DNA of 64,000 bases from Hyphomonadaceae bacterium (lineage in GTDB: Bacteria; Pseudomonadota; Alphaproteobacteria; Caulobacterales; Hyphomonadaceae). Below, piece by piece: positions 1 through 64,000 of the stretch. The stretch's first letter is position 1. Each line of letters starts with the position of its first letter. The translations under genes were made by a program, and so were the position numbers. The DNA lies in NCBI GenBank assembly GCA_022844345.1, contig JALHLU010000003.1:248001-312000 (forward strand), in the 5' to 3' direction. The notes beneath the pieces were generated by a model, which had not been told where the DNA came from, did not search any database, and was given only the letters and a program-made list of their open reading frames with translations.

Positions 1-432
1 CGCCAGCGCGGATACCGGCCTCACCATCAACAGGGCCGCGAGAGCCAGGCCCAGCGAGAACCCGTTGGCGATCACGCTACCCAGCGTGCCGACGAATGCT
101 GTCACAATCGGGTAGCAAAGACCCCAGACAATCAGCGCAGCCACCCACCAGGATCGTCCCGCGCGTGGATCGACCGCCATCGCCGTCTTCCACCGCGCGG
201 CGCCCCATAGCGGGTAGATCACGCACCAGATCGCCCCGATCAGCCATCCGGGCGGGTTCCAGGGCACAGCCGCATAATCTGCGTTTTCGGCGTCTCCCAG
301 CGTGAAAAGCAGGCCGTTCCCGATCAGCACCGCCGCCAGAGGCAGTACAATGCTCAGCGTCAGGCCGAGCCCGTTAGGCCGGTCCCAGACCGGGGCGGCA
401 GTCGCCGGATGCGCGTCTACGGGGCTCGCCAT
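1..432 (-). CDS. TspO/MBR family membrane protein (3' end outside window)
   Basis: This frame is open from an ATG at 432 down to base 1, so the C-terminus is missing. Residues 55-80 carry the TspO/MBR (peripheral benzodiazepine receptor-like) signature: a WNPPGW motif followed by a helix with a YPLWG element. Hydrophobic segments lie at about residues 25-45, 62-78, 95-115 and 120-140. Family members are five-helix membrane proteins that bind tetrapyrroles or cholesterol and often tune stress or pigment responses. The substrate cannot be told here. The gene diverges from lptM-lysA, with about 110 bp between the starts. Confidence 0.75.
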   Translation of the reverse strand, partial: MASPVDAHPATAAPVWDRPNGLGLTLSIVLPLAAVLIGNGLLFTLGDAENADYAAVPWNPPGWLIGAIWCVIYPLWGAARWKTAMAVDPRAGRSWWVAALIVWGLCYPIVTAFVGTLGSVIANGFSLGLALAALLMVRPVSALA

Positions 433-542
433 GCAGGATCTCCACGTTCCACACCGGATAATGTACGCGCGGGGCGGTCGTTCCGGATCGGCGGCGCCCG
501 CCGAACTTGACCCGCCCCCCGCAGCGTCAGATTGTGCCGCCC

Positions 543-815
543 ATGCGTACAGTCCTCGTCCTTGCCGTTTCCCTTGCCGCCCTGGCCGCCTGTGGCCTGC
601 GTGGAGACCTCGAGCGGCCCATGCCGCTCTGGGGCGATCCGCCGCTTGATGGGCTGAGCGATCCGCGCGTGATCAAGGCCGCCGAGGAGGCCGCAGCTGC
701 CGAGGAAGCTCGTCTCGACGCCGAACGCCGCGCCGCCGACGAAGCCCGCCGGCTTGAGCTTGAGAAAGCGGCGACCGCGCCTGCAGAAGCGCCCGCGGCG
801 GCGGCGCCGCAATAG
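543..815 (+). CDS. lptM: Small outer-membrane lipoprotein, LptM (YifL)-like
   Basis: This is a 90-residue protein. A short signal peptide ends in a lipobox (LAAC, Cys at about residue 17), followed by CGLRGDLERP, which resembles the CGLKGPL start of LptM/YifL. The rest is Ala/Glu-rich and helical. LptM helps mature the LptD/E lipopolysaccharide translocon in Enterobacteria. A gene of this type just upstream of lysA is a common arrangement in proteobacteria. The frame extends upstream to 507, but the signal peptide sets the start at 543. The call rests on the lipobox, the short motif and the context, since the tail is low complexity. Confidence 0.72.
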   Translation: MRTVLVLAVSLAALAACGLRGDLERPMPLWGDPPLDGLSDPRVIKAAEEAAAAEEARLDAERRAADEARRLELEKAATAPAEAPAAAAPQ

Positions 816-901
816 CGGTTTGATGGCGCGCATGGTTCCCGGGTGACACGCGACCCGCCTTCCGCTACCTCGCCTCACCGGGGAATGGCTGGAACGCGAC
901 G

Positions 902-2170
902 ATGAATCACTTTGGCTATCGCAATGGCGTCCTGCACTGCGAGGATGTCTCGCTTGAGGCCATCGCGCGCGAGCTTGGGACGCCAGCCTATGTCTACTCC
1001 GACGCGACCCTGCGCCGTCACTTCAACGTTCTGGCCGACGCCTTCGCCGACAAGAAGGTGCTGATCGCCTACGCGGTCAAATCCAACTCCAACCTTGGCG
1101 TGATCGCCACCCTCGCCGCGCTTGGCGCCGGCGCGGACGTTGTCTCGGGCGGGGAGCTCATGAAGGCGATGGAAGCCGGCGTTCCGGCCGATCGCATCGT
1201 CTTTTCTGGCGTCGCCAAGACCCGCGAGGAAATGCGCCTTGGCCTGGAGCGCGGCATCTTCCAGTTCAACGTCGAAAGCCTGCCCGAACTGCATCGCCTG
1301 TCGGCGGTCGCGCAGGAGATGAACAAGCGCGCCCCGATCGCCTTCCGGGTCAATCCGCATGTCGAAGCTGGCGGCCACGCTCACATTTCCACCGGCACGC
1401 CCGAAACCAAGTTCGGCATCGCCTGGCACGAGGCCGAACATTTCTATGAGGTGGCGAGCCGCCTGCCCAACGTCGATCCGGTCGGTATCGCGGTTCACAT
1501 CGGTAGCCAGATCATGCGTATCGATCCCATGCGCGCAGCATGGGAAAAGGTGGTGAGCCTGGCTCGCCGCCTGCGCGAGCGGGGCTTTGGCATTACCCGC
1601 GTGGATTTCGGCGGCGGCCTTGGCGTGCCCTATAAGGACAGTGAAGACCCCGACAGCCCGACGATCTACGCCCGTCAGGCGCGCGAAGTGCTTGGGAACC
1701 TCGACGTCCAGCTGATCCTGGAACCTGGCCGGCTGATCTCCGGAAATGCCGGAGTTTTGATCTCGCGGGTGGAGTACATCAAGGAGCGCGACGGGCGCAC
1801 TTTTGTGATCCTGGACGCGGGGATGAACGACCTGATGCGCCCGGCCCTTTATGGCGCGCACCATGAGGTGCTCCCGGTCCGGACCCCCGCAATGGGCGCT
1901 CCCCGCAGCGCCGTGGACCTTGTGGGGCCCATCTGCGAGAGCACCGACCGGTTCGCCAAGGACCGGCCAATGCCTCCCCTGAAGGAAGGCGATCTGGTCG
2001 CCTTCATGACCGCGGGCGCATACGGCGCCACATTGTCGTCCCAGTATAATTCGAGACCGCTTGTTGCAGAAGCACTCGTTCGGGGCGATGCTTGCGTGGT
2101 CGTCCGCCGCAGGCCGACCTTCGACGAGATGATCGCGCTGGAAAGGGCTCCCGATTGGGTCGCCCGATAG
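902..2170 (+). CDS. lysA: Diaminopimelate decarboxylase
   Basis: This 422-residue fold-type III PLP enzyme decarboxylates meso-diaminopimelate to L-lysine, the last step of lysine synthesis. Visible motifs are the PLP-lysine segment YAVKSNSN near residue 60, HIGSQ near 200, a GGGLG phosphate-binding loop, EPGR, the CESTD substrate loop near 344 and the GAYGATLSSQYN segment near the C-terminus. The length is normal for the family. It follows the lipoprotein gene by about 85 bp and is followed after 9 bp by the DUF4175 gene, so the three may be co-transcribed. Confidence 0.97.
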   Translation: MNHFGYRNGVLHCEDVSLEAIARELGTPAYVYSDATLRRHFNVLADAFADKKVLIAYAVKSNSNLGVIATLAALGAGADVVSGGELMKAMEAGVPADRIVFSGVAKTREEMRLGLERGIFQFNVESLPELHRLSAVAQEMNKRAPIAFRVNPHVEAGGHAHISTGTPETKFGIAWHEAEHFYEVASRLPNVDPVGIAVHIGSQIMRIDPMRAAWEKVVSLARRLRERGFGITRVDFGGGLGVPYKDSEDPDSPTIYARQAREVLGNLDVQLILEPGRLISGNAGVLISRVEYIKERDGRTFVILDAGMNDLMRPALYGAHHEVLPVRTPAMGAPRSAVDLVGPICESTDRFAKDRPMPPLKEGDLVAFMTAGAYGATLSSQYNSRPLVAEALVRGDACVVVRRRPTFDEMIALERAPDWVAR

Positions 2171-2179
2171 GGATGCAGG

Positions 2180-4924
2180 TTGGCTGACGGATTTGGCCTC
2201 AGGAGCAAGCTCGACGCCCGGATAGCCGCTGCGCGCCGCAGCCTGTTCTGGCCCGCCCTGGTTCAGGCCGCCCTGCCCACGCTGATCTGGTTTACCATCT
2301 TCGCCGCGTTCTGGCTGACCGGCCTCTACACGGCCATGCCCCCCGAATGGCAGGCGACCGCCGGCGTCGTGTTCTGGGTCGGCCTCGTCACCGTTGTCCT
2401 GGTCGGCCTCAAGGTCTGGCGCCGGCCGACAGAGGACGAAGCGCGCGACCTGATCGACAATGCGATCGAGGGCCGCCCGCTCAGCGTCTGGAACGATCGC
2501 CCTGCCAAGGCCGACAAGCAGGGCATGACCCTGTGGCGCGAGCATCGCGAACGCATGGCCGCGCTCGCCGCCCAGGCCGGCAAGCTCGACGTGCGCGCGC
2601 ACTGGCGCCAGGCGGACCCGTTCCTCCTGCGCCTTGCGGCTCCCGCCGTTCTGCTCGTGGCTGGCGCGATCGCCGGCGGCGCGACGCTTGACCGGATGAA
2701 CAGGGGGCTATTCCCCGATTTCGGCGCGCTGTTCGGCGCCCACACTCTGAAGATCGAGGCGTGGGTCACTCCGCCCGCCTACACCGGCTCGGCGCCGTTC
2801 GTGCTGACCTCTGGCGCCGTCGCCAAGGCGCCGGAAGGCTCGGAAGTCACCATCCGCATCATCGGCCCGGGACGTCCGCAGGTCAGCGTGATGCCCGAGG
2901 GCGCACCTCACGCAACGCTGAACCCGGAACCTGGCATCGACGAAGCGTACGAGGCGCGCGTTGTCGTCAAGCAGGGTACGCGCATCGCCGTCAATTTCTG
3001 GGGCGAGCGCGCGAGCTTTCCCTTCACCGTGATCGATGACGTGGCGCCCACCGTTGCGTTCGTCGAGCCGCCCAAGCTGGGCGAGGGCGACCGCACCGAG
3101 TTCAAGTACACGCTGGCGGACGACTACGGCGTCGAGAAGCTGGAACTGGTCAAGGTGCGCATCGACACGCCGGCGGATGCAGGAGCCGTTGAAGATGCGA
3201 CGATCATCGAGACGGTGACGCTCTCCCCCACCGAGGAGGAAGGCGACTTCAGCCAGGATCTCGTGCGGGATCGCTGGGCCGGCCTCAACGTGATGGTGAA
3301 GCTGCGGGTGACGGATGCGGCCGGCCAGGTCGCCGAGAGCGAGGCCGTCGCCTATCGCCTGCCCGAGAAGATTTTCCTGCAACCGAACGCGCGCATGGCG
3401 CAGGAGGCGCGCCAGATCCTGCTGCGGAACTGGGAAGAATATTCAACGCCGGAGGGCGCGGACAATTTCACCTCGGTTGCGGGTGCGGGCTATGACGCCA
3501 TCGCAGTCGCGCCAGCCTCGCGCCTCAGCTGGGCGCCCGAGGGCGTCAAGCGCTCAGTCATGGTGCTGGACGCGATCACCTGGCGCGCCGACGATTATTT
3601 CGAGGATCCGGTCGTCTACATGGGCCTGCGCAATGCGCGCGGCCTGATCGACGCTGCCCACAACCGCACCGAAGCGGAAGAGGCCGAAGCGCTGCTGTGG
3701 GATATTGCTCTGCGCGCCGAGTATGGCTCGGTCGCCGATGCGGCTGCGGCGCTGGAAGCCGCGCGCCGTGCGCTGGAGGAGGCGCTGCGCCGTGGGGCGT
3801 CGGAGGAAGAAATCCGCCGCCTGATGGACATGTATGAGCAGGCGATTGAAGACTATCTCGCGGCCCAGATGGCCGAGGCCCTGCGCAATGGGCGCGTCAC
3901 CGACGGCGGCCAGCAACAGGGCGGCATGCAGGGCGGCGGACAGCCGCTTGGCGACGATGAACTCACGCGCATGCTGCAGGCCCTGCGCGATCTCGCCGAA
4001 ACCGGCGCGCGCGACCAGGCGCGGCAGCTGCTGAGCGACATGCAGCGCATGCTCGACCAGATGCAGAACATGCAGATCCAGATGGGCCAGGGCGGCGGCG
4101 GCCAGCAGCCGGATGGCCCGATGAGCCGCGCGATGAACCGCGCGCTGCAGGACACCAACCGCGCGCTGAACGATCAGCGCGACCTCAACGACTCGACTGA
4201 GGAAGCCATGCGCGAGGGCGATGCCCAGCGCGGCCAGCAGCTTGCCGACGAACAGCGCCGGCAGCGCGAACGGCTCGAACAGCAACAGCGTTCCGGCGGC
4301 GGCCAGCCGCAACAGCAACAGGGCCAGCAAGGCCAGCAGGGCCAGGGACAGCAGCCGGGACAAGGTCAGCAACCCGGCCAGGGCCAGCAGCAGGGGCAAG
4401 GCCCAGGAGAAGGCCAGCAAGGCGAGGGTCAGGGCAACCAGCCGGGCCAGCAGCAGGGCCAGGGCCAAGGCCAGCGGGACGGCAACGGTCCCGGTGGACA
4501 ACCCGGACGTCCCGGCGTTCGTGGCGATGGCGTCTATGGTCAGGAGAACGACCGGTCGCGCCGGCTGCTCGGCAACGCCATCGAGATGCAGCGCCGCGCC
4601 GAGGAAGCCTTGCGCCGTGGCGACTTCGCAGCGGCGCGCGAAGCCCAGCAGCAGGCCATGTCCGCGCTGCAGGACCGGTCATCCGAGCTTGCGCGCCTCA
4701 ACGACGAGAACGACCCTGACGCGCAGGCTGAGCGCGACGAGCGCGATATTCTCGGCCGCCTCAACGAAGGCATCAGCGGCCAGGGCGACGATGTCGAAAT
4801 CCCCGACGAGATCGAACGCCAGCGCGCGCGCGAAATCCTCGACGAAATCCGCCGCCGCGCCGGCAACCGCGCGCTGACGAAGGAAGACCTCGAATATCTC
4901 GAGCGGTTGCTGGAGAGGTTCTGA
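2180..4924 (+). CDS. Large membrane protein, TIGR02302/DUF4175 family
   Basis: The product has 914 residues. It has hydrophobic helices at about residues 20-45, 55-75 and 150-168, then a beta-rich region (about 190-400), then long charged helices and a Gln/Gly-rich low-complexity stretch (about 700-785), then a helical C-terminus. This matches the alphaproteobacterial TIGR02302/DUF4175 family, commonly found next to lysA, whose function is unknown. The start is a TTG, because the nearby ATG at 2173 is in another frame that stops at once. It lies 9 bp after lysA. The long coiled part suggests a cell-envelope structural role, which is inference. Confidence 0.85.
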   Translation: MADGFGLRSKLDARIAAARRSLFWPALVQAALPTLIWFTIFAAFWLTGLYTAMPPEWQATAGVVFWVGLVTVVLVGLKVWRRPTEDEARDLIDNAIEGRPLSVWNDRPAKADKQGMTLWREHRERMAALAAQAGKLDVRAHWRQADPFLLRLAAPAVLLVAGAIAGGATLDRMNRGLFPDFGALFGAHTLKIEAWVTPPAYTGSAPFVLTSGAVAKAPEGSEVTIRIIGPGRPQVSVMPEGAPHATLNPEPGIDEAYEARVVVKQGTRIAVNFWGERASFPFTVIDDVAPTVAFVEPPKLGEGDRTEFKYTLADDYGVEKLELVKVRIDTPADAGAVEDATIIETVTLSPTEEEGDFSQDLVRDRWAGLNVMVKLRVTDAAGQVAESEAVAYRLPEKIFLQPNARMAQEARQILLRNWEEYSTPEGADNFTSVAGAGYDAIAVAPASRLSWAPEGVKRSVMVLDAITWRADDYFEDPVVYMGLRNARGLIDAAHNRTEAEEAEALLWDIALRAEYGSVADAAAALEAARRALEEALRRGASEEEIRRLMDMYEQAIEDYLAAQMAEALRNGRVTDGGQQQGGMQGGGQPLGDDELTRMLQALRDLAETGARDQARQLLSDMQRMLDQMQNMQIQMGQGGGGQQPDGPMSRAMNRALQDTNRALNDQRDLNDSTEEAMREGDAQRGQQLADEQRRQRERLEQQQRSGGGQPQQQQGQQGQQGQGQQPGQGQQPGQGQQQGQGPGEGQQGEGQGNQPGQQQGQGQGQRDGNGPGGQPGRPGVRGDGVYGQENDRSRRLLGNAIEMQRRAEEALRRGDFAAAREAQQQAMSALQDRSSELARLNDENDPDAQAERDERDILGRLNEGISGQGDDVEIPDEIERQRAREILDEIRRRAGNRALTKEDLEYLERLLERF
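4290..4530 (+). repeat. Gln/Gly-rich low-complexity coding repeat
   Basis: Within the DUF4175 gene, short units encoding GQ, QQG and PGQG are repeated many times, built from degenerate copies of CAGGGCCAG-type hexamers and nonamers. It is in frame and therefore a feature of the protein. Such tracts can change length by slippage. Confidence 0.8.
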
Positions 4925-4958
4925 CTAGCATTTTCCGATGTTCTTTGGGTGGCGCTAA

Positions 4959-5996
4959 ATGGTGAGGATTGTTCTTCGACTGTTTTCGAGCGCGATAACA
5001 GCGTTGCTCGTCGCCGGGCTGTTACTATCGATCGCGGCAGCTTCATTCGATTTCGGAGCGCAGAATTTTCGATTTGATCCCATGCCGATGCTGTCGTTTG
5101 TATTGCTGGCATTTCCGATCCTTATGATTATCCACAACCGAACAACTCAATTAGAACGCGACCTCCGCGCCAACATTGTCGCTCGACGCCTGCGTAACCG
5201 CGAGAGCGCCCCGCCCTTCTTCCTCTTCTTGAGGCCATTCCGTTCGAAGGCGATAGCACATGTCCCGTTTTCTCTCAGTCGTCTGATTTCGCAGATCGAC
5301 AGCGGCAGGACGACACTTGAAGGCCAGTTACTTTCGAGTCTTCAAGATGCGACCGTGCACATTTTAGCATCCGTGGCGGTGGGCGTGCCTCAAGATGGGA
5401 TAGGCGCAGGGCGGGCTGTCGCATCGAATCAGAATTGGAAAGATCTCGTCCGAACTGCGAGCGAAAGAGCTCAGCTGATCATTCTCATAGTCTCGAGCCG
5501 TGTGGGGACAAGCTGGGAAATCGACCTAATCCTTTCGCATGGCTGGGAGCGAAAAACGGTTTTCATAATTCCTCCAAAGAAGCTTGTCGCGATTGGATCC
5601 ACCTATGAACCTCAACAAGACTATGCCGGAGCGACGTCGCTTTTTGGACGCTATGGATATGTATTGCCTGCCTACCACGGCGGTGGCGCAGCGTTCGCCT
5701 TCAACAAGCCCAACGAGACAATTGTCGAGCCATTCGACTTCCCGAATAATTCAGCTCAAACATCAGTAGCTTTATTCAGAGTTATCGAAAAATCGGACAA
5801 CATGTCGATATTCAAGATTAAATCAACGCCGGAGGACAATCGGCTGTACTGGGTTGGGTTGATTTCAGCGCTTGTCTTTATGATCACCTTTGGCCTCGTT
5901 GGATTCGAACTTGTGTTGAACTATCAGCAAAATTCAGCATCGGACTACTCGGATCCTGACTACCTGCTAAGAGATATTCTTCGCGGAGTTGATTAG
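4959..5996 (+). CDS. Membrane protein of unknown function with a TIR-like cytosolic region
   Basis: This 345-residue protein has two N-terminal hydrophobic helices (about 5-30 and 42-60), a cytosolic region of about 240 residues and a C-terminal helix (about 298-322). The cytosolic part begins with FLFLRPF, a likely first beta-strand. It continues with GVPQDGIGAGRA, a WKDLV helix, AQLIILIVSSRVGTSWEIDLI and a strand KTVFIIPP. The order strand - DxxIxxG - helix - hydrophobic strand with Ser - WE resembles TIR-like NAD-binding/NADase folds; this is my inference from layout. Base composition is near half G+C, well below its neighbours, suggesting acquisition. Its stop overlaps that of the convergent hpt by 3 bp. 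The ribosome site is weak. Confidence 0.75.
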   Translation: MVRIVLRLFSSAITALLVAGLLLSIAAASFDFGAQNFRFDPMPMLSFVLLAFPILMIIHNRTTQLERDLRANIVARRLRNRESAPPFFLFLRPFRSKAIAHVPFSLSRLISQIDSGRTTLEGQLLSSLQDATVHILASVAVGVPQDGIGAGRAVASNQNWKDLVRTASERAQLIILIVSSRVGTSWEIDLILSHGWERKTVFIIPPKKLVAIGSTYEPQQDYAGATSLFGRYGYVLPAYHGGGAAFAFNKPNETIVEPFDFPNNSAQTSVALFRVIEKSDNMSIFKIKSTPEDNRLYWVGLISALVFMITFGLVGFELVLNYQQNSASDYSDPDYLLRDILRGVD

Positions 5997-6505
5997 CGAC
6001 TGGTCCGAATCGCGCCCACGAACGGTAGGCCGCGCATCGTGCCCGCGTCGTCCATGCCGTAGCCGACGAGATAGCGCGGCGGGGCGTCCCAGGCCCAGGC
6101 GTCAAGGCCTTCGGTCGCCGCGTCGGGTTTGCGGGCGAATACGCAGGTGAGCACTTCCTTCGCGCCCTTCTGCATGAAGTGCGTGCGAGCGAAGGCGATG
6201 GTCTTGCCGCTGTCGAACACATCGTCGATCAGCAGGATATTGCAGCCGTCGACGGGCCGCACCACGTCCGCATGGACCTGCATCCGGCCCGAGCTTTCGC
6301 GCGCGTCGGCATAGCTCTGCAGCCAGATGGCGTCGAAGCCGACGTCGATGCCCCGGCGCGCGAGCGCCCGCAGCAGGTCGGCCGCGAATGGCGTCGCGCC
6401 AAGCAGCACGACAACGCCTGTCCACGAGCCCTGCGACACGCGCGGTGCAAGACTCTCGGCGAGCTGGTCGATGCGCGCCTGCACCTCGTCCTCGGTCAGG
6501 AGCAC
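5993..6505 (-). CDS. hpt: Hypoxanthine (purine) phosphoribosyltransferase
   Basis: This type I phosphoribosyltransferase salvages hypoxanthine or guanine with PRPP. The PRPP loop IDDVFDSGKT is clear, and the N-terminus LLTEDEVQARI matches family starts. The start is uncertain. GTG at 6505 gives about 170 residues but has no good ribosome site. An in-frame ATT at 6538 overlaps the upstream stop (ATTAG) and has GGAGG six bases upstream. The longer frame to an ATG at 6703 would lie inside the upstream gene and is unlikely. It follows the zinc-ribbon gene directly, suggesting coupled translation. Confidence 0.85.
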   Translation of the reverse strand: MLLTEDEVQARIDQLAESLAPRVSQGSWTGVVVLLGATPFAADLLRALARRGIDVGFDAIWLQSYADARESSGRMQVHADVVRPVDGCNILLIDDVFDSGKTIAFARTHFMQKGAKEVLTCVFARKPDAATEGLDAWAWDAPPRYLVGYGMDDAGTMRGLPFVGAIRTSR

Positions 6506-6533
6506 GTCGACATTGCCGGGAACAAAGCAGCTG

Positions 6534-7406
6534 CTAATGGGCAGCCTCCGCAGCCGGGGCTGCCTCTTCGGTGTGATCGGCGGGAGCGTGCTCTTCGGTT
6601 CCGGCCGCCGCATCTGCGTGCGCGGCATCGGCCGCCTCGCCTTCGCCGGCAGGAGCCGCATCGGTCGGCTCCACATTCGTATCGCCACCCGTCTCGCCGC
6701 CATCTCTTTCGGCGAAGGCGACGGTCAGCCGATAGGTCTCCACCGGCGGCGCCTCGAAGCGCGTGGTGAACTCGGTTCGCTCGCCCGGCGCCAGGGTGGC
6801 GACGGCGAAATCGTCGGTCCACGTCTGCACCTCGTTGCCGGACTCGTCCTTCAGCGTCACGCGCAGCTGCGGCGTCGCCCTTGCCTCTTCGGAGGTGTTG
6901 ACCGCAGCGCCGGTAACGGTGAGCACCGGCGTCGTCCCGTCGAACGAACGCTTGGCGGCGACATTCTCCAGCACCAGGCCAAAGCGGTTCACATCGAGCC
7001 CGACCAGCTGGTAGAGTGAGGCGACTTTCGGGAAGGCGTTCGCGACTTCGTTGCGGAACAGCACCGCGGCGATCAGGGCGCCGGCGAACACGATGGCCAC
7101 CGACACCCAGGCGATGGTGACGGCGCGGCCGCGCTCCCGCTTCTTCTTTGCATGCTGCTGGGCGCGGAATTCGGCATGTGGGCCGGCGCGCACCTTGGAG
7201 TTGGCCTGGGCGGTCTGGCGAAGGCGTTCGACCTGTTCGCGGGTGAGGCCGGTTTCCTCGGCGGGGGCGGGCGTTCCGTCCTCGTCCTGCACCTTCGCCG
7301 TCCACGCATGGCCGCAGGTGGCGCAGCGCACGCGCCGGCCTTCCTTGCCGATTTTGGAATCGTCGGCAAAGTACCGCGTATCGCAAGATGGGCAGACGAG
7401 GATCAT
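6534..7406 (-). CDS. Zinc-ribbon (MJ0042-type) membrane protein with DUF3426-like C-terminus
   Basis: The N-terminus MILVCPSCDTRYFADD with a second CATCGHAW pair is an MJ0042-type zinc ribbon (residues 1-40). A charged linker follows, then one membrane helix (about 107-130), then a beta-rich extracytoplasmic domain with DUF3426 features (DVNRFGLVLE, MTVTG-type strand, RVTLKDESG). The tail is Ala/Glu/Asp-rich. The product has 290 residues. Upstream in-frame codons extend to 7445, but the family starts at the zinc ribbon, so ATG 7406 was chosen. It diverges from ftsE with 92 bp between starts. No function is established for the family. Confidence 0.8.
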   Translation of the reverse strand: MILVCPSCDTRYFADDSKIGKEGRRVRCATCGHAWTAKVQDEDGTPAPAEETGLTREQVERLRQTAQANSKVRAGPHAEFRAQQHAKKKRERGRAVTIAWVSVAIVFAGALIAAVLFRNEVANAFPKVASLYQLVGLDVNRFGLVLENVAAKRSFDGTTPVLTVTGAAVNTSEEARATPQLRVTLKDESGNEVQTWTDDFAVATLAPGERTEFTTRFEAPPVETYRLTVAFAERDGGETGGDTNVEPTDAAPAGEGEAADAAHADAAAGTEEHAPADHTEEAAPAAEAAH

Positions 7407-7498
7407 CACACTATCGGAATCACACGAACGGTTAATATAGTCCAATCAGGGCTGGATTCAGACCCCAACCGTTCCCGTGGCCAGACCAGCGGAATCCC

Positions 7499-8230
7499 AT
7501 GCGAGAGCAAGCACTTGCAGCAGATGACCCGGTTTTGCGCCTCGACAGGGTCGGTTTGTCCTATGGCCCGGAAAATGACGTTCTGGCCGATGTTTCGCTG
7601 TCCCTGACCCCCGGATCGCTGACTTTCCTCACCGGGCCGTCCGGCGCGGGGAAGTCCACCCTGCTCAAACTGGCCTATCTGGGGCTGCGCCCGACGGCCG
7701 GGCGGGTGTCGCTTTTTGGCGTCGACACCACCCATCTGCGCCGCCGGGACCTTGCCCCCCTGCGCCGGCGAATCGGGGTGGTGTTCCAGGAATTCCGGCT
7801 GTTGGAGCACCTGTCAGCCTACGAGAACGTCGCCCTGCCCCTACGGGTGCTCGGGGCGCAGGAACGCACCTATCGGGAGGATGTGATCGAGCTGCTGACC
7901 TGGGTTGGCCTCGGCGACCGGCTGGAGGCGCGGCCGGCCACACTTTCGGGCGGGGAAAAGCAGCGCGTCGCAATCGCCCGCGCCGTCGTTGTGAAACCCG
8001 ACCTGATCCTCGCCGACGAGCCCACCGGAAATGTCGACGAGGAGATGGGCGACCGGCTGTTCCGCCTGTTCCGCGAGCTCAACAAGCGGCTCAGCACCAC
8101 AATCCTGATTGCGACCCATGACCTCGCCCTCGTGCGCAAGGCGAAGGCTGACGTGCTGCGCCTTGCCGACGGCATGGTGATGCGCGTGCCCGCGTCTGCC
8201 ATGGCCGCCCGGAAAGACGAACCGGCATGA
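7499..8230 (+). CDS. ftsE: Cell-division ATP-binding protein FtsE
   Basis: This is a 243-residue ABC ATPase with Walker A GPSGAGKST (about residue 45), signature LSGGEKQRVAIARA, Walker B LILADEPTGNVD and an H-loop in THD. FtsE with FtsX forms an inner-membrane complex at the divisome that controls periplasmic cell-wall hydrolases. The next gene encodes FtsX with a 4-bp overlap (ATGA), confirming the assignment over other ABC ATPases. It starts a rightward operon ftsE-ftsX-ydcF-plsC. Confidence 0.93.
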   Translation: MREQALAADDPVLRLDRVGLSYGPENDVLADVSLSLTPGSLTFLTGPSGAGKSTLLKLAYLGLRPTAGRVSLFGVDTTHLRRRDLAPLRRRIGVVFQEFRLLEHLSAYENVALPLRVLGAQERTYREDVIELLTWVGLGDRLEARPATLSGGEKQRVAIARAVVVKPDLILADEPTGNVDEEMGDRLFRLFRELNKRLSTTILIATHDLALVRKAKADVLRLADGMVMRVPASAMAARKDEPA

Positions 8231-9102
8231 GCGCGTCGCTGTCGCCCCTGCTGCCGAAGGAGGATGCGCGCGAGGCTGCGCTGTTCTTCGTCGTGTGTGC
8301 GCTGTGCTTCCTGGCCGCGCTCTCCGGACTTGTCTCGCGCTCGGCCTATGCGGCTGCGGATGCGTGGACCAACGATGTCACCGGCCAGATCACCATCCGC
8401 GTGCGCGGCGACGATGCTGCGCTCGAGCGCGCCGTCGAGATAACCCAGAGGACGCCGGGCATCGCGACCGCACGCCCTATCACACGCGGTGAGGCCGAAG
8501 AGCTGCTGCGGCCATGGCTGGGCGCGGGCGGCGTTCCCGCAAGCCTGCCGCTGCCGCGCCTTGTCGCCGCTGAAGCGGCGCCCGATGCCGACGCCAGGGA
8601 CCTTGTCCAGCGCCTGACGGGAGGGCTCACGTCGGCAGGCCTCGAAACCGTGGTGGATGATCACCTCGTCTGGTCGGCTGATGTTCGCAAGTCGATCGAC
8701 CTTGCGGGACTGGTGGCCCTCTTCGCGGTGGGGCTTCTGGGCGCGACGGGGCTTGCCGTGATTGCGTTTGCAACCCACGCGACGCTTCTGGCGCGCCGCG
8801 ATATCGTGGAAATCCTCCACCTCTCGGGAGCGCAGGACAGCTATATCGCCGGGCTGTTCGAGAGGCGCTTTCTGATGCTGGGCGTGCAGGCCGGTGCGCT
8901 TGGAGCCCTTCTGGCGTTTGGCGCTGCGGCTTTCGTCCTGTATCTGCTGCGCCAATCGGACGCGCAGATCTGGCTGCTGCCGCAGTTGTCGCTTTCGCTC
9001 GCCGACGGCCTCATTCTGGGACTGGCGCCTCTGGTAGCAGGCATTGCGTCCATGATTGCGGCGCGGGTGACCGTGGTGCGGTCGCTTTCGGATATGGTCT
9101 GA
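8227..9102 (+). CDS. ftsX: Cell-division protein FtsX (ABC-type permease)
   Basis: This 291-residue membrane protein has the FtsX layout: a first helix (about 20-42), an extracytoplasmic domain of about 115 residues, then three helices (about 157-180, 210-238, 255-280). It couples FtsE ATP hydrolysis to cell-wall hydrolase activation in the periplasm. The start codon overlaps the ftsE stop. The sequence is divergent, as is usual for alphaproteobacterial FtsX, so the pairing carries much of the evidence. Confidence 0.88.
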   Translation: MSASLSPLLPKEDAREAALFFVVCALCFLAALSGLVSRSAYAAADAWTNDVTGQITIRVRGDDAALERAVEITQRTPGIATARPITRGEAEELLRPWLGAGGVPASLPLPRLVAAEAAPDADARDLVQRLTGGLTSAGLETVVDDHLVWSADVRKSIDLAGLVALFAVGLLGATGLAVIAFATHATLLARRDIVEILHLSGAQDSYIAGLFERRFLMLGVQAGALGALLAFGAAAFVLYLLRQSDAQIWLLPQLSLSLADGLILGLAPLVAGIASMIAARVTVVRSLSDMV

Positions 9103-9131
9103 TCGACAGGGTTTGAGGAGAAGCTGAAGCG

Positions 9132-9737
9132 TTGCGAACGATGCTGCGAGTGATGGTGCTGGTTCTTGTCGTCGGCCTGCTGGTCGCCGGTTGGGACTTT
9201 GCGCGCTTCGTCGCGCGCGCTGACCGCGCCGTGACGCCCGACCCGCCGGTCAATGCCGAAGCGGTTGTCGCGCTGACCGGCGCGGCCGACCTGCGCATCA
9301 TCTCGGCCGTGCAGTTGGCGGACTCGCTTGACCTGCCGCTGCTTATCTCGGGCGTAAACGTGGACACATCGGAGGCGGACATCGCCCGCATATCAAACGT
9401 GGACATCGACAAGATCAGGTGCTGCGTGATGCTGGGCCGGGCGGCTGCGACGACCGAAGGCAATGGCGAGGAAGTGGCCGGCTGGGCGAAGCGCAACGGC
9501 TATTCGCGTATCGTTGTCGTCACATCGGAATATCACATGGAGCGTGCGTTGTTCGAACTACAGACTTCGATGCCGGAAGGGCAATTCATTCCAAATGCCG
9601 TCATGACCACGAAGGTGCGCCCTGCCGAATGGTACACCGACGTTGCGACTGCACGTCTGCTGGTTGAGGAGTGGCTGAAGTTTCGCCTCGCCGCGCTTCG
9701 CAACACCGCCCTGCCGAGCCCGGGACGCGCCGGATGA
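9132..9737 (+). CDS. YdcF/DUF218 family membrane-anchored protein
   Basis: This 201-residue protein has one N-terminal membrane helix and a DUF218 domain. The domain includes AVVALTGAADLRI near residue 45 and the characteristic VVVTSEYHMERALFE near 130. The family includes YdcF and the ElyC/SanA proteins linked to envelope integrity; the reaction is unknown. The start is TTG at 9132, 11 bases after GAGGAG. The ATG at 9141 would be too far from it. Its stop overlaps the plsC start. Confidence 0.85.
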   Translation: MRTMLRVMVLVLVVGLLVAGWDFARFVARADRAVTPDPPVNAEAVVALTGAADLRIISAVQLADSLDLPLLISGVNVDTSEADIARISNVDIDKIRCCVMLGRAAATTEGNGEEVAGWAKRNGYSRIVVVTSEYHMERALFELQTSMPEGQFIPNAVMTTKVRPAEWYTDVATARLLVEEWLKFRLAALRNTALPSPGRAG

Positions 9738-10462
9738 CATTCGTTCGCTCACTTCTCTATTCGATCTGGTTCTATGTGACGATGCTGGTCCTTGGCTTGC
9801 TGGCCATGCCGATCGCCCTCTTCTCACGCAGCTTCGCCATGAGCGCGGTACGATCCTTCTGCCATCTGCAGGCTTTCGGCCTCTGGCTGTTCTGCGGGAT
9901 CAGCATGGAAGTGCGCGGCAAGGAGAACCTGCCAAAGGGGCCGGGCCTCATCGCGATGAAGCACCAGTCGACCTACGACACGCTGGCCCCGTTCACCTTC
10001 ATGGAGAACCCGGCCTACATCCTGAAGAAGGAGCTTCTGAAGGCGCCCGTGTTCGGCGTCTACGCCTCGCGCGTGGGCATACCGATCGACCGGGAGGGCG
10101 GCATGAAAACGATGAAGCTGATGCTGGCCGCCGCGAAAAAGGGTGTTGAGTCAGGCCAGCAGATCGTGATTTTCCCGGAAGGCACCCGACAGCTTCCAGA
10201 TACCCCTGCCGACATCAAGCCAGGCATCGTGCTGCTCTACAACGAACTTGGCGTGCCCTGCGTGCCCGTGGCGCTCAACACCGGACTGGTCTGGGAGGGC
10301 AAGGGCTTCCTGCGCAAACCCGGCAAGATCATCTTCGAAATCCTGCCTCCCATCGAACCAGGCCTGAAGCGCGCCGAGTTCACGCAGAAATTGAAGGACG
10401 CGCTCGATCCGGCGACCGTGCGACTGGTGGCCGAGGGGCGAGCGGCACAGAAGCGGGGCTGA
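9734..10462 (+). CDS. plsC: 1-acyl-sn-glycerol-3-phosphate acyltransferase
   Basis: This 242-residue enzyme transfers an acyl chain to lysophosphatidic acid, giving phosphatidic acid for membrane lipids. Motif I is KHQSTYDT (the HX4D catalytic pair), followed by GIPIDREGG (motif II) and FPEGTR (motif III), with a hydrophobic N-terminus of two helices. The first residue of motif I is Lys rather than the usual Asn, common in this subgroup. The ATG at 9734 overlaps the stop of ydcF (ATGA). It is the last gene of the ftsEX operon. Confidence 0.93.
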   Translation: MTFVRSLLYSIWFYVTMLVLGLLAMPIALFSRSFAMSAVRSFCHLQAFGLWLFCGISMEVRGKENLPKGPGLIAMKHQSTYDTLAPFTFMENPAYILKKELLKAPVFGVYASRVGIPIDREGGMKTMKLMLAAAKKGVESGQQIVIFPEGTRQLPDTPADIKPGIVLLYNELGVPCVPVALNTGLVWEGKGFLRKPGKIIFEILPPIEPGLKRAEFTQKLKDALDPATVRLVAEGRAAQKRG

Positions 10463-10465
10463 GAC

Positions 10466-10483
10466 GGCGGCGCTTTGGCCGCC
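10466..10483. terminator. Short GC hairpin between convergent plsC and tyrC
   Basis: GGCGGC pairs with GCCGCC across a 6-base loop, placed exactly between the two convergent stop codons. It has no clear T-run on the + side, so it is only a possible bidirectional terminator. Confidence 0.35.
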
Positions 10484-11409
10484 TACTCCTTCGGCTTGTC
10501 CCGCCCGAAGTTCGCCGTCGCGGTGTCCTGCCCTGCGTCGATGATCTCGCGGCGGATGCGGCGGGACTCGGTGAAGGTGTCGAACAGCTTCTGGCCGTCT
10601 GCGTTGCGGATGGCCTTGCGAAGCGCCGTGAGGTCTTCCTCGAAACGGCCCAGCACTTCCAGAACGGCATCCTTATTGTTCAGGAACACGTCGCGCCACA
10701 TGGTGGGGTCGGATGCGGCGATGCGCGTGAAGTCGCGGAAGCCGGCGGCGGAGAATTTCACGACTTCGCCTTCCGTCACCGCTTCCATGTCATAGGCGGT
10801 CGCAACCATGTTGTAGGCAATGAGGTGGGGGATGTGACTGGTCACGGCGAGCACGAGATCATGCCGCGCCGGGTCCATCCGCTCGACCTTCGAGCCGAGC
10901 GCCGTCCAGAACGCGGCCAGCTTGTTGGTGGCCGCCACATAGTCTGCTGCGCCGCCTGACTCGGGCGTCAGGATGCACCAGCGGTTCTCGAACAGGCTGG
11001 CGAAACCCGCGTCTGGGCCGGATTTCTCGGTCCCTGCGATCGGGTGGCCCGGGATGATGTGAACGTCGCCGCGCCCAAGGCTGTGCCAGTCGCGCGCGAT
11101 GTTCCCCTTTACCGAGCCAACGTCTGTGAGGATCGCACCGGGTTTCATCGCTGCGATGCTCGCCCGCGCCGTTGCGCCCATCGCGCCAACGGGCACGCAG
11201 TGGAAGACCGCATCCGCGTTCGCGACTGCAGCCTCAATGCTGGCCGCAGGCTTGCCGAAGCCGATCTCGCCCGCACGCTTCAGCGCAGCCGCATCGCCGT
11301 CGAACAGCACGACTTCAGCCGCCGCGCCCTTCTCCAGCGCGGCGCGCGCGATGGAGCCGCCGATGAGGCCGACGCCGATGATGGCGATCTGGTTGAACAC
11401 CGCAGCCAT
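10483..11409 (-). CDS. tyrC: Prephenate/arogenate (cyclohexadienyl) dehydrogenase
   Basis: This 308-residue NAD(P)-dependent enzyme makes 4-hydroxyphenylpyruvate or tyrosine from prephenate or arogenate. The Rossmann motif IGVGLIGGS is at residues 10-18. HPIAGTEKSG and a HIPHLIAY substrate-site motif are also visible. It follows hisC with a TGATG overlap, and the upstream GTG at 11412 is an alternative start. Together with hisC (which also transaminates aromatic precursors in many alphaproteobacteria) and the chorismate mutase-like gene it forms an aromatic-amino-acid block. Confidence 0.92.
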   Translation of the reverse strand: MAAVFNQIAIIGVGLIGGSIARAALEKGAAAEVVLFDGDAAALKRAGEIGFGKPAASIEAAVANADAVFHCVPVGAMGATARASIAAMKPGAILTDVGSVKGNIARDWHSLGRGDVHIIPGHPIAGTEKSGPDAGFASLFENRWCILTPESGGAADYVAATNKLAAFWTALGSKVERMDPARHDLVLAVTSHIPHLIAYNMVATAYDMEAVTEGEVVKFSAAGFRDFTRIAASDPTMWRDVFLNNKDAVLEVLGRFEEDLTALRKAIRNADGQKLFDTFTESRRIRREIIDAGQDTATANFGRDKPKE

Positions 11410-12503
11410 CACTTGCCCAGGAATTCTTTCAGCAGCTTCAGCGCCGCATCATTGCCTTCGACCGTGCCGACCGACACGCGCAGGTGGTTCGGCATCTTGT
11501 AGCCGGAAAGCCCGCGCACGGTGACGCCGCGATCCTTCAGGAAAGCCAGCGCTTCGGCGGCCGTTTTGCCTTTGGTCTGGGGAAACTCCGCGACCACGAA
11601 ATTGCCGACGCCATCAATCAGATCGAGGCCCAGCGCTTTCAGCCCGGCCGCCAGTCGCTCCATCTCGCTCTCATTGTGAGCGAGCGACTGCTCGTTGAAC
11701 GCATCATCGTCCAGCGCGGCGATAGCCGCCGCCTGCGCCGGCAGGCTGACGTTGAACGGCATGCGCACGCGCTCGATCGCGTCCACCACGTGCGGGGGCG
11801 CATAGCCCCAGCCGACGCGCAGGCCGGCAAGGCCATAGAGCTTCGAGAAAGTGCGCGTGATGATGATATTGCCGAACTGCGAGGCGAGCTCGATGCCCGA
11901 GGCGTAGTCATTCTTCTTCACGAACTCCGCATAGGCGCCATCCAGCACCAGCAGCGCATGGGGCGGAAGGCCGGCGTGAAGCCGCTTCACCTCGTCATAC
12001 GGCAGATAGGTGCCGGTCGGGTTGTTCGGGTTGGCGAGCCAGACGATTTTCGTCTTCGGCGTCACCGCCTTGAGGATCGCGTCCACGTCCGCCGTGAAAT
12101 CCTTCTCCGCAATCTCGACGACCTTTGCGCCCTGCTGCTGCGCGATGATGGCGTAGATGGCGAATGCGTGCGCCGTGTTGATGCTTTCATCGCCCGGCCC
12201 GAGATAGGCGCGGCCCAGCATCAGGAAGATGTCGTCCGATCCCGCGCCCAGCACGAGCCGCGCCGCATCAAGCCCGTGTTTCTTCGCCAGCGCGGCCTTC
12301 AACTCGCGCGCGGCGCCATCGGGATAGAGCTCCATCTTCGCGGCAAGGTCCGCATAAACCTTCCGCGCCAGGGGCGAGGCGCCCAGCGGATTTTCGTTCG
12401 AGGCCAGCTTGAACGTCTTGCCGCCTGTGTTCTTCGGCGCTTCGCCCGGCACATAGGCGTGCACGTCGGCAAGCTGCGGCAACGGCTTGGGATGATCGGT
12501 CAT
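11409..12503 (-). CDS. hisC: Histidinol-phosphate aminotransferase
   Basis: This 364-residue class I/II PLP aminotransferase has the HisC features ASNENPLG at the N-terminus, NPNNPTGT (about residue 155) and the PLP lysine in TRTFSKLYGLAGLRVGWG (about 216). It transaminates histidinol phosphate in histidine synthesis. Its place beside tyrC suggests it may also serve aromatic amino acids, which is inference from context. It is 14 bp downstream of the chorismate mutase-like gene and overlaps tyrC. Confidence 0.95.
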   Translation of the reverse strand: MTDHPKPLPQLADVHAYVPGEAPKNTGGKTFKLASNENPLGASPLARKVYADLAAKMELYPDGAARELKAALAKKHGLDAARLVLGAGSDDIFLMLGRAYLGPGDESINTAHAFAIYAIIAQQQGAKVVEIAEKDFTADVDAILKAVTPKTKIVWLANPNNPTGTYLPYDEVKRLHAGLPPHALLVLDGAYAEFVKKNDYASGIELASQFGNIIITRTFSKLYGLAGLRVGWGYAPPHVVDAIERVRMPFNVSLPAQAAAIAALDDDAFNEQSLAHNESEMERLAAGLKALGLDLIDGVGNFVVAEFPQTKGKTAAEALAFLKDRGVTVRGLSGYKMPNHLRVSVGTVEGNDAALKLLKEFLGK

Positions 12504-12517
12504 GACACGGCCCCGTT

Positions 12518-13297
12518 TCAGGGCCGAGGCCGTACCCCGACAATGCGCAGCCCGTCCAGTCCCGCCCGCCGGGCAAGGTCGATCCGGCGGTCGTCCACGG
12601 CCACGAACTCGGAGATGCGGATCAGCGCGAGCGACCGGGCCCGGCCGACCACTTCGGCCTTGAGGCCAAGCTCCTGCAGGCGCTTGTCCGCCGTCCAGTG
12701 GTCGTCATGCGCCATGGCGAGCGTGTCGTCCTCGCCGGAGGATTCGACGCTGAGGCGGCCGACAATGGCGATCCTGGGCGTCTCGTCGGGCGATCCCGGC
12801 AGGCTGGGCCAGCCGCCGACGATCACCAGGGAATGGAACTTGTTCTCGTTCAGCATGGGCCACCACTGGCCCGCCCCGGCATGTTCCGGCCAGGGCACGC
12901 AGGCCAGCGCGCCAGGCTGGGTAACGGCCCGCTCCAGTGCGTCGCGAACGCCGACCAACGGAACGATATTGGGGGCAAAGCCGAAATAGCCGCGCGCCGC
13001 CTCGACCGACAGGGTCACGTCCCCGCCCGCCACATAGACGGCCTTGAGCCCACGGCTCACGGCGACATCCCCACACAGCGAGCGCCAGATCCGGGCGATG
13101 GCGTCCATCGGCATGCCAGCGGCCGCGCCTTCGCGCGCCAGACGCCTCAGTTCGGCCGCTTCGCGCGCCGGGCGAAAGCCGATGCCGGCAGGCGACACGG
13201 CGGGCGCCTCGCGCATCTGGCGCCATTTATCGGACAGGGCGGCGAGGAATGCGTCGCTCATGGCCTGATTAGGTTCATGGAAGCTGTCGGCGGCCAT
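12518..13297 (-). CDS. Chorismate mutase-like protein with a C-terminal binding-protein-like region
   Basis: The product has 259 residues. Residues about 40-75 (FRPAREAAELRRL, then ARIWRSLCG) match the second half of an AroQ chorismate mutase helix bundle, but the first long helix is short or degenerate. The remainder (from VYVAGGDVTLS onward) resembles a periplasmic-binding or prephenate-dehydratase-like alpha/beta domain without the usual TRF signature. Position immediately upstream of hisC-tyrC supports a role in aromatic amino acid supply, probably as a P-protein-like or regulatory protein. Start 13297 has only a weak GAG site; ATG 13261 is an alternative. Confidence 0.7.
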   Translation of the reverse strand: MAADSFHEPNQAMSDAFLAALSDKWRQMREAPAVSPAGIGFRPAREAAELRRLAREGAAAGMPMDAIARIWRSLCGDVAVSRGLKAVYVAGGDVTLSVEAARGYFGFAPNIVPLVGVRDALERAVTQPGALACVPWPEHAGAGQWWPMLNENKFHSLVIVGGWPSLPGSPDETPRIAIVGRLSVESSGEDDTLAMAHDDHWTADKRLQELGLKAEVVGRARSLALIRISEFVAVDDRRIDLARRAGLDGLRIVGVRPRP

Positions 13298-13477
13298 TGA
13301 ACTCGACTGACTGTCTACGCTCCCCAGCGCTCCACCTGCATACGACAGATTTGCCGGGACAAGAACCCCTTACCCCCATCCGCTGCCAGAATGCCCTCCC
13401 CGCAAGCCTTCCCTTGTTTCGGAGGCGGATTGGCGGCTATTGCATTCGGCCCACTTAAGGCTGATCTGGGACCAAGC

Positions 13478-14638
13478 ATGCTTGCCCCCGCGCGAACCCT
13501 CGACGGAACGGACGGCCTGAAGCGCCTGACCGTCGCCACACCCGACCGGCCCCTCAAGCTGGACAGCGGGCGCGCCCTCGATCACGTCGAGATCGCCTAC
13601 GAGACCTGGGGCCAGCTCAACGCCGACAATTCCAATGTCGTGGTCGTCTGCCACGCCCTGACCGGCGACCAGTTCGCCGCCTCGCCCAATCCGGTCACCG
13701 GCCGCCCCGCCTGGTGGGATCGTATTGTCGGCCCCGGCATGCCCGTGGACACCAACCGTTTCTTCGTGATCTGCTCCAACGTTCTGGGCGGCTGCATGGG
13801 CTCGACCGGCCCGGCCTCGAAGAAGCCGGACGGCGCCTACTGGGGCACCGAGTTCCCGATCATCACCATTGCTGACATGGCGCGCGCGCAGATCGCCCTG
13901 CTCGACCAGCTTGGCATCCCGAACGTCTTCCTTGTGATCGGTGGATCGATCGGCGGGATGCAGGTTCTGGAATGGACGGTGCAGGCGCGCGACCGCGTGT
14001 TCGCTGCCGTGCCCATCGCCGTGGCCCCGCGCCAGTCGGCGCAGAACATAGGCTTTTACGAAACCGGCCGTCAGGCGATCATGGCCGATCCCAACTGGCG
14101 CAACGGCAATTATCTCTCCGAAGGCACGCGGCCTGAAAAGGGTCTCGCCGTGGCGCGCATGGCCGCGCACATCACCTACCTGTCGGAGTCCTCGCTGAAG
14201 CGGAAGTTCGACCGCAAGCTGCAGGATCGCGCCTCGAAGACGTTCGGCTTCGACGCAGACTTCCAGATCGAAAGCTATCTGCGCCATCAGGGGCAGACCT
14301 TCGTCGACCGGTTCGACGCCAACTCCTATCTCTACATCACGCGCGCGATGGATTATTTCGACCTCGCCGGCGAACATGGCGGGGTCCTGGCCAATGCATT
14401 CCGCGGACTCAATACGCGCTTCTGCGTTTTCTCCTTCTCGTCCGACTGGCACTATTCGCCGGAGGAAAACCGCGACCTCGTGCGTGCGCTCAACGCGGCG
14501 GGTTGCGAGACCAGTTACGTCAATATCGAGACCGACAAGGGCCACGACGCCTTCTTCGTCGAGGAGCCCGAGTTTGAGGCGGGCCTGCGCGGCTTCATCG
14601 ATGCGGCCGCCAACGCGCGCGGGCTGGTGAAGCCATGA
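13478..14638 (+). CDS. metX: Homoserine O-acetyltransferase
   Basis: This alpha/beta-hydrolase acylates homoserine for methionine synthesis. It shows the nucleophile elbow [12 protein letters not shown], the SDWHY segment with the catalytic Asp region, and the catalytic His in DKGHDAFF. An HALTGDQ oxyanion-type motif is also present. The start at 13478 gives 386 residues, the usual length. In-frame codons up to 13391 encode an atypical, low-support extension. It overlaps metW by 4 bp, the conserved metXW pair. I could not fit a riboswitch to the 180-bp leader with confidence. Confidence 0.93.
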
Positions 14639-15258
14639 AATCCGGCCCCGGCTCTCAAGGCATGCGGCGCGCCGACCACGTCGCCATCGCCCAGTTCATC
14701 AATCGCGGCGAACTCGTGCTCGACGTAGGCTGTGGCGATGGGCAGCTGATGGATCTGTTGCAGTCCGAACGCGGCGCACGCACGCGCGGGCTGGAAGTGG
14801 AACAGGCCGGCGTCAACCGCTGCGTGGCCAAGGGCCTTGCGGTTGTCCAAGGCAACGCCGACGCCGACCTGCCCGTCTATCCCGACGACGCCTATGACGT
14901 CGCCATCCTGTCGAAGACGATCCAGGAGCTGGCGCGGCCGAAATTCGTGCTCGATGAACTCTCGCGCGTGGCGCGCCGCGTGATCATCTCGTTCCGCAAT
15001 TATGGCCACTGGAGGGTGCGCACCACCCTGCTCACCACCGGGCGCATCCCCAATCTTGGCCACGGCGCCGGCTGGTGGTCCGACGGCGCCCGCCGCCCCT
15101 GCACCGCGCGCGACATGGCGGAACTCGCCGCCGAAGCCGGCCTCCAGATCGTCGCCGCCACAGCGGTAGGCGGCAAACCAGTGAACGCGAAGTCACTGGG
15201 TCGCCTGAACTGGACAGCCGAGGAACTGGTCTTCGTGCTGGAGCGGAAGAAGCGGTAA
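14635..15258 (+). CDS. metW: Methionine biosynthesis protein MetW
   Basis: This 207-residue methyltransferase-fold protein partners MetX in homoserine acylation. The AdoMet-type motif [13 protein letters not shown] (about residue 30) and the MetW-characteristic ILSKTIQEL and [12 protein letters not shown] segments are present. Its ATG overlaps the metX stop. Members lack proven methylation activity and are needed for MetX function in several bacteria. Confidence 0.92.
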
Positions 15259-15262
15259 GGTT

Positions 15263-15284
15263 GATCCGTGAAATTTCACGGATC
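15263..15284. promoter_or_regulatory. Perfect 22-bp palindrome after metW
   Basis: GATCCGTGAAA is followed immediately by its exact reverse complement, giving an 11+11 dyad with no spacer, five bases after the metW stop and 84 bases before the next gene. There is no T-run, so it fits an operator better than an intrinsic terminator. The binding protein is unknown. Confidence 0.5.
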
Positions 15285-15367
15285 GCCGGAACGGGGCGAT
15301 AACTGGGCGGGCCTACCCTGTATCTGGCCCGGACTCCCAGAAGGTCCGGCCAGACAGGAAACGCCCC

Positions 15368-15754
15368 ATGTCGTTCACGATGACATCGACCGTCCGCAAG
15401 GTCCGCGATCACTTCGAGCCTGAAGCGGAACTTGATCCGCAGGAGCAGCGCGCCCTCCGCGGCCATCTCGAGCAGATCGACTACGCCGCCTTCGCCGCGA
15501 ATCGCGAAATCCTCGCGAAGACGATCGGCACAGGCGACCTCGGCCGCTTTCAACGCATGGCGGTCGCAGCCGCCAACGCGCGCGCCCGCTGGGTGGCTGC
15601 CGCCGTCGCGGTTGCAGAGAAGCCCGAGGTGAGCCCGCAGGAAGTGGCCCAGCTCACCTCGCTGCGCTGCGCGTACGAGGAACTCACAGAGGCCTACGAC
15701 GCCATGCGCCGCATGGTGGAGCGCGGCTACCTTGTGATGAAGCCGAAAGCGTAG
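15368..15754 (+). CDS. Conserved-looking hypothetical helical protein
   Basis: This 128-residue, acidic, almost entirely helical protein has no membrane segment or signal. It carries repeated Ala/Arg/Glu helices such as ALRGHLEQIDYAAFAANREIL and ARARWVAAAVAVAEKPEV, and no motif that I recognise. It has a fair ribosome site (AGGAAA, 6 bases upstream) and codon use like its neighbours. The 22-bp palindrome upstream could regulate it. No function can be offered. Confidence 0.6.
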   Translation: MSFTMTSTVRKVRDHFEPEAELDPQEQRALRGHLEQIDYAAFAANREILAKTIGTGDLGRFQRMAVAAANARARWVAAAVAVAEKPEVSPQEVAQLTSLRCAYEELTEAYDAMRRMVERGYLVMKPKA

Positions 15755-15934
15755 CGCCGGCTGGAAAAGCGCGGAGCCGCGCGGAAGCGAGCTTCCGGCG
15801 TCTCAAAGCTCTGGCGACTGGATCGAGGTGCTTGGCCCGCCAGCGCTCCCGGCCGTTTCAGGCATTCGGCCCGGGGGACGCGCCAGCCGCGCCGCCTCTG
15901 GGGGATCGGGCGGCGTCAGCTGGAAGTCGTGAGA

Positions 15935-16279
15935 TCACGAGGTAAGGGCGGACTCGTTCTTCTCGCCCGTACGGATGCGCAGCACCTGCTCGAGGTCCAT
16001 CACAAAAATCTTGCCGTCGCCGATCTTGTTGGAGTTGGCGGCTTGGGTGATGGCGTCGACAACCTTTTCGACAACCGCGTCGGCTACGGCGATCTCGACG
16101 CGGACCTTCGGCAGGAGGCGCACTTCGTATTCGGCGCCGCGATAGACCTCGGTCTTGCCTTGCTGGCGGCCATAGCCGCGCACTTCCGTGACGGTGACGC
16201 CCGAAGCGCCGGCTGCAGTCACGGCGTCGAGGACGGCGTCGAGGCGGCTGGGTTTGAACACTGCGGTGATGTATTTCAT
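15935..16279 (-). CDS. P-II family nitrogen regulatory protein
   Basis: This 114-residue trimeric signal protein has the T-loop segment YGRQQGKTEVYRGAEYEV (with the uridylylated Tyr near residue 51) and the C-terminal GDGKIFV and RIRTGE signatures. P-II proteins sense 2-oxoglutarate and ATP/ADP and control GlnE, AmtB or NtrB. I cannot separate GlnB from GlnK by sequence alone: no amtB or glnA is adjacent. ATG 16279 follows AAGGGAAG; codons upstream to 16345 are an unlikely extension. Confidence 0.95.
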   Translation of the reverse strand: MKYITAVFKPSRLDAVLDAVTAAGASGVTVTEVRGYGRQQGKTEVYRGAEYEVRLLPKVRVEIAVADAVVEKVVDAITQAANSNKIGDGKIFVMDLEQVLRIRTGEKNESALTS

Positions 16280-16391
16280 TGGGCTTCCCTTTCGTGGTCG
16301 CACTGGCCTGGTCGCGTTGGACTTGTCAGGCTTGGCGGGGTTCAACCGCCTCGTGGATGTATATATTGCACTTCTTACACACCTTCAACAC

Positions 16392-17135
16392 CTAACTACA
16401 CTTTTTCTCGGATCGAACAGTCGTTCTTTGTTTTGCCGGGACTTTTACAACGCGCCGCGCGCGGCCGGGCGTTCCAGGCTCGATATAGAGCCGTTTCAGC
16501 GCCTCAACCATCAGCACGCCGCCGAAGCCGGACCAGGCGAATCTGCCGATTTTCTCCCACGCATCGCCGGCTGACGTGATGATTCCCCACCCGATTGGCG
16601 GGGCATAGAGCGCGCGTGCGGAGGCCTGGGGCGCGAGCATGGCGTCTTCCAGCAGCCGATTCAGCTGCGAGCGGGTATAGGGCCGCCCATGTCCGAAGGG
16701 TGTCGATTCCGTCCGGGCCCAAAGACCCCGTCTATGCGCAACTATGATCAGAATCCGGGCTTCCGGGGCCGCCACCCGCCAGATTTCGCGCAGCAGGCGA
16801 TGCGGGCTCTCGGCCTCTTCCAGCGCGTGGCAGACGATGATGCGGTCGAACATGGCGTCGGGAAATGGCAGGCGCTCGTCCTCGACCAGCGTGGTTAGGC
16901 TCCTGGCCCCATCGGGCCAGCGCTCGGCTCCCTGGTCCGACGGCGCCGCTGAGATCACGCGCCGGGCGCTGCTGCGATAGGGTTCCAGCAGGGCTTCCGT
17001 GTGGCCGATGCCGAGGACATCGAGCCCGCTGGCTGACGGCCACAATGCAGCGACGCGACGGGCCATCATCTCCCGCGCCATGTGACCCATGGGGGAGGCA
17101 TAGAAGGTCTGCAGCCTGTCGATATCGAAGCGCAT
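16392..17135 (-). CDS. Class I SAM-dependent methyltransferase
   Basis: The product has 247 residues. Motif I is degenerate (LDVLGIGHTEALLEPY, about 38-53). LPFPDAMFDRIIVCHALEE is the motif II/III region, followed by a REIWRVAAPEARILIIV post-motif. This type of Methyltransf_11 protein commonly sits next to gloB in alphaproteobacteria. The substrate is unknown. It diverges from gloB with 64 bp between starts, implying a shared promoter region. Confidence 0.85.
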   Translation of the reverse strand: MRFDIDRLQTFYASPMGHMAREMMARRVAALWPSASGLDVLGIGHTEALLEPYRSSARRVISAAPSDQGAERWPDGARSLTTLVEDERLPFPDAMFDRIIVCHALEEAESPHRLLREIWRVAAPEARILIIVAHRRGLWARTESTPFGHGRPYTRSQLNRLLEDAMLAPQASARALYAPPIGWGIITSAGDAWEKIGRFAWSGFGGVLMVEALKRLYIEPGTPGRARRVVKVPAKQRTTVRSEKKCS

Positions 17136-17199
17136 GCCCTAACCTTCATGGACCATCCACGCCTATATAGGGCCGGTAACAGCGGGAAAGGTAAACTGC

Positions 17200-17967
17200 A
17201 TGGCGGGCCCCATCGTTCACATGTTCCCGTGCCTCAAGGACAATTACGGCTTCCTGCTGCACGATCCCGCCACGGGCGAGACCGCGACCATCGACACGCC
17301 GGACGCCGCGAAGATCCTGTCGGAAGCCGCCGCCAGGGGCTGGACCATCACGCAGGTGTGGAACACGCACTGGCATCCGGACCACGCCGGCGGCAATGCC
17401 GACATTGTCTCCGCCACCGGCGCCAAGGTGTTTGGCCCCGAGGAAGTGACCCGCATTGGCGCAGCCCCTGATCGCATCCTGCACGAAGGCGACACGGTGA
17501 AGCTCGGCAATGCGACCGCGCAAATCATAGAGACGCCGGGCCACACGCTGGGCCACATCGTCTATCACCTGCCCGACCATCACATAGCGTTCGTGGGCGA
17601 TACGCTGTTCGCGCTCGGCTGCGGCCGCCTGTTCGAGGGAACGCCGGGGCAGATGTGGGATAGCCTCGACAAGCTGCGCGCCCTGCCCGACGACACGGTC
17701 GTCTACTGCGCGCACGAATATACCGCGTCCAACGCCGCGTTCGCGCTCAGCGTCGACGCAAAGAACGCCGACCTCGTCGGCTACGCCGAGGACGTGACGA
17801 AGAAGCGCGCGAAAGACATCCCCACCGTGCCGACAACCATCGGCCGCGAGAAACGCGCCAACCCGTTCCTGCGCGCTGACAATCCTCAGTTGCAGGCCTT
17901 CGTCGGGCATCCCGGTGATGTGGTGGCGACGTTTGCTGAAGTGCGCGAACGGAAGAACAGGTTTTGA
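17200..17967 (+). CDS. gloB: Hydroxyacylglutathione hydrolase (glyoxalase II)
   Basis: This 255-residue metallo-beta-lactamase-fold enzyme hydrolyses S-D-lactoylglutathione to D-lactate and glutathione. The metal motif THWHPDHAGGN is near residue 55. Further ligands are in TPGHTLGHI (about 112) and VGDTLF (about 132), and the C-terminal NPFLR glutathione-site motif is present. The stop lies one base before the left inverted repeat of the DUF559 element. Confidence 0.95.
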   Translation: MAGPIVHMFPCLKDNYGFLLHDPATGETATIDTPDAAKILSEAAARGWTITQVWNTHWHPDHAGGNADIVSATGAKVFGPEEVTRIGAAPDRILHEGDTVKLGNATAQIIETPGHTLGHIVYHLPDHHIAFVGDTLFALGCGRLFEGTPGQMWDSLDKLRALPDDTVVYCAHEYTASNAAFALSVDAKNADLVGYAEDVTKKRAKDIPTVPTTIGREKRANPFLRADNPQLQAFVGHPGDVVATFAEVRERKNRF

Positions 17968-17968
17968 C

Positions 17969-18021
17969 ACTCTTCCCCCGCTTGCGGGGGAAGTACCCCG
18001 AAGGGGGGATGGGGGCGAGCC
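17969..18021 (+). repeat. Left inverted repeat (REP-like, two hairpins) of DUF559 element
   Basis: This 53-bp unit begins ACTCTTCCCCCG and ends GGGGGCGAGCC. It contains a hairpin CTTCCCCCG/CGGGGGAAG with a 4-base loop and a second small hairpin CCCC-GAA-GGGG. It is the near-exact reverse complement of 18456-18510, differing only in the first hairpin's loop and a one-base indel. Confidence 0.88.
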
Positions 18022-18077
18022 AAGAGCGTTGCCTGCGCAGCAACTTCAGACACTGTTGGTCCCGGGGGGGCACAGCG

Positions 18078-18446
18078 ATGCGCGAAGGACAGAAGACACG
18101 CTTCGCCCGCCGACTGCGAAGCAAGATGACGCCGGCGGAGCGTCTGTTGTGGTGGAAGCTCAAGGACGAGCAGCTGGGCTGGAAGTTTCGTCGCCAGGCG
18201 CCGGCTGGCCCGTTCGTCCTCGACTTTGCTTGCGTTGAAATACTTCTTGCGATCGAGATAGACGGCGCAACTCATGGCACTGAATCCGAACGACGCTACG
18301 ACGCCAACCGCACGCAATACCTTGAGCACAATGGATGGCGCGTCATTCGTTTCTGGAATGACGAAGTGTTTCAAAACCTGAATGGCGTGGTCGAGAGCAT
18401 CCTTCTCGCAGCGGCGGAGCAGCGGGAGTGGACCAATCGCAAATGA
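18078..18446 (+). CDS. DUF559-family (Vsr/restriction-like) endonuclease
   Basis: This 122-residue protein has the DUF559 pattern: MTPAERLLWWKLKDEQLGWKF, RRQAPAGPFVLDFAC with the catalytic Asp, then LAIEIDGATHG with the E-x-D core, and WRVIRFWNDEVFQN at the C-terminus. This is the PD-(D/E)XK-type fold related to very-short-patch-repair nucleases, though its function is untested. ATG 18078 gives the normal family length. An upstream extension to 17964 would read through the inverted repeat. The gene lies wholly between the two repeats. Confidence 0.87.
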   Translation: MREGQKTRFARRLRSKMTPAERLLWWKLKDEQLGWKFRRQAPAGPFVLDFACVEILLAIEIDGATHGTESERRYDANRTQYLEHNGWRVIRFWNDEVFQNLNGVVESILLAAAEQREWTNRK

Positions 18447-18455
18447 TCCCTTTGG

Positions 18456-18510
18456 GGCTCGCCCCCATCCCCCCTTTCGGGGTACTTCCCCCGTTTCACG
18501 GGGGAAGAGT
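18456..18510 (-). repeat. Right inverted repeat of DUF559 element
   Basis: This is the reverse-complement partner of 17969-18021, with the same double-hairpin design. The first hairpin's loop differs (TTTCA here against CTTG). It starts 9 bases after the nuclease stop and ends 6 bases before the cupin start codon, so it probably occupies the cupin leader. Confidence 0.88.
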
Positions 18511-18516
18511 AAGCTC

Positions 18517-18948
18517 ATGACTCTCGACGACGTCATTCGAACGCTTGAGCTACAACCGCATCCGGAGGGCGGCTGGTATGCGGAGACGCATCGCATCCCG
18601 GATCCGCACGATCACGGGCATCGCTCGCCAGGTACGGCGATCTACTACCTGTTGGGCGAGGGGGAGCGGTCGCACTGGCACAAGATCGATGCGACGGAGA
18701 TATGGCACTTCTACGCGGGCGCTCCGCTCGAGCTAAGCCTCGCCGTGACCGAGACGTCGAGGCCGAAAACACGGATTCTCGGACCCGACCTCGCTGCCGG
18801 CCAGCGCCCGCAACTCATTGTGCCGCCGTATCATTGGCAGGCCGCACGCACGCTCGGCGCATGGTCGCTGGTGGGGTGCACCGTGTCACCGGGCTTCGAT
18901 TTTTCGGGGTTCGTGATGGCGCCGCCAGACTGGGCGCCCGGCAGGTAG
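18517..18948 (+). CDS. Cupin protein, DUF985 family
   Basis: This 143-residue cupin has the DUF985 pattern: LELQPHPEGGWYAETHR at the N-terminus, TAIYYLL, SHWHKIDATEIWHFYAG (metal-binding His residues) and a C-terminal VSPGFDFSGFVMAPP. The reaction is unknown for the family. The start follows directly on the right repeat of the DUF559 element, so its ribosome site (GGGGAAGAG) is formed by the repeat itself. In-frame codons upstream to 18382 fall inside the element. Confidence 0.87.
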   Translation: MTLDDVIRTLELQPHPEGGWYAETHRIPDPHDHGHRSPGTAIYYLLGEGERSHWHKIDATEIWHFYAGAPLELSLAVTETSRPKTRILGPDLAAGQRPQLIVPPYHWQAARTLGAWSLVGCTVSPGFDFSGFVMAPPDWAPGR

Positions 18949-18951
18949 GGA

Positions 18952-19737
18952 TCAGCCGCTGGCGCGCGATTGCGTCAGCACGCGAGAGACGTCCTCTGGA
19001 GTCACGCGGCCGCCCCAGGGATCTTCGGGGTTCACCTCGATGACGAGTTCGCCATCCTTGAACTCCACGCTCGGCGCCTTGCCGCGGCGCAGGGTGACTT
19101 TGTCGATCTTCGCAGCCGCGCGGCCGGCATGGCCATTGGCGTTGCGCACGCCGAGTACGAGGATGCTGAGCGCGTCGGCCGCGAAAGCCTCGCGCGTGGT
19201 GAAGGACTGGGTGCCCCAGACGGTAACGTCATGGCCGGCAAGCTTGGTGAGTTCGCTGACCGCGCTGGCCCGCATTGTGTCGAGCGCGGCGGTCATCGCC
19301 GGAGCGGACAGCGGCGGCAGATAGCCCTGGCGCGGATCGGCCGGAGCGCCGCGTGCGTCGTGGAGATAGGAAACGACATTGCCCGCCTTGGTGACCTTGA
19401 GCACCGTGCGCCCACGATAATCCATGAAAACGGTATCGCCCCGCGCGCCGGGAACCGGAACCAGCGTCAGGATCTCGCCGCTTCCGTCCATCTGGAGCAG
19501 GACCATGGAGCCGCGCTGTTCAAGCAGGAAGCCGCCACTGGTGGAGCCGAGGTCGTCATAGCGGACAGCGCCGGGGGGCAGTGTCGAAACCTGGCTGCGG
19601 GTGGTTGCAAAGGTCGGCGCTGGCATCTCGGGCGATTGCGCGAAGGCCGGGGCGGCAGCGCCGACCCCAAGCCCGACCGCCATGGCGATCCCTGCAACGG
19701 CTTTTGCCGCCAACCAATGAGATACGTTCAATTTCAT
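18952..19737 (-). CDS. Secreted hypothetical protein, DUF4908-like
   Basis: The product has 261 residues. It has a clear Sec signal peptide (charged start, hydrophobic core, AFA-QS cleavage near residue 33), then a beta-rich domain with PGAVRYDDLG, FMDYRGRTVLKVTKAGNVVSY and a C-terminal DPWGGRVTPEDVSRVL. The pattern recalls the alphaproteobacterial DUF4908 family, but I am not certain. ATG at 19746 is an alternative start. Open codons further upstream overlap phaB in another frame and are not real. It converges on the cupin gene 3 bp away. Confidence 0.6.
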   Translation of the reverse strand: MKLNVSHWLAAKAVAGIAMAVGLGVGAAAPAFAQSPEMPAPTFATTRSQVSTLPPGAVRYDDLGSTSGGFLLEQRGSMVLLQMDGSGEILTLVPVPGARGDTVFMDYRGRTVLKVTKAGNVVSYLHDARGAPADPRQGYLPPLSAPAMTAALDTMRASAVSELTKLAGHDVTVWGTQSFTTREAFAADALSILVLGVRNANGHAGRAAAKIDKVTLRRGKAPSVEFKDGELVIEVNPEDPWGGRVTPEDVSRVLTQSRASG

Positions 19738-19922
19738 CCCCGCCATATGGCACGGAAAACAGGGCGATTCTTTGTTCGCAACGAGTGCCCCACAGCCGAC
19801 GATGCGGCCATTCAGCGGCAGACGCAAGGGTGCCGAACCCAACGAAATCAGGCCTTTAGAGACTCCCAGGCGAGGCGTTGCATTGATGCCGCGCCTCAAT
19901 CTCCGCAGGCGCCGTGAGGTCA

Positions 19923-20648
19923 CTAGCCTGCGATGTATTGACCGCCGTTTGCTGTGAGGGTCGCGCCCGTGATGAAGCCCGAGTCGGCGCCTGCGAGGAA
20001 CGAGACGCAGCCCGCGATCTCGCTCGCCGAACCAAGCCGGCCGACCGGGATGGTGGCGATGATGCTCTCGAGGACCTTGGCCGGCACGGCCTGGACCATT
20101 TCCGTGTCGATATAGCCGGGGCAGATCACGTTCACGGTGATCCCCTTCTTGGCGTTTTCCTGCGCCAGCGCCTTGGTGAAGCCGATGAGGCCAGCCTTGG
20201 CGGCGGAGTAGTTCACCTGCCCCACCTGCCCCTTCTGGCCGTTGATCGAGGAGATGTTGATGATGCGGCCGAAATTGCGCTCGCGCATGCCCTCGATGGT
20301 GAGGCGGCAGAGGTTGAAGGCCGAGGTGAGGTCGATGCGGATGACGTCGTCCCACTGCTGGCGGGTCATCTTGTGAAGGGTCGCGTCGCGCGTGACACCG
20401 GCATTGTTCACCAGCACGTCAATCGGGCCGAGGTCGGCGGTAATCTTGGCGATACCATCGGCGCAGGCGTCGTAGTCGCCGACATCCCACTTGTAGGCTT
20501 TGACGCCCAGCTCCTCGGCGCACTTGGCGGCGGCCTCGTCATTGCCGGCATAGTTGGCGGCGACCGTGAAGCCGTCCTTCGCCAGACGCTCCGTGATTGC
20601 CCGGCCGATACCGCGGGTCCCCCCAGTAACCAGCGCCACCTTCGTCAT
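19923..20648 (-). CDS. phaB: Acetoacetyl-CoA reductase (PhaB)
   Basis: This 241-residue short-chain dehydrogenase reduces acetoacetyl-CoA to (R)-3-hydroxybutyryl-CoA for polyhydroxyalkanoate synthesis. It shows the TGGTRGIG cofactor motif, NNAG, the catalytic SSINGQKGQVGQVNYSAAK stretch (Ser-Tyr-Lys) and the PhaB-type VNVICPGYIDTEMV. ATG 20648 follows GGGAG. It diverges from phaR across about 230 bp. PhaC is not in the window. The thiolase at 25486 could supply acetoacetyl-CoA. Confidence 0.93.
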   Translation of the reverse strand: MTKVALVTGGTRGIGRAITERLAKDGFTVAANYAGNDEAAAKCAEELGVKAYKWDVGDYDACADGIAKITADLGPIDVLVNNAGVTRDATLHKMTRQQWDDVIRIDLTSAFNLCRLTIEGMRERNFGRIINISSINGQKGQVGQVNYSAAKAGLIGFTKALAQENAKKGITVNVICPGYIDTEMVQAVPAKVLESIIATIPVGRLGSASEIAGCVSFLAGADSGFITGATLTANGGQYIAG

Positions 20649-20720
20649 TGCCGTCTCCCTGCCATTCACGAGCTTGTGCGAGCTATAGCAGATTCACTAA
20701 CGAGCGGTCTCGCAAAGCTG

Positions 20721-20755
20721 GCGCAGCAGAGATTTTTGCTGCACCCATGCTGCGC
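20721..20755. promoter_or_regulatory. Candidate PhaR operator between phaB and phaR
   Basis: GCGCAGCA at 20721 and its reverse complement TGCTGCGC at 20748 flank a third TTGCTGCA at 20736. TGC/GCA-rich sites of this kind are the reported binding sites of PhaR in other alphaproteobacteria. Its place between the divergent genes fits autoregulation. Confidence 0.4.
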
Positions 20756-20880
20756 ACGCGGAAGGTGTGTGCACATGCGTAAAGTTCGTGCTACATGACC
20801 ATCTGAACGGGATTTAATGAGCAGGTCCGCCAGGCCAGGGGTCGCGCAATGCCCCGCCGGCAAGGACCGCCTGACGGGAG

Positions 20881-21552
20881 ATGCACTTGACGCAAGCTAA
20901 CGGTAACGGCGCCCACGAGAAGATTGTCATCAAGAAGTACGCGAACCGGCGTCTCTACGACACGTCGGCTTCCGCCTACGTCACGCTCGAACACCTGTCG
21001 GAACTCACACGTCAGGGGAAAGAGTTCATCGTGCAGGACGCCAAGACGGGGGAAGACCTCACCCGCGCCGTTCTCGCACAGATCATCTTCGAGCAGGAGA
21101 ACAAGAAGGAAGGCGTGCTGCCCGTCTCCTTCCTGCGCCAGCTGATCCAGTTCTATGGCGACAACTTCCAGACCATGCTGCCGTCCTATCTCGAACTGTC
21201 GATGAAGACGTTCAACCAGCAGCAGGACAAATGGCGCGAGTACATGAACACCACTGTTGGCGAGGACAAGGCCAAGGCGTTCGAGGAACAGATCCGCAAG
21301 AACATGGCGATGTTCGAAGACACGATGAAGTTCTTCACGCCGTTCGTTCCGGGCGTGCCCGGCGCCCCTGGCGGTCCGACCATGCAGCCCTCCGCGCAGG
21401 GTGAACCGCCAAAAGCTCCGCCGTCGAGCCCGCCAAGCGGCGTCGACGCCATCCGCGCCCTGCAGCAGCAGATGCTCGACATGCAGAAGCAGCTCGCGCA
21501 GATCGCCACCGGCAGCTACACGCCGTCCGCCGACAAGGACAAGCCGCAGTAG
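20881..21552 (+). CDS. phaR: Polyhydroxyalkanoate synthesis repressor PhaR
   Basis: This 223-residue protein has the strongly conserved N-terminal PHB/PHA-accumulation DNA-binding domain (IKKYANRRLYDTSASAYVTLEHL, about 18-40), followed by the FIVQDAKTGEDLTR and LPVSFLRQLIQFYG blocks. A Pro/Gly-rich linker and a Gln-rich amphipathic C-terminus follow, of the kind that binds PHA granules. PhaR represses phasin genes and itself and is released by nascent polymer. An ankyrin-like gene follows 14 bp later. Confidence 0.94.
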   Translation: MHLTQANGNGAHEKIVIKKYANRRLYDTSASAYVTLEHLSELTRQGKEFIVQDAKTGEDLTRAVLAQIIFEQENKKEGVLPVSFLRQLIQFYGDNFQTMLPSYLELSMKTFNQQQDKWREYMNTTVGEDKAKAFEEQIRKNMAMFEDTMKFFTPFVPGVPGAPGGPTMQPSAQGEPPKAPPSSPPSGVDAIRALQQQMLDMQKQLAQIATGSYTPSADKDKPQ

Positions 21553-21566
21553 GACACAACCCATCG

Positions 21567-21950
21567 ATGATTATCCGCGACACCATCTTCGCTGATGCGG
21601 TCGCGGCCATCGACGCGGGCGACGTCGCCCGGCTCGACTCGCTGATTTCGCAGCACCCCCGCCTCGTCGCCGACCGCCCGCAGACGGACGAGCCGGGCTA
21701 TTTCGCCGACCCGTATCTGCTGTGGTTCGTCGCCGGAAACCCCGCCCGCAATGGGCCGTTGCCGGCAAACATCGTCGATGTCGCGATGGCAATCGTGGAC
21801 CATATCGACCAGCAGAATCTCGCCTCGCGACAGGCCCAGCTCGACTACGCCGTGACACTGGCCGCATCGGGCGGTGGCGGCGAGCGCGGCGCCCAGCTCG
21901 CCCTGATCGACGCGCTGATCGCGCGCGGCGCCCGGCCCGCAGGCGATTAA
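21567..21950 (+). CDS. Short ankyrin-repeat-like protein
   Basis: This is a 127-residue protein. The first 40 residues (AVAAIDAGDVARLDSLISQHPRLV) form an ankyrin-like helix pair. YLLWFVAGNPARNGPLPANI and a last ALIDALIARGARP helix recall longer ankyrin-repeat proteins of about 250 residues in which another repeat would follow. The stop comes right after that helix, so it may be a short or truncated member. It is 14 bp after phaR. The function is unknown. Confidence 0.58.
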   Translation: MIIRDTIFADAVAAIDAGDVARLDSLISQHPRLVADRPQTDEPGYFADPYLLWFVAGNPARNGPLPANIVDVAMAIVDHIDQQNLASRQAQLDYAVTLAASGGGGERGAQLALIDALIARGARPAGD

Positions 21951-22000
21951 CCCTAACCCCCGTTAGGCATGCATGGCCCTGCGCTTGCAGCGGCCAAGGC

Positions 22001-22276
22001 ATGCGTGTCGAACCCGCCCCCTACGTGTTCCGGAATGAGGACCGCCGCCAGCGGTTCGATGACCGGCGCGCGACGGAAACCGAGCGCCGGGAAGAGACAA
22101 ACACGCGTCAGACTCGCGCCGTTCACGCTGCCCCAAAATGGTTCGCACCGACGTTTGGCGCGCATCTTCTCGGCCAGGTTGCGCCCTCGCGTGTGCCGCC
22201 CGCACAGGTCCGGCGCGCCTACGAGCAGCCCGAAGCGCGCACCCCGCTGCGCCCCAGCACCATCACCAGCGCCTGA
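22001..22276 (+). CDS. Small hypothetical protein
   Basis: The product has 91 residues. The N-terminal half is rich in Arg/Glu and polar. The C-terminal half reads WFAPTFGAHLLGQVAPS, then RRAYEQPE and PLRPSTITSA, a pattern I associate with small conserved alphaproteobacterial proteins of unknown role. ATG 22001 has an AAGG-type site close by. It is supported by codon pattern more than by homology, and several shadow frames overlap it. Confidence 0.48.
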   Translation: MRVEPAPYVFRNEDRRQRFDDRRATETERREETNTRQTRAVHAAPKWFAPTFGAHLLGQVAPSRVPPAQVRRAYEQPEARTPLRPSTITSA

Positions 22277-22281
22277 GTAAA

Positions 22282-23343
22282 CTAGACCAGCCAGGTCAGG
22301 TGCCGCCCATGCGGATCGACCTCGGCGAGCGTCGTGTCGTTGCGCTTTCCGGCGTCCCACACTGCCGCGTGCAGAACATACCGCGCCGATCCGTGGGGGC
22401 CGCCCACGATGCTTTCCGGCTCGAAGCTGAGCCAGGCCAACCGCCTGCCCGGCGACGTGCGCGCGCCAGCAGCGGCGATCGCATCAAGGATGCCTTCGCG
22501 GACAACACGCGGCGGATATTGCAGGAAGACGGAGTGGTAGACCACGCTGGTCCCCATCGGCATTTCGCCGGCCAGCGCGCGCCGGGTCCAATCAGCAGCA
22601 TCGGCCTTCTCCACCCTGACGCTGGTGGACTGCGCAAGGTCTATCGCAGCATTCAGCCGTTCCAGCCGCGCCGCCTGGTCGGCCCAGACATACGCGCGCA
22701 ATCGCAGGCAATCTTCTGTGCTGGATGCGTCCAGCGGGTTCTGATCGCACGCCGCGCGCGAGGCGATGGCGATGCTGCGCCATGGCGGAGGCTCGGCCCC
22801 TCGAACCTCGGTCGGAATGAACGGACCACCCGCGGCAGCCCGGCCCCATGGCGGATGGGCATAGGCGAACCGGTCCCAGTTCAAATTCAGGCCCGCACTC
22901 GCGCCAAGTTCGAACAGGTGGAAGGGTTCGGGCGTCCGCTGCGCTAGCCACAGGAAGCCGGCGGCCAGCCCGGTCGAGCGCCCGGTCTCGTTGGTCTGCG
23001 GCGGAGATCGCATGAAGTCGCGCACCCACGCCTCGTCGCGCTGCATGAAGGCGGAAGCTGCAGGCCAGATGCGATCCATCGACCAGTCGGTGCGCGAGCC
23101 GGGATATTCCGCGGCGAGAGTGGCATCCCGCATTGTCAGCGCCGCTGCGTGCAGCGAGCCGGCCCATCGAAGCGAGACAGCGTCGGTCCGTGGCTGGCCC
23201 GGCCAGCCTGCCGTGAACCTCGCAACCACGCCTTCGCGTTCGATATCGTCCGCGCCGCGGGCGAGAAGCTGGGAGGTGAAAGGCGAGCCGAACTCGGCGC
23301 AGAAGCGCGATTGCAGGCGGAACTCTTCCAGCACCGAGACCAT
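22282..23343 (-). CDS. DUF2332 family protein
   Basis: This 353-residue protein begins with an RFCAEFGSPFTSQLLA-type start, has NETGRSTGLAAGFLWLA and FHLFELGASAGLNLNWDRF (about 155-173, a methyltransferase-like glycine loop), and a C-terminal SVVYHSVFLQY. These are the marks of DUF2332, of unknown reaction, possibly a Rossmann-type fold. It sits 10 bp upstream of the alcohol dehydrogenase gene on the same strand but reads separately. Confidence 0.87.
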   Translation of the reverse strand: MVSVLEEFRLQSRFCAEFGSPFTSQLLARGADDIEREGVVARFTAGWPGQPRTDAVSLRWAGSLHAAALTMRDATLAAEYPGSRTDWSMDRIWPAASAFMQRDEAWVRDFMRSPPQTNETGRSTGLAAGFLWLAQRTPEPFHLFELGASAGLNLNWDRFAYAHPPWGRAAAGGPFIPTEVRGAEPPPWRSIAIASRAACDQNPLDASSTEDCLRLRAYVWADQAARLERLNAAIDLAQSTSVRVEKADAADWTRRALAGEMPMGTSVVYHSVFLQYPPRVVREGILDAIAAAGARTSPGRRLAWLSFEPESIVGGPHGSARYVLHAAVWDAGKRNDTTLAEVDPHGRHLTWLV

Positions 23344-23353
23344 CGGCCCACCC

Positions 23354-24406
23354 TTACGGCGTCATCACCACACGTCCAATGATCTTGCCGTCTCGCAGAT
23401 CGTTCAGCGCGGCATTCACCTGATCCAGCGGCCGTGTCGCCACAGGCACATCCGGCGCACCCTTGCGATTCACGAGGTCCAGCAGTTCGGCGATCTCGTT
23501 GAGGCTGCCGACATAGCTGCCCTGCACGGTGAGCGCCTTCATCGGGAAGAAAGGCGTGGAGATCGTGACGTCGCCGCCGAACAGGCCAACGACGACGACC
23601 TTGCCGCCCTTGATCGTCGCATCGACTCCGAGCTTCACGGTCGAGCCAGCGCCGACGAAATCGATTACCGACCATGCGCCGCCGCCCGTCGCCGCGCGCA
23701 CCTGATCGAGCGCATCCCTGGCCGCACCGTCGATCACCACACCCGCGCCCGCCGCCCTGGCGGCTTCGCGCTTGGCCGGATCGATATCGACCACGATCGT
23801 GCTCTTGCCCCCCATCTTCCTGTGAAGGGCCAGCGCCATCAGGCCGACGCCGCCCGCGCCGATCATCACCACAGGTTCATCGGCAAGCGTGTCGCTCACC
23901 TTGCGGAGCGCGCCATAGGCGGTGACGCCCGAGCAGGCGAGCGGAGCGGCGCGTTCAGGCGCCAGCGAGCCGATGTCGAAGAGATAGCGCGGGTGAGGAA
24001 CCATCAGGTGCGTTGCAAACCCGCCGCCGCGATGGATGCCGACGCTGCACGGTTTCACGCAGAGATTCTCCTCCCCGCGCCGGCAGACAACACACTCGCC
24101 GCATCCCATCCATGGATGGATCAGGCGCACGTCACCAATCGAAACGCCCTTTGCGTCGGGCCCCTTTGCGACAACCTCGCCGACATTCTCGTGGCCCATC
24201 GTCAGCGGCAGTTTCACGCCGCGATCCTGCAGGCGCAGCTTCTGCCCGCCGCCAATGTCGTAATAGCCGTCCCAGATGTGCAGGTCCGAATGGCAGACGC
24301 CCGCCGCGATCACACGCAGCACAACCTCCGCGCCCACAGGCGTGGGCGTCTCGCGCTCCATGCGCTGCAGCGGCGCCCCGCACTCGCAGACATCATAGCT
24401 GAGCAT
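23354..24406 (-). CDS. Zinc-dependent alcohol dehydrogenase (MDR family)
   Basis: This 350-residue medium-chain dehydrogenase has a catalytic zinc site at GVCHSDLH and GHENVGEV, and structural zinc cysteines in GCGECVVCRRGEENLC. The NAD-binding GAGGVGLMA lies near residue 190 and the DxDxxK acidic segment VDIDPAKR specifies NAD. The substrate is not predictable; relatives oxidise alcohols or cyclic hydroxyacyl-CoAs. ATG 24406 follows GGAGGT at the right spacing; the extension to 24433 was rejected. Confidence 0.92.
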   Translation of the reverse strand: MLSYDVCECGAPLQRMERETPTPVGAEVVLRVIAAGVCHSDLHIWDGYYDIGGGQKLRLQDRGVKLPLTMGHENVGEVVAKGPDAKGVSIGDVRLIHPWMGCGECVVCRRGEENLCVKPCSVGIHRGGGFATHLMVPHPRYLFDIGSLAPERAAPLACSGVTAYGALRKVSDTLADEPVVMIGAGGVGLMALALHRKMGGKSTIVVDIDPAKREAARAAGAGVVIDGAARDALDQVRAATGGGAWSVIDFVGAGSTVKLGVDATIKGGKVVVVGLFGGDVTISTPFFPMKALTVQGSYVGSLNEIAELLDLVNRKGAPDVPVATRPLDQVNAALNDLRDGKIIGRVVMTP

Positions 24407-24495
24407 GAAGACCTCCCGCGACGGGCGTCTCATGCGCCTGACGCGGTCAGCCTAGAGCACGTTCGACTTCGACGGAAGCGCCTCGGGCGTGATCC

Positions 24496-24918
24496 TCAGG
24501 CGTGATCGAGGTCTGCAAGTGTATGTTCAATCTGCCTGGCCGGCGCCTCGCGCAGGTCCTTGCCGACTTCGGCCTTGAGCGCAGACTTGAGGCGCGCCGA
24601 ATAATCGCCCCGGATCACGCCGAGAAAGCGCGGCGATGCGAAGAGAATGATCTTCGGCTGATCCTTGCCGTGCTGGTGCGCGCCGATCAGTTCATCGAGG
24701 CGCGTGGCGAGGCGGCCGGCGAACTGGCGCTCGCCCTGCTCGTGATAGTCGTGGCCGGCCAGCGCCGTCTTGCCGCCGGAAGTGGTGGAAGAAGCGTGCT
24801 TTGCATCGTGGGTTTCCACGACGTCAAGCTTGGGGACGCCATCATTGGCGGTGTTGCGATAGATCACGGCGCCGCCGCCATCAGCTGCAACGATCAGGGT
24901 TCCGTGTTCGACGATCAT
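24496..24918 (-). CDS. Host-attachment/baeRF-like protein
   Basis: This 140-residue protein has the small "protein required for attachment to host cells" pattern. The N-terminal strand TLIVAADGGGAVIYRN is followed by a GERQFAGRLATRLDEL helix, an IILFASPRFLGVIR core and a KDLREAPARQIEHTL tail. These proteins are related to archaeal release-factor domain folds; their biochemical role is undefined. It stands alone between the dehydrogenase and ridA. Confidence 0.78.
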   Translation of the reverse strand: MIVEHGTLIVAADGGGAVIYRNTANDGVPKLDVVETHDAKHASSTTSGGKTALAGHDYHEQGERQFAGRLATRLDELIGAHQHGKDQPKIILFASPRFLGVIRGDYSARLKSALKAEVGKDLREAPARQIEHTLADLDHA

Positions 24919-25017
24919 GTCTGCGCTCCAATGGGCGGAGCGGGCAGAAGCCCGCTCGAGGCGCCATAATGGGCCGAACGCGCAGTCTGGATTTGAGTTG
25001 CGACAAACGCCGTGCGG

Positions 25018-25413
25018 TTACCCGCGCGAGATGACCGCGTCGGCTTCAATCTCGACCAGCCAGCCGGGATTGATCAGGGCGTGGGTGCCGAGGAAAGACG
25101 TTGCAGGCTCGATATCCTTGAATACCTCGCCATGGACCTCGCCCGCCTCCCGCCAGCGCGTCATGTCGGTGAGGAACACGCGCGTGCGCACCACATGCTT
25201 GAGATCGGCGCCGGCCTGAACCAGCGCGCCTTCGATGATCTCGAAGCAGCGCTTCGTCTGGCCCTTCACGTCGCCCGGCGCCGCCACCGAACCATCCGGC
25301 GCGATGGGCGCACAGCCCGAAACGAACACCATATCGCCGACACGCACCGCGCGCGAGAAACCCAGCCCCAGCTTGGAGCCGCTGGGGACTTTCGTAACAT
25401 TACCGCCCGACAT
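25018..25413 (-). CDS. RidA family enamine/imine deaminase
   Basis: The product has 131 residues. The YjgF/RidA fold is shown by GFSRAVRVGDMVFVSG, the substrate-binding Arg in VVRTRVFLTDM, and a C-terminal VEIEADAVI. It removes reactive enamines from PLP enzymes or acts on a dedicated substrate. ATG 25413 has GGAG nine bases upstream; GTG 25428 is an alternative. It lies 72 bp from the thiolase gene on the same strand. Confidence 0.9.
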   Translation of the reverse strand: MSGGNVTKVPSGSKLGLGFSRAVRVGDMVFVSGCAPIAPDGSVAAPGDVKGQTKRCFEIIEGALVQAGADLKHVVRTRVFLTDMTRWREAGEVHGEVFKDIEPATSFLGTHALINPGWLVEIEADAVISRG

Positions 25414-25485
25414 GCAGGTACGCTCCACTCTGTGCGCCGCTCAGGGCGCGCCACAACCTGACGTGATAACGCGCGAAGTGGCGTT

Positions 25486-26667
25486 TCAGACCCGCTCGAT
25501 CGCCATGGCGATGCCTTCGCCGCCGCCGATGCAGAGCGCGGCCATGCCTTTCTTGGCGCCCTTCTGCTCCAGCGCGTTGATCAGCGTCACCAGCACGCGC
25601 GCGCCCGAGGCGCCGATCGGGTGGCCCAGCGCGCAGGCGCCGCCATTCACGTTGACCTTGTCGTGGCCAATGCCGAGTTCCTTCATCGCGATCATCGGAA
25701 CGACAGCGAACGCCTCGTTGATTTCCCAGAGATCAACGTCCGAGGCTTTCCAGCCGGCTTTCTCCAGCGCCTTCTTCATGGCGGGCACGGGGGCCGTGGT
25801 GAAGTAGGCCGGCTCATGGCTGTGCGCGGCGGCGGCGACGATGCGGGCAAGCGGCTTGAGACCGCGCTTCTTGGCTTCGGATTCCTTCATCAGCACCAGG
25901 GCGGCTGCGCCATCGGAAATGCCCGAGGCGTTGGCGGCCGTCACCGTGCCGTCCTTCGAGAAGGCGGGGCGCAGCGTCGGGATCTTTTCCGGCATGGCCT
26001 GGCGCGGCAGTTCGTCGGTGTCGATCACGACGTCGCCCTTCTTGCCCTTCACAGTAACCGGCGCGATCTCGCGCTTGAAGCGGCCTTCCTTGGTGGCGGC
26101 CTGGGCGCGGCTCAGCGTTTCGAGCGCATAGGCGTCCTGCTGCTCGCGCGTGAACTGGTATTCCTTGGCGATCATGTCGGCGAAATTGCCCATCGCGCCG
26201 CCGCCATAGGCGTCCTCGAGGCCATCCGTCGCCATGTGATCGCGCAGCGCGGCCGCGCCGTATTTGTGGCCCTTGCGCAGGTCGACCAGGTGCGGAGCAT
26301 TCGTCATGCTCTCCATGCCGCCCGCGACAACCACGGTGGCGTCGCCCGCGAGAATGGCCGCGCGGCCCATCACGGCCGCCTGCATGCCCGAGCCGCACAT
26401 CTTGTTTACGGTGGTGGCTTCGGATGATTTCGGCAGGCCCGACTTGATGCCCGCCTGACGCGCTGGCGCCTGGCCCTGTCCGGCCGGCAGGCAGTTGCCC
26501 ATATAGACCAGCTCGACATCCTCACCCTGCACGCCGGCTTCTGCCATCGCGGCCTTGATGGCGTGCGCGCCCAGCTCGTTGGCCGAGAAGCCGGCCAGCT
26601 CGCCCAGCATCGCGCCCATCGGCGTGCGCGCCATGCCTACGATGACCACAGGATCAGATGCGCTCAT
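25486..26667 (-). CDS. Acetyl-CoA C-acetyltransferase (thiolase)
   Basis: This 393-residue thiolase has a nucleophilic Cys at about residue 91 in NKMCGSGMQ, GGMESMTNAP, the NVNGGACALGHPIGASGAR block carrying the catalytic His, and the C-terminal CIGGGEGIAMAIERV block with the second Cys. It condenses or cleaves acetoacetyl-CoA, so it may feed PhaB or act in degradation. ATG 26667 follows GAGG. The choice between phaA and atoB cannot be made here. Confidence 0.95.
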   Translation of the reverse strand: MSASDPVVIVGMARTPMGAMLGELAGFSANELGAHAIKAAMAEAGVQGEDVELVYMGNCLPAGQGQAPARQAGIKSGLPKSSEATTVNKMCGSGMQAAVMGRAAILAGDATVVVAGGMESMTNAPHLVDLRKGHKYGAAALRDHMATDGLEDAYGGGAMGNFADMIAKEYQFTREQQDAYALETLSRAQAATKEGRFKREIAPVTVKGKKGDVVIDTDELPRQAMPEKIPTLRPAFSKDGTVTAANASGISDGAAALVLMKESEAKKRGLKPLARIVAAAAHSHEPAYFTTAPVPAMKKALEKAGWKASDVDLWEINEAFAVVPMIAMKELGIGHDKVNVNGGACALGHPIGASGARVLVTLINALEQKGAKKGMAALCIGGGEGIAMAIERV

Positions 26668-27020
26668 GGGGAAAGCCTCTCTATTGATTTGTGCGGGGCA
26701 CAATCATCCCCGGCCCTCATTCCGTCAAGGCGCGGAACATGAAGGCAATCGGGCTTGCGCGAGACCCCTGCGGGCCAATTCCGCCGCGTCGAAGGGCCTC
26801 GCCGTCACCCGGTCAGACGTCGTGCGCCGGATTACCCATTGGCGGCGGCGCTGGCGCACCCGCCTGCCCCTCTTCGGCAGGCAACTCGCCAAACGTCGTT
26901 GGTTCTTCGAATGGAAAGCGCTCTCCGCTTGCCGGCGGGTAGAGCAACGACGCCTCGGGCGCATCCGGAGCGTCAGCCGCAGCTGACGCTTCCGGCGCGG
27001 TCAGGACCGGCCCGGGCGCC
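26668..27020. other. Intergenic, no supported gene
   Basis: This is the 353 bp between the thiolase start and the dodecin stop. A leftward 87-codon frame (26813-27076) overlaps the dodecin tail and encodes a Pro/Ala/Glu-rich peptide with no ribosome site, so I left it out. I see no strong hairpin or repeat. Confidence 0.45.
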
Positions 27021-27269
27021 TCAGCGCTTCTTTTTCTTCTTGGCCTTGTCCGCGCCGCCGCCGCCAGCCTCTTCAACCTCGAACGTGATCTGCAGGTTGA
27101 CGCGGTAGGAAACGATCTTCCCGTTCTCGATCACGGTCGACAGGTTATTGACGTTTGCAGAGCGCAGGCCCCGAACCGTCTTCGAGAAGCGCGCGACCGC
27201 CGACTGGATCGCATCCTCGAACGATTTCGGCGACTCGCTTAGAATCTGCTCGGACTTCATGATAGCCAT
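27021..27269 (-). CDS. Dodecin-family flavin-binding protein
   Basis: This 82-residue protein has the dodecin layout of strand - helix - two strands: SPKSFEDAIQSAVARFSKTVRGLRSANV and VIENGKIVSYRVNLQITFEVEE. Dodecins form 12-mers that store riboflavin or FMN. It has a charged Gly/Lys tail of about 15 residues after the core, unusual for the family and perhaps nucleic-acid or membrane interacting. ATG 27269 follows GGGAG. Confidence 0.85.
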   Translation of the reverse strand: MAIMKSEQILSESPKSFEDAIQSAVARFSKTVRGLRSANVNNLSTVIENGKIVSYRVNLQITFEVEEAGGGGADKAKKKKKR

Positions 27270-27397
27270 GACGTGTCTCCCAACTGGCTAAGCAAAGGGA
27301 CCTCACGCGCGAGGCGTTCGCAATGCGCATCGCGCAACAAGCGAGTAGCCGATCCGGTTCGATCTGTCACAATGCTTCCGCAGACAAGGGAACGGGC

Positions 27398-28189
27398 ATG
27401 ACGGGCTTCATCGACACGGAAATCACCGGCCGGATCGCCATCGTGCGGTTTGATCGCGGCAACAAGGCCAACGCATTGTCGGCGGAAGCCATCCGGCAGC
27501 TGACCGAAGCGGCGCGGCAGTTTCATGCGCGTCCCGATGTGTCTGCCGTCATCCTCGCCGGGCGCGCCGACAACTTCACGCTGGGCGCCGACCTGAAGGA
27601 CCCTGCACGCGCCACCCAGAAGAATGAAGGGCTCGCGCAGCGCCGCATCTCGCTGCGCGCCGGTCCCGAGATGTGCGAGGCCTGGGAAAAGGTGGACGCC
27701 ATCACCATCATGGCGATCGAGGGCTGGTGCGTTGGCGGCGGGGCGGCGCTGGCTGTTGCGTGCGACCTGCGCGTGATGGCGAAGTCGGCCATGCTCTATG
27801 TTCCCGAGGTGGCGCGCGGCATGAATATGAGTTGGGGTTCGATCCCGCGCATGACGGCCTTGGTCGGCCCTGCCCGCGCCAAGCGGCTTGCTGCGCTGTG
27901 CGAGAAGGTGGACGCGGAGACCGCGCTGGCGTGGGGCCTCGCGGATGCGGTATCGGCCGATGGTGCCGCCCTCGCTCGGGCTGTGGAGATTGCGCGGACA
28001 GCCGCCGCTCTCCCGCCCACGGCGCTGAAGATGGTGAAGCGCGACGTGAACATCGCCGCGCTCGCCCTGTCGCAGGCGACCGCCCATCGCGACCTCGAAG
28101 CCTTCGCCCTGATGCAGCAGAGCGAGGACTACACAGAGGGCGTTGCTTCATTCCTTGAGGGTCGTGACCCACGCTTCACTGGGGACTGA
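27398..28189 (+). CDS. Enoyl-CoA hydratase/isomerase family protein
   Basis: This 263-residue crotonase-fold protein has the oxyanion-hole region TLGADLKD (about 60), the EGWCVGGGAALAVACDLRVMA block (about 105-128) and the GMNMSWGSIPRM loop. It probably acts in fatty-acid or acyl-CoA degradation; the usual paired glutamates are not obvious, so the exact reaction is unclear. ATG 27398 follows AAGGGAA; codons upstream to 27323 are weak. Confidence 0.9.
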   Translation: MTGFIDTEITGRIAIVRFDRGNKANALSAEAIRQLTEAARQFHARPDVSAVILAGRADNFTLGADLKDPARATQKNEGLAQRRISLRAGPEMCEAWEKVDAITIMAIEGWCVGGGAALAVACDLRVMAKSAMLYVPEVARGMNMSWGSIPRMTALVGPARAKRLAALCEKVDAETALAWGLADAVSADGAALARAVEIARTAAALPPTALKMVKRDVNIAALALSQATAHRDLEAFALMQQSEDYTEGVASFLEGRDPRFTGD

Positions 28190-28240
28190 CCGCCCGGTCG
28201 TCAGGCCCGCCTGATCACCACATGTTGGCGCAACTCGCCT

Positions 28241-29533
28241 TCAGATCCCAGACCTAACCGGGATGGTCGCGCTGACCGTCGCGGAAATGAAACCGCCGCC
28301 AAGGACGGTGGCGCCATCGGGCGCGGCATAGATCACGCAGGCCTGACCCGGCGCGACGCCTTCTTCCGGCGTATCGAACGCAAAGCCCGGCACACCTTCG
28401 ACCAGCGTCATCCGCCCCGGCACAGGCGCGCGCGTCGAGCGCACACGCGCCAACGCCCGCACGCCAGCTACGCACGCATCGCTCAGCGAGCCTTCGCCCA
28501 GCCAGTTGCTCTCACCAATCGCCAGGGCGGACGTGAGCAGCGCTTCGCGCGGCCCCACGATCACGCGGCGGTTGGGTGCATCCAGCTTCACGACGAACAA
28601 GGGCTCGCCGGTTGCGACGCCGAGGCCGCGGCGCTGACCGATGGTGTAGCGTATCACGCCTTCATGCTGGCCCATCACGCGGCCATCCATGTGCACGATG
28701 TCGCCGGGCTGCACCGCGCCCGGGCGCAGCTTCTGCACGATGTCGGAATACTTGCCGGCCGGGACGAAGCAGATGTCCTGGCTGTCGGGCTTGGCCGCAA
28801 CCTGCAGGCCAAGCGCGGCCGCCGCGCGCCGCACATCCGGCTTCTTCATGCCGCCGAGCGGGAAGCGCAGGAAGTCGAGCTGCGCGCGCGTGGTGGCGAA
28901 CAGGAAGTAGGATTGATCGCGATCCGGATCAGCTGCGCGGGAAAGCTCCGCCCGCCCGTCCGCACCGATCGTGCGGCGGATGTAGTGGCCGGTCGCCATG
29001 GCGTCGGCGCTAAGATCGCGGGCGGTGGCAAGCAGATCGGAGAACTTCACCGTCTGGTTGCAGCGCACGCATGGAATCGGCGTCGAGCCTTTGAGGTACG
29101 TGTCCGCGAAGTCTTCCATGACCTGCTGGCGGAAGCGGCTTTCGTAATCCAGCACATAGTGCGGAATGCCCAGCGCTTCGGCCACGCGGCGGGCATCATG
29201 AATGTCCTGCCCGGCGCAGCACGCGCCCTGCTTCTTCAGGGCGGCGCCATGATCATAGAGCTGCAGCGTCACGCCGATCACATCGTAGCCGGCATACTTC
29301 AGCAGCGCGGCGACGACGGAGGAATCCACCCCGCCCGACATGGCGGCCACAACGCGAATCTCGCCGCGCGGACGCGGGTCGCCAGGGAACAGATCGAGGT
29401 CCGCGCCCGACAGGTCCACCTTCGACAGTTTCGAGAAATCGCAGAGCCCGTCGGCGACCGGCCAATCTTCAAGAGGAGTGGCCGCCTCAACAGGCGCAAC
29501 AGGGCCGCCGCGCGGCCCGATCAGGGTGGTCAT
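28241..29533 (-). CDS. mnmA: tRNA 2-thiouridylase MnmA
   Basis: This enzyme thiolates U34 of tRNA Lys, Glu and Gln. The PP-loop [15 protein letters not shown] is at about residue 64-78. The first catalytic Cys lies in TPIPCVRCN, with the second in the [13 protein letters not shown] region, and MATGHY is present. Its 430 residues include an N-terminal extension of about 58 residues ahead of the PP-loop, longer than in E. coli. ATG 29533 follows GGAG; in-frame codons up to 29827 were rejected as they run into the divergent HD gene. Confidence 0.95.
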
Positions 29534-29653
29534 GTCAGTGTCTCCAGCGGGTTCAAGGCCCGAAGCAGCAATGGAGAGCCGCATATAGTGTAAAAGCGGC
29601 GCAATGTGGAGCCCGCCGCTGGTTCGCCCGAAATCGCACGCTATCATAGGGAA

Positions 29654-30127
29654 ATGGAACAGAATCAGGTCCGCGCGGAAATCATCGCCCTCGCAACCCG
29701 GCTTCATGCTGGCCAGACCGACAAGGCGGGCCATCCCTATGTCGGCCATCTCGCGCGGGTCGCCGCCAGGCTGGCGGAACGCTGGCCAGACGCAACCCGT
29801 GACGAGCGCGAGGCAGCCTGGCTGCACGACAGCCTTGAAGACACCGAGGCGACGGAAGCCTCACTCCTCGCGGCTGGCGTGAGCCCCGAGACTGTCCGCA
29901 TCGTCCGGGCCGTCACGCGCCCGCACGGCTCGGACTATCTCACCTGGATCGCCGGGCTTGCCGCAGCGGGCGATGTCTCGATCCTGCGCGTCAAGCTCTC
30001 CGACAATGCAGACAACATCGATCCGGCGCGCGTTGCGCTGCTGCCGGACGGCGCGGCGCGCGTCGCCAACCGTTACGAACCCGCTCGCCGGCTGCTCGAG
30101 GGCGGCCTCGCCAGGGCCGGTGGCTGA
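29654..30127 (+). CDS. HD-domain phosphohydrolase, RelA/SpoT-hydrolase-like
   Basis: This 157-residue protein has a small HD domain. It shows [20 protein letters not shown], the HD pair in [12 protein letters not shown] (about 55-66) and VKLSDNADN (about 115). These match the hydrolase domain of SpoT/MESH1-type enzymes that remove pyrophosphate from (p)ppGpp, but related families have other nucleotides as substrate. It is followed 5 bp later by a HEPN-like gene and then a zinc-ribbon gene, apparently one transcript. Confidence 0.85.
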
Positions 30128-30132
30128 CCATC

Positions 30133-30768
30133 GTGGCAACAGAGCCCTCATCCCCGCATCACTTCCAGACCAACCAGCCGCGCGAGTTGCTGGCGTGCGT
30201 CGAGCATGCCGCCGAGCTGGCGCACAAGGCGGCGGAAGATCATGGCGCGTGGCGCTGGCTGGCTATCTCGATGACGTTGGCGGTGCAGAATGCCTGTCTC
30301 TGCGCGCTCGATCATGGCGACGAATACGGCGTCAAGGGGATGACGCGCTCGGACGCGCGCGAGATCACGCGGTGGACCAAGAACGGCCGGCGCGGGCCTG
30401 AGCCGCTGGCCGTGCGCGAGCCGCGGATCGTATCTCCGCTCGAGCTCCTGCGCCGCGTGGGCGACCCGTTCTTCCTGCGCCCGCCCTACCAGCTGCCCTA
30501 CAGCCGCAAGATTGCCGAGGCATTCGATGACCTGGTCGACCTGCGCAACACCTTCCTGCATTTCAGCGAGGATGGCTGGACGATCGACCTGCGCGAAATT
30601 CCCCCGCTGGTCCTGAGCGCATCGCAGGTGATCCGGCACCTGGCGGTCACACAACCGATCTACCTGCGCTATGCTGGCCCGCATCATCGCGAGCGCGTGG
30701 CGGCGGCATTGGATGCGATTGACGCGGCGATGGAGCACTATCCCGAAGAGCCCGCAGAAGAGGCCTGA
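30133..30768 (+). CDS. Hypothetical protein with a HEPN-type RX4H motif
   Basis: This 211-residue helical protein starts at a GTG. A first helix (LLACVEHAAELAHKAAEDHGAW) precedes AISMTLAVQNACLCAL. Near residue 138 is LVDLRNTFLHFSEDGW, which contains R-N-T-F-L-H, the RX4H signature of HEPN ribonucleases and nucleotidyltransferase partners. The fold order (four to five helices) agrees. No antitoxin such as MNT is next to it; the neighbours are an HD phosphohydrolase and a zinc ribbon. The HEPN assignment is inference. Confidence 0.72.
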   Translation: MATEPSSPHHFQTNQPRELLACVEHAAELAHKAAEDHGAWRWLAISMTLAVQNACLCALDHGDEYGVKGMTRSDAREITRWTKNGRRGPEPLAVREPRIVSPLELLRRVGDPFFLRPPYQLPYSRKIAEAFDDLVDLRNTFLHFSEDGWTIDLREIPPLVLSASQVIRHLAVTQPIYLRYAGPHHRERVAAALDAIDAAMEHYPEEPAEEA

Positions 30769-30771
30769 TCG

Positions 30772-30990
30772 ATGCGCGGTTTCCTCATGTGGTTCATGCC
30801 GGCGAAGATGAAACAGGCAGCCGAGGCTGAATCGCGACAATGGATTGGTGTGTGCAATCACTGCGGCTCTGAAAACTCGATCTGGGATATCGGCGGGATA
30901 CGCTATGGCGCGGCAGGGCGGCCTACAAAGCTGGTCCGCTGCCCGAAATGCCGGAAGCCCGGCGCGCATACGTTCGAGAAGCGCGGGTAG
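30772..30990 (+). CDS. Small zinc-ribbon protein
   Basis: This 72-residue protein has two Cys pairs, CNHCGSEN and CPKCRK, separated by IWDIGGIRYGAAGRPTKLVR, typical of a rubredoxin-like zinc ribbon. A short hydrophobic start (FLMWFMPAKM) may tether it. The start follows the HEPN-like gene by 3 bp, and the role is unknown. Confidence 0.75.
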   Translation: MRGFLMWFMPAKMKQAAEAESRQWIGVCNHCGSENSIWDIGGIRYGAAGRPTKLVRCPKCRKPGAHTFEKRG

Positions 30991-31052
30991 CTGCCCGCAG
31001 GTCCACGTCGTGCAATCCGCGCGGGGACAGACCGGCTGCCGGACGGCGCAAC

Positions 31053-32375
31053 CTAGCGAACGCTGGATACGCGCCAGATCGTGTTGCCGACATCATCCGC
31101 CACCAGCAGGGCGCCGTCCTTTGCGATCTCGACGCCGACGGGCCGGCCGAAAGCCAGCTCCTTGTCCGCATCGATGAAGCCCGTCAGTACGTCGACAGCA
31201 TCTCCCGATGGCTTGCCGCCGGCAAATGGCACGAAGATCACCTTGTAGCCGCTGAAGGGATCACGGTTCCATGAGCCGTGCTGGCCGACGAAAGCGCCGC
31301 TGCCATATTGCGGTCCCAGCGTCTGTCCATCAGCGAAGGTGAGCCCCAACGAAGCCGTGTGCGCGCCAACGGCGAAGTCGGGGGCTATGGCCTTGGCCAC
31401 CATGTCCGGGCGTTCGGGTTTCACGCGCGTGTCGACAGTAGCGCCAAAATAGCTCCATGGCCAACCATAGAAAGCGCCATCCTTCACCGATGTGATGTAG
31501 TCGGGCACGAGGTTGTGCCCCAGCTCGTCCCGTTCGTTGACCGCCACCCACAAGGCGCCGCTCTGCGGCTCCCAATCCATGCCGTTGGGATTTCGCAGGC
31601 CGGTGGCGAACAGGCGCTTGGCGCCGCTTGCGCGATCGATCTCCCAGATCGCCGCGCGCCCCTCTTCCTTGTCGAGCCCGTTCTCGCCCACATTCGAGTT
31701 CGAGCCGACCGTCGCATAGAGCTTCGATCCGTCTTGCGACGCGACAAGGGCCTTGGTCCAGTGATGATTGAGCGTGCCGCCGGGCAGCTCCGTCAGCACT
31801 TCGGGCGTGGCGGATATCCGGGTCAGCTCCTGCGTGTACGGAACACTGACCACGCCATCCGTGTTCGCGATGTAGAGGCGGCCCGAAGCCAGGGCCATGC
31901 CAAAGGGCGAATTGAGATTGCTCAGGAACACCGCGCGGGTCTCCGCCACGCCATCACCATCCTGATCCCGCAGCAGGGTGATGCGGTTGGCGGTGGGTGT
32001 GATGGCGCCCGCCTTCTTCATCGCGCCGTCCTGGAAAAAGCCCCGGATGCCGCCCGCCTGATCTGGCCGCGGCGGGGCGTTCGTTTCGGCGACCAGCACG
32101 TCGCCGTTCGGCAACACGTAGATCCAGCGCGGGTGGTCGAGGCCGGTTGCAAAAGCGCCGACCTTAAGCCCCTCCGCAGCCAGGGGCGTCTGCCCCTCGG
32201 ACCAGCCGGTCGCCTCCGCGATTTTGACCACGGGAAGAAGGGATCCGCTCGGCTTGGGAAGTTGTGGGTTGAGACCCATGCCCACGGAGACCGGCTGCAG
32301 CGCCGGCTGCGAGCAGGCTCCGGACAGAAACGTGATTGCAGTGACGGCCAACACAACTGTCTTCAGGGATTTCAT
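31053..32375 (-). CDS. PQQ-dependent sorbosone/sugar dehydrogenase, lipoprotein
   Basis: This 440-residue beta-propeller protein has a lipobox (LSGAC, Cys about residue 20), LDHPRWIYVLPNGDVLVAE, HHWTKAL (active-site His), ATGLRNPNGMDWEPQSGALW and SWNRDPFSGYKVIFVPF, the GSDH/sorbosone dehydrogenase pattern. It oxidises a sugar or aldose in the periplasm with PQQ and passes electrons to the respiratory chain. The substrate is not known. ATG 32375 starts the signal peptide; codons to 32426 are upstream extension. Confidence 0.87.
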   Translation of the reverse strand: MKSLKTVVLAVTAITFLSGACSQPALQPVSVGMGLNPQLPKPSGSLLPVVKIAEATGWSEGQTPLAAEGLKVGAFATGLDHPRWIYVLPNGDVLVAETNAPPRPDQAGGIRGFFQDGAMKKAGAITPTANRITLLRDQDGDGVAETRAVFLSNLNSPFGMALASGRLYIANTDGVVSVPYTQELTRISATPEVLTELPGGTLNHHWTKALVASQDGSKLYATVGSNSNVGENGLDKEEGRAAIWEIDRASGAKRLFATGLRNPNGMDWEPQSGALWVAVNERDELGHNLVPDYITSVKDGAFYGWPWSYFGATVDTRVKPERPDMVAKAIAPDFAVGAHTASLGLTFADGQTLGPQYGSGAFVGQHGSWNRDPFSGYKVIFVPFAGGKPSGDAVDVLTGFIDADKELAFGRPVGVEIAKDGALLVADDVGNTIWRVSSVR

Positions 32376-32453
32376 CGCAAACGCTCCGCACGGCTCCAGC
32401 CTGCAGCCCAATGCCTGGGGTTTCAAGACGTTCCAGGCAAGGCAGGGGCGCCT

Positions 32454-32639
32454 CTACCCCGCCCGCCCCAGCGCCTTCAACACTGCGTCCGGATCACCGC
32501 CCTGTTCGCTGACGGCGAGCTTCCAGCGCGCCAGCGCCTCGCGGTAATAGTCTTTTATACACGGGCTGCAGTGCCGGTGACAGCAGAGGTATTCCTCTGG
32601 CTCGTTCGGCGGAGCCGGAAAGGGGGCGGAGGGCGTCAT
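32454..32639 (-). CDS. Small oxidoreductase-like (Cys-rich) protein
   Basis: The product has 61 residues. EPEEYLCCHRHCSPCIKDYYREALARWK matches the oxidoreductase-like domain (PF09791 type), with CC-x3-C-x2-C likely to bind a metal. It lies within a longer open frame (to 33179), but ATG 32639 follows ACAGGGGGC and encodes the recognisable domain; the upstream part has atypical composition. The role of the family is uncertain. Confidence 0.75.
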   Translation of the reverse strand: MTPSAPFPAPPNEPEEYLCCHRHCSPCIKDYYREALARWKLAVSEQGGDPDAVLKALGRAG

Positions 32640-32720
32640 GCCCCCTGTCCTAGCGCAACCTTGCAGGCGCTGGAAATGGCGGCCCGGATTCACTGGCTGA
32701 GGCCCGCCCCCCCCCCCAAG

Positions 32721-32750
32721 GCCATCGTTCACAGCCCCAGGAACGATGGC
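32721..32750. repeat. 10-bp inverted repeat with 10-base loop
   Basis: GCCATCGTTC at 32721 and its exact reverse complement GAACGATGGC at 32741 form a stem of 10 pairs. Short T-rich sequence (GTCTTTGTC) follows on the + strand, so it may terminate or regulate. It is just after an 11-C run. Confidence 0.4.
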
Positions 32751-32995
32751 GTCTTTGTCACGGTGTGAGGCCGAAGCCTCCCAATCGCATGACCAGTTAT
32801 CCACGCCCGTTGGCGCCGTCTGTACGCAGTCCGACATGCGGGGCGTGTACGTGACGCGTGAACAGGGGCAGCACGATGCGAGATGCTGTCCGATTCCTCG
32901 TTCGCGATTCAGCCTGCACCGTACAGACGCTGGCGCCGGCGAGTGTACCTGATAGCGACAGCGCGCAGCTCCCCCCGTGTGCGCTTGAACGACTG

Positions 32996-33028
32996 GGGCG
33001 CCTCCGCTCCGACCCGAGGCGCCCTTTT
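32996..33028 (+). terminator. Rho-independent terminator-like hairpin, + strand
   Basis: GGGCGCCTC pairs with GAGGCGCCC across an 11-base loop, followed at once by TTTT. A 9-bp GC-rich stem and T-run on the + strand imply a transcript ending near 33028. No rightward gene precedes it in this stretch. Confidence 0.6.
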
Positions 33029-33131
33029 CGTTCAGGTGGTAAGTGGTCCACCTTCGTCGGACGAACAAAATCGGCGTTTGTACGATACCGTACATAAACG
33101 CATAGCCGGATGTGACATGAGATAGCTGCAA

Positions 33132-33320
33132 GTGGAGCGCATCTTGTTCGTATCTGCGGACAAAAAGCTGGCTCATCACCGCGCGGAGATTGTGCGCCTG
33201 AGAGAGTGTCTCTCGAAAGCGCAGCAGAACTCACGTGTGGCCGGCCTCCTCCGCGCGACTTTGCAACTGCATGAAGACATTCTCGCGCAATCTGACGAGG
33301 GCGCGGCGCGCAAGGCGTGA
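33132..33320 (+). CDS. Possible small helical protein
   Basis: A 62-residue frame opens with GTG 33132. The peptide is amphipathic and helical (ERILFVSADKKLAHHRAEIV, then RECLSKAQQN and LLRATLQLHEDILAQ). Codon use looks moderately coding, but the ribosome site is weak (CAAGTG). It lies upstream of the Crp/Fnr gene. It could be a small regulatory protein or spurious. Confidence 0.35.
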   Translation: MERILFVSADKKLAHHRAEIVRLRECLSKAQQNSRVAGLLRATLQLHEDILAQSDEGAARKA

Positions 33321-33485
33321 GGCAATCGCCTGCCACACTCAATATGCGCGAAATAGAACGCGCGCACCCGCAACTGTTTGCATGGTGTTGTGGCTCTTTT
33401 CTCGATCTCAGGCATTATACACTCAGCGGTTGTCCCTGTTGGGCGCACAGCCTCCTGAGAGACACGTGTGCTCCCGCCTCTGGCG

Positions 33486-34226
33486 ATGGAGCTATTGTTG
33501 CCCCTGAAAGATCAAAGCAAAATCCAAAACCGAATTCTTGCTTCGCTGCCCGCGGCAGAGTTCGCGCTCGTCTCCAAATTGCTTCACCGCGTGACGCTGG
33601 ATCTGGGACAGACGCTCCACCATCATGGCGACGTGATCGAGCAGGTCTACTTCGTTGAGAGCGGCTTCATCTCAGCGCTCACCGTGCTCTCCGACGGACA
33701 GCCGTTGGAGATCGGCCTCATTGGTTCGGAAGGCGTGGCGGGATTCTCGGTCGTGCTTGGGGGCAAGACATCCTACGCCGAAACCATGTGCCAGACCGGC
33801 GGAGAAGCCTATCAGATGTCCGCAGCTGCTCTGGTCGAGGCTTTTTCAGCCGCGCCTACCCTGCGCAGCCAGCTGTTGCGCTATGTGTTGATCTTTCAGG
33901 TTCAGGTCTCGCAGACCGCCGCGTGTAACGCGCACCACGCACTGGAACAGCGGCTCGCGCGCTGGCTGCTGTCGGCCCACGACAGGACCGGCACGCCCGA
34001 GCTATCGCTGACGCAGGACCTGATCGCTGTCATGCTCGGCGTCCGGCGCGCCACGGTGAGCATTGCCGCAAGCACGCTGCAGCGGGCCGGAGCAATCCGC
34101 TACCAGCACGGCAAGATCACGATCACAGATCGCGCAGGCCTCGAGAACATGGCCTGCGAATGCTACGAGGCGGTGAGCGGCGAGTACCGCCGGCTTTTTG
34201 GCGAGTATACCACACCCCGCGGCTGA
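33486..34226 (+). CDS. Crp/Fnr family transcriptional regulator
   Basis: This 246-residue protein has a cyclic-nucleotide-type sensor barrel (LGQTLHHHGDVIEQVYFVESGFISAL, then GLIGSEGVAGFSVVLGG), a long dimer helix and a C-terminal winged helix with LTQDLIAVMLGVRRATVSIAASTL. It lacks the clear FNR cluster cysteines and the CRP cAMP ligand set. It belongs to the alphaproteobacterial subgroup with ACNAHHALEQRLARWLL. GTG 33468 is an alternative start, but MELLLPLKDQ matches family N-termini. A histidine kinase follows 160 bp later. Confidence 0.9.
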   Translation: MELLLPLKDQSKIQNRILASLPAAEFALVSKLLHRVTLDLGQTLHHHGDVIEQVYFVESGFISALTVLSDGQPLEIGLIGSEGVAGFSVVLGGKTSYAETMCQTGGEAYQMSAAALVEAFSAAPTLRSQLLRYVLIFQVQVSQTAACNAHHALEQRLARWLLSAHDRTGTPELSLTQDLIAVMLGVRRATVSIAASTLQRAGAIRYQHGKITITDRAGLENMACECYEAVSGEYRRLFGEYTTPRG

Positions 34227-34385
34227 ACCGGCCGGGACGAGGAAAACGCCTGCTTTCAGGGCGAGATTGCCGCCGCTCTGCTTGTCAGACTTTTCAGGAA
34301 TGCAAGGCGCGCCGGAGAGTCGATTAACGTACCGACTTATCCAGCCTCGAGGCTCATCGGTACTCGCGGTGATGGAGAAAAGGCG

Positions 34386-35138
34386 ATGGGCAACGAGGGT
34401 TTGAATCAGACGATTTTTAGTACTCCAGCGGATGGGACCGCCACCGCGTGGACCGAAACGCGCAAGCTGCGCCTGGAAATTCAGGAACTGCGGCGGCGGC
34501 TCAAGGCGTCTGATGACGCGGCGGCGCAGAACGCGGTGCTGCTTCGCGAAGGCGATCACCGCATCAAGAACAGCCTGCAACTGGTATCCAGTCTCATGAG
34601 CCTGCAAGCGCGGCGTGAAAGCAGCGCTGCGGTGCGCGACGCCCTGCTCGTCGCCGCCGCCCGTGTCGGCTCGGTCGCCAGCATCCACGACGCGTTGCAC
34701 AGGAATGGCGGCAATGGCCTGGTCGATCTGGGCGAAGCGCTACGGGTTGCCTGCGCGTCTCTTCAGATCATGGCGGGCGACACAGGTCATGTCGATATCG
34801 CCGTCGGAATTGAATCGCTGAAGGTGCCGGTGGCCCAGGCGCAGCCGCTTATCCTGGCCGTCAACGAACTTGTTGTGAACGCACTACGCCACGCCTTCCA
34901 TGGGCGCGAAACCGGCTCGGTTCGGGTCAGCCTGTCTCATGACGACAAGCACCTGCGCATCACCGTGGCCGACGACGGCGCGGGGCTGTCCGCCGGCCGC
35001 ACGAACGGTCACGGCTATGGCATGACGCTTGTGAACATGATGATGAAGCAGATCGGCGCCGAATTGCAGGCAGAAACGCGTGCGGGAACGTGCTTCACGA
35101 TCCACGCGCCGCTCGTTCCGGCGATTCACACACTTTGA
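34386..35138 (+). CDS. Cytosolic sensor histidine kinase (HisKA_2 type)
   Basis: This 250-residue protein has no membrane segment or recognisable sensor. After a coiled N-terminus, LLREGDHRIKNSLQLVSSLMSLQ (about 55-78) is the HisKA_2 dimer/phospho-acceptor site (His in DHR). The ATPase domain shows LAVNELVVNALRHAFHG (N box), VADDGAGLS (G1) and GHGYGMTLV (G2). HisKA_2 kinases in this class usually signal through general-stress PhyR-type or blue-light systems; the partner is not nearby. GGAGAAAAGG sets the start. Confidence 0.88.
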   Translation: MGNEGLNQTIFSTPADGTATAWTETRKLRLEIQELRRRLKASDDAAAQNAVLLREGDHRIKNSLQLVSSLMSLQARRESSAAVRDALLVAAARVGSVASIHDALHRNGGNGLVDLGEALRVACASLQIMAGDTGHVDIAVGIESLKVPVAQAQPLILAVNELVVNALRHAFHGRETGSVRVSLSHDDKHLRITVADDGAGLSAGRTNGHGYGMTLVNMMMKQIGAELQAETRAGTCFTIHAPLVPAIHTL

Positions 35139-35207
35139 TGTCTCGCGTGAAGCAAATCGGAGAGCGAGTTCATCGCCCTCCGCTGCATCAGGTCAGGTTG
35201 CAGGCCT

Positions 35208-36707
35208 TCACGGCGTCTTGCAGGTGAAGTGATCGGGGCTCTTGCCATCGCCAGAGCCGATGTAGGTCTGCTGTGAAGGATATGCACACAGCGTGCGCCC
35301 GCCGCCGGACGCGAAGTTGGCGACCAGCGTATCCGGCGCAGCCTTCGACGTGACCCAGCTGTCGAGCGCGCCGAGATAGTCGACACGATCGGGGCCCGGG
35401 CCGCCCGCGCAATGGCCCACAGCCGGCAGCATGAACATGCGAACGTCATTGCGCGCCGTTGCGTCGAGCGCGTAGACGCTATCGACATAGCGCGTGCTCA
35501 TCAGCGGCGAGAGCGCAGAGTCTGACCAGCCGTGATACATCAGCAGCTTGCCGCCGCTGGAGCGGAAGGCCGACAGGTCCGGATTGGTCGGCGACAGCGT
35601 CATCTGCACGGCCTTCATCTCGCCAGCGAGTGTGGCGAGGTTGGTGCGCGAATGATCCCAGGTCGGATCCAGCTTCACGAAGTAGCGCATGAACTCCATG
35701 GAGAAGCCGTAAGCGAGACTTGGCTGGCCCGCGCCGATGCGATCCTTGCTGCCGGCGAGCCACGTGCCCCAATCCATTTCGCTCTGCTCGCCGCCATAGG
35801 GGAAGGCGACGTGGAACGGCTTGCCGTTCAGCATCGGGCCCTTGACGATCGCCTCCACTGCGGCGACCTGCGCCGGATTGAGGCAGCCGTCCTTCTTGCC
35901 GCTCTTGCACTGGATGGTCTTCACGTCGAACGTGCAGATGCGCGGATCATTCATGATCCCGTCCTTCAGGCCATCGAGCGCATCGCACTTCTCCATCACC
36001 GCCTTGGCGACGATGTCGCGCGCCGGCCGGTCGAGCACAGGCGTCTCGATCTTCTTCGGATCGGGATACATCTTCTGCGTGATTGTGGAGAAAGCTGCGG
36101 TGATGCCCTGGAAATCGATGGCGGGCGCGCCCGCGATGATGCCGTCGAAATCGTCGGGATAGCGCTGGGCCATCTGCAGCGCCTGGCGTCCGCCATTGGA
36201 ACAGCCAGCAAAATAGGAACGATCAGTTTGCCGGCCGTAGCGGGCGTTCACCAGCGCCTTGGCTGTCTCGGCCGTACGATGGATCGCGGCGTGCGCGTAG
36301 TTGGCGATCCGCTCATAATCGCCGGCGGCCCAGACGCCGTCGATCCCGCGCGGCGGGGAGGAGTGGCCCGTATCGGTGCCGGCGGTTGCATAGCCTTTCT
36401 GCAAGGCCTGCAGCGAGATCGCCTGGCTCTCGACCTGCCCGGCAAATCCGCCCTGGCCGCCCATCACGAACTTGCCGTTCCACGCTTCGGGCAGCCAGAC
36501 CGAGAAATTGATCTCCTTGCCGATGACGCCGTCAACCTTGCAAAGGGGCACAGGCGCCGTGGCGGGCGTCGCCTTGGTAATCTTCACGTCCGGGGCGCGG
36601 AAACCGCTGAGAGACTCGCACGCGATCTGCGCCTGCGCCGATCCCGCAATTGCCGCGGCAAGCGCCGCAGCCGCCATCGTTCCGAAAAGTCTCGTGCGCA
36701 GGGTCAT
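35208..36707 (-). CDS. Secreted tannase/feruloyl esterase family hydrolase
   Basis: The product has 499 residues. A signal peptide (cleavage near AQA) is followed by an alpha/beta-hydrolase. The nucleophile motif YFAGCSNGGRQAL is near residue 175, and a catalytic Cys-Asp-His-Cys set ends in GHCAGGPGPDRVDYL (CS-D-HC type). It hydrolyses ester bonds of plant phenolics or aromatic diesters outside the cytoplasm. The specific ester is unknown. It stands alone between the kinase and flgL. Confidence 0.88.
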   Translation of the reverse strand: MTLRTRLFGTMAAAALAAAIAGSAQAQIACESLSGFRAPDVKITKATPATAPVPLCKVDGVIGKEINFSVWLPEAWNGKFVMGGQGGFAGQVESQAISLQALQKGYATAGTDTGHSSPPRGIDGVWAAGDYERIANYAHAAIHRTAETAKALVNARYGRQTDRSYFAGCSNGGRQALQMAQRYPDDFDGIIAGAPAIDFQGITAAFSTITQKMYPDPKKIETPVLDRPARDIVAKAVMEKCDALDGLKDGIMNDPRICTFDVKTIQCKSGKKDGCLNPAQVAAVEAIVKGPMLNGKPFHVAFPYGGEQSEMDWGTWLAGSKDRIGAGQPSLAYGFSMEFMRYFVKLDPTWDHSRTNLATLAGEMKAVQMTLSPTNPDLSAFRSSGGKLLMYHGWSDSALSPLMSTRYVDSVYALDATARNDVRMFMLPAVGHCAGGPGPDRVDYLGALDSWVTSKAAPDTLVANFASGGGRTLCAYPSQQTYIGSGDGKSPDHFTCKTP

Positions 36708-36884
36708 GGTGTCCTCCCGGGTCGATTCTGTTTTCCGGAACGTGCCACGCGCGGGCCCGCGCGCAAGGGACTGTGAGGTGCGAATTGACGCGTCTTACGA
36801 GAACACATGAGCGGATTGACGCTACGTCCAGAATAGATCCCCGGCTGACGTCCGGCGGGTCGACGCGACGCAGACCGGCCGCCG

Positions 36885-37808
36885 CTAGTTGAGCATGTCG
36901 AGGAGCGACATGTTGCGCAGCACGTTGAACACGCTGGCAGAGGATTCGTAGGCCAACTGCGCCTGGTTGAGGCGCACAGCGACCTCGGCGAGGTCGACAT
37001 TGACGATGCCGCCGATGGCCTCGTCCAGCGCATTCATGCGTGAGGTCAGGCGCTTGTTGGCGGAATCGACCTCCTGCATCAGGCGGCCGTTCTCCGCCTG
37101 GCGGCTGAGGATGTTGTCGAACGCCGCATTCAAGGCAGTGAGTTCGTTCTGGACCGCCGCGCGCTGCACAGGCGTCAGGTCTCCATCGAAGGGACCTTCC
37201 ACCCCCTGATCCATCTCGGCGAGGCGCTTGATGGAGGCGAGCGCATCCGAGATCACATCGTCGGCGACGAGGCCGGCCGGGATCACCCGGCTTTCTTCCA
37301 CGCGCATGACCTGAGACGCGGCGCCCTGTTCAAGCGAATCCGTGAGCGGGTTGGCGGCCAGATCGTTGAGCGTGTTGGCGGTGACCGGCGGGCGATCGTT
37401 CATCACGCCGCCGAACAGATAGCGGCCGCCGAGATTGGTGTTCATCGCGTCCTTCACGACCGCGAACGCCTCCTCGATCTGGGCCCGGATGCCTTCTCCG
37501 CTGTCGAGGCCGATATTCTGGAACAGTTCGTCCTTCAGCTTGTTGACGGCTTCGGCGGCGCGGCCAAGTGCGACATCCTGGATCTGCAATCGCGTGGTGA
37601 GTTCGCGCGCCGTGCTCTGGAAGCCGGTCAGGCGTCCTGCGAGGCGCTCTGCGGAGACCAGCGTCTGCGCCTCGCGTCCATAACCCTTGAGATCGGCCGA
37701 GCGGGTCTGCGCCGAACTCTGACGTGCGGCTTCGACCAGTTCACGCTGCGCCCGCTGGAGGTCAGCCATCGAACCGGCGGGAATCATGGCGGAGGAAATT
37801 CGTGACAT
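36885..37808 (-). CDS. flgL: Flagellar hook-filament junction protein FlgL
   Basis: This 307-residue flagellin-like protein has N- and C-terminal coiled helices. N-terminal DLQRAQRELVEAARQSSAQTRSADL and C-terminal LNQAQLAYESSASVFNVLRNMSLLDML match FlgL. GRYLFGG is a FlgL/flagellin turn motif. It joins the filament to the hook with FlgK. It lies 13 bp downstream of flgK in one transcript, the usual order. Confidence 0.88.
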   Translation of the reverse strand: MSRISSAMIPAGSMADLQRAQRELVEAARQSSAQTRSADLKGYGREAQTLVSAERLAGRLTGFQSTARELTTRLQIQDVALGRAAEAVNKLKDELFQNIGLDSGEGIRAQIEEAFAVVKDAMNTNLGGRYLFGGVMNDRPPVTANTLNDLAANPLTDSLEQGAASQVMRVEESRVIPAGLVADDVISDALASIKRLAEMDQGVEGPFDGDLTPVQRAAVQNELTALNAAFDNILSRQAENGRLMQEVDSANKRLTSRMNALDEAIGGIVNVDLAEVAVRLNQAQLAYESSASVFNVLRNMSLLDMLN

Positions 37809-37821
37809 GGCGCCAGCTCTC

Positions 37822-39936
37822 TCAGACCATATTCAGGGTGATGTCGTACAGATCGCGCGCGGCCTGGATCATGCGCGAAGCAGCGGCGTAGGCCTGCTGA
37901 TAGGTTGTCATCTTGACCAGTTCCTCGTCGAGGTTGACGCCCTCCTCGCCCATGCGGCGCGCCCGCACTTCCTCGCGCACGGACTCAGCGGCGAGCTTGG
38001 AGGCTTCCAGCGCCTCGGCGCGCACGCCCGCATGGCCGGCAAGGCGCGCGGCATAATCCGAGACCGACGTGACCTGGCCGGCAAGGCCGCCTGCCTGGGC
38101 AAAGCGCCGCTGCGTCGTGCTTGCGGCCTCAACAGCAAGCGCGCCACGACCATCTCCCGGAGAAAGAGCGCGCTGTCCGGCTGCCGCGCCAGCAAGATCA
38201 GCCTGCGCTGACGACAGCAGGGCTGGATTCGCTTCGATGTCGCTGCGGATGCTGAGCGAGCGAGCGCGCTGCAGCGGCAGGGCTTCACCGAGGCCGAACA
38301 GTTCGGACATCGACATGTTGGTGTCGCCCCGGACGGTCGTGTCCTCTGTGACGTCGATGCGCGCCACGTTGTTGCTGGTGGGAACAAGGCTGAGGCGGCC
38401 GTCGCTGCCCAGCGTCGCCTGACCATACCCCTGCAGCGCCGTATTGAGGTCTGTACGGAGAGAGTCAATGGTGGCGCCGGCGCCTACGGTGAAGTCGATC
38501 CGCCGCAGGATCGCGCCGTCCGAATCTCGCAAGGCGAAAGTCATCGTCTGTCCGGCAGTGAAGCCGTGCAGGTCCGCGCCCGAGAGCCCGGTTGCGTAGC
38601 CCAGCGCATTGCCGTGCGTCACCAGGTCGTTGAGGCCGAAGGTGTGCGAGAAACCCTTGCCCGCGCGGCTGGCTGGAGAGGTTGTATCATCTCGGATGGC
38701 AAGGCCCTGGCCAGGCGTTGTAGTTTCGAGCTGAAGCTGGCCGTTCGCGAAACTGACCTGCCCGTCCGCACCCATCGCGGTGTTGAGAGCAGTCTGGAAA
38801 TCGCCAACCGAATTGGCGAACGAAGTGATGTTGGCCTGATCGTCGATTATCTGCTGGGCGCCAAAGTCGACGCGGAAATTGCGAACGACCGCGCCGGCAT
38901 CGTCGACAACAGCGATGTGTGTGACGCCCGTGAAGTTGAGGCGATCGGTGGCGAGAAGGCCCGTGTTGCGGCCCGTCAGTTGGTTTGGCGCTGGAACGGT
39001 CGTGCCGGTGTTGTGGGCGGCGTTGAGAGTTTCGGCAGCCCCCGCGGCGAACTCCGCGAACGCCAGCTGGAGGTTCACCAGCTCGCTATCGCGCGCGCGC
39101 AGCAGGCCCTTGAGTTCGCCTCCGCCAAGGTGCCTTTCCAAGGGGATTTCGGTTGTCGAGCGAGGCGACATCATCACGAGGCCCGGATAAGCCTCCCCAT
39201 TGGAGGTGGAGCTGAGGCCGAGCACGGCAGCGTCCACATCGACCAGCAGGAGTCCATCCGCGGTGCGAAGCTCCACCCCGCCCAGCGAGCGCTCCTGCGT
39301 GCGAATGTCCATGATTTCGGAAAGACGGTCGAGCATACGCTGCTGTTCGGTTTCAGCCTCGGTCGCCGAGACGCCGCCAATGGTGGCGCGCTGGATCGAT
39401 GCGTTGAGGCGGGCGATCCCGCTCATCAGCGAGTTGGCTTCTTCCATCGCGGAGATGATGCGGGTGTGCGACTCATCGCGCAGCGCCGCGATTTCCTCGG
39501 CGGTCGTATCCAGCTGCGAGAGCAGCGTCTTCAGGTCCGACAATGCGGAAGACTGGCGCAGCGCCGAAGCGGGGTCGACCGCGAGGGAGCCAAAGCTCGA
39601 GAACACGGGATCGAGCGTCGCGAACACGGATGAGGAGTCAGACGGGTCGCCCAACAGGCCCTGTGCACGATCCATGAACTGGGCGAGGATGTCGGCGGCC
39701 GAGACGTCAGCTGCGCCGCGCATCTCTGCGGCGGAGAGATAGGTGTTGGCGACGCGCGTGATCTCGATCTCGACGCCGGCCAGGCCGCCCGTGGCGGTGC
39801 GCGAGACAAAGTTCACGTCGAGCCGCGAGTAGCCAGCCGTATTGACGTTCGCGACGTTGGTCGAGACAGCCTTCAGCGCCTGCTGGTTCGCAAACAGCGC
39901 GGACAGACCTGTTCCCATGATCGACTGGATCGACAA
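37822..39936 (-). CDS. flgK: Flagellar hook-associated protein FlgK (HAP1)
   Basis: This 704-residue protein has the FlgK N-terminus with GTGLSALFANQQALKAVSTNVANVNTAGYSR, an ITRVANTYLSAAEMRG block, and a C-terminal VNLDEELVKMTTYQQAYAAASRM helix. It forms the first hook-filament junction ring. A sigma-54-type promoter element lies about 190 bp upstream on the same strand (40124-40139), and a hairpin (39993-40014) lies in the presumed leader. Confidence 0.94.
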   Translation of the reverse strand: MSIQSIMGTGLSALFANQQALKAVSTNVANVNTAGYSRLDVNFVSRTATGGLAGVEIEITRVANTYLSAAEMRGAADVSAADILAQFMDRAQGLLGDPSDSSSVFATLDPVFSSFGSLAVDPASALRQSSALSDLKTLLSQLDTTAEEIAALRDESHTRIISAMEEANSLMSGIARLNASIQRATIGGVSATEAETEQQRMLDRLSEIMDIRTQERSLGGVELRTADGLLLVDVDAAVLGLSSTSNGEAYPGLVMMSPRSTTEIPLERHLGGGELKGLLRARDSELVNLQLAFAEFAAGAAETLNAAHNTGTTVPAPNQLTGRNTGLLATDRLNFTGVTHIAVVDDAGAVVRNFRVDFGAQQIIDDQANITSFANSVGDFQTALNTAMGADGQVSFANGQLQLETTTPGQGLAIRDDTTSPASRAGKGFSHTFGLNDLVTHGNALGYATGLSGADLHGFTAGQTMTFALRDSDGAILRRIDFTVGAGATIDSLRTDLNTALQGYGQATLGSDGRLSLVPTSNNVARIDVTEDTTVRGDTNMSMSELFGLGEALPLQRARSLSIRSDIEANPALLSSAQADLAGAAAGQRALSPGDGRGALAVEAASTTQRRFAQAGGLAGQVTSVSDYAARLAGHAGVRAEALEASKLAAESVREEVRARRMGEEGVNLDEELVKMTTYQQAYAAASRMIQAARDLYDITLNMV

Positions 39937-39992
39937 GGCGCGGCTCCGGGTTCAATCGGCCCGGCAGGATCTGCCCAGTGGGCGTAACCTGC

Positions 39993-40014
39993 CTGGCCGT
40001 TGCAACACGGCCAG
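39993..40014. promoter_or_regulatory. 8-bp inverted repeat upstream of flgK
   Basis: CTGGCCGT (39993) and its reverse complement ACGGCCAG (40007) enclose TGCAAC. The repeat sits 57 bp upstream of the flgK start, between promoter and gene, so it would form a hairpin in the 5' leader or serve as an operator. Confidence 0.4.
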
Positions 40015-40123
40015 CCTTCACCGGCTTCGTTCCATCTTCCTGAATACATTCGCGAAAACTGCGCGACGGGAGCTTCTGCCCCGGAACGTCCCGGCAAGCT
40101 GGCCGTAACGTTGCCGTTAACCA

Positions 40124-40139
40124 CGCAAGTACCGGGCCA
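40124..40139 (-). promoter_or_regulatory. Sigma-54-type promoter for flgK-flgL
   Basis: Read leftward, the element is TGGCCCG-GTAC-TTGCG. The GG and GC dinucleotides have the required 10-base separation and only one -24 base differs from TGGCACG-N4-TTGC. Transcription would start near 40112, leaving a leader of about 175 nt before flgK. Confidence 0.55.
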
Positions 40140-40316
40140 GTCCTGCTTTCTGCGCCAGGTGGCGATGGGCCGTACACGAACCATCGCTGCAACGCGCCTT
40201 CGGGCGGCAGAATCTGCAGGGCTGCCCAGCCAGACTTGCCGTGTGACGCTTGGAAGCGAGCAGCCTGTTAACGACGTAACGCCCGATTTCCGGGCGCATT
40301 CTGCAGCAAACGTTAA

Positions 40317-40332
40317 TGGCTCGCACGTTGCA
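40317..40332 (+). promoter_or_regulatory. Sigma-54-type promoter for fliK-flgD-flgE
   Basis: TGGCTCG-CACG-TTGCA matches the consensus TGGCACG-N4-TTGCW except for one base, with exact spacing. It lies about 68 bp before the fliK start. FlbD, encoded at 48487, is the expected activator. Confidence 0.65.
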
Positions 40333-40399
40333 GGCCTTGCGCAGGTTCGCCACGCCAAGCTGGCGGGCGAACGCGACCATTTCGTGATCGAGGCGTTGA

Positions 40400-41725
40400 T
40401 TGACCGCGACAGCAGCCCTGCCTTCTCCGACGCTTCCCGGCCGCATCGCGCATGCTTCGGCTGACAAGCAGGGCATGCAGGCGGCCGGACCGGCTGACGG
40501 CGACAGCTTTGCGACCGTCCTCGCAGGAACCACCGCTGGCAATGGATCAGCGTCGGGCTCTCCGGCTGGCGCAGCAACGGCAACGACTGTTTCGACCGCG
40601 CCGACGCACCTCTCCCAACTCATTGCCGCTGCTTCCGGCGAGACGGAAGCGGAAGCCGTTGCCTCCGATGCAGATTCAGCGGCGGTTACAGAGGACGCTT
40701 CACACATTCTCCCCGTTGCCGCCGCGCAGACAAATGTTGTGACCGCCGCCGCTCCGCAAATCTCGCCGGGGACCGCTCTTGTCATGGACGGCGAGACAGG
40801 CGACGCCGCCAACCCAGCGGGCGATGGGCTTGAAGGCGCCGGAGTCGCCCCTGCTGCCGCCTCGCCAGCGGGCGCGGCCGCCGCAGGCGCAATCGCCGGT
40901 ACAGCTTTTCCAACATCACCCGACAGAGCGGCTTCCAACGCTGGCGTGACTGCGGCCATCTCTCCGGCAGGCGCGGCTGCAACGGCCGAACCCGAGATCG
41001 CAGCCGACGGCCTCGAAGCTGTCGATGCCGATGGCGACACGCGATCAGCAGCCACAAGCGGCCAGACGCCCTCAAAAGCCTCCGCCAGCACCAGCGTTGG
41101 CTCGCCAGCCAGCGCGACGAACCCCAACGCCGCCGCATCCACCGCCATGACGGCTGGCGCGGACATCGCCGTTGATCCTGCAGCCGGCGCCCAGGCCAAG
41201 GCCGCCACAACGGTTGAAGCGGCGACAGCCCTCACGGCGGCCCCGCAGGAATCCGCGCGCGCGGCCGCAACGCCTGCGGCGGCGCAGGCTGCGATGCCCG
41301 CCGCCACCGTCCAGGTCTACACGCGCATGATCGAGCGCTTCGATGGACGCGCACAACGTTTCGAGGTTCGTCTCGATCCGGCTGAGCTTGGCCGGGTCGA
41401 CGTGCGCATCGAGATCGGCGCCGACAAGAAAGTTCACGCCGTGCTCGCCGCCCACGACAGCGCAGCTTTGAATGACCTGATGCGCGGACACCGCGCGCTG
41501 GAACGGGCGCTCGCGGATGCCGGCATCGACCTCGCCGATGGCGGGGTGAGGTTCGAGCTCGCCAGCGATTCCAATCGCAATACCTCAACCGGCGAGCGCG
41601 ACTCCCGCGCGCCCGCCTCGCCAAATGTCTGGCGCAGCTTTGAAACCACGAACCCTTCGGCAGAAGCCGCAGTTAAGCCGGTCGCACAGCCATGGCGGCC
41701 GGCGCGACTTGACCTGGTGGCCTGA
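40400..41725 (+). CDS. fliK: Flagellar hook-length control protein FliK
   Basis: This 441-residue protein has a long Ala/Thr/Gly-rich disordered part (about 1-300), acting as ruler, and a C-terminal Flg_hook domain with RFEVRLDPAELGRVDVRIEI and HRALERALADAGIDL. It is exported to measure hook length and trigger the FlhB specificity switch. The TTG start at 40400 has GAGG six bases upstream, and no better ATG exists. It is followed by flgD 11 bp later. Confidence 0.87.
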   Translation: MTATAALPSPTLPGRIAHASADKQGMQAAGPADGDSFATVLAGTTAGNGSASGSPAGAATATTVSTAPTHLSQLIAAASGETEAEAVASDADSAAVTEDASHILPVAAAQTNVVTAAAPQISPGTALVMDGETGDAANPAGDGLEGAGVAPAAASPAGAAAAGAIAGTAFPTSPDRAASNAGVTAAISPAGAAATAEPEIAADGLEAVDADGDTRSAATSGQTPSKASASTSVGSPASATNPNAAASTAMTAGADIAVDPAAGAQAKAATTVEAATALTAAPQESARAAATPAAAQAAMPAATVQVYTRMIERFDGRAQRFEVRLDPAELGRVDVRIEIGADKKVHAVLAAHDSAALNDLMRGHRALERALADAGIDLADGGVRFELASDSNRNTSTGERDSRAPASPNVWRSFETTNPSAEAAVKPVAQPWRPARLDLVA

Positions 41726-41736
41726 AGGAAACTCCC

Positions 41737-42414
41737 ATGACTGACGCCATCTCATTCGTCCCGGTATCCCAGAACCCGGCAGCCAACGCCGCGACGGCGC
41801 AGGCGAGCCTGGCTGACAACTTCGACACGTTTCTCACCATCCTGACGGCGCAGATCCAGAACCAGGATCCGCTTGAGCCCATGGACTCCAACCAGTTCAC
41901 CGAGCAGCTGGTGCAGTTCTCTGGCGTCGAGCAGCAGATCCGCGTCAACTCGCAGCTGGAAACGCTGGTCAAGGCGACCAATTCGAATGCCGGCGCGTCG
42001 CTGTCCGGATACCTCGGACAGCAGGCTGAGATTGATTCAGCCGGGGCGCAGTACACGGGCGATCCGGTCAACTGGCGCTACACCCTGCCCTCGGACGCGG
42101 CGAAGGCGACCATCACGGTCACAGACGCCAGCGGAAAGGTTCTCTACTCCAGGACGCCAGCCGCCGGGGACCTCAAAGCCGGCCAGCACGATTTTGCCTG
42201 GGATGGCGAACTAAACGGCGGCGGCGCAGCTGAAGCAGGCGAGCCTTACTGGATCAACGTGGTCGCCGAAGACGCCAACGGCGCGACGATCACCCCGGCT
42301 CACTCGCTGGTGACTACCATCACCGGCGTTGACCTCACCTATGGCGAGCCCGCACTCACGACGCCTTCCGGCGTGTTCGCCTACGCAGATATCAAGAGGC
42401 TGATGCGCCAGTAG
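41737..42414 (+). CDS. flgD: Flagellar hook-capping protein FlgD
   Basis: This 225-residue protein has the FlgD N-terminal domain: FDTFLTILTAQIQNQDPLEPMDSNQFTEQLVQFSGVEQQ (about 28-66). A C-terminal FlgD Ig-like/tudor fold follows (about 105-225) with HDFAWDGELNGGG. It caps the growing hook so that FlgE can polymerise. It lies between fliK and flgE in one operon. Confidence 0.94.
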   Translation: MTDAISFVPVSQNPAANAATAQASLADNFDTFLTILTAQIQNQDPLEPMDSNQFTEQLVQFSGVEQQIRVNSQLETLVKATNSNAGASLSGYLGQQAEIDSAGAQYTGDPVNWRYTLPSDAAKATITVTDASGKVLYSRTPAAGDLKAGQHDFAWDGELNGGGAAEAGEPYWINVVAEDANGATITPAHSLVTTITGVDLTYGEPALTTPSGVFAYADIKRLMRQ

Positions 42415-42525
42415 GCGCGCCACGCCGAACGAACTTCCGGCGCAGAAGCGCGCCGTCCGGCCGCAAAGCGGCCAACCAACCCATAACCGACCATGCCCTC
42501 GCCGGGCATTCTGGGAGCTTCGACC

Positions 42526-43890
42526 ATGAGTATCAATTCAGCCATGCTTGCCGGCGCCTCGGGCATGCGCGCGAACGCCAGCGCTCTCGCCGCGATCTCG
42601 GACAACATCGCGAACGTTAACACGGTTGGCTTCAAGCGCCTGCGCAACGACTTCACGGCGCTGCTGACCTCCCAGAACCGCGCCACGACCTACAGTGCCG
42701 GCGGCACGACCTCGCGCGCGAGCGCTATCATGACCGAGCAGGGCTCCACAGTCGCTTCCTCGGTCTCGACGCACCTTGCCGTATCTGGCGATGGCATGTT
42801 CGTTGTGCGCGGCCGCAGCGACGATGCAACTGCGCGCGACCCCTACTATTACACGCGCGCCGGACAGTTCACGCCCGATGCCGATGGCTACCTGCAGAAC
42901 GCCGCAGGCTATTACCTGCAGGGCTGGCCTGTGGATTCCACCGGCGTGGTCAACGCCAACCCGACCGACCTCAACGCGCTGGAGCCGATCCGCGTGTCGG
43001 GCATCGCGGGCGGCGCCGAAGCAACCGCGCGGCTCTCGCTGTCGGCGAACCTGCAATCCTCGCGTGAAGTGTCCACGGCCGCCGCGACTTATGATGCGAC
43101 CAGCTCTACGAACAACATGGCTTCCGGCAACGTGGCGCCGGACTTCCAGATTCCGATCCAGGTCTATGACAGCCAGGGCGGCCTTCACACCCTGACCTTC
43201 TCCTTCCTGAAGCAGGGACCCAACACCTGGTTCGCTGAAGTACATCTGCCTGCAGACCAGGTGGTGGACTCTGCCCCGCTGGTGAATGGACAGCTGGCGA
43301 CAGGTCTTGTTTCGTTTACCCCGTTTGGTCAGCTGGACACGGCGAACTCGACATTGCCGTTGAACATTACGATTGGCGAATCGGGTACGGGCGGAACCGA
43401 ATGGGACCCTGCCCTGGGCCTCGCAACACAGACGATCTCGCTCGACATGGGCGGTCCCGGCGCACCGGGCGGGCTTACCAATTATGACTCGCCGTCCGTG
43501 CTCGGCACGTCGCAGATCGATGGCACCCCGTTCGGCTCGCTGGCGTCGGTCGATGTGGACGACGATGGATACGTTACCGCCATCTTCACCAACGGCCTCA
43601 CTCGCCGCATCTACCAGATTCCGCTCGCCACCTTCGGCAACGCCGATGGACTCCTCTCCGAGCAGGGCGGCGTCTACCGCCTGGGTCCGGACGCAGGCGC
43701 CCTGTCAATGCGCGGCGCCGGCGTCGGCGGCGCTGGCCTGATCAAGTCTCGCGCGCTCGAAAGCTCCACGGTCGACCTCGCCGAGGAATTCTCCAACCTG
43801 ATCATGACGCAGCGCGCCTATTCGGCCTCGTCAAAAATCATCACCACGGCCGATGAGATGCTGGACGAACTCATCAGGCTGAAACGCTAA
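42526..43890 (+). CDS. flgE: Flagellar hook protein FlgE
   Basis: The product has 454 residues. The N-terminal motif MSINSAMLAGASGMRANA with ISDNIANVNTVGFKR is the flagellar basal-body rod signature. FVVRGRSDD (FlgE/F/G) and the C-terminal helix SNLIMTQRAYSASSKIITTADEMLDELIRLKR also match. It polymerises to form the hook. ATG 42526 follows GGGAG; codons to 42493 extend upstream and were rejected. It is probably expressed from the fliK promoter. Confidence 0.94.
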   Translation: MSINSAMLAGASGMRANASALAAISDNIANVNTVGFKRLRNDFTALLTSQNRATTYSAGGTTSRASAIMTEQGSTVASSVSTHLAVSGDGMFVVRGRSDDATARDPYYYTRAGQFTPDADGYLQNAAGYYLQGWPVDSTGVVNANPTDLNALEPIRVSGIAGGAEATARLSLSANLQSSREVSTAAATYDATSSTNNMASGNVAPDFQIPIQVYDSQGGLHTLTFSFLKQGPNTWFAEVHLPADQVVDSAPLVNGQLATGLVSFTPFGQLDTANSTLPLNITIGESGTGGTEWDPALGLATQTISLDMGGPGAPGGLTNYDSPSVLGTSQIDGTPFGSLASVDVDDDGYVTAIFTNGLTRRIYQIPLATFGNADGLLSEQGGVYRLGPDAGALSMRGAGVGGAGLIKSRALESSTVDLAEEFSNLIMTQRAYSASSKIITTADEMLDELIRLKR

Positions 43891-44123
43891 TCAGCATCGC
43901 CGTGCGTGAAGCGTAAACTCATGGAACTCACGGGCATGATGCAAAACACCATGCCTGTGGGCCCCATGCGCCCTTTCCGCGCCGTCCATCGCATCAATCG
44001 TGGTTTCCGGTCCCCCGTCACTTCCATGAAATTTTGCGGAAAAGCGAACGGCCCGCGCGAGGCCGACCTTAAACGCCGGCGCGTAAGGTCCCTGCACAGT
44101 ACGAGCAGAACAGGGAGCATTCC

Positions 44124-44393
44124 ATGCTGAGCCATGCCGAAACAGGCCAGGCCGTCGTGGGGCCGGATGGACGCCACATCACACTCGCTGACCTTCCCCC
44201 CCCGGGGATCCAGCGCTGGGTGACGCGTCGCAAGGCGGAAGTGGTGGCAGCCGTCCATGGCGGCCTCCTCACCGCCGACGACGCGTGTGACCGATACGAA
44301 ATCTCGAAAGAGGAATTCGGCGGTTGGGAGCGCCTGTACGAGCGCCACGGCGTCAAGGGTCTACGCACGACACGCCTTCAGAACTACCGCTAG
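44124..44393 (+). CDS. sciP: CtrA inhibitor SciP (DUF1153)
   Basis: This 89-residue protein shows GPDGRHITLADLPPPG, the RWVTRRKAEVVAAVHGGLL helix and a C-terminal RHGVKGLRTTRLQNYR, the full SciP pattern, a helix-turn-helix protein that binds and blocks CtrA in G1 of the Caulobacter cell cycle. Its place between flgE and fliF is the same as around CC_0903 in Caulobacter. The 233-bp gap upstream holds its promoter; I could not fix a CtrA box in it. Confidence 0.92.
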   Translation: MLSHAETGQAVVGPDGRHITLADLPPPGIQRWVTRRKAEVVAAVHGGLLTADDACDRYEISKEEFGGWERLYERHGVKGLRTTRLQNYR

Positions 44394-44460
44394 AGCGCGC
44401 TTTTACGTGAACACCGGCGCCGCCGCAGGGCCCTGCAGAGCCCGGCGGCGGGGCAGCGCT

Positions 44461-44476
44461 TTAAGATTTCGCTAAC
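44461..44476 (+). promoter_or_regulatory. CtrA-like box 1 upstream of fliF
   Basis: TTAA - 7 bases - CTAAC differs by one base from the CtrA consensus TTAA-N7-TTAAC. It lies about 100 bp before fliF, as expected for a class II flagellar promoter. Confidence 0.5.
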
Positions 44477-44493
44477 ACTCTTCCTTCGGGTTC

Positions 44494-44509
44494 TTAAGGA
44501 CCCGTTTAC
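44494..44509 (+). promoter_or_regulatory. CtrA-like box 2 upstream of fliF
   Basis: TTAA - 7 bases - TTTAC, one base different from consensus, sits 18 bp after box 1. It would overlap the -35 region of a promoter starting near 44540. Confidence 0.45.
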
Positions 44510-44526
44510 CACGCACCCGGAAATTC

Positions 44527-44562
44527 CTGCCTAGTCGTGCTTCGCGACGCAGGCAGTTTTTT
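44527..44562 (+). terminator. Stem-loop with T6 in the fliF leader
   Basis: CTGCCT pairs with AGGCAG and, inside it, GTCG pairs with CGAC around a TGCTTCG loop. The stem is followed by six T. It ends 12 bases before the fliF start, so it either stops sciP transcripts or acts as an attenuator in the fliF leader. Confidence 0.6.
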
Positions 44563-44573
44563 CCGGGGTGTTC

Positions 44574-46343
44574 GTGGCCGAACCTGAATCCGCCGAGACC
44601 AAGGGGCTGATCGCTCAGCTCGCCCGTTCCGGGCGCATGCGCATCGCGGCCGCTCTCGTAGTGGTGGCGCTTGTTGGCGGCGGCCTTGGCGTCATCATGC
44701 TGCAGGGCGGCCAGGGCGGAAAGAAGCTCCTCTTTTCGGGCCTCGAGCTCGAGGAAGCCGCCGAAATCAGCGGCAGGCTGGACACGGCCGGCGTTGCCTA
44801 TTCGCTGGAAGGCGGCGGCTCGGCGATCTTTGTCGACGCCTCAAAGGTCGAAGACGCCCGTATGATGCTGTCCGAACAGGGCCTGCCGACACGCGGGTCC
44901 GTCGGTTGGGAGATTTTCGACAAGTCGGATGCGCTGGGCGAGACGCAATTCGTCCTCAACATCAAGAAACTCCGGGCCATGGAAGGCGAGCTGGAACGCT
45001 CGATCAACGCATACGACATGGTTCAGTCGGCCAAGGTGCACCTTTCGGTGCCCGAGCGTCCCCTGTTCCAGCAGAACGCCGACAAGCCCAAGGCCGGCGT
45101 CGTCCTCAAGCTGTCGGGAAACATGCTGGCGCCGGAGAAAGTGCGCGCGATCCGCAATCTTGTCGCCTCCCAGGTGCCGGGCCTTGCCGTTGAAGCGGTA
45201 ACGGTCACAAGCACGGACGGACGCCTGCTGGCCGCCGCGACCGATGGTTCCGGCAGCGGCGGCATTGGCGGCGGCTCAACTGCTGACGAGCGCCGCGCGG
45301 CAATGGAAGAAAGCTATCGCCGCAAGGTGCTGGACGTCATCGAGAACATCGCCGGGCCTGGCGCGGCCAAGGTCACGGTGTCGATCGAGGCCGATTTCAA
45401 CAAGGTCACCCAGAGCTCCGAGACGTTCAATCCGGACAGCCGGGTCGTTCGGTCTTCCACCACAGTGGAGGATTCCTCGAACACGCAGGACGCCCTCCCC
45501 GGCGACGAAACCACGGTGGCCAACAACGTGCCCAATGGCGCCGCCCCGGCCGCCCCGCCGCAGCCTTCGAACCAGTCGCAAACCAACCGTACCGAGGAAA
45601 CCGTCAACTACGAGATGGACAAGACGGTCCGCACAGAAATCATCGAGGGCGGGGCTATCAAGCGCATGTCCGTGGCGGTGGCGATCGACCAGGTCCGTGT
45701 TCCCGGCGCTGAAGGCGCCGCCGCAACGTGGCAGGACCGCTCACCGGAAGAAATTGCCCGGATCACATCGCTAGTGAAATCGGCCGTGCTGTTCGACGAG
45801 CCGCGCGGCGACGTTGTCACGGTTGAGAGCACGGCCTTTGCGCGGCCGGACACGGCGCTCGAAGGCGGCGAGCCTCCCGGCCCGTTCGACCTCGACAAGT
45901 TCGATCTCGTCCGGATCGGAGAGATCCTGGCTCTCGTGCTGACGGCGCTGGCGCTGGTGTTCTTCGTGCTGAGGCCGCTCGTCGGCGGGCTGATGAGCAA
46001 GCCCGAACCTGACGACCTGCCCCCGGAAATCCAGGCGCTGAAGGGCGCAAAGCGCACCAAGGCGATCGCCGCCCACCAGGCCGCGATGGCCAACCTGCAG
46101 TCCACACACATGATTACTGAGGAAGTGTCGCGCACGACCATGCTGCCGGAAAGCAAAGGCGTCAGTTTCGAGATCCCCACGCCCGAGCGTCTGGATGCGG
46201 GGATCGATGTGGCGCGGATTTCCGGCCAGGTGAAAGCATCCTCGATCAAGAAAATCTCCGAGGTGGTCGCCAGCCACCCTGACGAATCCATCTCAATCAT
46301 CCGGTCCTGGATGGCCGAAGAACGCGCGGATCGCGCAGCATGA
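44574..46343 (+). CDS. fliF: Flagellar MS-ring protein FliF
   Basis: The product has 589 residues. It has a first membrane helix at about 22-42 and ring-building motifs such as [33 protein letters not shown] and [42 protein letters not shown] and a second helix near 450-470 follow, then a FliG-binding tail. It forms the membrane ring that anchors the motor. GTG 44574 has GGGG five bases upstream; GTG 44568 is possible. It overlaps fliG by 4 bp. Confidence 0.95.
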
Positions 46344-47467
46344 GCAAGGCAGCCGCACTTCCAAAACCCTCCGAGCAGGAGCAGCAGGCTGCCGCCGCGC
46401 AAGCGGCCACCACCGCGCGCGAGGAGTCGCAGAGCGACACCGGCCGGCGCCTGGCAGACACGGTGGTGACGGTTGCGCACCTGCATGGGTCGGAGAAGGC
46501 CGCCATCCTGCTGCTGGCGCTGGGCGAGGACGCCAAGCCCATCTGGGATCGCATGGACGATGACGAGCTGCGCGAGATTTCCCAGGCGATGTCCAACCTG
46601 GGCCCGGTCAAGGCCGAGACCGTCGAATACCTGATCAAGGACTTCGTTAACCGCCTCTCGGGTTCGGGCGCCGTCACGGGCTCCTACGACCAGACGCACC
46701 GCCTGCTGCTGCAGTTCCTGCCGCGCGAGAAGGTCGATGCGCTGATGGAAGAACTGCGCGGCCCGGCAGGCCGAACGATGTGGGACAAGCTCGCCAACGT
46801 GAACGAGCAGGTTCTCGCCAACTATCTCAAGAACGAATACCCGCAGACCGTTGCGGTCGTCCTGTCGAAGATCAAGACAGATCACTCGGCCCGCGTTCTC
46901 ACCGCCCTGCCCCCGGAATTTGCGCTCGAAGTCATCCAGCGCATGCTGCGCATGGAGCCGGTGCAGCGCGACATCCTGGAAAAGATCGAGTCGACTCTGC
47001 GCACCGAATTCATGACCAACCTCGCCCGCACGTCGAAGCGCGACAGCCACGAACAGATGGCGGCAATCTTCAACAACTTCGACCGGCAGACCGAAGGCCG
47101 GTTCATGTCGCTGCTCGAAGACAAGAACAAGGACGCGGCCGATCGCATCCGTTCGCTGATGTTCGTGTTCGAGGATCTGTCCAAACTCGATCCGGGCGGC
47201 GTGCAGACGCTGTTGCGGAACGTCGACAAGGACAAGCTCGCCCTGGCGCTGAAGGGCGCCAACGACGAGATGCGCAACCTGTTCATGTCGAACATGTCGG
47301 AACGCGCCGCCAAGCTCATGCGCGACGACATGGCGGCCATGGGGCCTGTCAAACTCAAGGACGTCGAAGGCGCCCAGCAGGAAATGGTCGTCATCGCCAA
47401 GGCCCTGGCGGATCGCGGCGAGATCATGCTGGCCGAGGGCAGCGGCGAAGAGGAGCTGATCTACTGA
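46340..47467 (+). CDS. fliG: Flagellar motor switch protein FliG
   Basis: The product has 375 residues. It has the N-terminal FliF-binding domain ([20 protein letters not shown]), the middle domain ([28 protein letters not shown]) and the C-terminal torque domain ([31 protein letters not shown]). It converts ion flow to rotation and sets switching. It overlaps fliF and the next gene. Confidence 0.97.
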
Positions 47468-48114
47468 TGACGCACTCTTCCCAGAACGTCGCGCCTTCTC
47501 CCTTCACGTTCGAGACGGAATTCACGCCGTCCGGAGACGTGCTCAAGGGCCCGGACCGCAAGTTTTTCTCGCGCGATGAGGCCGACCAGCTTGCGGCAAA
47601 GGCGCGCATCGAGGGCGAGACGCGCGCGCGCCAGGCCGTTGAAGCCAAGGGTTTCGCTTCGGTCGACAAGGTTGCCGCACATCTTTCCCCCGTCGCCGCT
47701 CAGATGGCGGCCATCGCAGACACACTGCGGCGCGAGGCCGCCGAGCTTGCCATGATCGCCGCCCGCAAGATCGCCGGCGAAGCGCTCGACAGGAATGGCG
47801 AGGCAGTTGCAGCCGAGGCGATCGCCAACGCCGTACGCCAGCTCAAAGGCAGCCCGGTCGTCGTGATCAGCGTGGCGCCTGACGCGATGCCCCAGATCGA
47901 GCGCCGTCTTGAACAGCTGCGCAAGCACGGCATCGGCGCATCCCTTCAGTTCGTGGGCAACGCCAAAGCGAAGCCGGGTGACTGGCAGATCAGCTGGAAT
48001 GAAGGTTCGACCGGCTACAGCCGTGAAGCCGTGGAGGCCGCCATCGAAGCCGCGCTCACACAAAGACTGCAAGACCCTGTCGAGCCGCAACTCGAACTCT
48101 TTTCCGCCGCGTAG
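47467..48114 (+). CDS. fliH: Flagellar assembly protein FliH/FlbE
   Basis: This 215-residue protein is an Ala/Arg/Glu-rich helical protein with a central DKVAAHLSPVAAQMAAIADTLRREAAEL helix and a C-terminal V-ATPase E-subunit-like part (VISVAPDAMPQIERRLEQ). It is the FliH export-ATPase regulator; in Caulobacter the same gene (flbE) is next to fliG and affects FliX/FlbD signalling. It starts on the fliG stop (TGATG). Confidence 0.85.
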   Translation: MTHSSQNVAPSPFTFETEFTPSGDVLKGPDRKFFSRDEADQLAAKARIEGETRARQAVEAKGFASVDKVAAHLSPVAAQMAAIADTLRREAAELAMIAARKIAGEALDRNGEAVAAEAIANAVRQLKGSPVVVISVAPDAMPQIERRLEQLRKHGIGASLQFVGNAKAKPGDWQISWNEGSTGYSREAVEAAIEAALTQRLQDPVEPQLELFSAA

Positions 48115-48120
48115 GATGTC

Positions 48121-48477
48121 ATGAGCACTAGCGATCTGAACCTTCCCGAACTGTCGAGCGGCGACCCCGGCACGTCACTGATGACGCCTCGCGCCTCCGA
48201 ACCGGAGACGATGGATCTCCGCGACAAGGTCGCTGCGGATCTCAAGCCTGTGTTCGATGTTCCTGTGTCGGTGCAGGCAGTAATTGGCCGGACGACAATT
48301 GAGGTCTCCAACCTCCTGCGCCTTGGTCCCGGCTCCGTGCTGGAGCTCGACCGCCGCGTTGGCGAGGCCATCGATATCTATGTGAACTCACGCCTCGTGG
48401 CGCGCGGAGAAGTGGTCGTCGTCGACGACCGGCTGGGCGTGACCATGACGGAAATCATCAAGAATTCGGACGGCTAA
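48121..48477 (+). CDS. fliN: Flagellar motor switch protein FliN
   Basis: The product has 118 residues. The C-terminal SpoA/FliN domain reads VFDVPVSVQAVIGRTTIEVSNLLRLGPGSVLELDRRVGEAIDIYVNSRLVARGEVVVVDDRLGVTMTEI in outline. It forms the C-ring with FliG and FliM. The N-terminal 38 residues are an unconserved linker. It is 6 bp after fliH. Confidence 0.95.
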   Translation: MSTSDLNLPELSSGDPGTSLMTPRASEPETMDLRDKVAADLKPVFDVPVSVQAVIGRTTIEVSNLLRLGPGSVLELDRRVGEAIDIYVNSRLVARGEVVVVDDRLGVTMTEIIKNSDG

Positions 48478-48486
48478 GGAAACTCC

Positions 48487-49857
48487 ATGCGTGTTCTGAT
48501 CATCGGAAATCTCGCGGGCCAGCTCTCGGCCGCCACCAAGATCGCCTTCGACCGCGGCGCCAAGGTGCTGCATGCCCACGACGCTCATGCGGCGATGGAG
48601 CTGCTGCGCACAGGGCGCGGCGCCGACATCGTCATGATCGACGTGCACGAGGACATCAGGAGCCTCGTCGCGGCGATGAAGCAGGAGCGCATTGTCGCCC
48701 CGGTCGTCGCCTGCGGCATCGGCGCCAACCCTGAAACAGCGGCGGCCGCCATCCGCGCCGGCGCACGCGAGTTTATTCCCCTGCCGCCCGATCCGGAACT
48801 GATCGCAGCCGTGCTGGCCGCCGTCGCTGACGACGATCGCCCGCTGATCGCGCACGATCCGGCGATGATGGAACTGCGCCGCGTCGCCGATCAGATCGCG
48901 CCGTCGGACGCTTCGGTGCTGATTACGGGCGAGAGCGGCGTCGGCAAGGAAGTGATGGCGCGCTACCTTCACAAGCGCTCGAAGCGCGCCGAGAAACCCT
49001 ACATCTCGGTCAACTGCGCGGCGATCCCCGAGAACCTGCTCGAAAGCGAACTGTTCGGCCACGAGAAGGGTGCGTTCACGGGCGCTGTTGCACGCCGCAT
49101 CGGCAAGTTCGAGGAAGCCGACGGCGGCACGCTGCTGCTGGACGAGGTTTCCGAAATGGATATCCGACTGCAGGCCAAGCTGCTGCGTGCGATCCAGGAG
49201 CGCGAGATCGATCGCGTCGGCGGCACGAAGCCGGTGAAGGTCGATATCCGCATCATCGCGACGTCGAACCGCATCCTGCAGGAAGCCGTCATGCGCGGTG
49301 AATTCCGGAAGGACCTGCTCTACCGCCTCAACGTCATGAACCTTCACATCCCGCCACTGCGTGAGCGGCCGAGCGACCTCATCGCGCTCGCAGAACACTT
49401 CGTCGAGAAGTATGCCACGGCCAACGGCTTCGACCGCCGCCTGTCTGAATCCGCACGCGACCGCATCCGTTCGGCGTCATGGCTCGGCAACGTCCGCGAA
49501 CTTGAAAACGCCATGCACCGCGCGGTGATCCTGGCGCGCAGCGAAGAAATCCAGGTCGATGATCTTCGTACGCCCGACGGCCGCCCCGTGCAGCCCAACG
49601 CACTGGACGCAACCGCGGAGCGTGCCGTCAACGCAGCCGAGGCCGCCATCAAGGGCGCCACCTTCCAGATCGGGCAGACAGTGGCCGAGGTTGAGCAGGA
49701 TCTCATCCTGCATACGCTCGACCATTGCCTGGGCAACCGCACGCACGCCGCCAATATTCTCGGCATCTCCATCCGCACGCTCCGCAACAAGCTTCGCGCC
49801 TACCAGGACGCTGGCGTCGAAGTCGCCGCACCTGGCGAAGTCCGGGCTGCGGGGTAA
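48487..49857 (+). CDS. flbD: Sigma-54-dependent flagellar regulator FlbD
   Basis: This 456-residue NtrC-family activator has a degenerate receiver-like N-domain (about 1-118; GNLAGQLSAATKIAFDRGA). Its AAA+ core shows Walker A ITGESGVGKEVMARY, FGHEKGAFTGA (GAFTGA loop for sigma-54), Walker B GGTLLLDEVSEMD and a C-terminal Fis-type helix (NRTHAANILGISIRTLRNKL). In Caulobacter FlbD activates hook/filament genes and represses early genes. Its likely targets include the promoters at 40124 and 40317. Confidence 0.95.
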   Translation: MRVLIIGNLAGQLSAATKIAFDRGAKVLHAHDAHAAMELLRTGRGADIVMIDVHEDIRSLVAAMKQERIVAPVVACGIGANPETAAAAIRAGAREFIPLPPDPELIAAVLAAVADDDRPLIAHDPAMMELRRVADQIAPSDASVLITGESGVGKEVMARYLHKRSKRAEKPYISVNCAAIPENLLESELFGHEKGAFTGAVARRIGKFEEADGGTLLLDEVSEMDIRLQAKLLRAIQEREIDRVGGTKPVKVDIRIIATSNRILQEAVMRGEFRKDLLYRLNVMNLHIPPLRERPSDLIALAEHFVEKYATANGFDRRLSESARDRIRSASWLGNVRELENAMHRAVILARSEEIQVDDLRTPDGRPVQPNALDATAERAVNAAEAAIKGATFQIGQTVAEVEQDLILHTLDHCLGNRTHAANILGISIRTLRNKLRAYQDAGVEVAAPGEVRAAG

Positions 49858-49862
49858 GGTAG

Positions 49863-51971
49863 ATGGCGCAGGCAGGTTCCGTTTCTGTAGGTGGCGGCGG
49901 GTTCGACTGGAACGCGCTGACCAAGCTGTTTGTCCGGGGCGAGTACGCCCTGGGGCTGGGCGTCATGATGCTGGTGATGATGCTCATCATCCCCATCCCG
50001 GCCTTCCTGCTGGACTTTCTTCTGGCAATTTCGATCACGCTTTCCGTGCTCATCCTGATGACGGCGCTGCTGATTCAGAAGCCGCTTGAATTCTCGGCCT
50101 TCCCGAGTGTCCTGCTGCTGGCGACGCTGTTGCGGCTAGCGCTGAACATCGCGACGACACGCCTCATCCTCGCCCACGGTCACGAAGGCCCGGAAGCCGC
50201 CGGCAGCATCATCCAGGCGTTCGGCAACTTCGTTATGAGCGGCAACTTCGTCATTGGCGTCGTGGTCTTCATAATCCTGATCATCGTGAACTTCGTGGTC
50301 GTCACTAAGGGGTCGGGTCGCATCGCCGAAGTCGCTGCGCGCTTCACCCTGGACGCCATGCCGGGCAAGCAGATGGCGATCGACGCCGATCTGTCCGCGG
50401 GCATGATCAACGAGGAAGAGGCCCGCCGCCGCCGCAGGGAGCTGGAGGGCGAAAGCAACTTCTACGGCGCCATGGACGGCGCCTCGAAATTCGTGCGCGG
50501 CGACGCCATGGCCGGCATCCTGATCACGTTCATCAACGTGATCGGCGGCATGATCATCGGCGTGGCGCAGATGGGCATCTCGTTCGAGGAAGCCGCCAGC
50601 TCCTACACCCTGCTGACAGTCGGCGACGGCATCGTCTCGCAGATTCCGGCGCTGATCGTATCGGTCGCGGCCGGCATGCTCGTCTCGAAAGCCGGCGTCG
50701 AGGGCGCGGCCGACAAGGCCATTGGCGTCCAGCTGTTCACCAATCCGCAAAGCCTTACGATGGCTGGCGTGATGGCGCTGTTCGCCGGCCTGCTTCCGGG
50801 CATGCCGATCATCCCGTTCTTCGGCCTTGCGGGCATATGCGGGTACTTTGCCTGGCGCGGCTTTCAGAAACAGGGCGCGCGGGATGATGAAAAGCTGGCG
50901 GAGGCTGCAGCCGTGCAGCGCGCCAAGCCCATCCCCGAGCCGCCGATCCAGGAGTCGCTGGCTGTCGACGAGATCAAGATCGAACTCGGCTTCGGTCTTC
51001 TCGGCTTCATCAACGAGACGACGGGCCGCAAGCTGACCGACCAGGTCAAGGCGGTGCGCCGCCAGATCGCCTCGGAGTTCGGCTTCGTCGTTCCCCAGGT
51101 GCGCATCATCGACAATCTGGAGCTTGGCTCGGAAGACTACCGCATCCTGATCAAGGAAGTGGTGGCTGGCCGTGGCCGCCTGCGTCCGCAATTCTACCTC
51201 GCGATGGATTCATCGGGAACCGCCCCCGCAATCACTGGCGAGAAGGTCAACGAACCCGTGTTCGGCCTTCCCGCCGTGTGGGTGGACGACACCATGAAGG
51301 AGAACGCGGCGCTCCAGGGTTATACCATCGTCGATGCTGCAACTGTCCTCACCACGCACTTCACCGAACTGGTGAAGGAGAACATGGCCGAACTGCTGAC
51401 CTTCGGCTCCGTGAAGCAGCTGATCGAAGACCTGCCCAAGCCGCAGTCCGCCCTTGTACAGGATATCACGCCGGGACAAATCACGGTTTCCGGCATTCAG
51501 CGTATCCTGCAGAATCTCTTGCGCGAGCGCATCTCCATCCGCGACTTCGGCACGATCCTCGAAGCCATCGCGGAGGCGACATCGGCTTCCACCGACCTGC
51601 TGTCCGTCACCGAGCATGTGCGCACGCGCCTCGGCCGCCAGCTGTGCAACGCCAATCTCGACGCCTCCGGCGCCCTGCCCATCATCGCGCTGTCGCCGGT
51701 GTGGGAGCAGACCTTCGCCGAAGCGCTAGTTGGCGTGGGCGCGGACCGGCAGCTGGCGCTTGAGCCCTCGCGGCTTCACCAGTTCGTCGCTGACCTGCGC
51801 AACGCTTTCGAGCGGGCGGGCCAGTCAGGCGACACGCCTGTGCTGCTGACCTCCGCTGGCGTTCGCCCCTATGTGCGCTCGCTCGTCGAACGTTTCCGGC
51901 CGCAGACGATCGTGATGTCGCAGAATGAAGTTCACCCCAAATCCCGGCTGCGTTCCGCCGGCACAGTGTAA
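49863..51971 (+). CDS. flhA: Flagellar export-gate protein FlhA
   Basis: The product has 702 residues. It has eight membrane helices in the first 330 residues, the FHIPEP-type cytoplasmic ring-forming domain after a KLTDQVKAVRRQIASEFGFVVP linker, and the motif MPGKQMAIDADLSAGMINEEEARRRR. It forms the export-gate nonamer with FlhB/FliPQR. It follows flbD by 5 bp. Confidence 0.96.
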   Translation: MAQAGSVSVGGGGFDWNALTKLFVRGEYALGLGVMMLVMMLIIPIPAFLLDFLLAISITLSVLILMTALLIQKPLEFSAFPSVLLLATLLRLALNIATTRLILAHGHEGPEAAGSIIQAFGNFVMSGNFVIGVVVFIILIIVNFVVVTKGSGRIAEVAARFTLDAMPGKQMAIDADLSAGMINEEEARRRRRELEGESNFYGAMDGASKFVRGDAMAGILITFINVIGGMIIGVAQMGISFEEAASSYTLLTVGDGIVSQIPALIVSVAAGMLVSKAGVEGAADKAIGVQLFTNPQSLTMAGVMALFAGLLPGMPIIPFFGLAGICGYFAWRGFQKQGARDDEKLAEAAAVQRAKPIPEPPIQESLAVDEIKIELGFGLLGFINETTGRKLTDQVKAVRRQIASEFGFVVPQVRIIDNLELGSEDYRILIKEVVAGRGRLRPQFYLAMDSSGTAPAITGEKVNEPVFGLPAVWVDDTMKENAALQGYTIVDAATVLTTHFTELVKENMAELLTFGSVKQLIEDLPKPQSALVQDITPGQITVSGIQRILQNLLRERISIRDFGTILEAIAEATSASTDLLSVTEHVRTRLGRQLCNANLDASGALPIIALSPVWEQTFAEALVGVGADRQLALEPSRLHQFVADLRNAFERAGQSGDTPVLLTSAGVRPYVRSLVERFRPQTIVMSQNEVHPKSRLRSAGTV

Positions 51972-51983
51972 GGGAGCCCCACC

Positions 51984-52964
51984 ATGAAGATGAAGATGTT
52001 CGTGGGCCGAACCGAGGAAGAGGCCCTGGCCATGATCCGGGCCGAGATGGGGCCGGACGCCGTGATCCTCTCGACGCGCGAGCGGGAGGATGACGGCTAT
52101 TTCGAAGTCCGCGCCGCCGTGGAGCGGTCCTTCGGCCAGAAGGCGACGCCCAAGTTCGCCGAAGTCCGGCCGATGTTCGACGAGACCCGGGCGCAGCTGT
52201 CCTCCACCCTGCGCTGGCACGGGGCGCCGGACGGCTTCGTCCACATGGTGTCGGAGGCAAGCTCGCGCCTGGGCGCAGGCATGGAGCCGCACGCCGCCCT
52301 ATCCGCCGGGATAGAGGGCGCACTCTCATTCAACCCGCTCAATCCGCGTCCGGACAAGTCGCTGCTGCTCGTGGGGCCGCATGGATCGGGCAAGACGACA
52401 GCGGCCGCCAAGATCGCCCGCTACCTGTCGGACAAAAAGCATCCGATCGAAGCCGTGGCGGCGGACTTCGATTCATCGGGCCAGATCGCCCGGCTAGCCG
52501 CCTTAATGCTTAAGCCGTCGGTAACCTTTGCGCTTTCGCCCGACCATCTGATGAAACTTGTTCGCGATGCAGACGATCGCGGACAAAGACTTGTCATCGA
52601 TTGCCCCTCATTTAACCCGCTCGACGAGGCGGACATGAAACGGTGCAACGACCTGATTTCCTACATGAATGTGGAGCCGGTGCTGGTCCTTGCGGCCGAC
52701 GGCCACCCGATGGAACTCGAGGACAACGCCCGCGCCTTCGCCCAGGCAGGTTGCCGCCGTGTCATCCTTACCCGGATAGATGCGGTTCGGCGTCGCGGGG
52801 GCGCAATCGCAGCAATTTCTTCCGCTCGGTTAAGCATCGCTTCACTAGGTTTGACGTCAAATGCACGGTGTGGGCTGACGCCTGCTTCGTCTGAGCGAAT
52901 CGCCAGGCTTTTCGTGCCTGGCGCTGACGTGGTCGAAGCGGATCAGCTCAAGGGAGCCGCGTGA
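51984..52964 (+). CDS. flhF: FlhF-like SRP-type GTPase with altered G motifs
   Basis: This 326-residue protein has an FlhF N-terminus (MFVGRTEEEALAMIRAEMGPDAVILSTRE), an intact P-loop LLLVGPHGSGKTTAAAKI (about 128-145) and ILTRIDAVRRRGG as a T-R-x-D G4 site. The G2 segment is DFDSSGQIARL instead of DTYRIGA, and G3 is DCPSFNP instead of DTAGR. It probably sets flagellum position with FlhG, but catalysis may differ. It overlaps flhG by one base. Confidence 0.85.
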   Translation: MKMKMFVGRTEEEALAMIRAEMGPDAVILSTREREDDGYFEVRAAVERSFGQKATPKFAEVRPMFDETRAQLSSTLRWHGAPDGFVHMVSEASSRLGAGMEPHAALSAGIEGALSFNPLNPRPDKSLLLVGPHGSGKTTAAAKIARYLSDKKHPIEAVAADFDSSGQIARLAALMLKPSVTFALSPDHLMKLVRDADDRGQRLVIDCPSFNPLDEADMKRCNDLISYMNVEPVLVLAADGHPMELEDNARAFAQAGCRRVILTRIDAVRRRGGAIAAISSARLSIASLGLTSNARCGLTPASSERIARLFVPGADVVEADQLKGAA

Positions 52965-53806
52965 TGATGAACTTCGGTTCGAAAAAGCCAGAAGCGAAAG
53001 GCAGTCACCGCTCGCGCGTGACGCCAGCTTCCGTCATCGCGGTCGCCTCCGGAAAAGGCGGCGTCGGCAAGACATGGCTGTCCACCACCCTCGCGGCCTG
53101 CTTCGCCAAGATGGGCCGCCGCACCTTGCTGGTCGACGGCGACCTTGGCCTGGCCAACGTCGACGTCCAGCTGGGCATCGCTCCCGAAACGGATCTTGCC
53201 GCGGTTATCGCGGGCTGGGTCGAACTCGAGGATGCGGTCTGCAAGGTGAATGGCGGGGCCGGTTCGGAAATCGGCTTTGACGTTCTGCCGGGCCGTTCGG
53301 GCTCCGGCGCCCTCGCCGGCCTGCCTGCCGAGGAAGCATCCCGCCTGGCCGCATCGCTGACGGCGCTGGCCCTGCAATATGACACCGTGCTGGTCGATCT
53401 GGGCGCCGGCATCGAAGACAACGTCATGCGCCTTGCCCGCGCCTGCGACCGTTGCGTGATCGTCGCCAACGACGAACCCACCTCGATGACGGACGCCTAC
53501 GCGTTCATCAAGGTTCTGCGTGGCTATGCCCCAAGCGTGCAGCCGTGGATCGCCATCAACATGGCCGACACCCGCGTCGCCGGCCGCCGTACCTATGAAG
53601 CGCTTGCCCGCGCCTCGCAGACCTTCCTCGGCTTCCGTCCGCCGCTTGCCGGCATCGTGCTGCGCGACCTCAAGGTGCGCGAGGCGATCCGCCAGCAGAA
53701 GACGATCGTGAGCATCGATCCGCAGGCCCAGGCCGCGCTCGACGCCCAGCAGATCGCCGAAGCCCTGGTCCGCGGCGGCGCCGAGGGTATCGCGGAGAGC
53801 GCATAG
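52964..53806 (+). CDS. flhG: FlhG (MinD-like ATPase)
   Basis: This 280-residue MinD/ParA-type ATPase has a deviant Walker A VASGKGGVGKTWLST (about 28-42), LLVDGDLGLANVDVQLG and a Walker B-type VLVDLGAGI. It pairs with FlhF to control flagellar number. Its ATG overlaps the flhF stop (TGATG). A GTG at 52961 is an alternative start. It closes the flagellar operon. Confidence 0.9.
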   Translation: MMNFGSKKPEAKGSHRSRVTPASVIAVASGKGGVGKTWLSTTLAACFAKMGRRTLLVDGDLGLANVDVQLGIAPETDLAAVIAGWVELEDAVCKVNGGAGSEIGFDVLPGRSGSGALAGLPAEEASRLAASLTALALQYDTVLVDLGAGIEDNVMRLARACDRCVIVANDEPTSMTDAYAFIKVLRGYAPSVQPWIAINMADTRVAGRRTYEALARASQTFLGFRPPLAGIVLRDLKVREAIRQQKTIVSIDPQAQAALDAQQIAEALVRGGAEGIAESA

Positions 53807-53974
53807 GCTATGTGAGCGTCCAAGGCATCAGGGCGCGCAGGTTAGGCAACTTCCAATACACTGCAGCTGGCGTCCGTGCATGCGGGCGCCAATTGCTATT
53901 GGAGTGGCGCGCGGCGGCGTCTACACATGCGACAAGCGTCCCGCGCGTGGCTGGCCGCCATCGGGGAATGTTGC

Positions 53975-55117
53975 GTGAAATCCATACTGCTCGCTGGACT
54001 ATCGGCGCTCGCTCTCACTGCTTGCGCGACTGCAACAGCCCCCTCCTCAGTCCCGGCGGCGGCGCATCAGGCCACTCTCGCGGGCCCGGCCGCGTTCCGC
54101 ATCCTGTCGGCCGGGGACGTCACAGCCAGCCTCCCGAAGATGGGCGCAAGCGGCAACGTGAAAGCCTATGTCGGCGACTTCCTCACATGGATCATGGAGC
54201 CGGGCCATCTTGTCGAGCGCTCATCCCTGTTCATGTCCGGGGAGCCGCCGGAAATGCCCGAAGGCGTCGATTTCGAGTCGATCATCGGGGCGCTTGCGGA
54301 GGAAGGACATCCGGCCGCCCAGCTCATCCAGATGAGCGACACGCCGGACGGCCTTGTGGCGCTCGCCAACGATGGCAACGCCACAGCCAAGCTGGCCATC
54401 GAGATGAACAATATCTCGGTCGGCTCGCTGCAGCAGAAGGTCGACGCGCTCGCCTGGTTCCGGTCCGAGGCGCCAGCCAACAGGGACGCGGCCTTTGCGC
54501 TGGGGTCGGTCCTGCTGTCGCAGGCCGGCGGCGGCGACTGGATGAACATCGGCTTTGGCGCCGCGACGCCCGGCGAAGTACGCGAGGGCGCCGCCCTGCT
54601 CCTGAAGGCCGCAGAGGCTGCGCCAGTCGACATCATGCTGCAGATCGGCACGATGATGGGATCGCATGCGGGTGTTGATCCTCTGGTCGATGGCCATGCG
54701 CGGAAAATTCTTGAGCTTGTGGTTGCGGAAACCGACGCGGCGGCGCTGCCGGAAATGACCTGGAGCGACGATTTCAGCGAAGCGGAGATGGACGCTTACA
54801 TGGCGTACGAGGCGAAGCTGACGGAGCTCTCCTCGGCGGTGGAAGCGCGTATTGTCCTTGCGGGCATGCTGGCAAAGGGCCAGGGCGGCGCCGCCGACCT
54901 CGAGCGCGCCAAGGGCCTCTATCGCGAGGCGCTGACGGCGACGCAGGATTTCCGCGCCTACGAGGCGCTCGCCGGACTTGGAGTCGATGTCAGCGAGTAT
55001 GACGCCCTTTTCGCGCAGCCCGAGGGCGGTGACGATTGGTGGGATCTGGAGCCGGACGCCCCGGAAGGCGCGTGGGGCGAGCCCCCGGAGCTCGCGCCGC
55101 CGCCTCCGTCCAACTAG
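53975..55117 (+). CDS. Lipoprotein with Sel1/TPR-like repeats
   Basis: The product has 380 residues. A lipobox (LALTAC) follows a short signal peptide. The rest is helical, with repeat-like segments such as AQLIQMSDTPDGLVALANDGNATAKL, RDAAFALGSVLLSQAG, GAALLLKAAEAA and ERAKGLYREALTA. The tail is acidic and Pro-rich. GTG 53975 follows GGGGA at 8 bases; longer in-frame starts would put a basic stretch before the signal. It has no named family that I recognise and is probably separate from the flagellar operon. Confidence 0.7.
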   Translation: MKSILLAGLSALALTACATATAPSSVPAAAHQATLAGPAAFRILSAGDVTASLPKMGASGNVKAYVGDFLTWIMEPGHLVERSSLFMSGEPPEMPEGVDFESIIGALAEEGHPAAQLIQMSDTPDGLVALANDGNATAKLAIEMNNISVGSLQQKVDALAWFRSEAPANRDAAFALGSVLLSQAGGGDWMNIGFGAATPGEVREGAALLLKAAEAAPVDIMLQIGTMMGSHAGVDPLVDGHARKILELVVAETDAAALPEMTWSDDFSEAEMDAYMAYEAKLTELSSAVEARIVLAGMLAKGQGGAADLERAKGLYREALTATQDFRAYEALAGLGVDVSEYDALFAQPEGGDDWWDLEPDAPEGAWGEPPELAPPPPSN

Positions 55118-55312
55118 GCCCGTCGTCAAAAGTACTTCGAGATCATGGTAAAGGGTGATCGTGGGACGGTCGCGGGCCAGTCAAAACTCGGCTGTCGCTA
55201 GAATTCGTTGCATGGGGCCCAAGAACTGGCCCAGTTTTGCAATTGTACCCGCAGCGGTGCAGGGCTAATGTCTGTCGGCTGCTGGGGCGGCGTGTGGCGT
55301 GGGACCTGGAAA

Positions 55313-56356
55313 ATGCTTGAGATCGTCGCGATTGTCGGCGCGGTCCTTGTTGGACTGCTCCTCATCTTCCTCGTCTACAGGTCGGCGCGGACCTATGACG
55401 CGGGGGCGCACGCCACTTTCATCACCACCAAGGGCGGCGATTTCTATGGCGCCCTGCGCGCGCCGATGACGATCTGGGACCCGAGCATCAAGGTGCTGCG
55501 CGACAAGCACGCGCCCGACCTCAAGATCATGACGACAGACGTCAGTGGCGCCTATTTCGAGAAGTCGCTGGTCAATCGCCGGACGGGCGAGATCACCCTG
55601 CGCGTGCAGACCTGTGCGCCGCGCCCGTTCATGTCGACCACGACCGACAAGCGCCAGTTGCTGATCAAGCCGAAGGTCGCCTTCCACCTCGATATCGACC
55701 GCATCCAGATCCCGACCCAGATGGAATCGTTCGGCAGCATGCTGGCGACGCGGATCGAGAACCTGTTCGACAACGCCATGAGCGAATTCGAGGACCAGGA
55801 CGTCTTCAAGCACCAGCGCGAAATCGAGCAGCGCGTGCTGCGCGAGTTGCAGGACATCGAAGAACCGCAGGAGGGCGAGCGGCCTTCCGGCATGCCGCTG
55901 GGCATCAAGGTGTACGAAGCGATGTTCTCGTTCGAGCGGCCCGAGAAGCCGATCAACAAGGACCTCGCCAACGGCCCGATGGCCTACGACAACGAGCATC
56001 TCGACGACCTCGTCGACATGCTGGAAAAAGCGAACCCGGCGACGGTCGAAGTCCTGATGCGCATGCTGGAGCTGCAGACGAAGCAGAACATCGTGCAGAT
56101 GCTGTGCAAGTCCGGCGGTCTCGTCGCGTTCACCGCGTCGGAGCTTGGCCTGTCCGAGCGCACGGTGGAGCGCGCCCACAATGGCGCCAACATCATGAAG
56201 CCGGCAGAGGCGCCTGCGATTGCGGCGGCCCCTGCTCCGGCGGCGGCGGATTCGCCCGTGGCCAAGCCGGTTGATCCGGCAACGGCTTACTACAACCTTG
56301 GTGCGCCCAAGGGACAGCCGAAGGCGGCGGAAGCCCCGGCGGCCAAGGACTCCTGA
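55313..56356 (+). CDS. SPFH/band-7-like membrane protein
   Basis: This 347-residue protein opens with a membrane helix (about 1-22). A domain follows (TTDVSGAYFEKSLVNRRTGEITL, then KPKVAFHLDIDRIQIPTQ) with a region EFEDQDVFKHQREIEQRVLRELQDIEEPQ that is typical of SPFH/band-7 scaffolds. A helix-turn-helix-like SELGLSERTVERAHNG and a Pro/Ala-rich tail close it. ATG 55313 was chosen because TGGGA precedes it; 55268 is an alternative. The role is unknown. Confidence 0.68.
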   Translation: MLEIVAIVGAVLVGLLLIFLVYRSARTYDAGAHATFITTKGGDFYGALRAPMTIWDPSIKVLRDKHAPDLKIMTTDVSGAYFEKSLVNRRTGEITLRVQTCAPRPFMSTTTDKRQLLIKPKVAFHLDIDRIQIPTQMESFGSMLATRIENLFDNAMSEFEDQDVFKHQREIEQRVLRELQDIEEPQEGERPSGMPLGIKVYEAMFSFERPEKPINKDLANGPMAYDNEHLDDLVDMLEKANPATVEVLMRMLELQTKQNIVQMLCKSGGLVAFTASELGLSERTVERAHNGANIMKPAEAPAIAAAPAPAAADSPVAKPVDPATAYYNLGAPKGQPKAAEAPAAKDS

Positions 56357-56775
56357 GCGGATGACTTTCGGGATATGAGGCCGCTTTCAGGCCGGGTGAA
56401 ACCGCCTGGGATGCTGTCGTTCTGGCCTGTCCGAGAGGATGGAGGGCCGGGGACGCGGATGGCTCCGCAGGTTTAGTCCGTAGTCCGTGGTTCGTAGTCC
56501 GAAGAGCGGATCGCCCGCGTCCCCGCGAACAGGTTTCCCGGTTCGCATCGCCCCGCGCCGGCAGTGATCGGCTGCCCTCCTTGCGGAGCGATGGGAGCAT
56601 TATGCGCTCACTCAGGAGGGGGTGGGGTTTGGTTGCGCGTTTCCTACAGCAGGTTTCAGCCCAGGGCGCTGAAAGTGCTCGCGAAGATTCTTCAGCCGCC
56701 ACATTTCATCCGACCGAAGTGCGCGGCGCGCAGAGCCGGAGCTCTCATCTCCCGGCCCGGTGCTCAGACAATGGT
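56357..56775. other. Intergenic region with short tandem repeats
   Basis: These are 419 bp with no convincing gene. It holds four 7-base units (TAGTCCG, TAGTCCG, TGGTTCG, TAGTCCG) at 56474-56501 and CCCTCC/GGAGGG partners near 56577-56616. Small frames here show no ribosome site or typical codon use. Confidence 0.55.
56474..56501 (+). repeat. Four tandem 7-base units
   Basis: TAGTCCG is repeated four times, the third unit being TGGTTCG, over 28 bp. It is non-coding and stands between two genes that end here convergently. Confidence 0.8.
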
Positions 56776-58197
56776 CTACAGCAGCCTGCCCGGATTCATC
56801 CGGCCATCGGGATCGAGGGCGCGTTTGACGGCGCGCATCATGTCCATCTCGACCGGGGATTTGCGCCAGGCGAGTTCGTCGCGCTTCAAACGACCGATGC
56901 CGTGTTCGGCGGAGATCGAGCCGTTGAGGCTGGCGATCAGGTCGTGGATCGCTTTCGACATGGCGAGACCATCCTTGTCGACGAAGCGGTCCTGGTCTGC
57001 GCCCGGCGGCGGGGTGATGTTGAAGTGGATGTTGCCGTCGCCGACATGGCCGAAGGCGATGACATCGACGCCGGGCGTCATTGAGCGGGCAAGTTCGGCG
57101 CCGCGCTGCATGAATTCGGCGACGCGTGAGACAGGGACGGAAACATCGTGCTTCAGCGCCTTGCCATGCGCGCGTTCGGCCACGGCGATGTTTTCGCGGA
57201 TTTTCCAGACCATCGCCTTCTGCGCTTCGTTCTCGCAGATGACGGCGTCGGCCGCGACGCCCCTCTCGATCGCATCGCCCAACAGGGCTTCCATCATGTC
57301 GCGGGCGCCCTCCTCGCGCGGCAGGGACAGCTCCATCAGGATGCGCCAGGGGAGCGCGGTTGGCAGCGGGTCACGCGTATCGGGAATGTGTTTCAACACG
57401 AGTTCGAGGCCGAGCTTCGGCACGATCTCGAACCCGGTTACGGCGCCGCCTGAAGCCTGCTTCGCCAGCATCAGGAGTTCGACGGCCTTGGCGGGGCTTT
57501 CCACAGCGACCCAAGCCGTTTCCTTCACGGCGGGGCGCGGGAAGAGCTTCAGCGTGGCGGCGGTGACGATGCCCAGCGTGCCTTCGGCGCCAATGAAGAG
57601 CTGTTTCAGATCATAGCCGGTGTTGTCCTTGCGCAGACCGCGCAGGCCATTCCACACGCGGCCATCGGGCAGCACGGCTTCGATGCCGAGCACCAGGTCG
57701 CGCATCATGCCATAGCGCAGAACCTGCACGCCGCCGGCGTTGGTGGAGATCAAGCCGCCGATCATGGCGACGCCCTGCGCGCCGAGCGACAGCGGGAAGA
57801 GACGATCATGCTCGGCGGCGATGTCCTGCGCGCGCGTGAGGACGACGCCGGCCTCCAGCGTCATCGCGTCGTTGAGGACATCGACCTCGCGGACCTTGTT
57901 CATGCGTTTCAACGAGATCAGCACTTCGCCCTGGGGGACAGAGCCATTGACCATGCCGGAATTGCCGCCCTGCGGATTCACGGCGAGGCCGTATTCGGCG
58001 CACAGCGTCATCGCCTTGGAGACCTCTTCAGTCGAGGCAGGCTTGACCAGGACAGGCGTCGAGCCCTTCCAGCGGCCGCGCCAATCACTGATGTGGGGAT
58101 CGATCTCGTGAGCGTCGGTGGAGACGCCTTTCGGACCGAGGGCGTCAGTGAGCCGCGCCAGGAAGGCGGTAAAGCGGTCGCCGTGATCGTCGGCCAT
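56776..58197 (-). CDS. FAD-linked D-2-hydroxyacid oxidase/dehydrogenase
   Basis: This 473-residue VAO-type flavoprotein has a PCMH FAD domain (NPQGGNSGMVNGSVP, about 73-87; GGLISTNAGGVQVLRYGMMRD) and a C-terminal FAD-oxidase domain ending AFGHVGDGNIHFNI and SAEHGIGRLK. This is the GlcD/D-2-hydroxyglutarate-dehydrogenase group. The substrate is a 2-hydroxy acid, not specified. ATG 58197 follows AAGGA at 8 bases; 58206 is an alternative. Confidence 0.92.
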   Translation of the reverse strand: MADDHGDRFTAFLARLTDALGPKGVSTDAHEIDPHISDWRGRWKGSTPVLVKPASTEEVSKAMTLCAEYGLAVNPQGGNSGMVNGSVPQGEVLISLKRMNKVREVDVLNDAMTLEAGVVLTRAQDIAAEHDRLFPLSLGAQGVAMIGGLISTNAGGVQVLRYGMMRDLVLGIEAVLPDGRVWNGLRGLRKDNTGYDLKQLFIGAEGTLGIVTAATLKLFPRPAVKETAWVAVESPAKAVELLMLAKQASGGAVTGFEIVPKLGLELVLKHIPDTRDPLPTALPWRILMELSLPREEGARDMMEALLGDAIERGVAADAVICENEAQKAMVWKIRENIAVAERAHGKALKHDVSVPVSRVAEFMQRGAELARSMTPGVDVIAFGHVGDGNIHFNITPPPGADQDRFVDKDGLAMSKAIHDLIASLNGSISAEHGIGRLKRDELAWRKSPVEMDMMRAVKRALDPDGRMNPGRLL

Positions 58198-58274
58198 GGG
58201 GAGCATCCTTCTGGAGAGGATGTATAGCGCGCGCCGGGCGAGCCGCCAAACTGCCGGCTAATGCGCCGGGGGGC

Positions 58275-59099
58275 CTATTCCGCAGGCTTGCGCCGCACGA
58301 TCCAGTGCTGTTCCGGTTTGCCGCCGCAGACCGTGGTGCGCAGGACGTCGCGGCCAGCCTCGTTCACGACCTCGATGCACTCGGCGCGGCCGTTGGCGAA
58401 GGCGCCATCGGGCAGCATGACCCATTTCTGGGACATGATGTCGTGACATTCGCCCAGCTCCAGGCCACCGAACACATAGCCGCCGGACAGGCAGCTGCTC
58501 TTCAGGCGCATCTGGCCCAGCGCCTTCTCGTCGAAACTGATGAGCTGACCGTAGGAATCCGAACAGGGATAGAGCTCAAGCTGCGTGTCGTGGCCGAGGC
58601 ACATTCCGGGGAGGACGCTGGATTCCAGCGAGGCCTCGATCACGTTGGTGAAGTCGACATAGGTGGCGCGCCATTGGTGGGCGGCGCCCTGCTTCGGACA
58701 TTCGCCGGCGAAGATCGGCGTTCCCGAACGGCTGGCGGCGCCCAGCAGGGAGAGGCAACGGCCGGCGGCGCTGCGCAGTTCGCGTTCCTCGTTCATCGTC
58801 CAGGTCTGCTCGGGCGAGCCATCGCACGCCTCGGCGAAGACCGGCGGATAGTAGCCCGTGCCGCGCGGGACGAGACACGTGTCGCCCTGGCGGATCGGCC
58901 CGCCTTCCGGACCTGGCAGGATGAAGTTCTGGTGGCCTGCGCCGGTGCACGGCATGCTGATCGAGGCGCCGTCCGGGCCACCCAGCGTGAGGCACATGCC
59001 GGGCAGACGATCATGCTGGATCGTGAGGGGCCGAGTCTGTGCCGTGGCGGGCGCGGCCAGAAGGCCCGCTGCAAACAGAAGAAGCCCAGCCATGCGCAT
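58275..59099 (-). CDS. Secreted ricin-type beta-trefoil lectin-like protein
   Basis: The product has 274 residues. A signal peptide (cleavage ATA-QT near 21) is followed by repeats with QxW-type motifs (EQTWTM, HQWRA, QKWVM, EQHWIV) and paired cysteines (GMCLTLGG, CLSLLG, CLGHD, CLSGG, CIEVV). It probably binds sugars or glycans outside the cell. ATG 59099 follows AGGGG at 8 bases. Open codons further upstream to 59624 overlap the divergent SDR gene and are not real. Confidence 0.8.
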   Translation of the reverse strand: MRMAGLLLFAAGLLAAPATAQTRPLTIQHDRLPGMCLTLGGPDGASISMPCTGAGHQNFILPGPEGGPIRQGDTCLVPRGTGYYPPVFAEACDGSPEQTWTMNEERELRSAAGRCLSLLGAASRSGTPIFAGECPKQGAAHQWRATYVDFTNVIEASLESSVLPGMCLGHDTQLELYPCSDSYGQLISFDEKALGQMRLKSSCLSGGYVFGGLELGECHDIMSQKWVMLPDGAFANGRAECIEVVNEAGRDVLRTTVCGGKPEQHWIVRRKPAE

Positions 59100-59234
59100 G
59101 CAAGAAACCCCTGACGTCGGCGCCACTTCAACGCTTCCGCCAGTTCGCGCAAGGGCCTGTGGCTGTTCGATGGCGCAGACTTGACGATGCCGCGCCGGAG
59201 GGGTCCAACACGCTTTCGGCATCAGGAGACGCGC

Positions 59235-60008
59235 ATGGCCTACGCTCCCTTCAACCTCACCGGAAAAGTCGCGCTGGTGACAGGCGGCAACCGGGGCATC
59301 GGGTTTGGCTTTGCCGAAGCGCTGTCGCAGGCCGGGGCGAGCGTGGCGATCTGGGGATCGAACGAGGCCAACAACGCCGAAGCGGTGAAGAAGCTGGGCG
59401 GCAAGGCGAAAGCCTGGACCGTCAACGTCGCGGACGAACGCCAAGTGGCGGACGCGATGCTGGACGTGGCGAAGCATTTTGGGCGGATCGACTCGGTGTT
59501 CGCCAATGCGGGCATCGGCGGCGGGGCGAAGTCGTTCGCGGAGTTTCCGACCGACGTTTATCGCCGCGTGCTGTCGGTGAACCTTGATGGCGTGTTCTTC
59601 ACGCTGCGCGAGGCGGCCAAGCACATGGTGGATCGCGCGAAGGCGGGCGATCCGGGTGGATCACTGGTGGGCGTCGCGTCGCTGGCGGCGATCGAGGGCG
59701 CGGCGCGGAATGAGGCTTATGCTGCGACCAAGGGCGCGGTGGTTTCCATGATCAAATCTATCGCGGTGGAGCATGCGCGCTATGGCGTGCGGGCCAACTC
59801 GGTCCTGCCGGGCTGGATCGCGACTGACATGACACAGGGCGCGCAGGACAATGCGGCGTTCGCGGAGAAGGTCATCCCGCGCGTGCCGATGCGGCGCTGG
59901 GGCGAGCCGAAGGATTTTGGCGGCGTGGCGGTGTATCTCACGTCCGACGCATCGTCCTATCACTCGGGCGACTCGTTCGTGATCGACGGGGCGTATTCGA
60001 TTTTCTAG
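59235..60008 (+). CDS. Short-chain dehydrogenase/reductase
   Basis: The product has 257 residues. TGGNRGIGFGFA is the cofactor motif (about 16-27), with NAG near 92, and Ser, Tyr and Lys are in VASLAAIEGAARNEAYAATKGAV. The substrate is unknown. ATG 59235 follows AGGAG. It is followed by a small gene 17 bp later, then the MerR gene. Confidence 0.9.
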   Translation: MAYAPFNLTGKVALVTGGNRGIGFGFAEALSQAGASVAIWGSNEANNAEAVKKLGGKAKAWTVNVADERQVADAMLDVAKHFGRIDSVFANAGIGGGAKSFAEFPTDVYRRVLSVNLDGVFFTLREAAKHMVDRAKAGDPGGSLVGVASLAAIEGAARNEAYAATKGAVVSMIKSIAVEHARYGVRANSVLPGWIATDMTQGAQDNAAFAEKVIPRVPMRRWGEPKDFGGVAVYLTSDASSYHSGDSFVIDGAYSIF

Positions 60009-60025
60009 CGGGAGATTTCGCTGCC

Positions 60026-60367
60026 ATGGGCAAGCACAACTCCTACGGCTATGCCGATGGCGATGATCCGCACACGATCACTTTGACGCATGACGAGGTG
60101 CTGATCCTGTTCGAGTTCTTCGAGCGGCTTGAAGAGCGGAACGAGCTGCGCTTCGCACATCCGGCAGAGTGGAGCGCGTTGGGCCGCTTCACGGGGCAGC
60201 TTGATTCGATCCCGTGGGAATTGTTCGACAGCAAGTATGAGGCGCTGCTCGCGGCGGCGAGAACACGGCGTGCGCAAGGATTTGAGGGCCACGTTCCCGG
60301 CCTTGGCCATGTCGCGGTGCTTGAAGACGGCAGCGTGGTCGAAACGCCAGACCCCGACGGGGGCTGA
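60026..60367 (+). CDS. Small hypothetical protein
   Basis: This is a 113-residue acidic protein. A central helix-rich part (TITLTHDEVLILFEFFERLEERNELRF) precedes EWSALGRFTGQLDSIPWELFDSKYEALLAAA. The C-terminal part is short and polar. I recognise no family. GGGAGA precedes the start. It may be co-transcribed with the SDR gene. Confidence 0.68.
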   Translation: MGKHNSYGYADGDDPHTITLTHDEVLILFEFFERLEERNELRFAHPAEWSALGRFTGQLDSIPWELFDSKYEALLAAARTRRAQGFEGHVPGLGHVAVLEDGSVVETPDPDGG

Positions 60368-60387
60368 AAGTGACCATATTGACAGTT

Positions 60388-60416
60388 CATGTACTGACAC
60401 TAGCTGTCAGTACATG
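60388..60416. promoter_or_regulatory. 29-bp dyad overlapping the merR start codon
   Basis: CATGTACTGACA at 60388 and its exact reverse complement TGTCAGTACATG at 60405 enclose CTAGC. TTGACA at 60379-60384 lies just upstream. The dyad's last three bases are the merR ATG, so a regulator bound here would cover promoter and start. Confidence 0.7.
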
Positions 60417-60977
60417 GCTGACGATAATCGCTACACGGCAGAACAGCTTGCGGCGCTTGCCGGCGTGTCGCTGCGCACGGTGCGCTATTACGTGCAGGAA
60501 GAGCTGATCGACCGGCCGCTCGCGCGTGGACCCGGCGCGCATTTCACGGATCTGCACCTGCGGCAGCTGAAGCGTTGCAAGCTGTTGCAGGACTGGGGCT
60601 TCGATCTCGAAACGATCCGAGACAAGGCCGGTTCGTTCCAGTCGATCCTCGACGGCTTTTCGATCGATGCGAACTATTTCCGCGATGGCCCGGCGATACG
60701 ATCAATCTTCCAGGCGCTTGGTCACGAACCCGGAAGCGGCGCCATGACGCCGAAGCAGGCTGAAGCCGTAAGGGCCGCCGTGCAGAAGATGCGGAGAAAA
60801 TCAACAAAGCCCGTGCTGGAGACGAAATCCGCGAAGGAAGTGATTCCAATGGCGGACGGTATCGACCTCGTGGTCGATACCGCCGCTTACGATATCCCCT
60901 CGCCCAAGGCGCTGGTCGATATCGCCCTGCAGGTGCGCAAGGCGTTCGATTCGCTCAAGAAGGATGGCGAAGAGTAA
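60414..60977 (+). CDS. MerR family transcriptional regulator
   Basis: The product has 187 residues. The N-terminal winged helix YTAEQLAALAGVSLRTVRYYVQEELI is MerR type, followed by LRQLKRCKLLQDWGFDLETIRDKAG. The C-terminal part has no metal-binding Cys set, so the inducer is unknown. The start ATG 60414 lies within the 29-bp dyad and has no ribosome site, so leaderless translation is possible. It converges on the TonB receptor gene. Confidence 0.9.
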   Translation: MADDNRYTAEQLAALAGVSLRTVRYYVQEELIDRPLARGPGAHFTDLHLRQLKRCKLLQDWGFDLETIRDKAGSFQSILDGFSIDANYFRDGPAIRSIFQALGHEPGSGAMTPKQAEAVRAAVQKMRRKSTKPVLETKSAKEVIPMADGIDLVVDTAAYDIPSPKALVDIALQVRKAFDSLKKDGEE

Positions 60978-60981
60978 CTCG

Positions 60982-63123
60982 TCAGAACTCCGCGCGCAGG
61001 CCGAGGCGGAAGCTGCGGCCGGCGACGGGTGCAAGATCCTTCAGCGGCGACGCATGGTAGCGGACTTCCTCGTCCGTGAGGTTCACGCCCTCGACGATGA
61101 GATCGAGGTTGGGCGTCAGCATCCATGATGTGCGCAGGTCGATGACGGTAAAGGCGTCGGTCGGCAGTTCAAATGCCGCGATCCGATCCTGCTCGTCGGA
61201 CCAGCGGGCTTCGAGTCGCGCTGTGGCGAAGCCAGCATCCGCCGACAGGCCAAGCATGGCCGATGTGGGCGGGATGCGCGGAAGATCGCCGCCATCATCG
61301 AGTTCGCCGCGCACGACGTCGATCGCGCCGTCGATCTTCCATGCCGCGCCGAATGCATCACCGAAATCGTAGGCGGCCGTGAGTTCGGCGCCGGTAAAGG
61401 TGGCGTCGGCCTGCACGGCCTGGAAGACGGGGAGTTCATCTTCTTCCCCGCCCGTGGGGTTGAGATAGATGAAGCGGTCGAAGGCAAAGCTGTAGATGCT
61501 GGCGCCGATCTCGAGCGGACCGGATTCCCAGCGCGCGCTGGCCTCCAGGCTGATGCCGCGCTCGGTGTCGAGCGTGGAGTCACCCAGTTCGAACTGCGCC
61601 GTGGCAAGGTGGGGGCCGTTGGCGAACAGTTCGACATCGGTGGGCGCGCGTTCGGTGCTGTTGATGGTGGCGCCGAGGAACAGGTTTTCGGTGACGTGGC
61701 CGTGGACGCCGAAGGAGGCGTTCAGCGTGTCGAATTCGCGCTCGCCGGCAACCTCATTATCAACGCTGACGCGGTCGAAGCGGAGGCCGCCTTCGAGGCC
61801 CCATTCGTCCTGTTCCCATGTTTCGAAGATGAAGATGCCAGCCTGGTTGGTGACGGTAGGCGTGACAAAGGCTTCATCGCCCACGGCGCGGAAGTCGCGG
61901 CTGGAGGTCTGTACGCCAACGCTGCCCGCAAGGCCCATCCATTCGGCGTGCTGGGCTTCGATGCGAGCTTCATAGCCTTCATTGGTGAAGACTGTTCCGG
62001 GCTCGCCGGGGCCTTCGAATTCGGTGTGCTTGTAGTCAACGACGGACAGCGATCCGGTGACGCGCTCGAACGGTCCGTTGTCGAAGTTCCAGCCGCCGCG
62101 CACGTCGATGCGGGTCTGCTCCATGTCGATGAAGGGTTGTTCCGGGAGTTCGCCGACGGCGGCAACGCCGATATCGGTTACAGCAAAGGAAGCAAGCGCG
62201 GCTTCTTCCTCTTCTTCCTCGTGATGGTGGTGGCCGCCGACGATGCCGTACTTGCTTTCCTGGCGGCGCACGGCGACGCCGATGAAGCCATCTTCGCCCA
62301 CGAGCGACAGCCCACCGCTGATGGACTGGGATTCCACCCCGGAGTTCGGGAGCGTGCCGTAGGCTTCTTCTTCCTCTTCGTGTTCTTCGCCCCCCTCTTC
62401 CTCGAGGGCGCGCAGGCGGGCGGATTCGGCAAAGCCGGGGATTTCGATGTCGTCGCTCTCGCGACCGGTCCACGACAGCACGCCAACAAGAGGTCCGGAT
62501 GTCCCGGTGACACGCGCGGCGGCGGTCTTGCCTTCGTCCACTGTCGTGTAGCCGGCATAGGCGGATGCGCTGAACGGCGCATCCGGCGCTTCCTCGACGA
62601 TCAGCCCGTCGATGACGTTGACGACACCGCCAGCCGCGCCGCCGCCATAGGCCAGCGTGGCGGGCCCGCGCAGGATCTCGATGCGTTCGGCGCCGAGCGG
62701 ATCGCCGGTCACGGCGTGGTCGGGGCTGGCGGCAGAGGCATCGATGACGCCGATGCCGTTGGTGAGGACCTGGACACGTTCAGCGCCGAGGCCGCGGATG
62801 ACGGGGCGGCTGGCGCCGGGGCCGAAGGCGGTGGAGGAGATGCCCGGCAGGCCCTGCAGCGTGTCGCCGAGACCGCCAGAGAGACGGCCGACAATGTCGC
62901 CCTCGTCGAGAACGGTGGTCGAGGCGATGAGTTCATCGCTGGTGCGCGCCGGGCCAATGCCGGTGATGACGACCACATCACGGCCGGGATCATTGTCGCT
63001 GGCCGGCTGCTCAGGCGCGGATGTGGGATTTGGCGTCTGGGCGAATGCCGGCTGAGCCACCAGGGCTGCGGCGGCGACGCCAAACACAAGCCGGCGGCCA
63101 AAGCGGGTAGCTGCGATCATCAC
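60982..63123 (-). CDS. TonB-dependent receptor, ZnuD-like (probable zinc uptake)
   Basis: The product has 713 residues. A signal peptide is followed by a plug (GRDVVVITGIG, then GLPGISSTAFGPGASRPVIRGLGAERVQVLTNGIG) and a beta-barrel. Two His/Glu-rich loops (EEEGGEEHEEEEE, near 245, and GGHHHHEEEEEE, near 300) are of the kind that capture zinc in ZnuD. The barrel ends ...SFRLGLRAEF with the terminal Phe. Its upstream region has Zur-like dyads. Zinc is inferred, not proven. Confidence 0.85.
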   Translation of the reverse strand: MMIAATRFGRRLVFGVAAAALVAQPAFAQTPNPTSAPEQPASDNDPGRDVVVITGIGPARTSDELIASTTVLDEGDIVGRLSGGLGDTLQGLPGISSTAFGPGASRPVIRGLGAERVQVLTNGIGVIDASAASPDHAVTGDPLGAERIEILRGPATLAYGGGAAGGVVNVIDGLIVEEAPDAPFSASAYAGYTTVDEGKTAAARVTGTSGPLVGVLSWTGRESDDIEIPGFAESARLRALEEEGGEEHEEEEEAYGTLPNSGVESQSISGGLSLVGEDGFIGVAVRRQESKYGIVGGHHHHEEEEEEAALASFAVTDIGVAAVGELPEQPFIDMEQTRIDVRGGWNFDNGPFERVTGSLSVVDYKHTEFEGPGEPGTVFTNEGYEARIEAQHAEWMGLAGSVGVQTSSRDFRAVGDEAFVTPTVTNQAGIFIFETWEQDEWGLEGGLRFDRVSVDNEVAGEREFDTLNASFGVHGHVTENLFLGATINSTERAPTDVELFANGPHLATAQFELGDSTLDTERGISLEASARWESGPLEIGASIYSFAFDRFIYLNPTGGEEDELPVFQAVQADATFTGAELTAAYDFGDAFGAAWKIDGAIDVVRGELDDGGDLPRIPPTSAMLGLSADAGFATARLEARWSDEQDRIAAFELPTDAFTVIDLRTSWMLTPNLDLIVEGVNLTDEEVRYHASPLKDLAPVAGRSFRLGLRAEF

Positions 63124-63134
63124 GCCCTCTCGGT

Positions 63135-63165
63135 GTTACAGTGTATCACTATGGTATAATGTAAC
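63135..63165. promoter_or_regulatory. Zur-like dyad upstream of the TonB receptor
   Basis: GTTACA at 63135 and TGTAAC at 63160 form an inverted pair, with internal TGTATCAC and GGTATAAT that resemble GTTATA-type Zur half-sites. It is 12 bp before the receptor start on the leftward strand, so binding would block its transcription. Confidence 0.45.
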
Positions 63166-63274
63166 GTTCCGCAAGGTGCAAGGCCGTTGATAGCGTGCGG
63201 TACGCCCAACCGCTTGGCCCTGCCCGAGAGAGACAATTGCCGCTACGGTCAGGAGAAGCTCGCAAGGAATTCAC

Positions 63275-63928
63275 GTGATCAAGCACCTGCCCAATGCCCT
63301 GACGCTGCTTCGCCTCGTCCTCGCGCCGTTGGTTGCGCTGGCGGTATGGCAGTCGCTGGCGATACCGGCGGACGCAGCACTCACGGCGCCTCAAGCGTTC
63401 GCGCCGCTGAAGGCGCAGGCGCAGGGATGGGCGCTGGCGGCGGCCATCATGTTCGTGCTGGCGGCGCTGACCGACCTGTTCGACGGCATGGCCGCGCGGG
63501 CGCTGAATGCACATTCCAAATTCGGCCGCATCATTGATCCGATCGCGGACAAGGCGCTGGTGGGCCTGCCGCTTGTTGTGCTGTCCGTGATTGCGCTGCT
63601 GCAGGCCTGGCCGCTGGCGCTTCCCATCGCGCTTGCATCGGCGGTGATCGTGGGACGGGACCTGCTGATAACGTGGCTGCGATTCAGGGCGCCGGATGGC
63701 GAAGGCGTGCGCGTGTCGCAACTGGCGAAATGGAAGACGGCGGTGGAGCTGGTGGCCGTGGGCATCCCGATTCTGATTTCGGCCGCGCCTTCGGTTGTCT
63801 CCGCGCTTGGCGCTGGCGACGGTTTTGCCGTGTCGGACATGCTTGTGATGGCTTGGGTTGGCGTTCTGGCGCTGGCCGCAGCGCTATCGGCCTACACGGC
63901 CTCGCAATACCTGCTTGCCCGATCCTGA
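63275..63928 (+). CDS. pgsA: CDP-diacylglycerol-glycerol-3-phosphate 3-phosphatidyltransferase
   Basis: The product has 217 residues. The CDP-alcohol phosphatidyltransferase motif DG-x2-AR-x8-G-x3-D-x3-D is complete (DLFDGMAARALNAHSKFGR, then IIDPIADK). It starts IKHLPNALTLLRLVLAPLVAL and has about five hydrophobic helices. It makes phosphatidylglycerol phosphate for membranes. GTG 63275 follows AAGGAA. A GC-rich hairpin follows it at 63954. Confidence 0.95.
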   Translation: MIKHLPNALTLLRLVLAPLVALAVWQSLAIPADAALTAPQAFAPLKAQAQGWALAAAIMFVLAALTDLFDGMAARALNAHSKFGRIIDPIADKALVGLPLVVLSVIALLQAWPLALPIALASAVIVGRDLLITWLRFRAPDGEGVRVSQLAKWKTAVELVAVGIPILISAAPSVVSALGAGDGFAVSDMLVMAWVGVLALAAALSAYTASQYLLARS

Positions 63929-63953
63929 AATCCGGGAGGCCTCAAACATGATT

Positions 63954-63984
63954 GGCCGCGCCTGCGGGGGATGCAGGCGCGGCC
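63954..63984. terminator. 12-bp GC hairpin after pgsA
   Basis: GGCCGCGCCTGC at 63954 pairs exactly with GCAGGCGCGGCC at 63973 across a 7-base loop. There is no T-run after it. A possible new start (ATG 63948 after GGGAGG) overlaps it, but the window ends too soon to judge. Confidence 0.45.
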
Positions 63985-64000
63985 ACTACATGGCAAGCGG

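Follow-up and report, generated by a model that had tools for sequence, protein, structure and literature searches.

DUF559 proteins are best read as dedicated nucleases of triplex-type repeats, in an arrangement like that of RAYT and REP but with an unrelated enzyme and unrelated repeats, which they would cleave and mobilise. A DUF559 gene and its own repeats of intrastrand-triplex design probably make up a widespread two-part selfish system, in which the nuclease most likely cuts its cognate repeat, and repair or copying spreads the repeats as doublets. The evidence is drawn from the anatomy of one locus, the association of gene and repeat across genomes, the cognacy of nuclease clade and repeat sequence, and the turnover of repeat sites between related genomes. 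The parts of such a system were already known; the pairing of DUF559 with repeats, and the generality of this pairing, appear to be new.

Anatomy of the Locus

At the junction of gloB and a Cupin_5 gene in the 64-kb window (the whole stretch of DNA that was analysed), a 542-base unit consisting of a repeat, a DUF559 gene, and an inverted copy of the repeat was read directly (Table 1). The original prediction of a nuclease gene lying between two near-identical inverted repeats, which differ in the loop of the first hairpin and in one indel, was thereby confirmed: the left and right copies match at 89%, the differences being the hairpin 1 loop and one extra A. The tight fit of the unit between its neighbours was likewise borne out by the coordinates, with the single base 17968 separating the gloB stop codon (17965-17967) from the left repeat and the cupin ATG at 18517 following six bases past the right one. 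A motif scan found that the third segment of each repeat mirrors the purine arm and that this tail faces the gene in both copies. The start codon of the DUF559 gene at 18078 is putative, since a longer TTG-start frame (17964-18446) runs through the left repeat.

Table 1. Features of the DUF559 locus and its neighbours (positions in the window).
Feature	Position	Strand	Basis
gloB (hydroxyacylglutathione hydrolase), left neighbour, outside the element	17200-17967	+	Profile match
Left repeat unit, 53 nt, tail gene-ward	17969-18021	+	Direct reading, triplex-type motif scan
Left unit hairpin 1: pyrimidine arm CTTCCCCC (17972-17979), loop GCTTGC, purine arm GGGGGAAG (17986-17993)	17972-17993	+	Motif scan; DNA fold (MFE and centroid)
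Left unit short hairpin 2 (CCCC-GAA-GGGG), within the second loop	17996-18006	+	Read from sequence
Left unit tail GATGGGGG, mirroring the purine arm; putative third strand	18008-18015	+	Motif scan
DUF559 (PF04480) PD-(D/E)XK / Vsr-like nuclease gene, 122 aa	18078-18446	+	ORF, profile match
Right repeat unit, 55 nt, inverted, tail gene-ward	18456-18510	-	Direct reading, motif scan
Right unit tail: CCCCCATC on the forward strand, GATGGGGG in unit orientation	18462-18469	-	Motif scan
Right unit hairpin 1, loop GTGAAAC in unit orientation	18485-18507	-	Motif scan, DNA fold
Cupin_5 (DUF985) gene, right neighbour, outside the element	18517-18948	+	Profile match

Architecture of the Repeat

Each repeat is composed, in order, of CTTCCCCC, a loop, GGGGGAAG, the CCCC-GAA-GGGG hairpin, and GATGGGGG. 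The occurrence of two such repeats at the DUF559 gene is not a matter of chance. With a 40-nt core pattern allowing up to 3 mismatches, the left copy was the sole match in the window and none was obtained in 100 shuffles, the right copy being missed because of its indel; a scan of the 64-kb window for the triplex-type motif returned two places, exactly the two repeats.

In place of the selection of an RNA or double-hairpin structure originally proposed for the repeat, a DNA intrastrand-triplex (mirror) architecture is the better reading; it recurs near most of the DUF559 genes read. When folded as single-stranded DNA, the two units gave z scores of -2.0 and -3.5, with a centroid that contains hairpin 1 and is without hairpin 2; in the MFE fold of the left unit, the CCCC of hairpin 2 pairs with a neighbouring GGGG, a pairing missing from the centroid. 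Rfam returned no matches in the window at gathering thresholds. The window repeats possess the features that define class II of BoxC/PIT, namely a pyrimidine (Y) arm, a complementary purine (R) arm, and a mirror third strand on the same strand, with a loop 2 of 14-15 nt and, in the right copy, a loop 1 of 7 nt. An intrastrand-triplex (mirror) architecture of the BoxC/PIT design is predicted for the window repeat, the mirror form of the third strand being favoured, rather than proved, by sequence alone.

The DUF559 Protein

The window protein matched PF04480 with 118.7 bits (curated cut-off 20.6; E 1.4e-34) and, by sequence, 3hrl_A (Endonuclease-Like Protein; E 9.7e-20). A scan of the genome contigs with this protein found one relative. 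In a DUF559 alignment of 160 rows, in which the window gene is counted twice, the acidic and histidine residues E21 (158/158), D49 (158/160), E60 (160/160), D62 (159/160), H66 (154/160), and D75 (157/160) are near-invariant, as is R78; their conservation suggests that the protein is an active nuclease, in which these residues may play the catalytic role. AlphaFold2 run on the single sequence gave a poor model (pLDDT 50). No HUH Y1 domain (PF01797) was found among the Pfam matches of the window protein, and PADLOC gave nothing beyond weak partial matches to large proteins.

YcjD has been grouped beside Vsr within the PD-(D/E)XK superfamily (PMC1189080). A host housekeeping function might be envisaged, whereby the nuclease nicks triplex or hairpin DNA, or performs mismatch repair as proposed for VsrA of Caulobacter crescentus, with the adjacent repeats serving as binding or autoregulatory sites. 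VsrA (CCNA_02930) carries a DUF559 domain, and the SOS response upon loss of a cytosine methylase depends on it (PMC12907096); in addition, dN was lower than dS in all 8 gene pairs with a computable dS, among 10 pairs examined. Such a function is nevertheless unlikely to account for the family, given its patchy presence in 39/61 genomes of the order and 56/199 genomes of the phylum (E<=1e-15), the several divergent copies per genome, each with different repeats, and the fact that repeats are more numerous, not rarer, where the nuclease is present. The window protein is also not a Vsr by NCBIfam, scoring 21.1 bits over 24 matched residues against a cut-off of 97.85 for TIGR00632 (vsr). As a separate observation, the SOS response in C. 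crescentus that was blamed on faulty VsrA mismatch repair might instead reflect cutting at repeats.

Association of DUF559 Genes with Triplex-Type Repeats

The association between gene and repeat is general, extending over the Pseudomonadota and to four Deinococcus plasmids. From 61 genomes of the host's order, 39 of which contain DUF559, 89 DUF559 genes were read; 17 weak or fragmentary places were not fetched, and L116, with an internal stop, was dropped before the counts. The triplex-type motif lay at most 300 nt from the gene in 75/89 cases, compared with 9/290 control ORFs. In the rest of the phylum, it did so in 63/70 cases (40/43 in other Alphaproteobacteria and 23/27 in other classes) against 11/257 control ORFs, the 70 loci being not a random sample but 30 tool-selected best matches and 40 hand-picked ones. 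Control ORFs of 300-450 nt carried the motif in 1/46 and 0/33 cases. One control region in each set holds a DUF559 gene (L128 and L287), making the controls conservative. A direct, non-mirror third strand was matched in 61/89, 34/43, and 23/27 cases versus 75/89, 40/43, and 23/27 for the mirror form (5/290 versus 9/290 among the control ORFs of the order); the frequent direct matches are due to G-runs, which satisfy both forms alike.

Mutual bracketing repeats (score >=17) were found around 62/87 DUF559 genes of the order and were absent from the remaining 25/87, two of the 89 genes being without enough flank. The corresponding controls, taken from regions of the same genomes, amounted to 1/290 ORFs, 0/46 ORFs of 300-450 nt, and 6/500 random positions. 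In the phylum set, 26/70 genes were bracketed, L190 having given no row in this test and L206 two. The orientation seen at the window locus recurs, with the tail of the nearest upstream unit pointing gene-ward in 104/118 instances (104 versus 14) and that of the nearest downstream unit in 58/81 (58 versus 23).

Ten plasmid-borne DUF559 genes from outside the Pseudomonadota were fetched and nine scanned, L304 being left out as a large protein; the motif was present at 4/4 genes from Deinococcus, 1/4 from cyanobacteria, and 0/1 from Thermoactinomyces. On the four Deinococcus plasmids (L305-L308), DUF559 and triplex-type repeats occupy different slots among genes of aromatic catabolism (hpaB, hpaE, paaD/paaZ). 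Elsewhere, two tandem DUF559 genes at L074 (G043) are flanked by long, very similar repeat arrays, which suggests a recent duplication of gene plus repeat.

Covariation of Nuclease Clade and Repeat Sequence

Comparison of the sequences of the 62 genes with mutual repeats showed that repeat sequence changes together with nuclease clade from one non-syntenic locus to another. With 12 syntenic pairs set aside, 1879 pairs remain, and a repeat match (score >=25) was obtained in 18/38 non-syntenic pairs with a protein identity of at least 0.6 as against 20/1613 with an identity below 0.5. The observed correlation was reached by none of 2000 Mantel label permutations and, when labels were shuffled within genomes for pairs from different genomes, by 11/2000. 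In the congener G008, the related nucleases L087 and L095 are flanked by sub-types of one repeat, GGCGGACAGG and GGAGGACAGG. The host itself (G000) has three DUF559 genes, all of them bracketed by repeats of differing sequence, the window type being present in 2 copies in its genome, the L008 type in 2 (all at the gene), and the L009 type in 53.

Dispersal and Turnover of the Repeats

One repeat family, the L009 type, is dispersed and turning over in the genomes that carry its nuclease. Its copies number 53 in G000, 49 in G008, and 12 in G011, the congeners which, according to the tree, carry the L009 nuclease clade (L009 in G000, L087 and L095 in G008, L100 and L101 in G011), and 3, 5, and 3 of these copies, respectively, lie at the nuclease genes. 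The pattern was absent from the other 12 congeners and occurred once each in G023 and G053 among 46 more distant genomes. Repeat type and nuclease clade are associated within the genus (Fisher 0.002), the clades having been read from the tree with the repeats already in view; L068, the closest gene not belonging to the L009 clade, is in G023, a genome with 1 copy. A reversed L009 pattern used as a control scored 46 in G000, 22 in G008, 11 in G011, and 0 or 1 elsewhere, because the motif is close to mirror-symmetric.

Among the copies in G000, 44/53 form inverted pairs, four of which are short palindromes. Twenty such doublets from G000 and G008, each of 115-120 bp, have homologous spacers (186/190 pairs above the 99% point of shuffles), so that the doublet behaves as one unit in the manner of a REPIN. 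When a 100-kb stretch of G000 was aligned to G008, 5/9 sites were common to both and 4 were missing in G008; of the 11 sites on the G008 side, 5 were common, 4 were missing in G000, and 2 could not be assigned a place. In several cases of absence, the two genomes differ over the entire intergenic stretch. At G008:C23:470755 and 472227, the G000 allele is without the doublet and keeps GTGGGGGTCT, an outcome for which excision, or deletion by microhomology once the tail has been cut, is as good a fit as insertion. For the two cleanest polymorphic doublet sites, microhomology deletion and insertion fit equally well, and one doublet site has a 4-bp GTGG overlap, also compatible with microhomology deletion.

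Three further features of these two genomes were observed. An inversion relates G008:C23 (about 445,650 and 477,700-479,950) to G000:C6 (about 193,100-222,900), with one edge near the L009-type doublet at 445,771-445,887, as if recombination at the doublet had caused it. At G000:C6:220987-221030 (L263), a short palindrome of the doublet's outer arms is found where G008 has the full doublet, a resemblance to the "palindrome effect" reported from E. coli for BoxC pairs. Lastly, a different inverted pair, by eye similar to a CGTC-tagged REP dimer, lies at G000:C6 about 237,850-237,970 (L264) in place of a G008 doublet.

It might be argued that the nuclease is only a passenger, in that GC-rich repeats and DUF559 genes both gather in unstable intergenic sites, the repeats themselves being moved by a different enzyme, such as a RAYT. 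Holder et al. (PMC4666352) reported that the surroundings of BoxC sites are highly variable, in two congeners the gloB-cupin junction is occupied by another small gene pair, and a Y1 (PF01797) match is present in two of the three L009-type carriers (one each in G008 and G011). This is, however, a very improbable account. The host, with 53 copies of one repeat type, has no PF01797 match at E<=0.001, and RAYT-driven spread was rejected for the host only; conversely, G005 (2 matches) and G007 (1 match) have Y1 but none of the L009-type repeat. The covariation of clade and repeat between non-syntenic loci and the scarcity of the motif at control ORFs of 300-450 nt also argue against it.

Outside the L009 type, the fit between repeat type and nuclease clade is imperfect. 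The window-repeat type is present in G005 (19 copies, 3 of them at its DUF559 gene), G003 (18), G011 (6), G004 (2), and G029 (1); G005 has a related nuclease, L020, and no close relative of the window nuclease was found in G003, G011, or G004. Copies of the L078 type are commonest in G003 (121), followed by G008 (17), G013 (12), G004 (10), G011 (5), and G005 (0), while the L078 clade is carried by G008, G004, G011, and G005 (L088), with no member found in G003. No DUF559 hit was obtained in G013 despite its 12 L078-type copies; the assemblies of G003 (540 contigs) and G013 (77% complete) are very fragmented.

Gene-free copies of the window repeat, which the original prediction had named as a sign of mobility, were encountered in congeners. 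The original interpretation is upheld in part: in congeners, copies of the repeat lie scattered without the gene, but in its own genome the repeat occurs at the gene only, as does the repeat of one other of the host's three DUF559 loci, and the window copy would be mobile by inference. The idea that the window repeat is a genome-wide REP of the host was rejected, its two full copies both being at the gene. A partial palindrome was noted at C6:199452.

The gloB-cupin Junction in Relatives

The gloB-DUF559-cupin order is not a conserved block, in keeping with the mobile element first envisaged. gloB is present in 58/61 genomes, including the host, and 29 loci of relatives were read, 24 of them with the cupin gene next after gloB inside the flank that was fetched. 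These 24 junctions contain DUF559 in one case (G005), small minus-strand ORFs in two, and at most 132 bp in 21. The G005 junction comprises a DUF559 gene, related repeats, and a third, gene-free unit. In G008, the closest relative by gloB (92% aa), 14 bp separate the gloB stop from the cupin start, and in G013 the junction holds a lone hairpin of the window-repeat kind. As regards the hallmarks of a classical insertion sequence or MITE, gene-free junctions do exist, and no target-site duplication was found for a nuclease-bearing unit.

Between G000 and G005, dS was 3.55 for DUF559, 0.83 for gloB, and 1.07 for the cupin gene. The higher value for DUF559 speaks for separate arrivals at one junction rather than for common descent, as moderate rather than decisive evidence, the gene having about 100 codons and 3.55 being near saturation. 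Vertical inheritance of gloB-DUF559-cupin is allowed by the protein divergence and disfavoured, to the same moderate degree, by these dS values.

Three other junctions have contents of their own. Those of L013 and L014 (G001 and G006) span about 650 bp with small minus-strand ORFs (121 and 82 aa in L013), toxin-antitoxin-like by eye, and that of L015 (G004) is a GC-rich spacer of 132 bp whose long end segments are complementary.

Homing-type spread would be another way to fill such a junction: the nuclease would cut a gene-less target site, and repair from a gene-bearing copy, with the flanking repeats or the neighbour genes providing homology, would insert the gene, the repeats acting as homology or target without being processed into mobile doublets. 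Homing endonucleases of the Vsr fold (EDxHD) exist, the junction is gene-free in 21/24 relatives, and the presence of DUF559 there in two species with so high a dS is what would be expected of a site filled repeatedly. Homing is nonetheless an unlikely explanation, as it accounts neither for the gene-free doublets with homologous spacers, present by the tens in genomes that hold a nuclease, nor for the tail-inward orientation of the units.

BoxC-Type Repeats and E. coli ycjD

Across 199 Pseudomonadota genomes, a BoxC-type pattern was detected in 38/56 genomes with DUF559 (E<=1e-15) versus 12/143 without (p 6e-17), and the association held at genus level (27/11/7/76, p 4e-12). The 12 BoxC-bearing genomes without DUF559 hold up to 66 copies.

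In E. coli K-12, the DUF559 gene ycjD lies between sapF and fabI. The motif scan of the fabI-sapF stretch revealed one unit of BoxC-type repeat downstream of ycjD, and a second, degenerate inverted unit was recognised by eye at its 3' end; ycjD is not bracketed (scores 9.0 and 8.5). Directly before its start codon lies a long AT-rich inverted repeat (CTCATTCTGAC...GTCAGAATGAG; L146). The 45-nt repeat beside ycjD matches 5376/5426 E. coli genomes, at a median of 19 places, and a sapF-fabI interval with ycjD is found in 3361/5426. RND efflux genes occupy the ycjD site in SMS-3-5, the same arrangement being described for strains without ycjD in the eef paper (PMC12817139). An even sample of 60 of 5413 records was listed and H138, a short record, dropped; the 37 records with ycjD had 16-31 repeat places (median 22, the ycjD locus included) and the 22 without had 3-18 (median 11.5), a contrast that is supportive only, because the strains are related and not independent cases.

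Proposed Mechanism and Implications

In the favoured account of a two-part selfish system, the substrate would be the repeat, whose arms and mirror tail may enable it to depart from B-form in the single-stranded state, such as arises on the lagging strand. Recognising its cognate repeat when extruded or single-stranded, the nuclease would nick or cut near the G-rich tail, after which repair or copying of the cut repeats would spread them, mainly as inverted doublets, and destabilise the sites. The nuclease gene itself would travel occasionally, bracketed by two tail-inward units. Binding, cutting, the position of the cut, the copying route, and the continued mobility of the window copy are what we infer on these grounds.

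A wider proposition is put forward more tentatively, at somewhat short of an even chance: DUF559 may represent an unrecognised class of structure-guided mobile-element nucleases that recognise BoxC/PIT-type DNA, and that created and still spread the repeats in Proteobacteria and beyond. BoxC/PIT elements have been known since the 1990s without a partner enzyme, for which DUF559 is now a possible candidate, and a nuclease family with clade-specific repeats makes the spread and instability of BoxC testable in E. coli K-12, with its ycjD and 23 published BoxC copies. If true, the spread of repeats by DUF559 would explain why BoxC is dispersed in E. coli and why instability is reported around it; a REP-like lifestyle would have arisen with an enzyme fold unrelated to HUH transposases, and a widespread DUF would gain a function.

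Comparison with Known Systems

By its profile and its match to 3hrl_A, the window protein is a member of the DUF559/YcjD family (structure 3HRL). VsrA of C. crescentus is likewise a Vsr-like DUF559 protein, for which the proposed role is mismatch repair (PMC12907096). In the open literature, subscription papers being outside its scope, no paper among the matches listed connects palindromic or triplex repeats with DUF559, with YcjD, or with a Vsr-like protein.

The closest counterpart of the repeat is BoxC/PIT/TM_ECO, as surveyed by Holder et al. in 2015 (PMC4666352), with which it shares a pyrimidine arm, a purine arm, and a mirror third strand (class II purine motif), as well as a GC-rich composition, an intergenic location, some inverted pairs, and a strain-variable number. 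The repeat beside E. coli ycjD itself belongs here and has the T-T-A second loop that marks type A of the survey. BoxC/PIT repeats were reported in more than 260 genomes and tied to genome instability, with 23 copies of BoxC/TM_ECO in MG1655, five inverted pairs, and unexplained variability around the sites; triplex formation was reported for TM_ECO by CD and NMR. According to the same survey, no transposase or integrase remnants and no mobility gene were found in the surroundings, and the mechanism of instability is unclear; in the text available from it, the strings nuclease, DUF559, YcjD, and Vsr are absent. Unlike in BoxC/PIT, loop 2 of the window repeat contains an additional short hairpin, its triplex is a prediction from sequence, and both its loop 2 of 14-15 nt and the 7-nt loop 1 of its right copy exceed the 1-6 nt of the published BoxC/PIT finder.

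The CGTC-tagged REPs of Alphaproteobacteria, palindromic dimers said to be without a dedicated transposase, have 8-9 bp stems starting with A-T pairs, a CGTC tag, and a CCA tail (PMC3733652); the window repeat differs in its stems and tag, which rule out its assignment to this group.

With the REP/RAYT (TnpA_REP) systems, REPINs, and REPtrons, the DUF559 system has in common an enzyme gene bracketed by its own palindromic repeats, repeat-specific enzymes, a patchy distribution, and, for one repeat type, dispersed inverted doublets (PMC3116915, PMC3733652), and the compact nuclease-plus-repeats locus of REP/RAYT-like design that was originally suggested is supported. REPtron-style dispersed doublets were seen for the host's L009 type, whereas the window repeat is dispersed in congeners only. 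The system departs from REP/RAYT in its enzyme, which is of the DUF559/PD-(D/E)XK kind and not an HUH Y1 protein, in the absence of a GTAG tag from both strands of both window repeats as read from their sequence, and in the mirror tail that these repeats carry.
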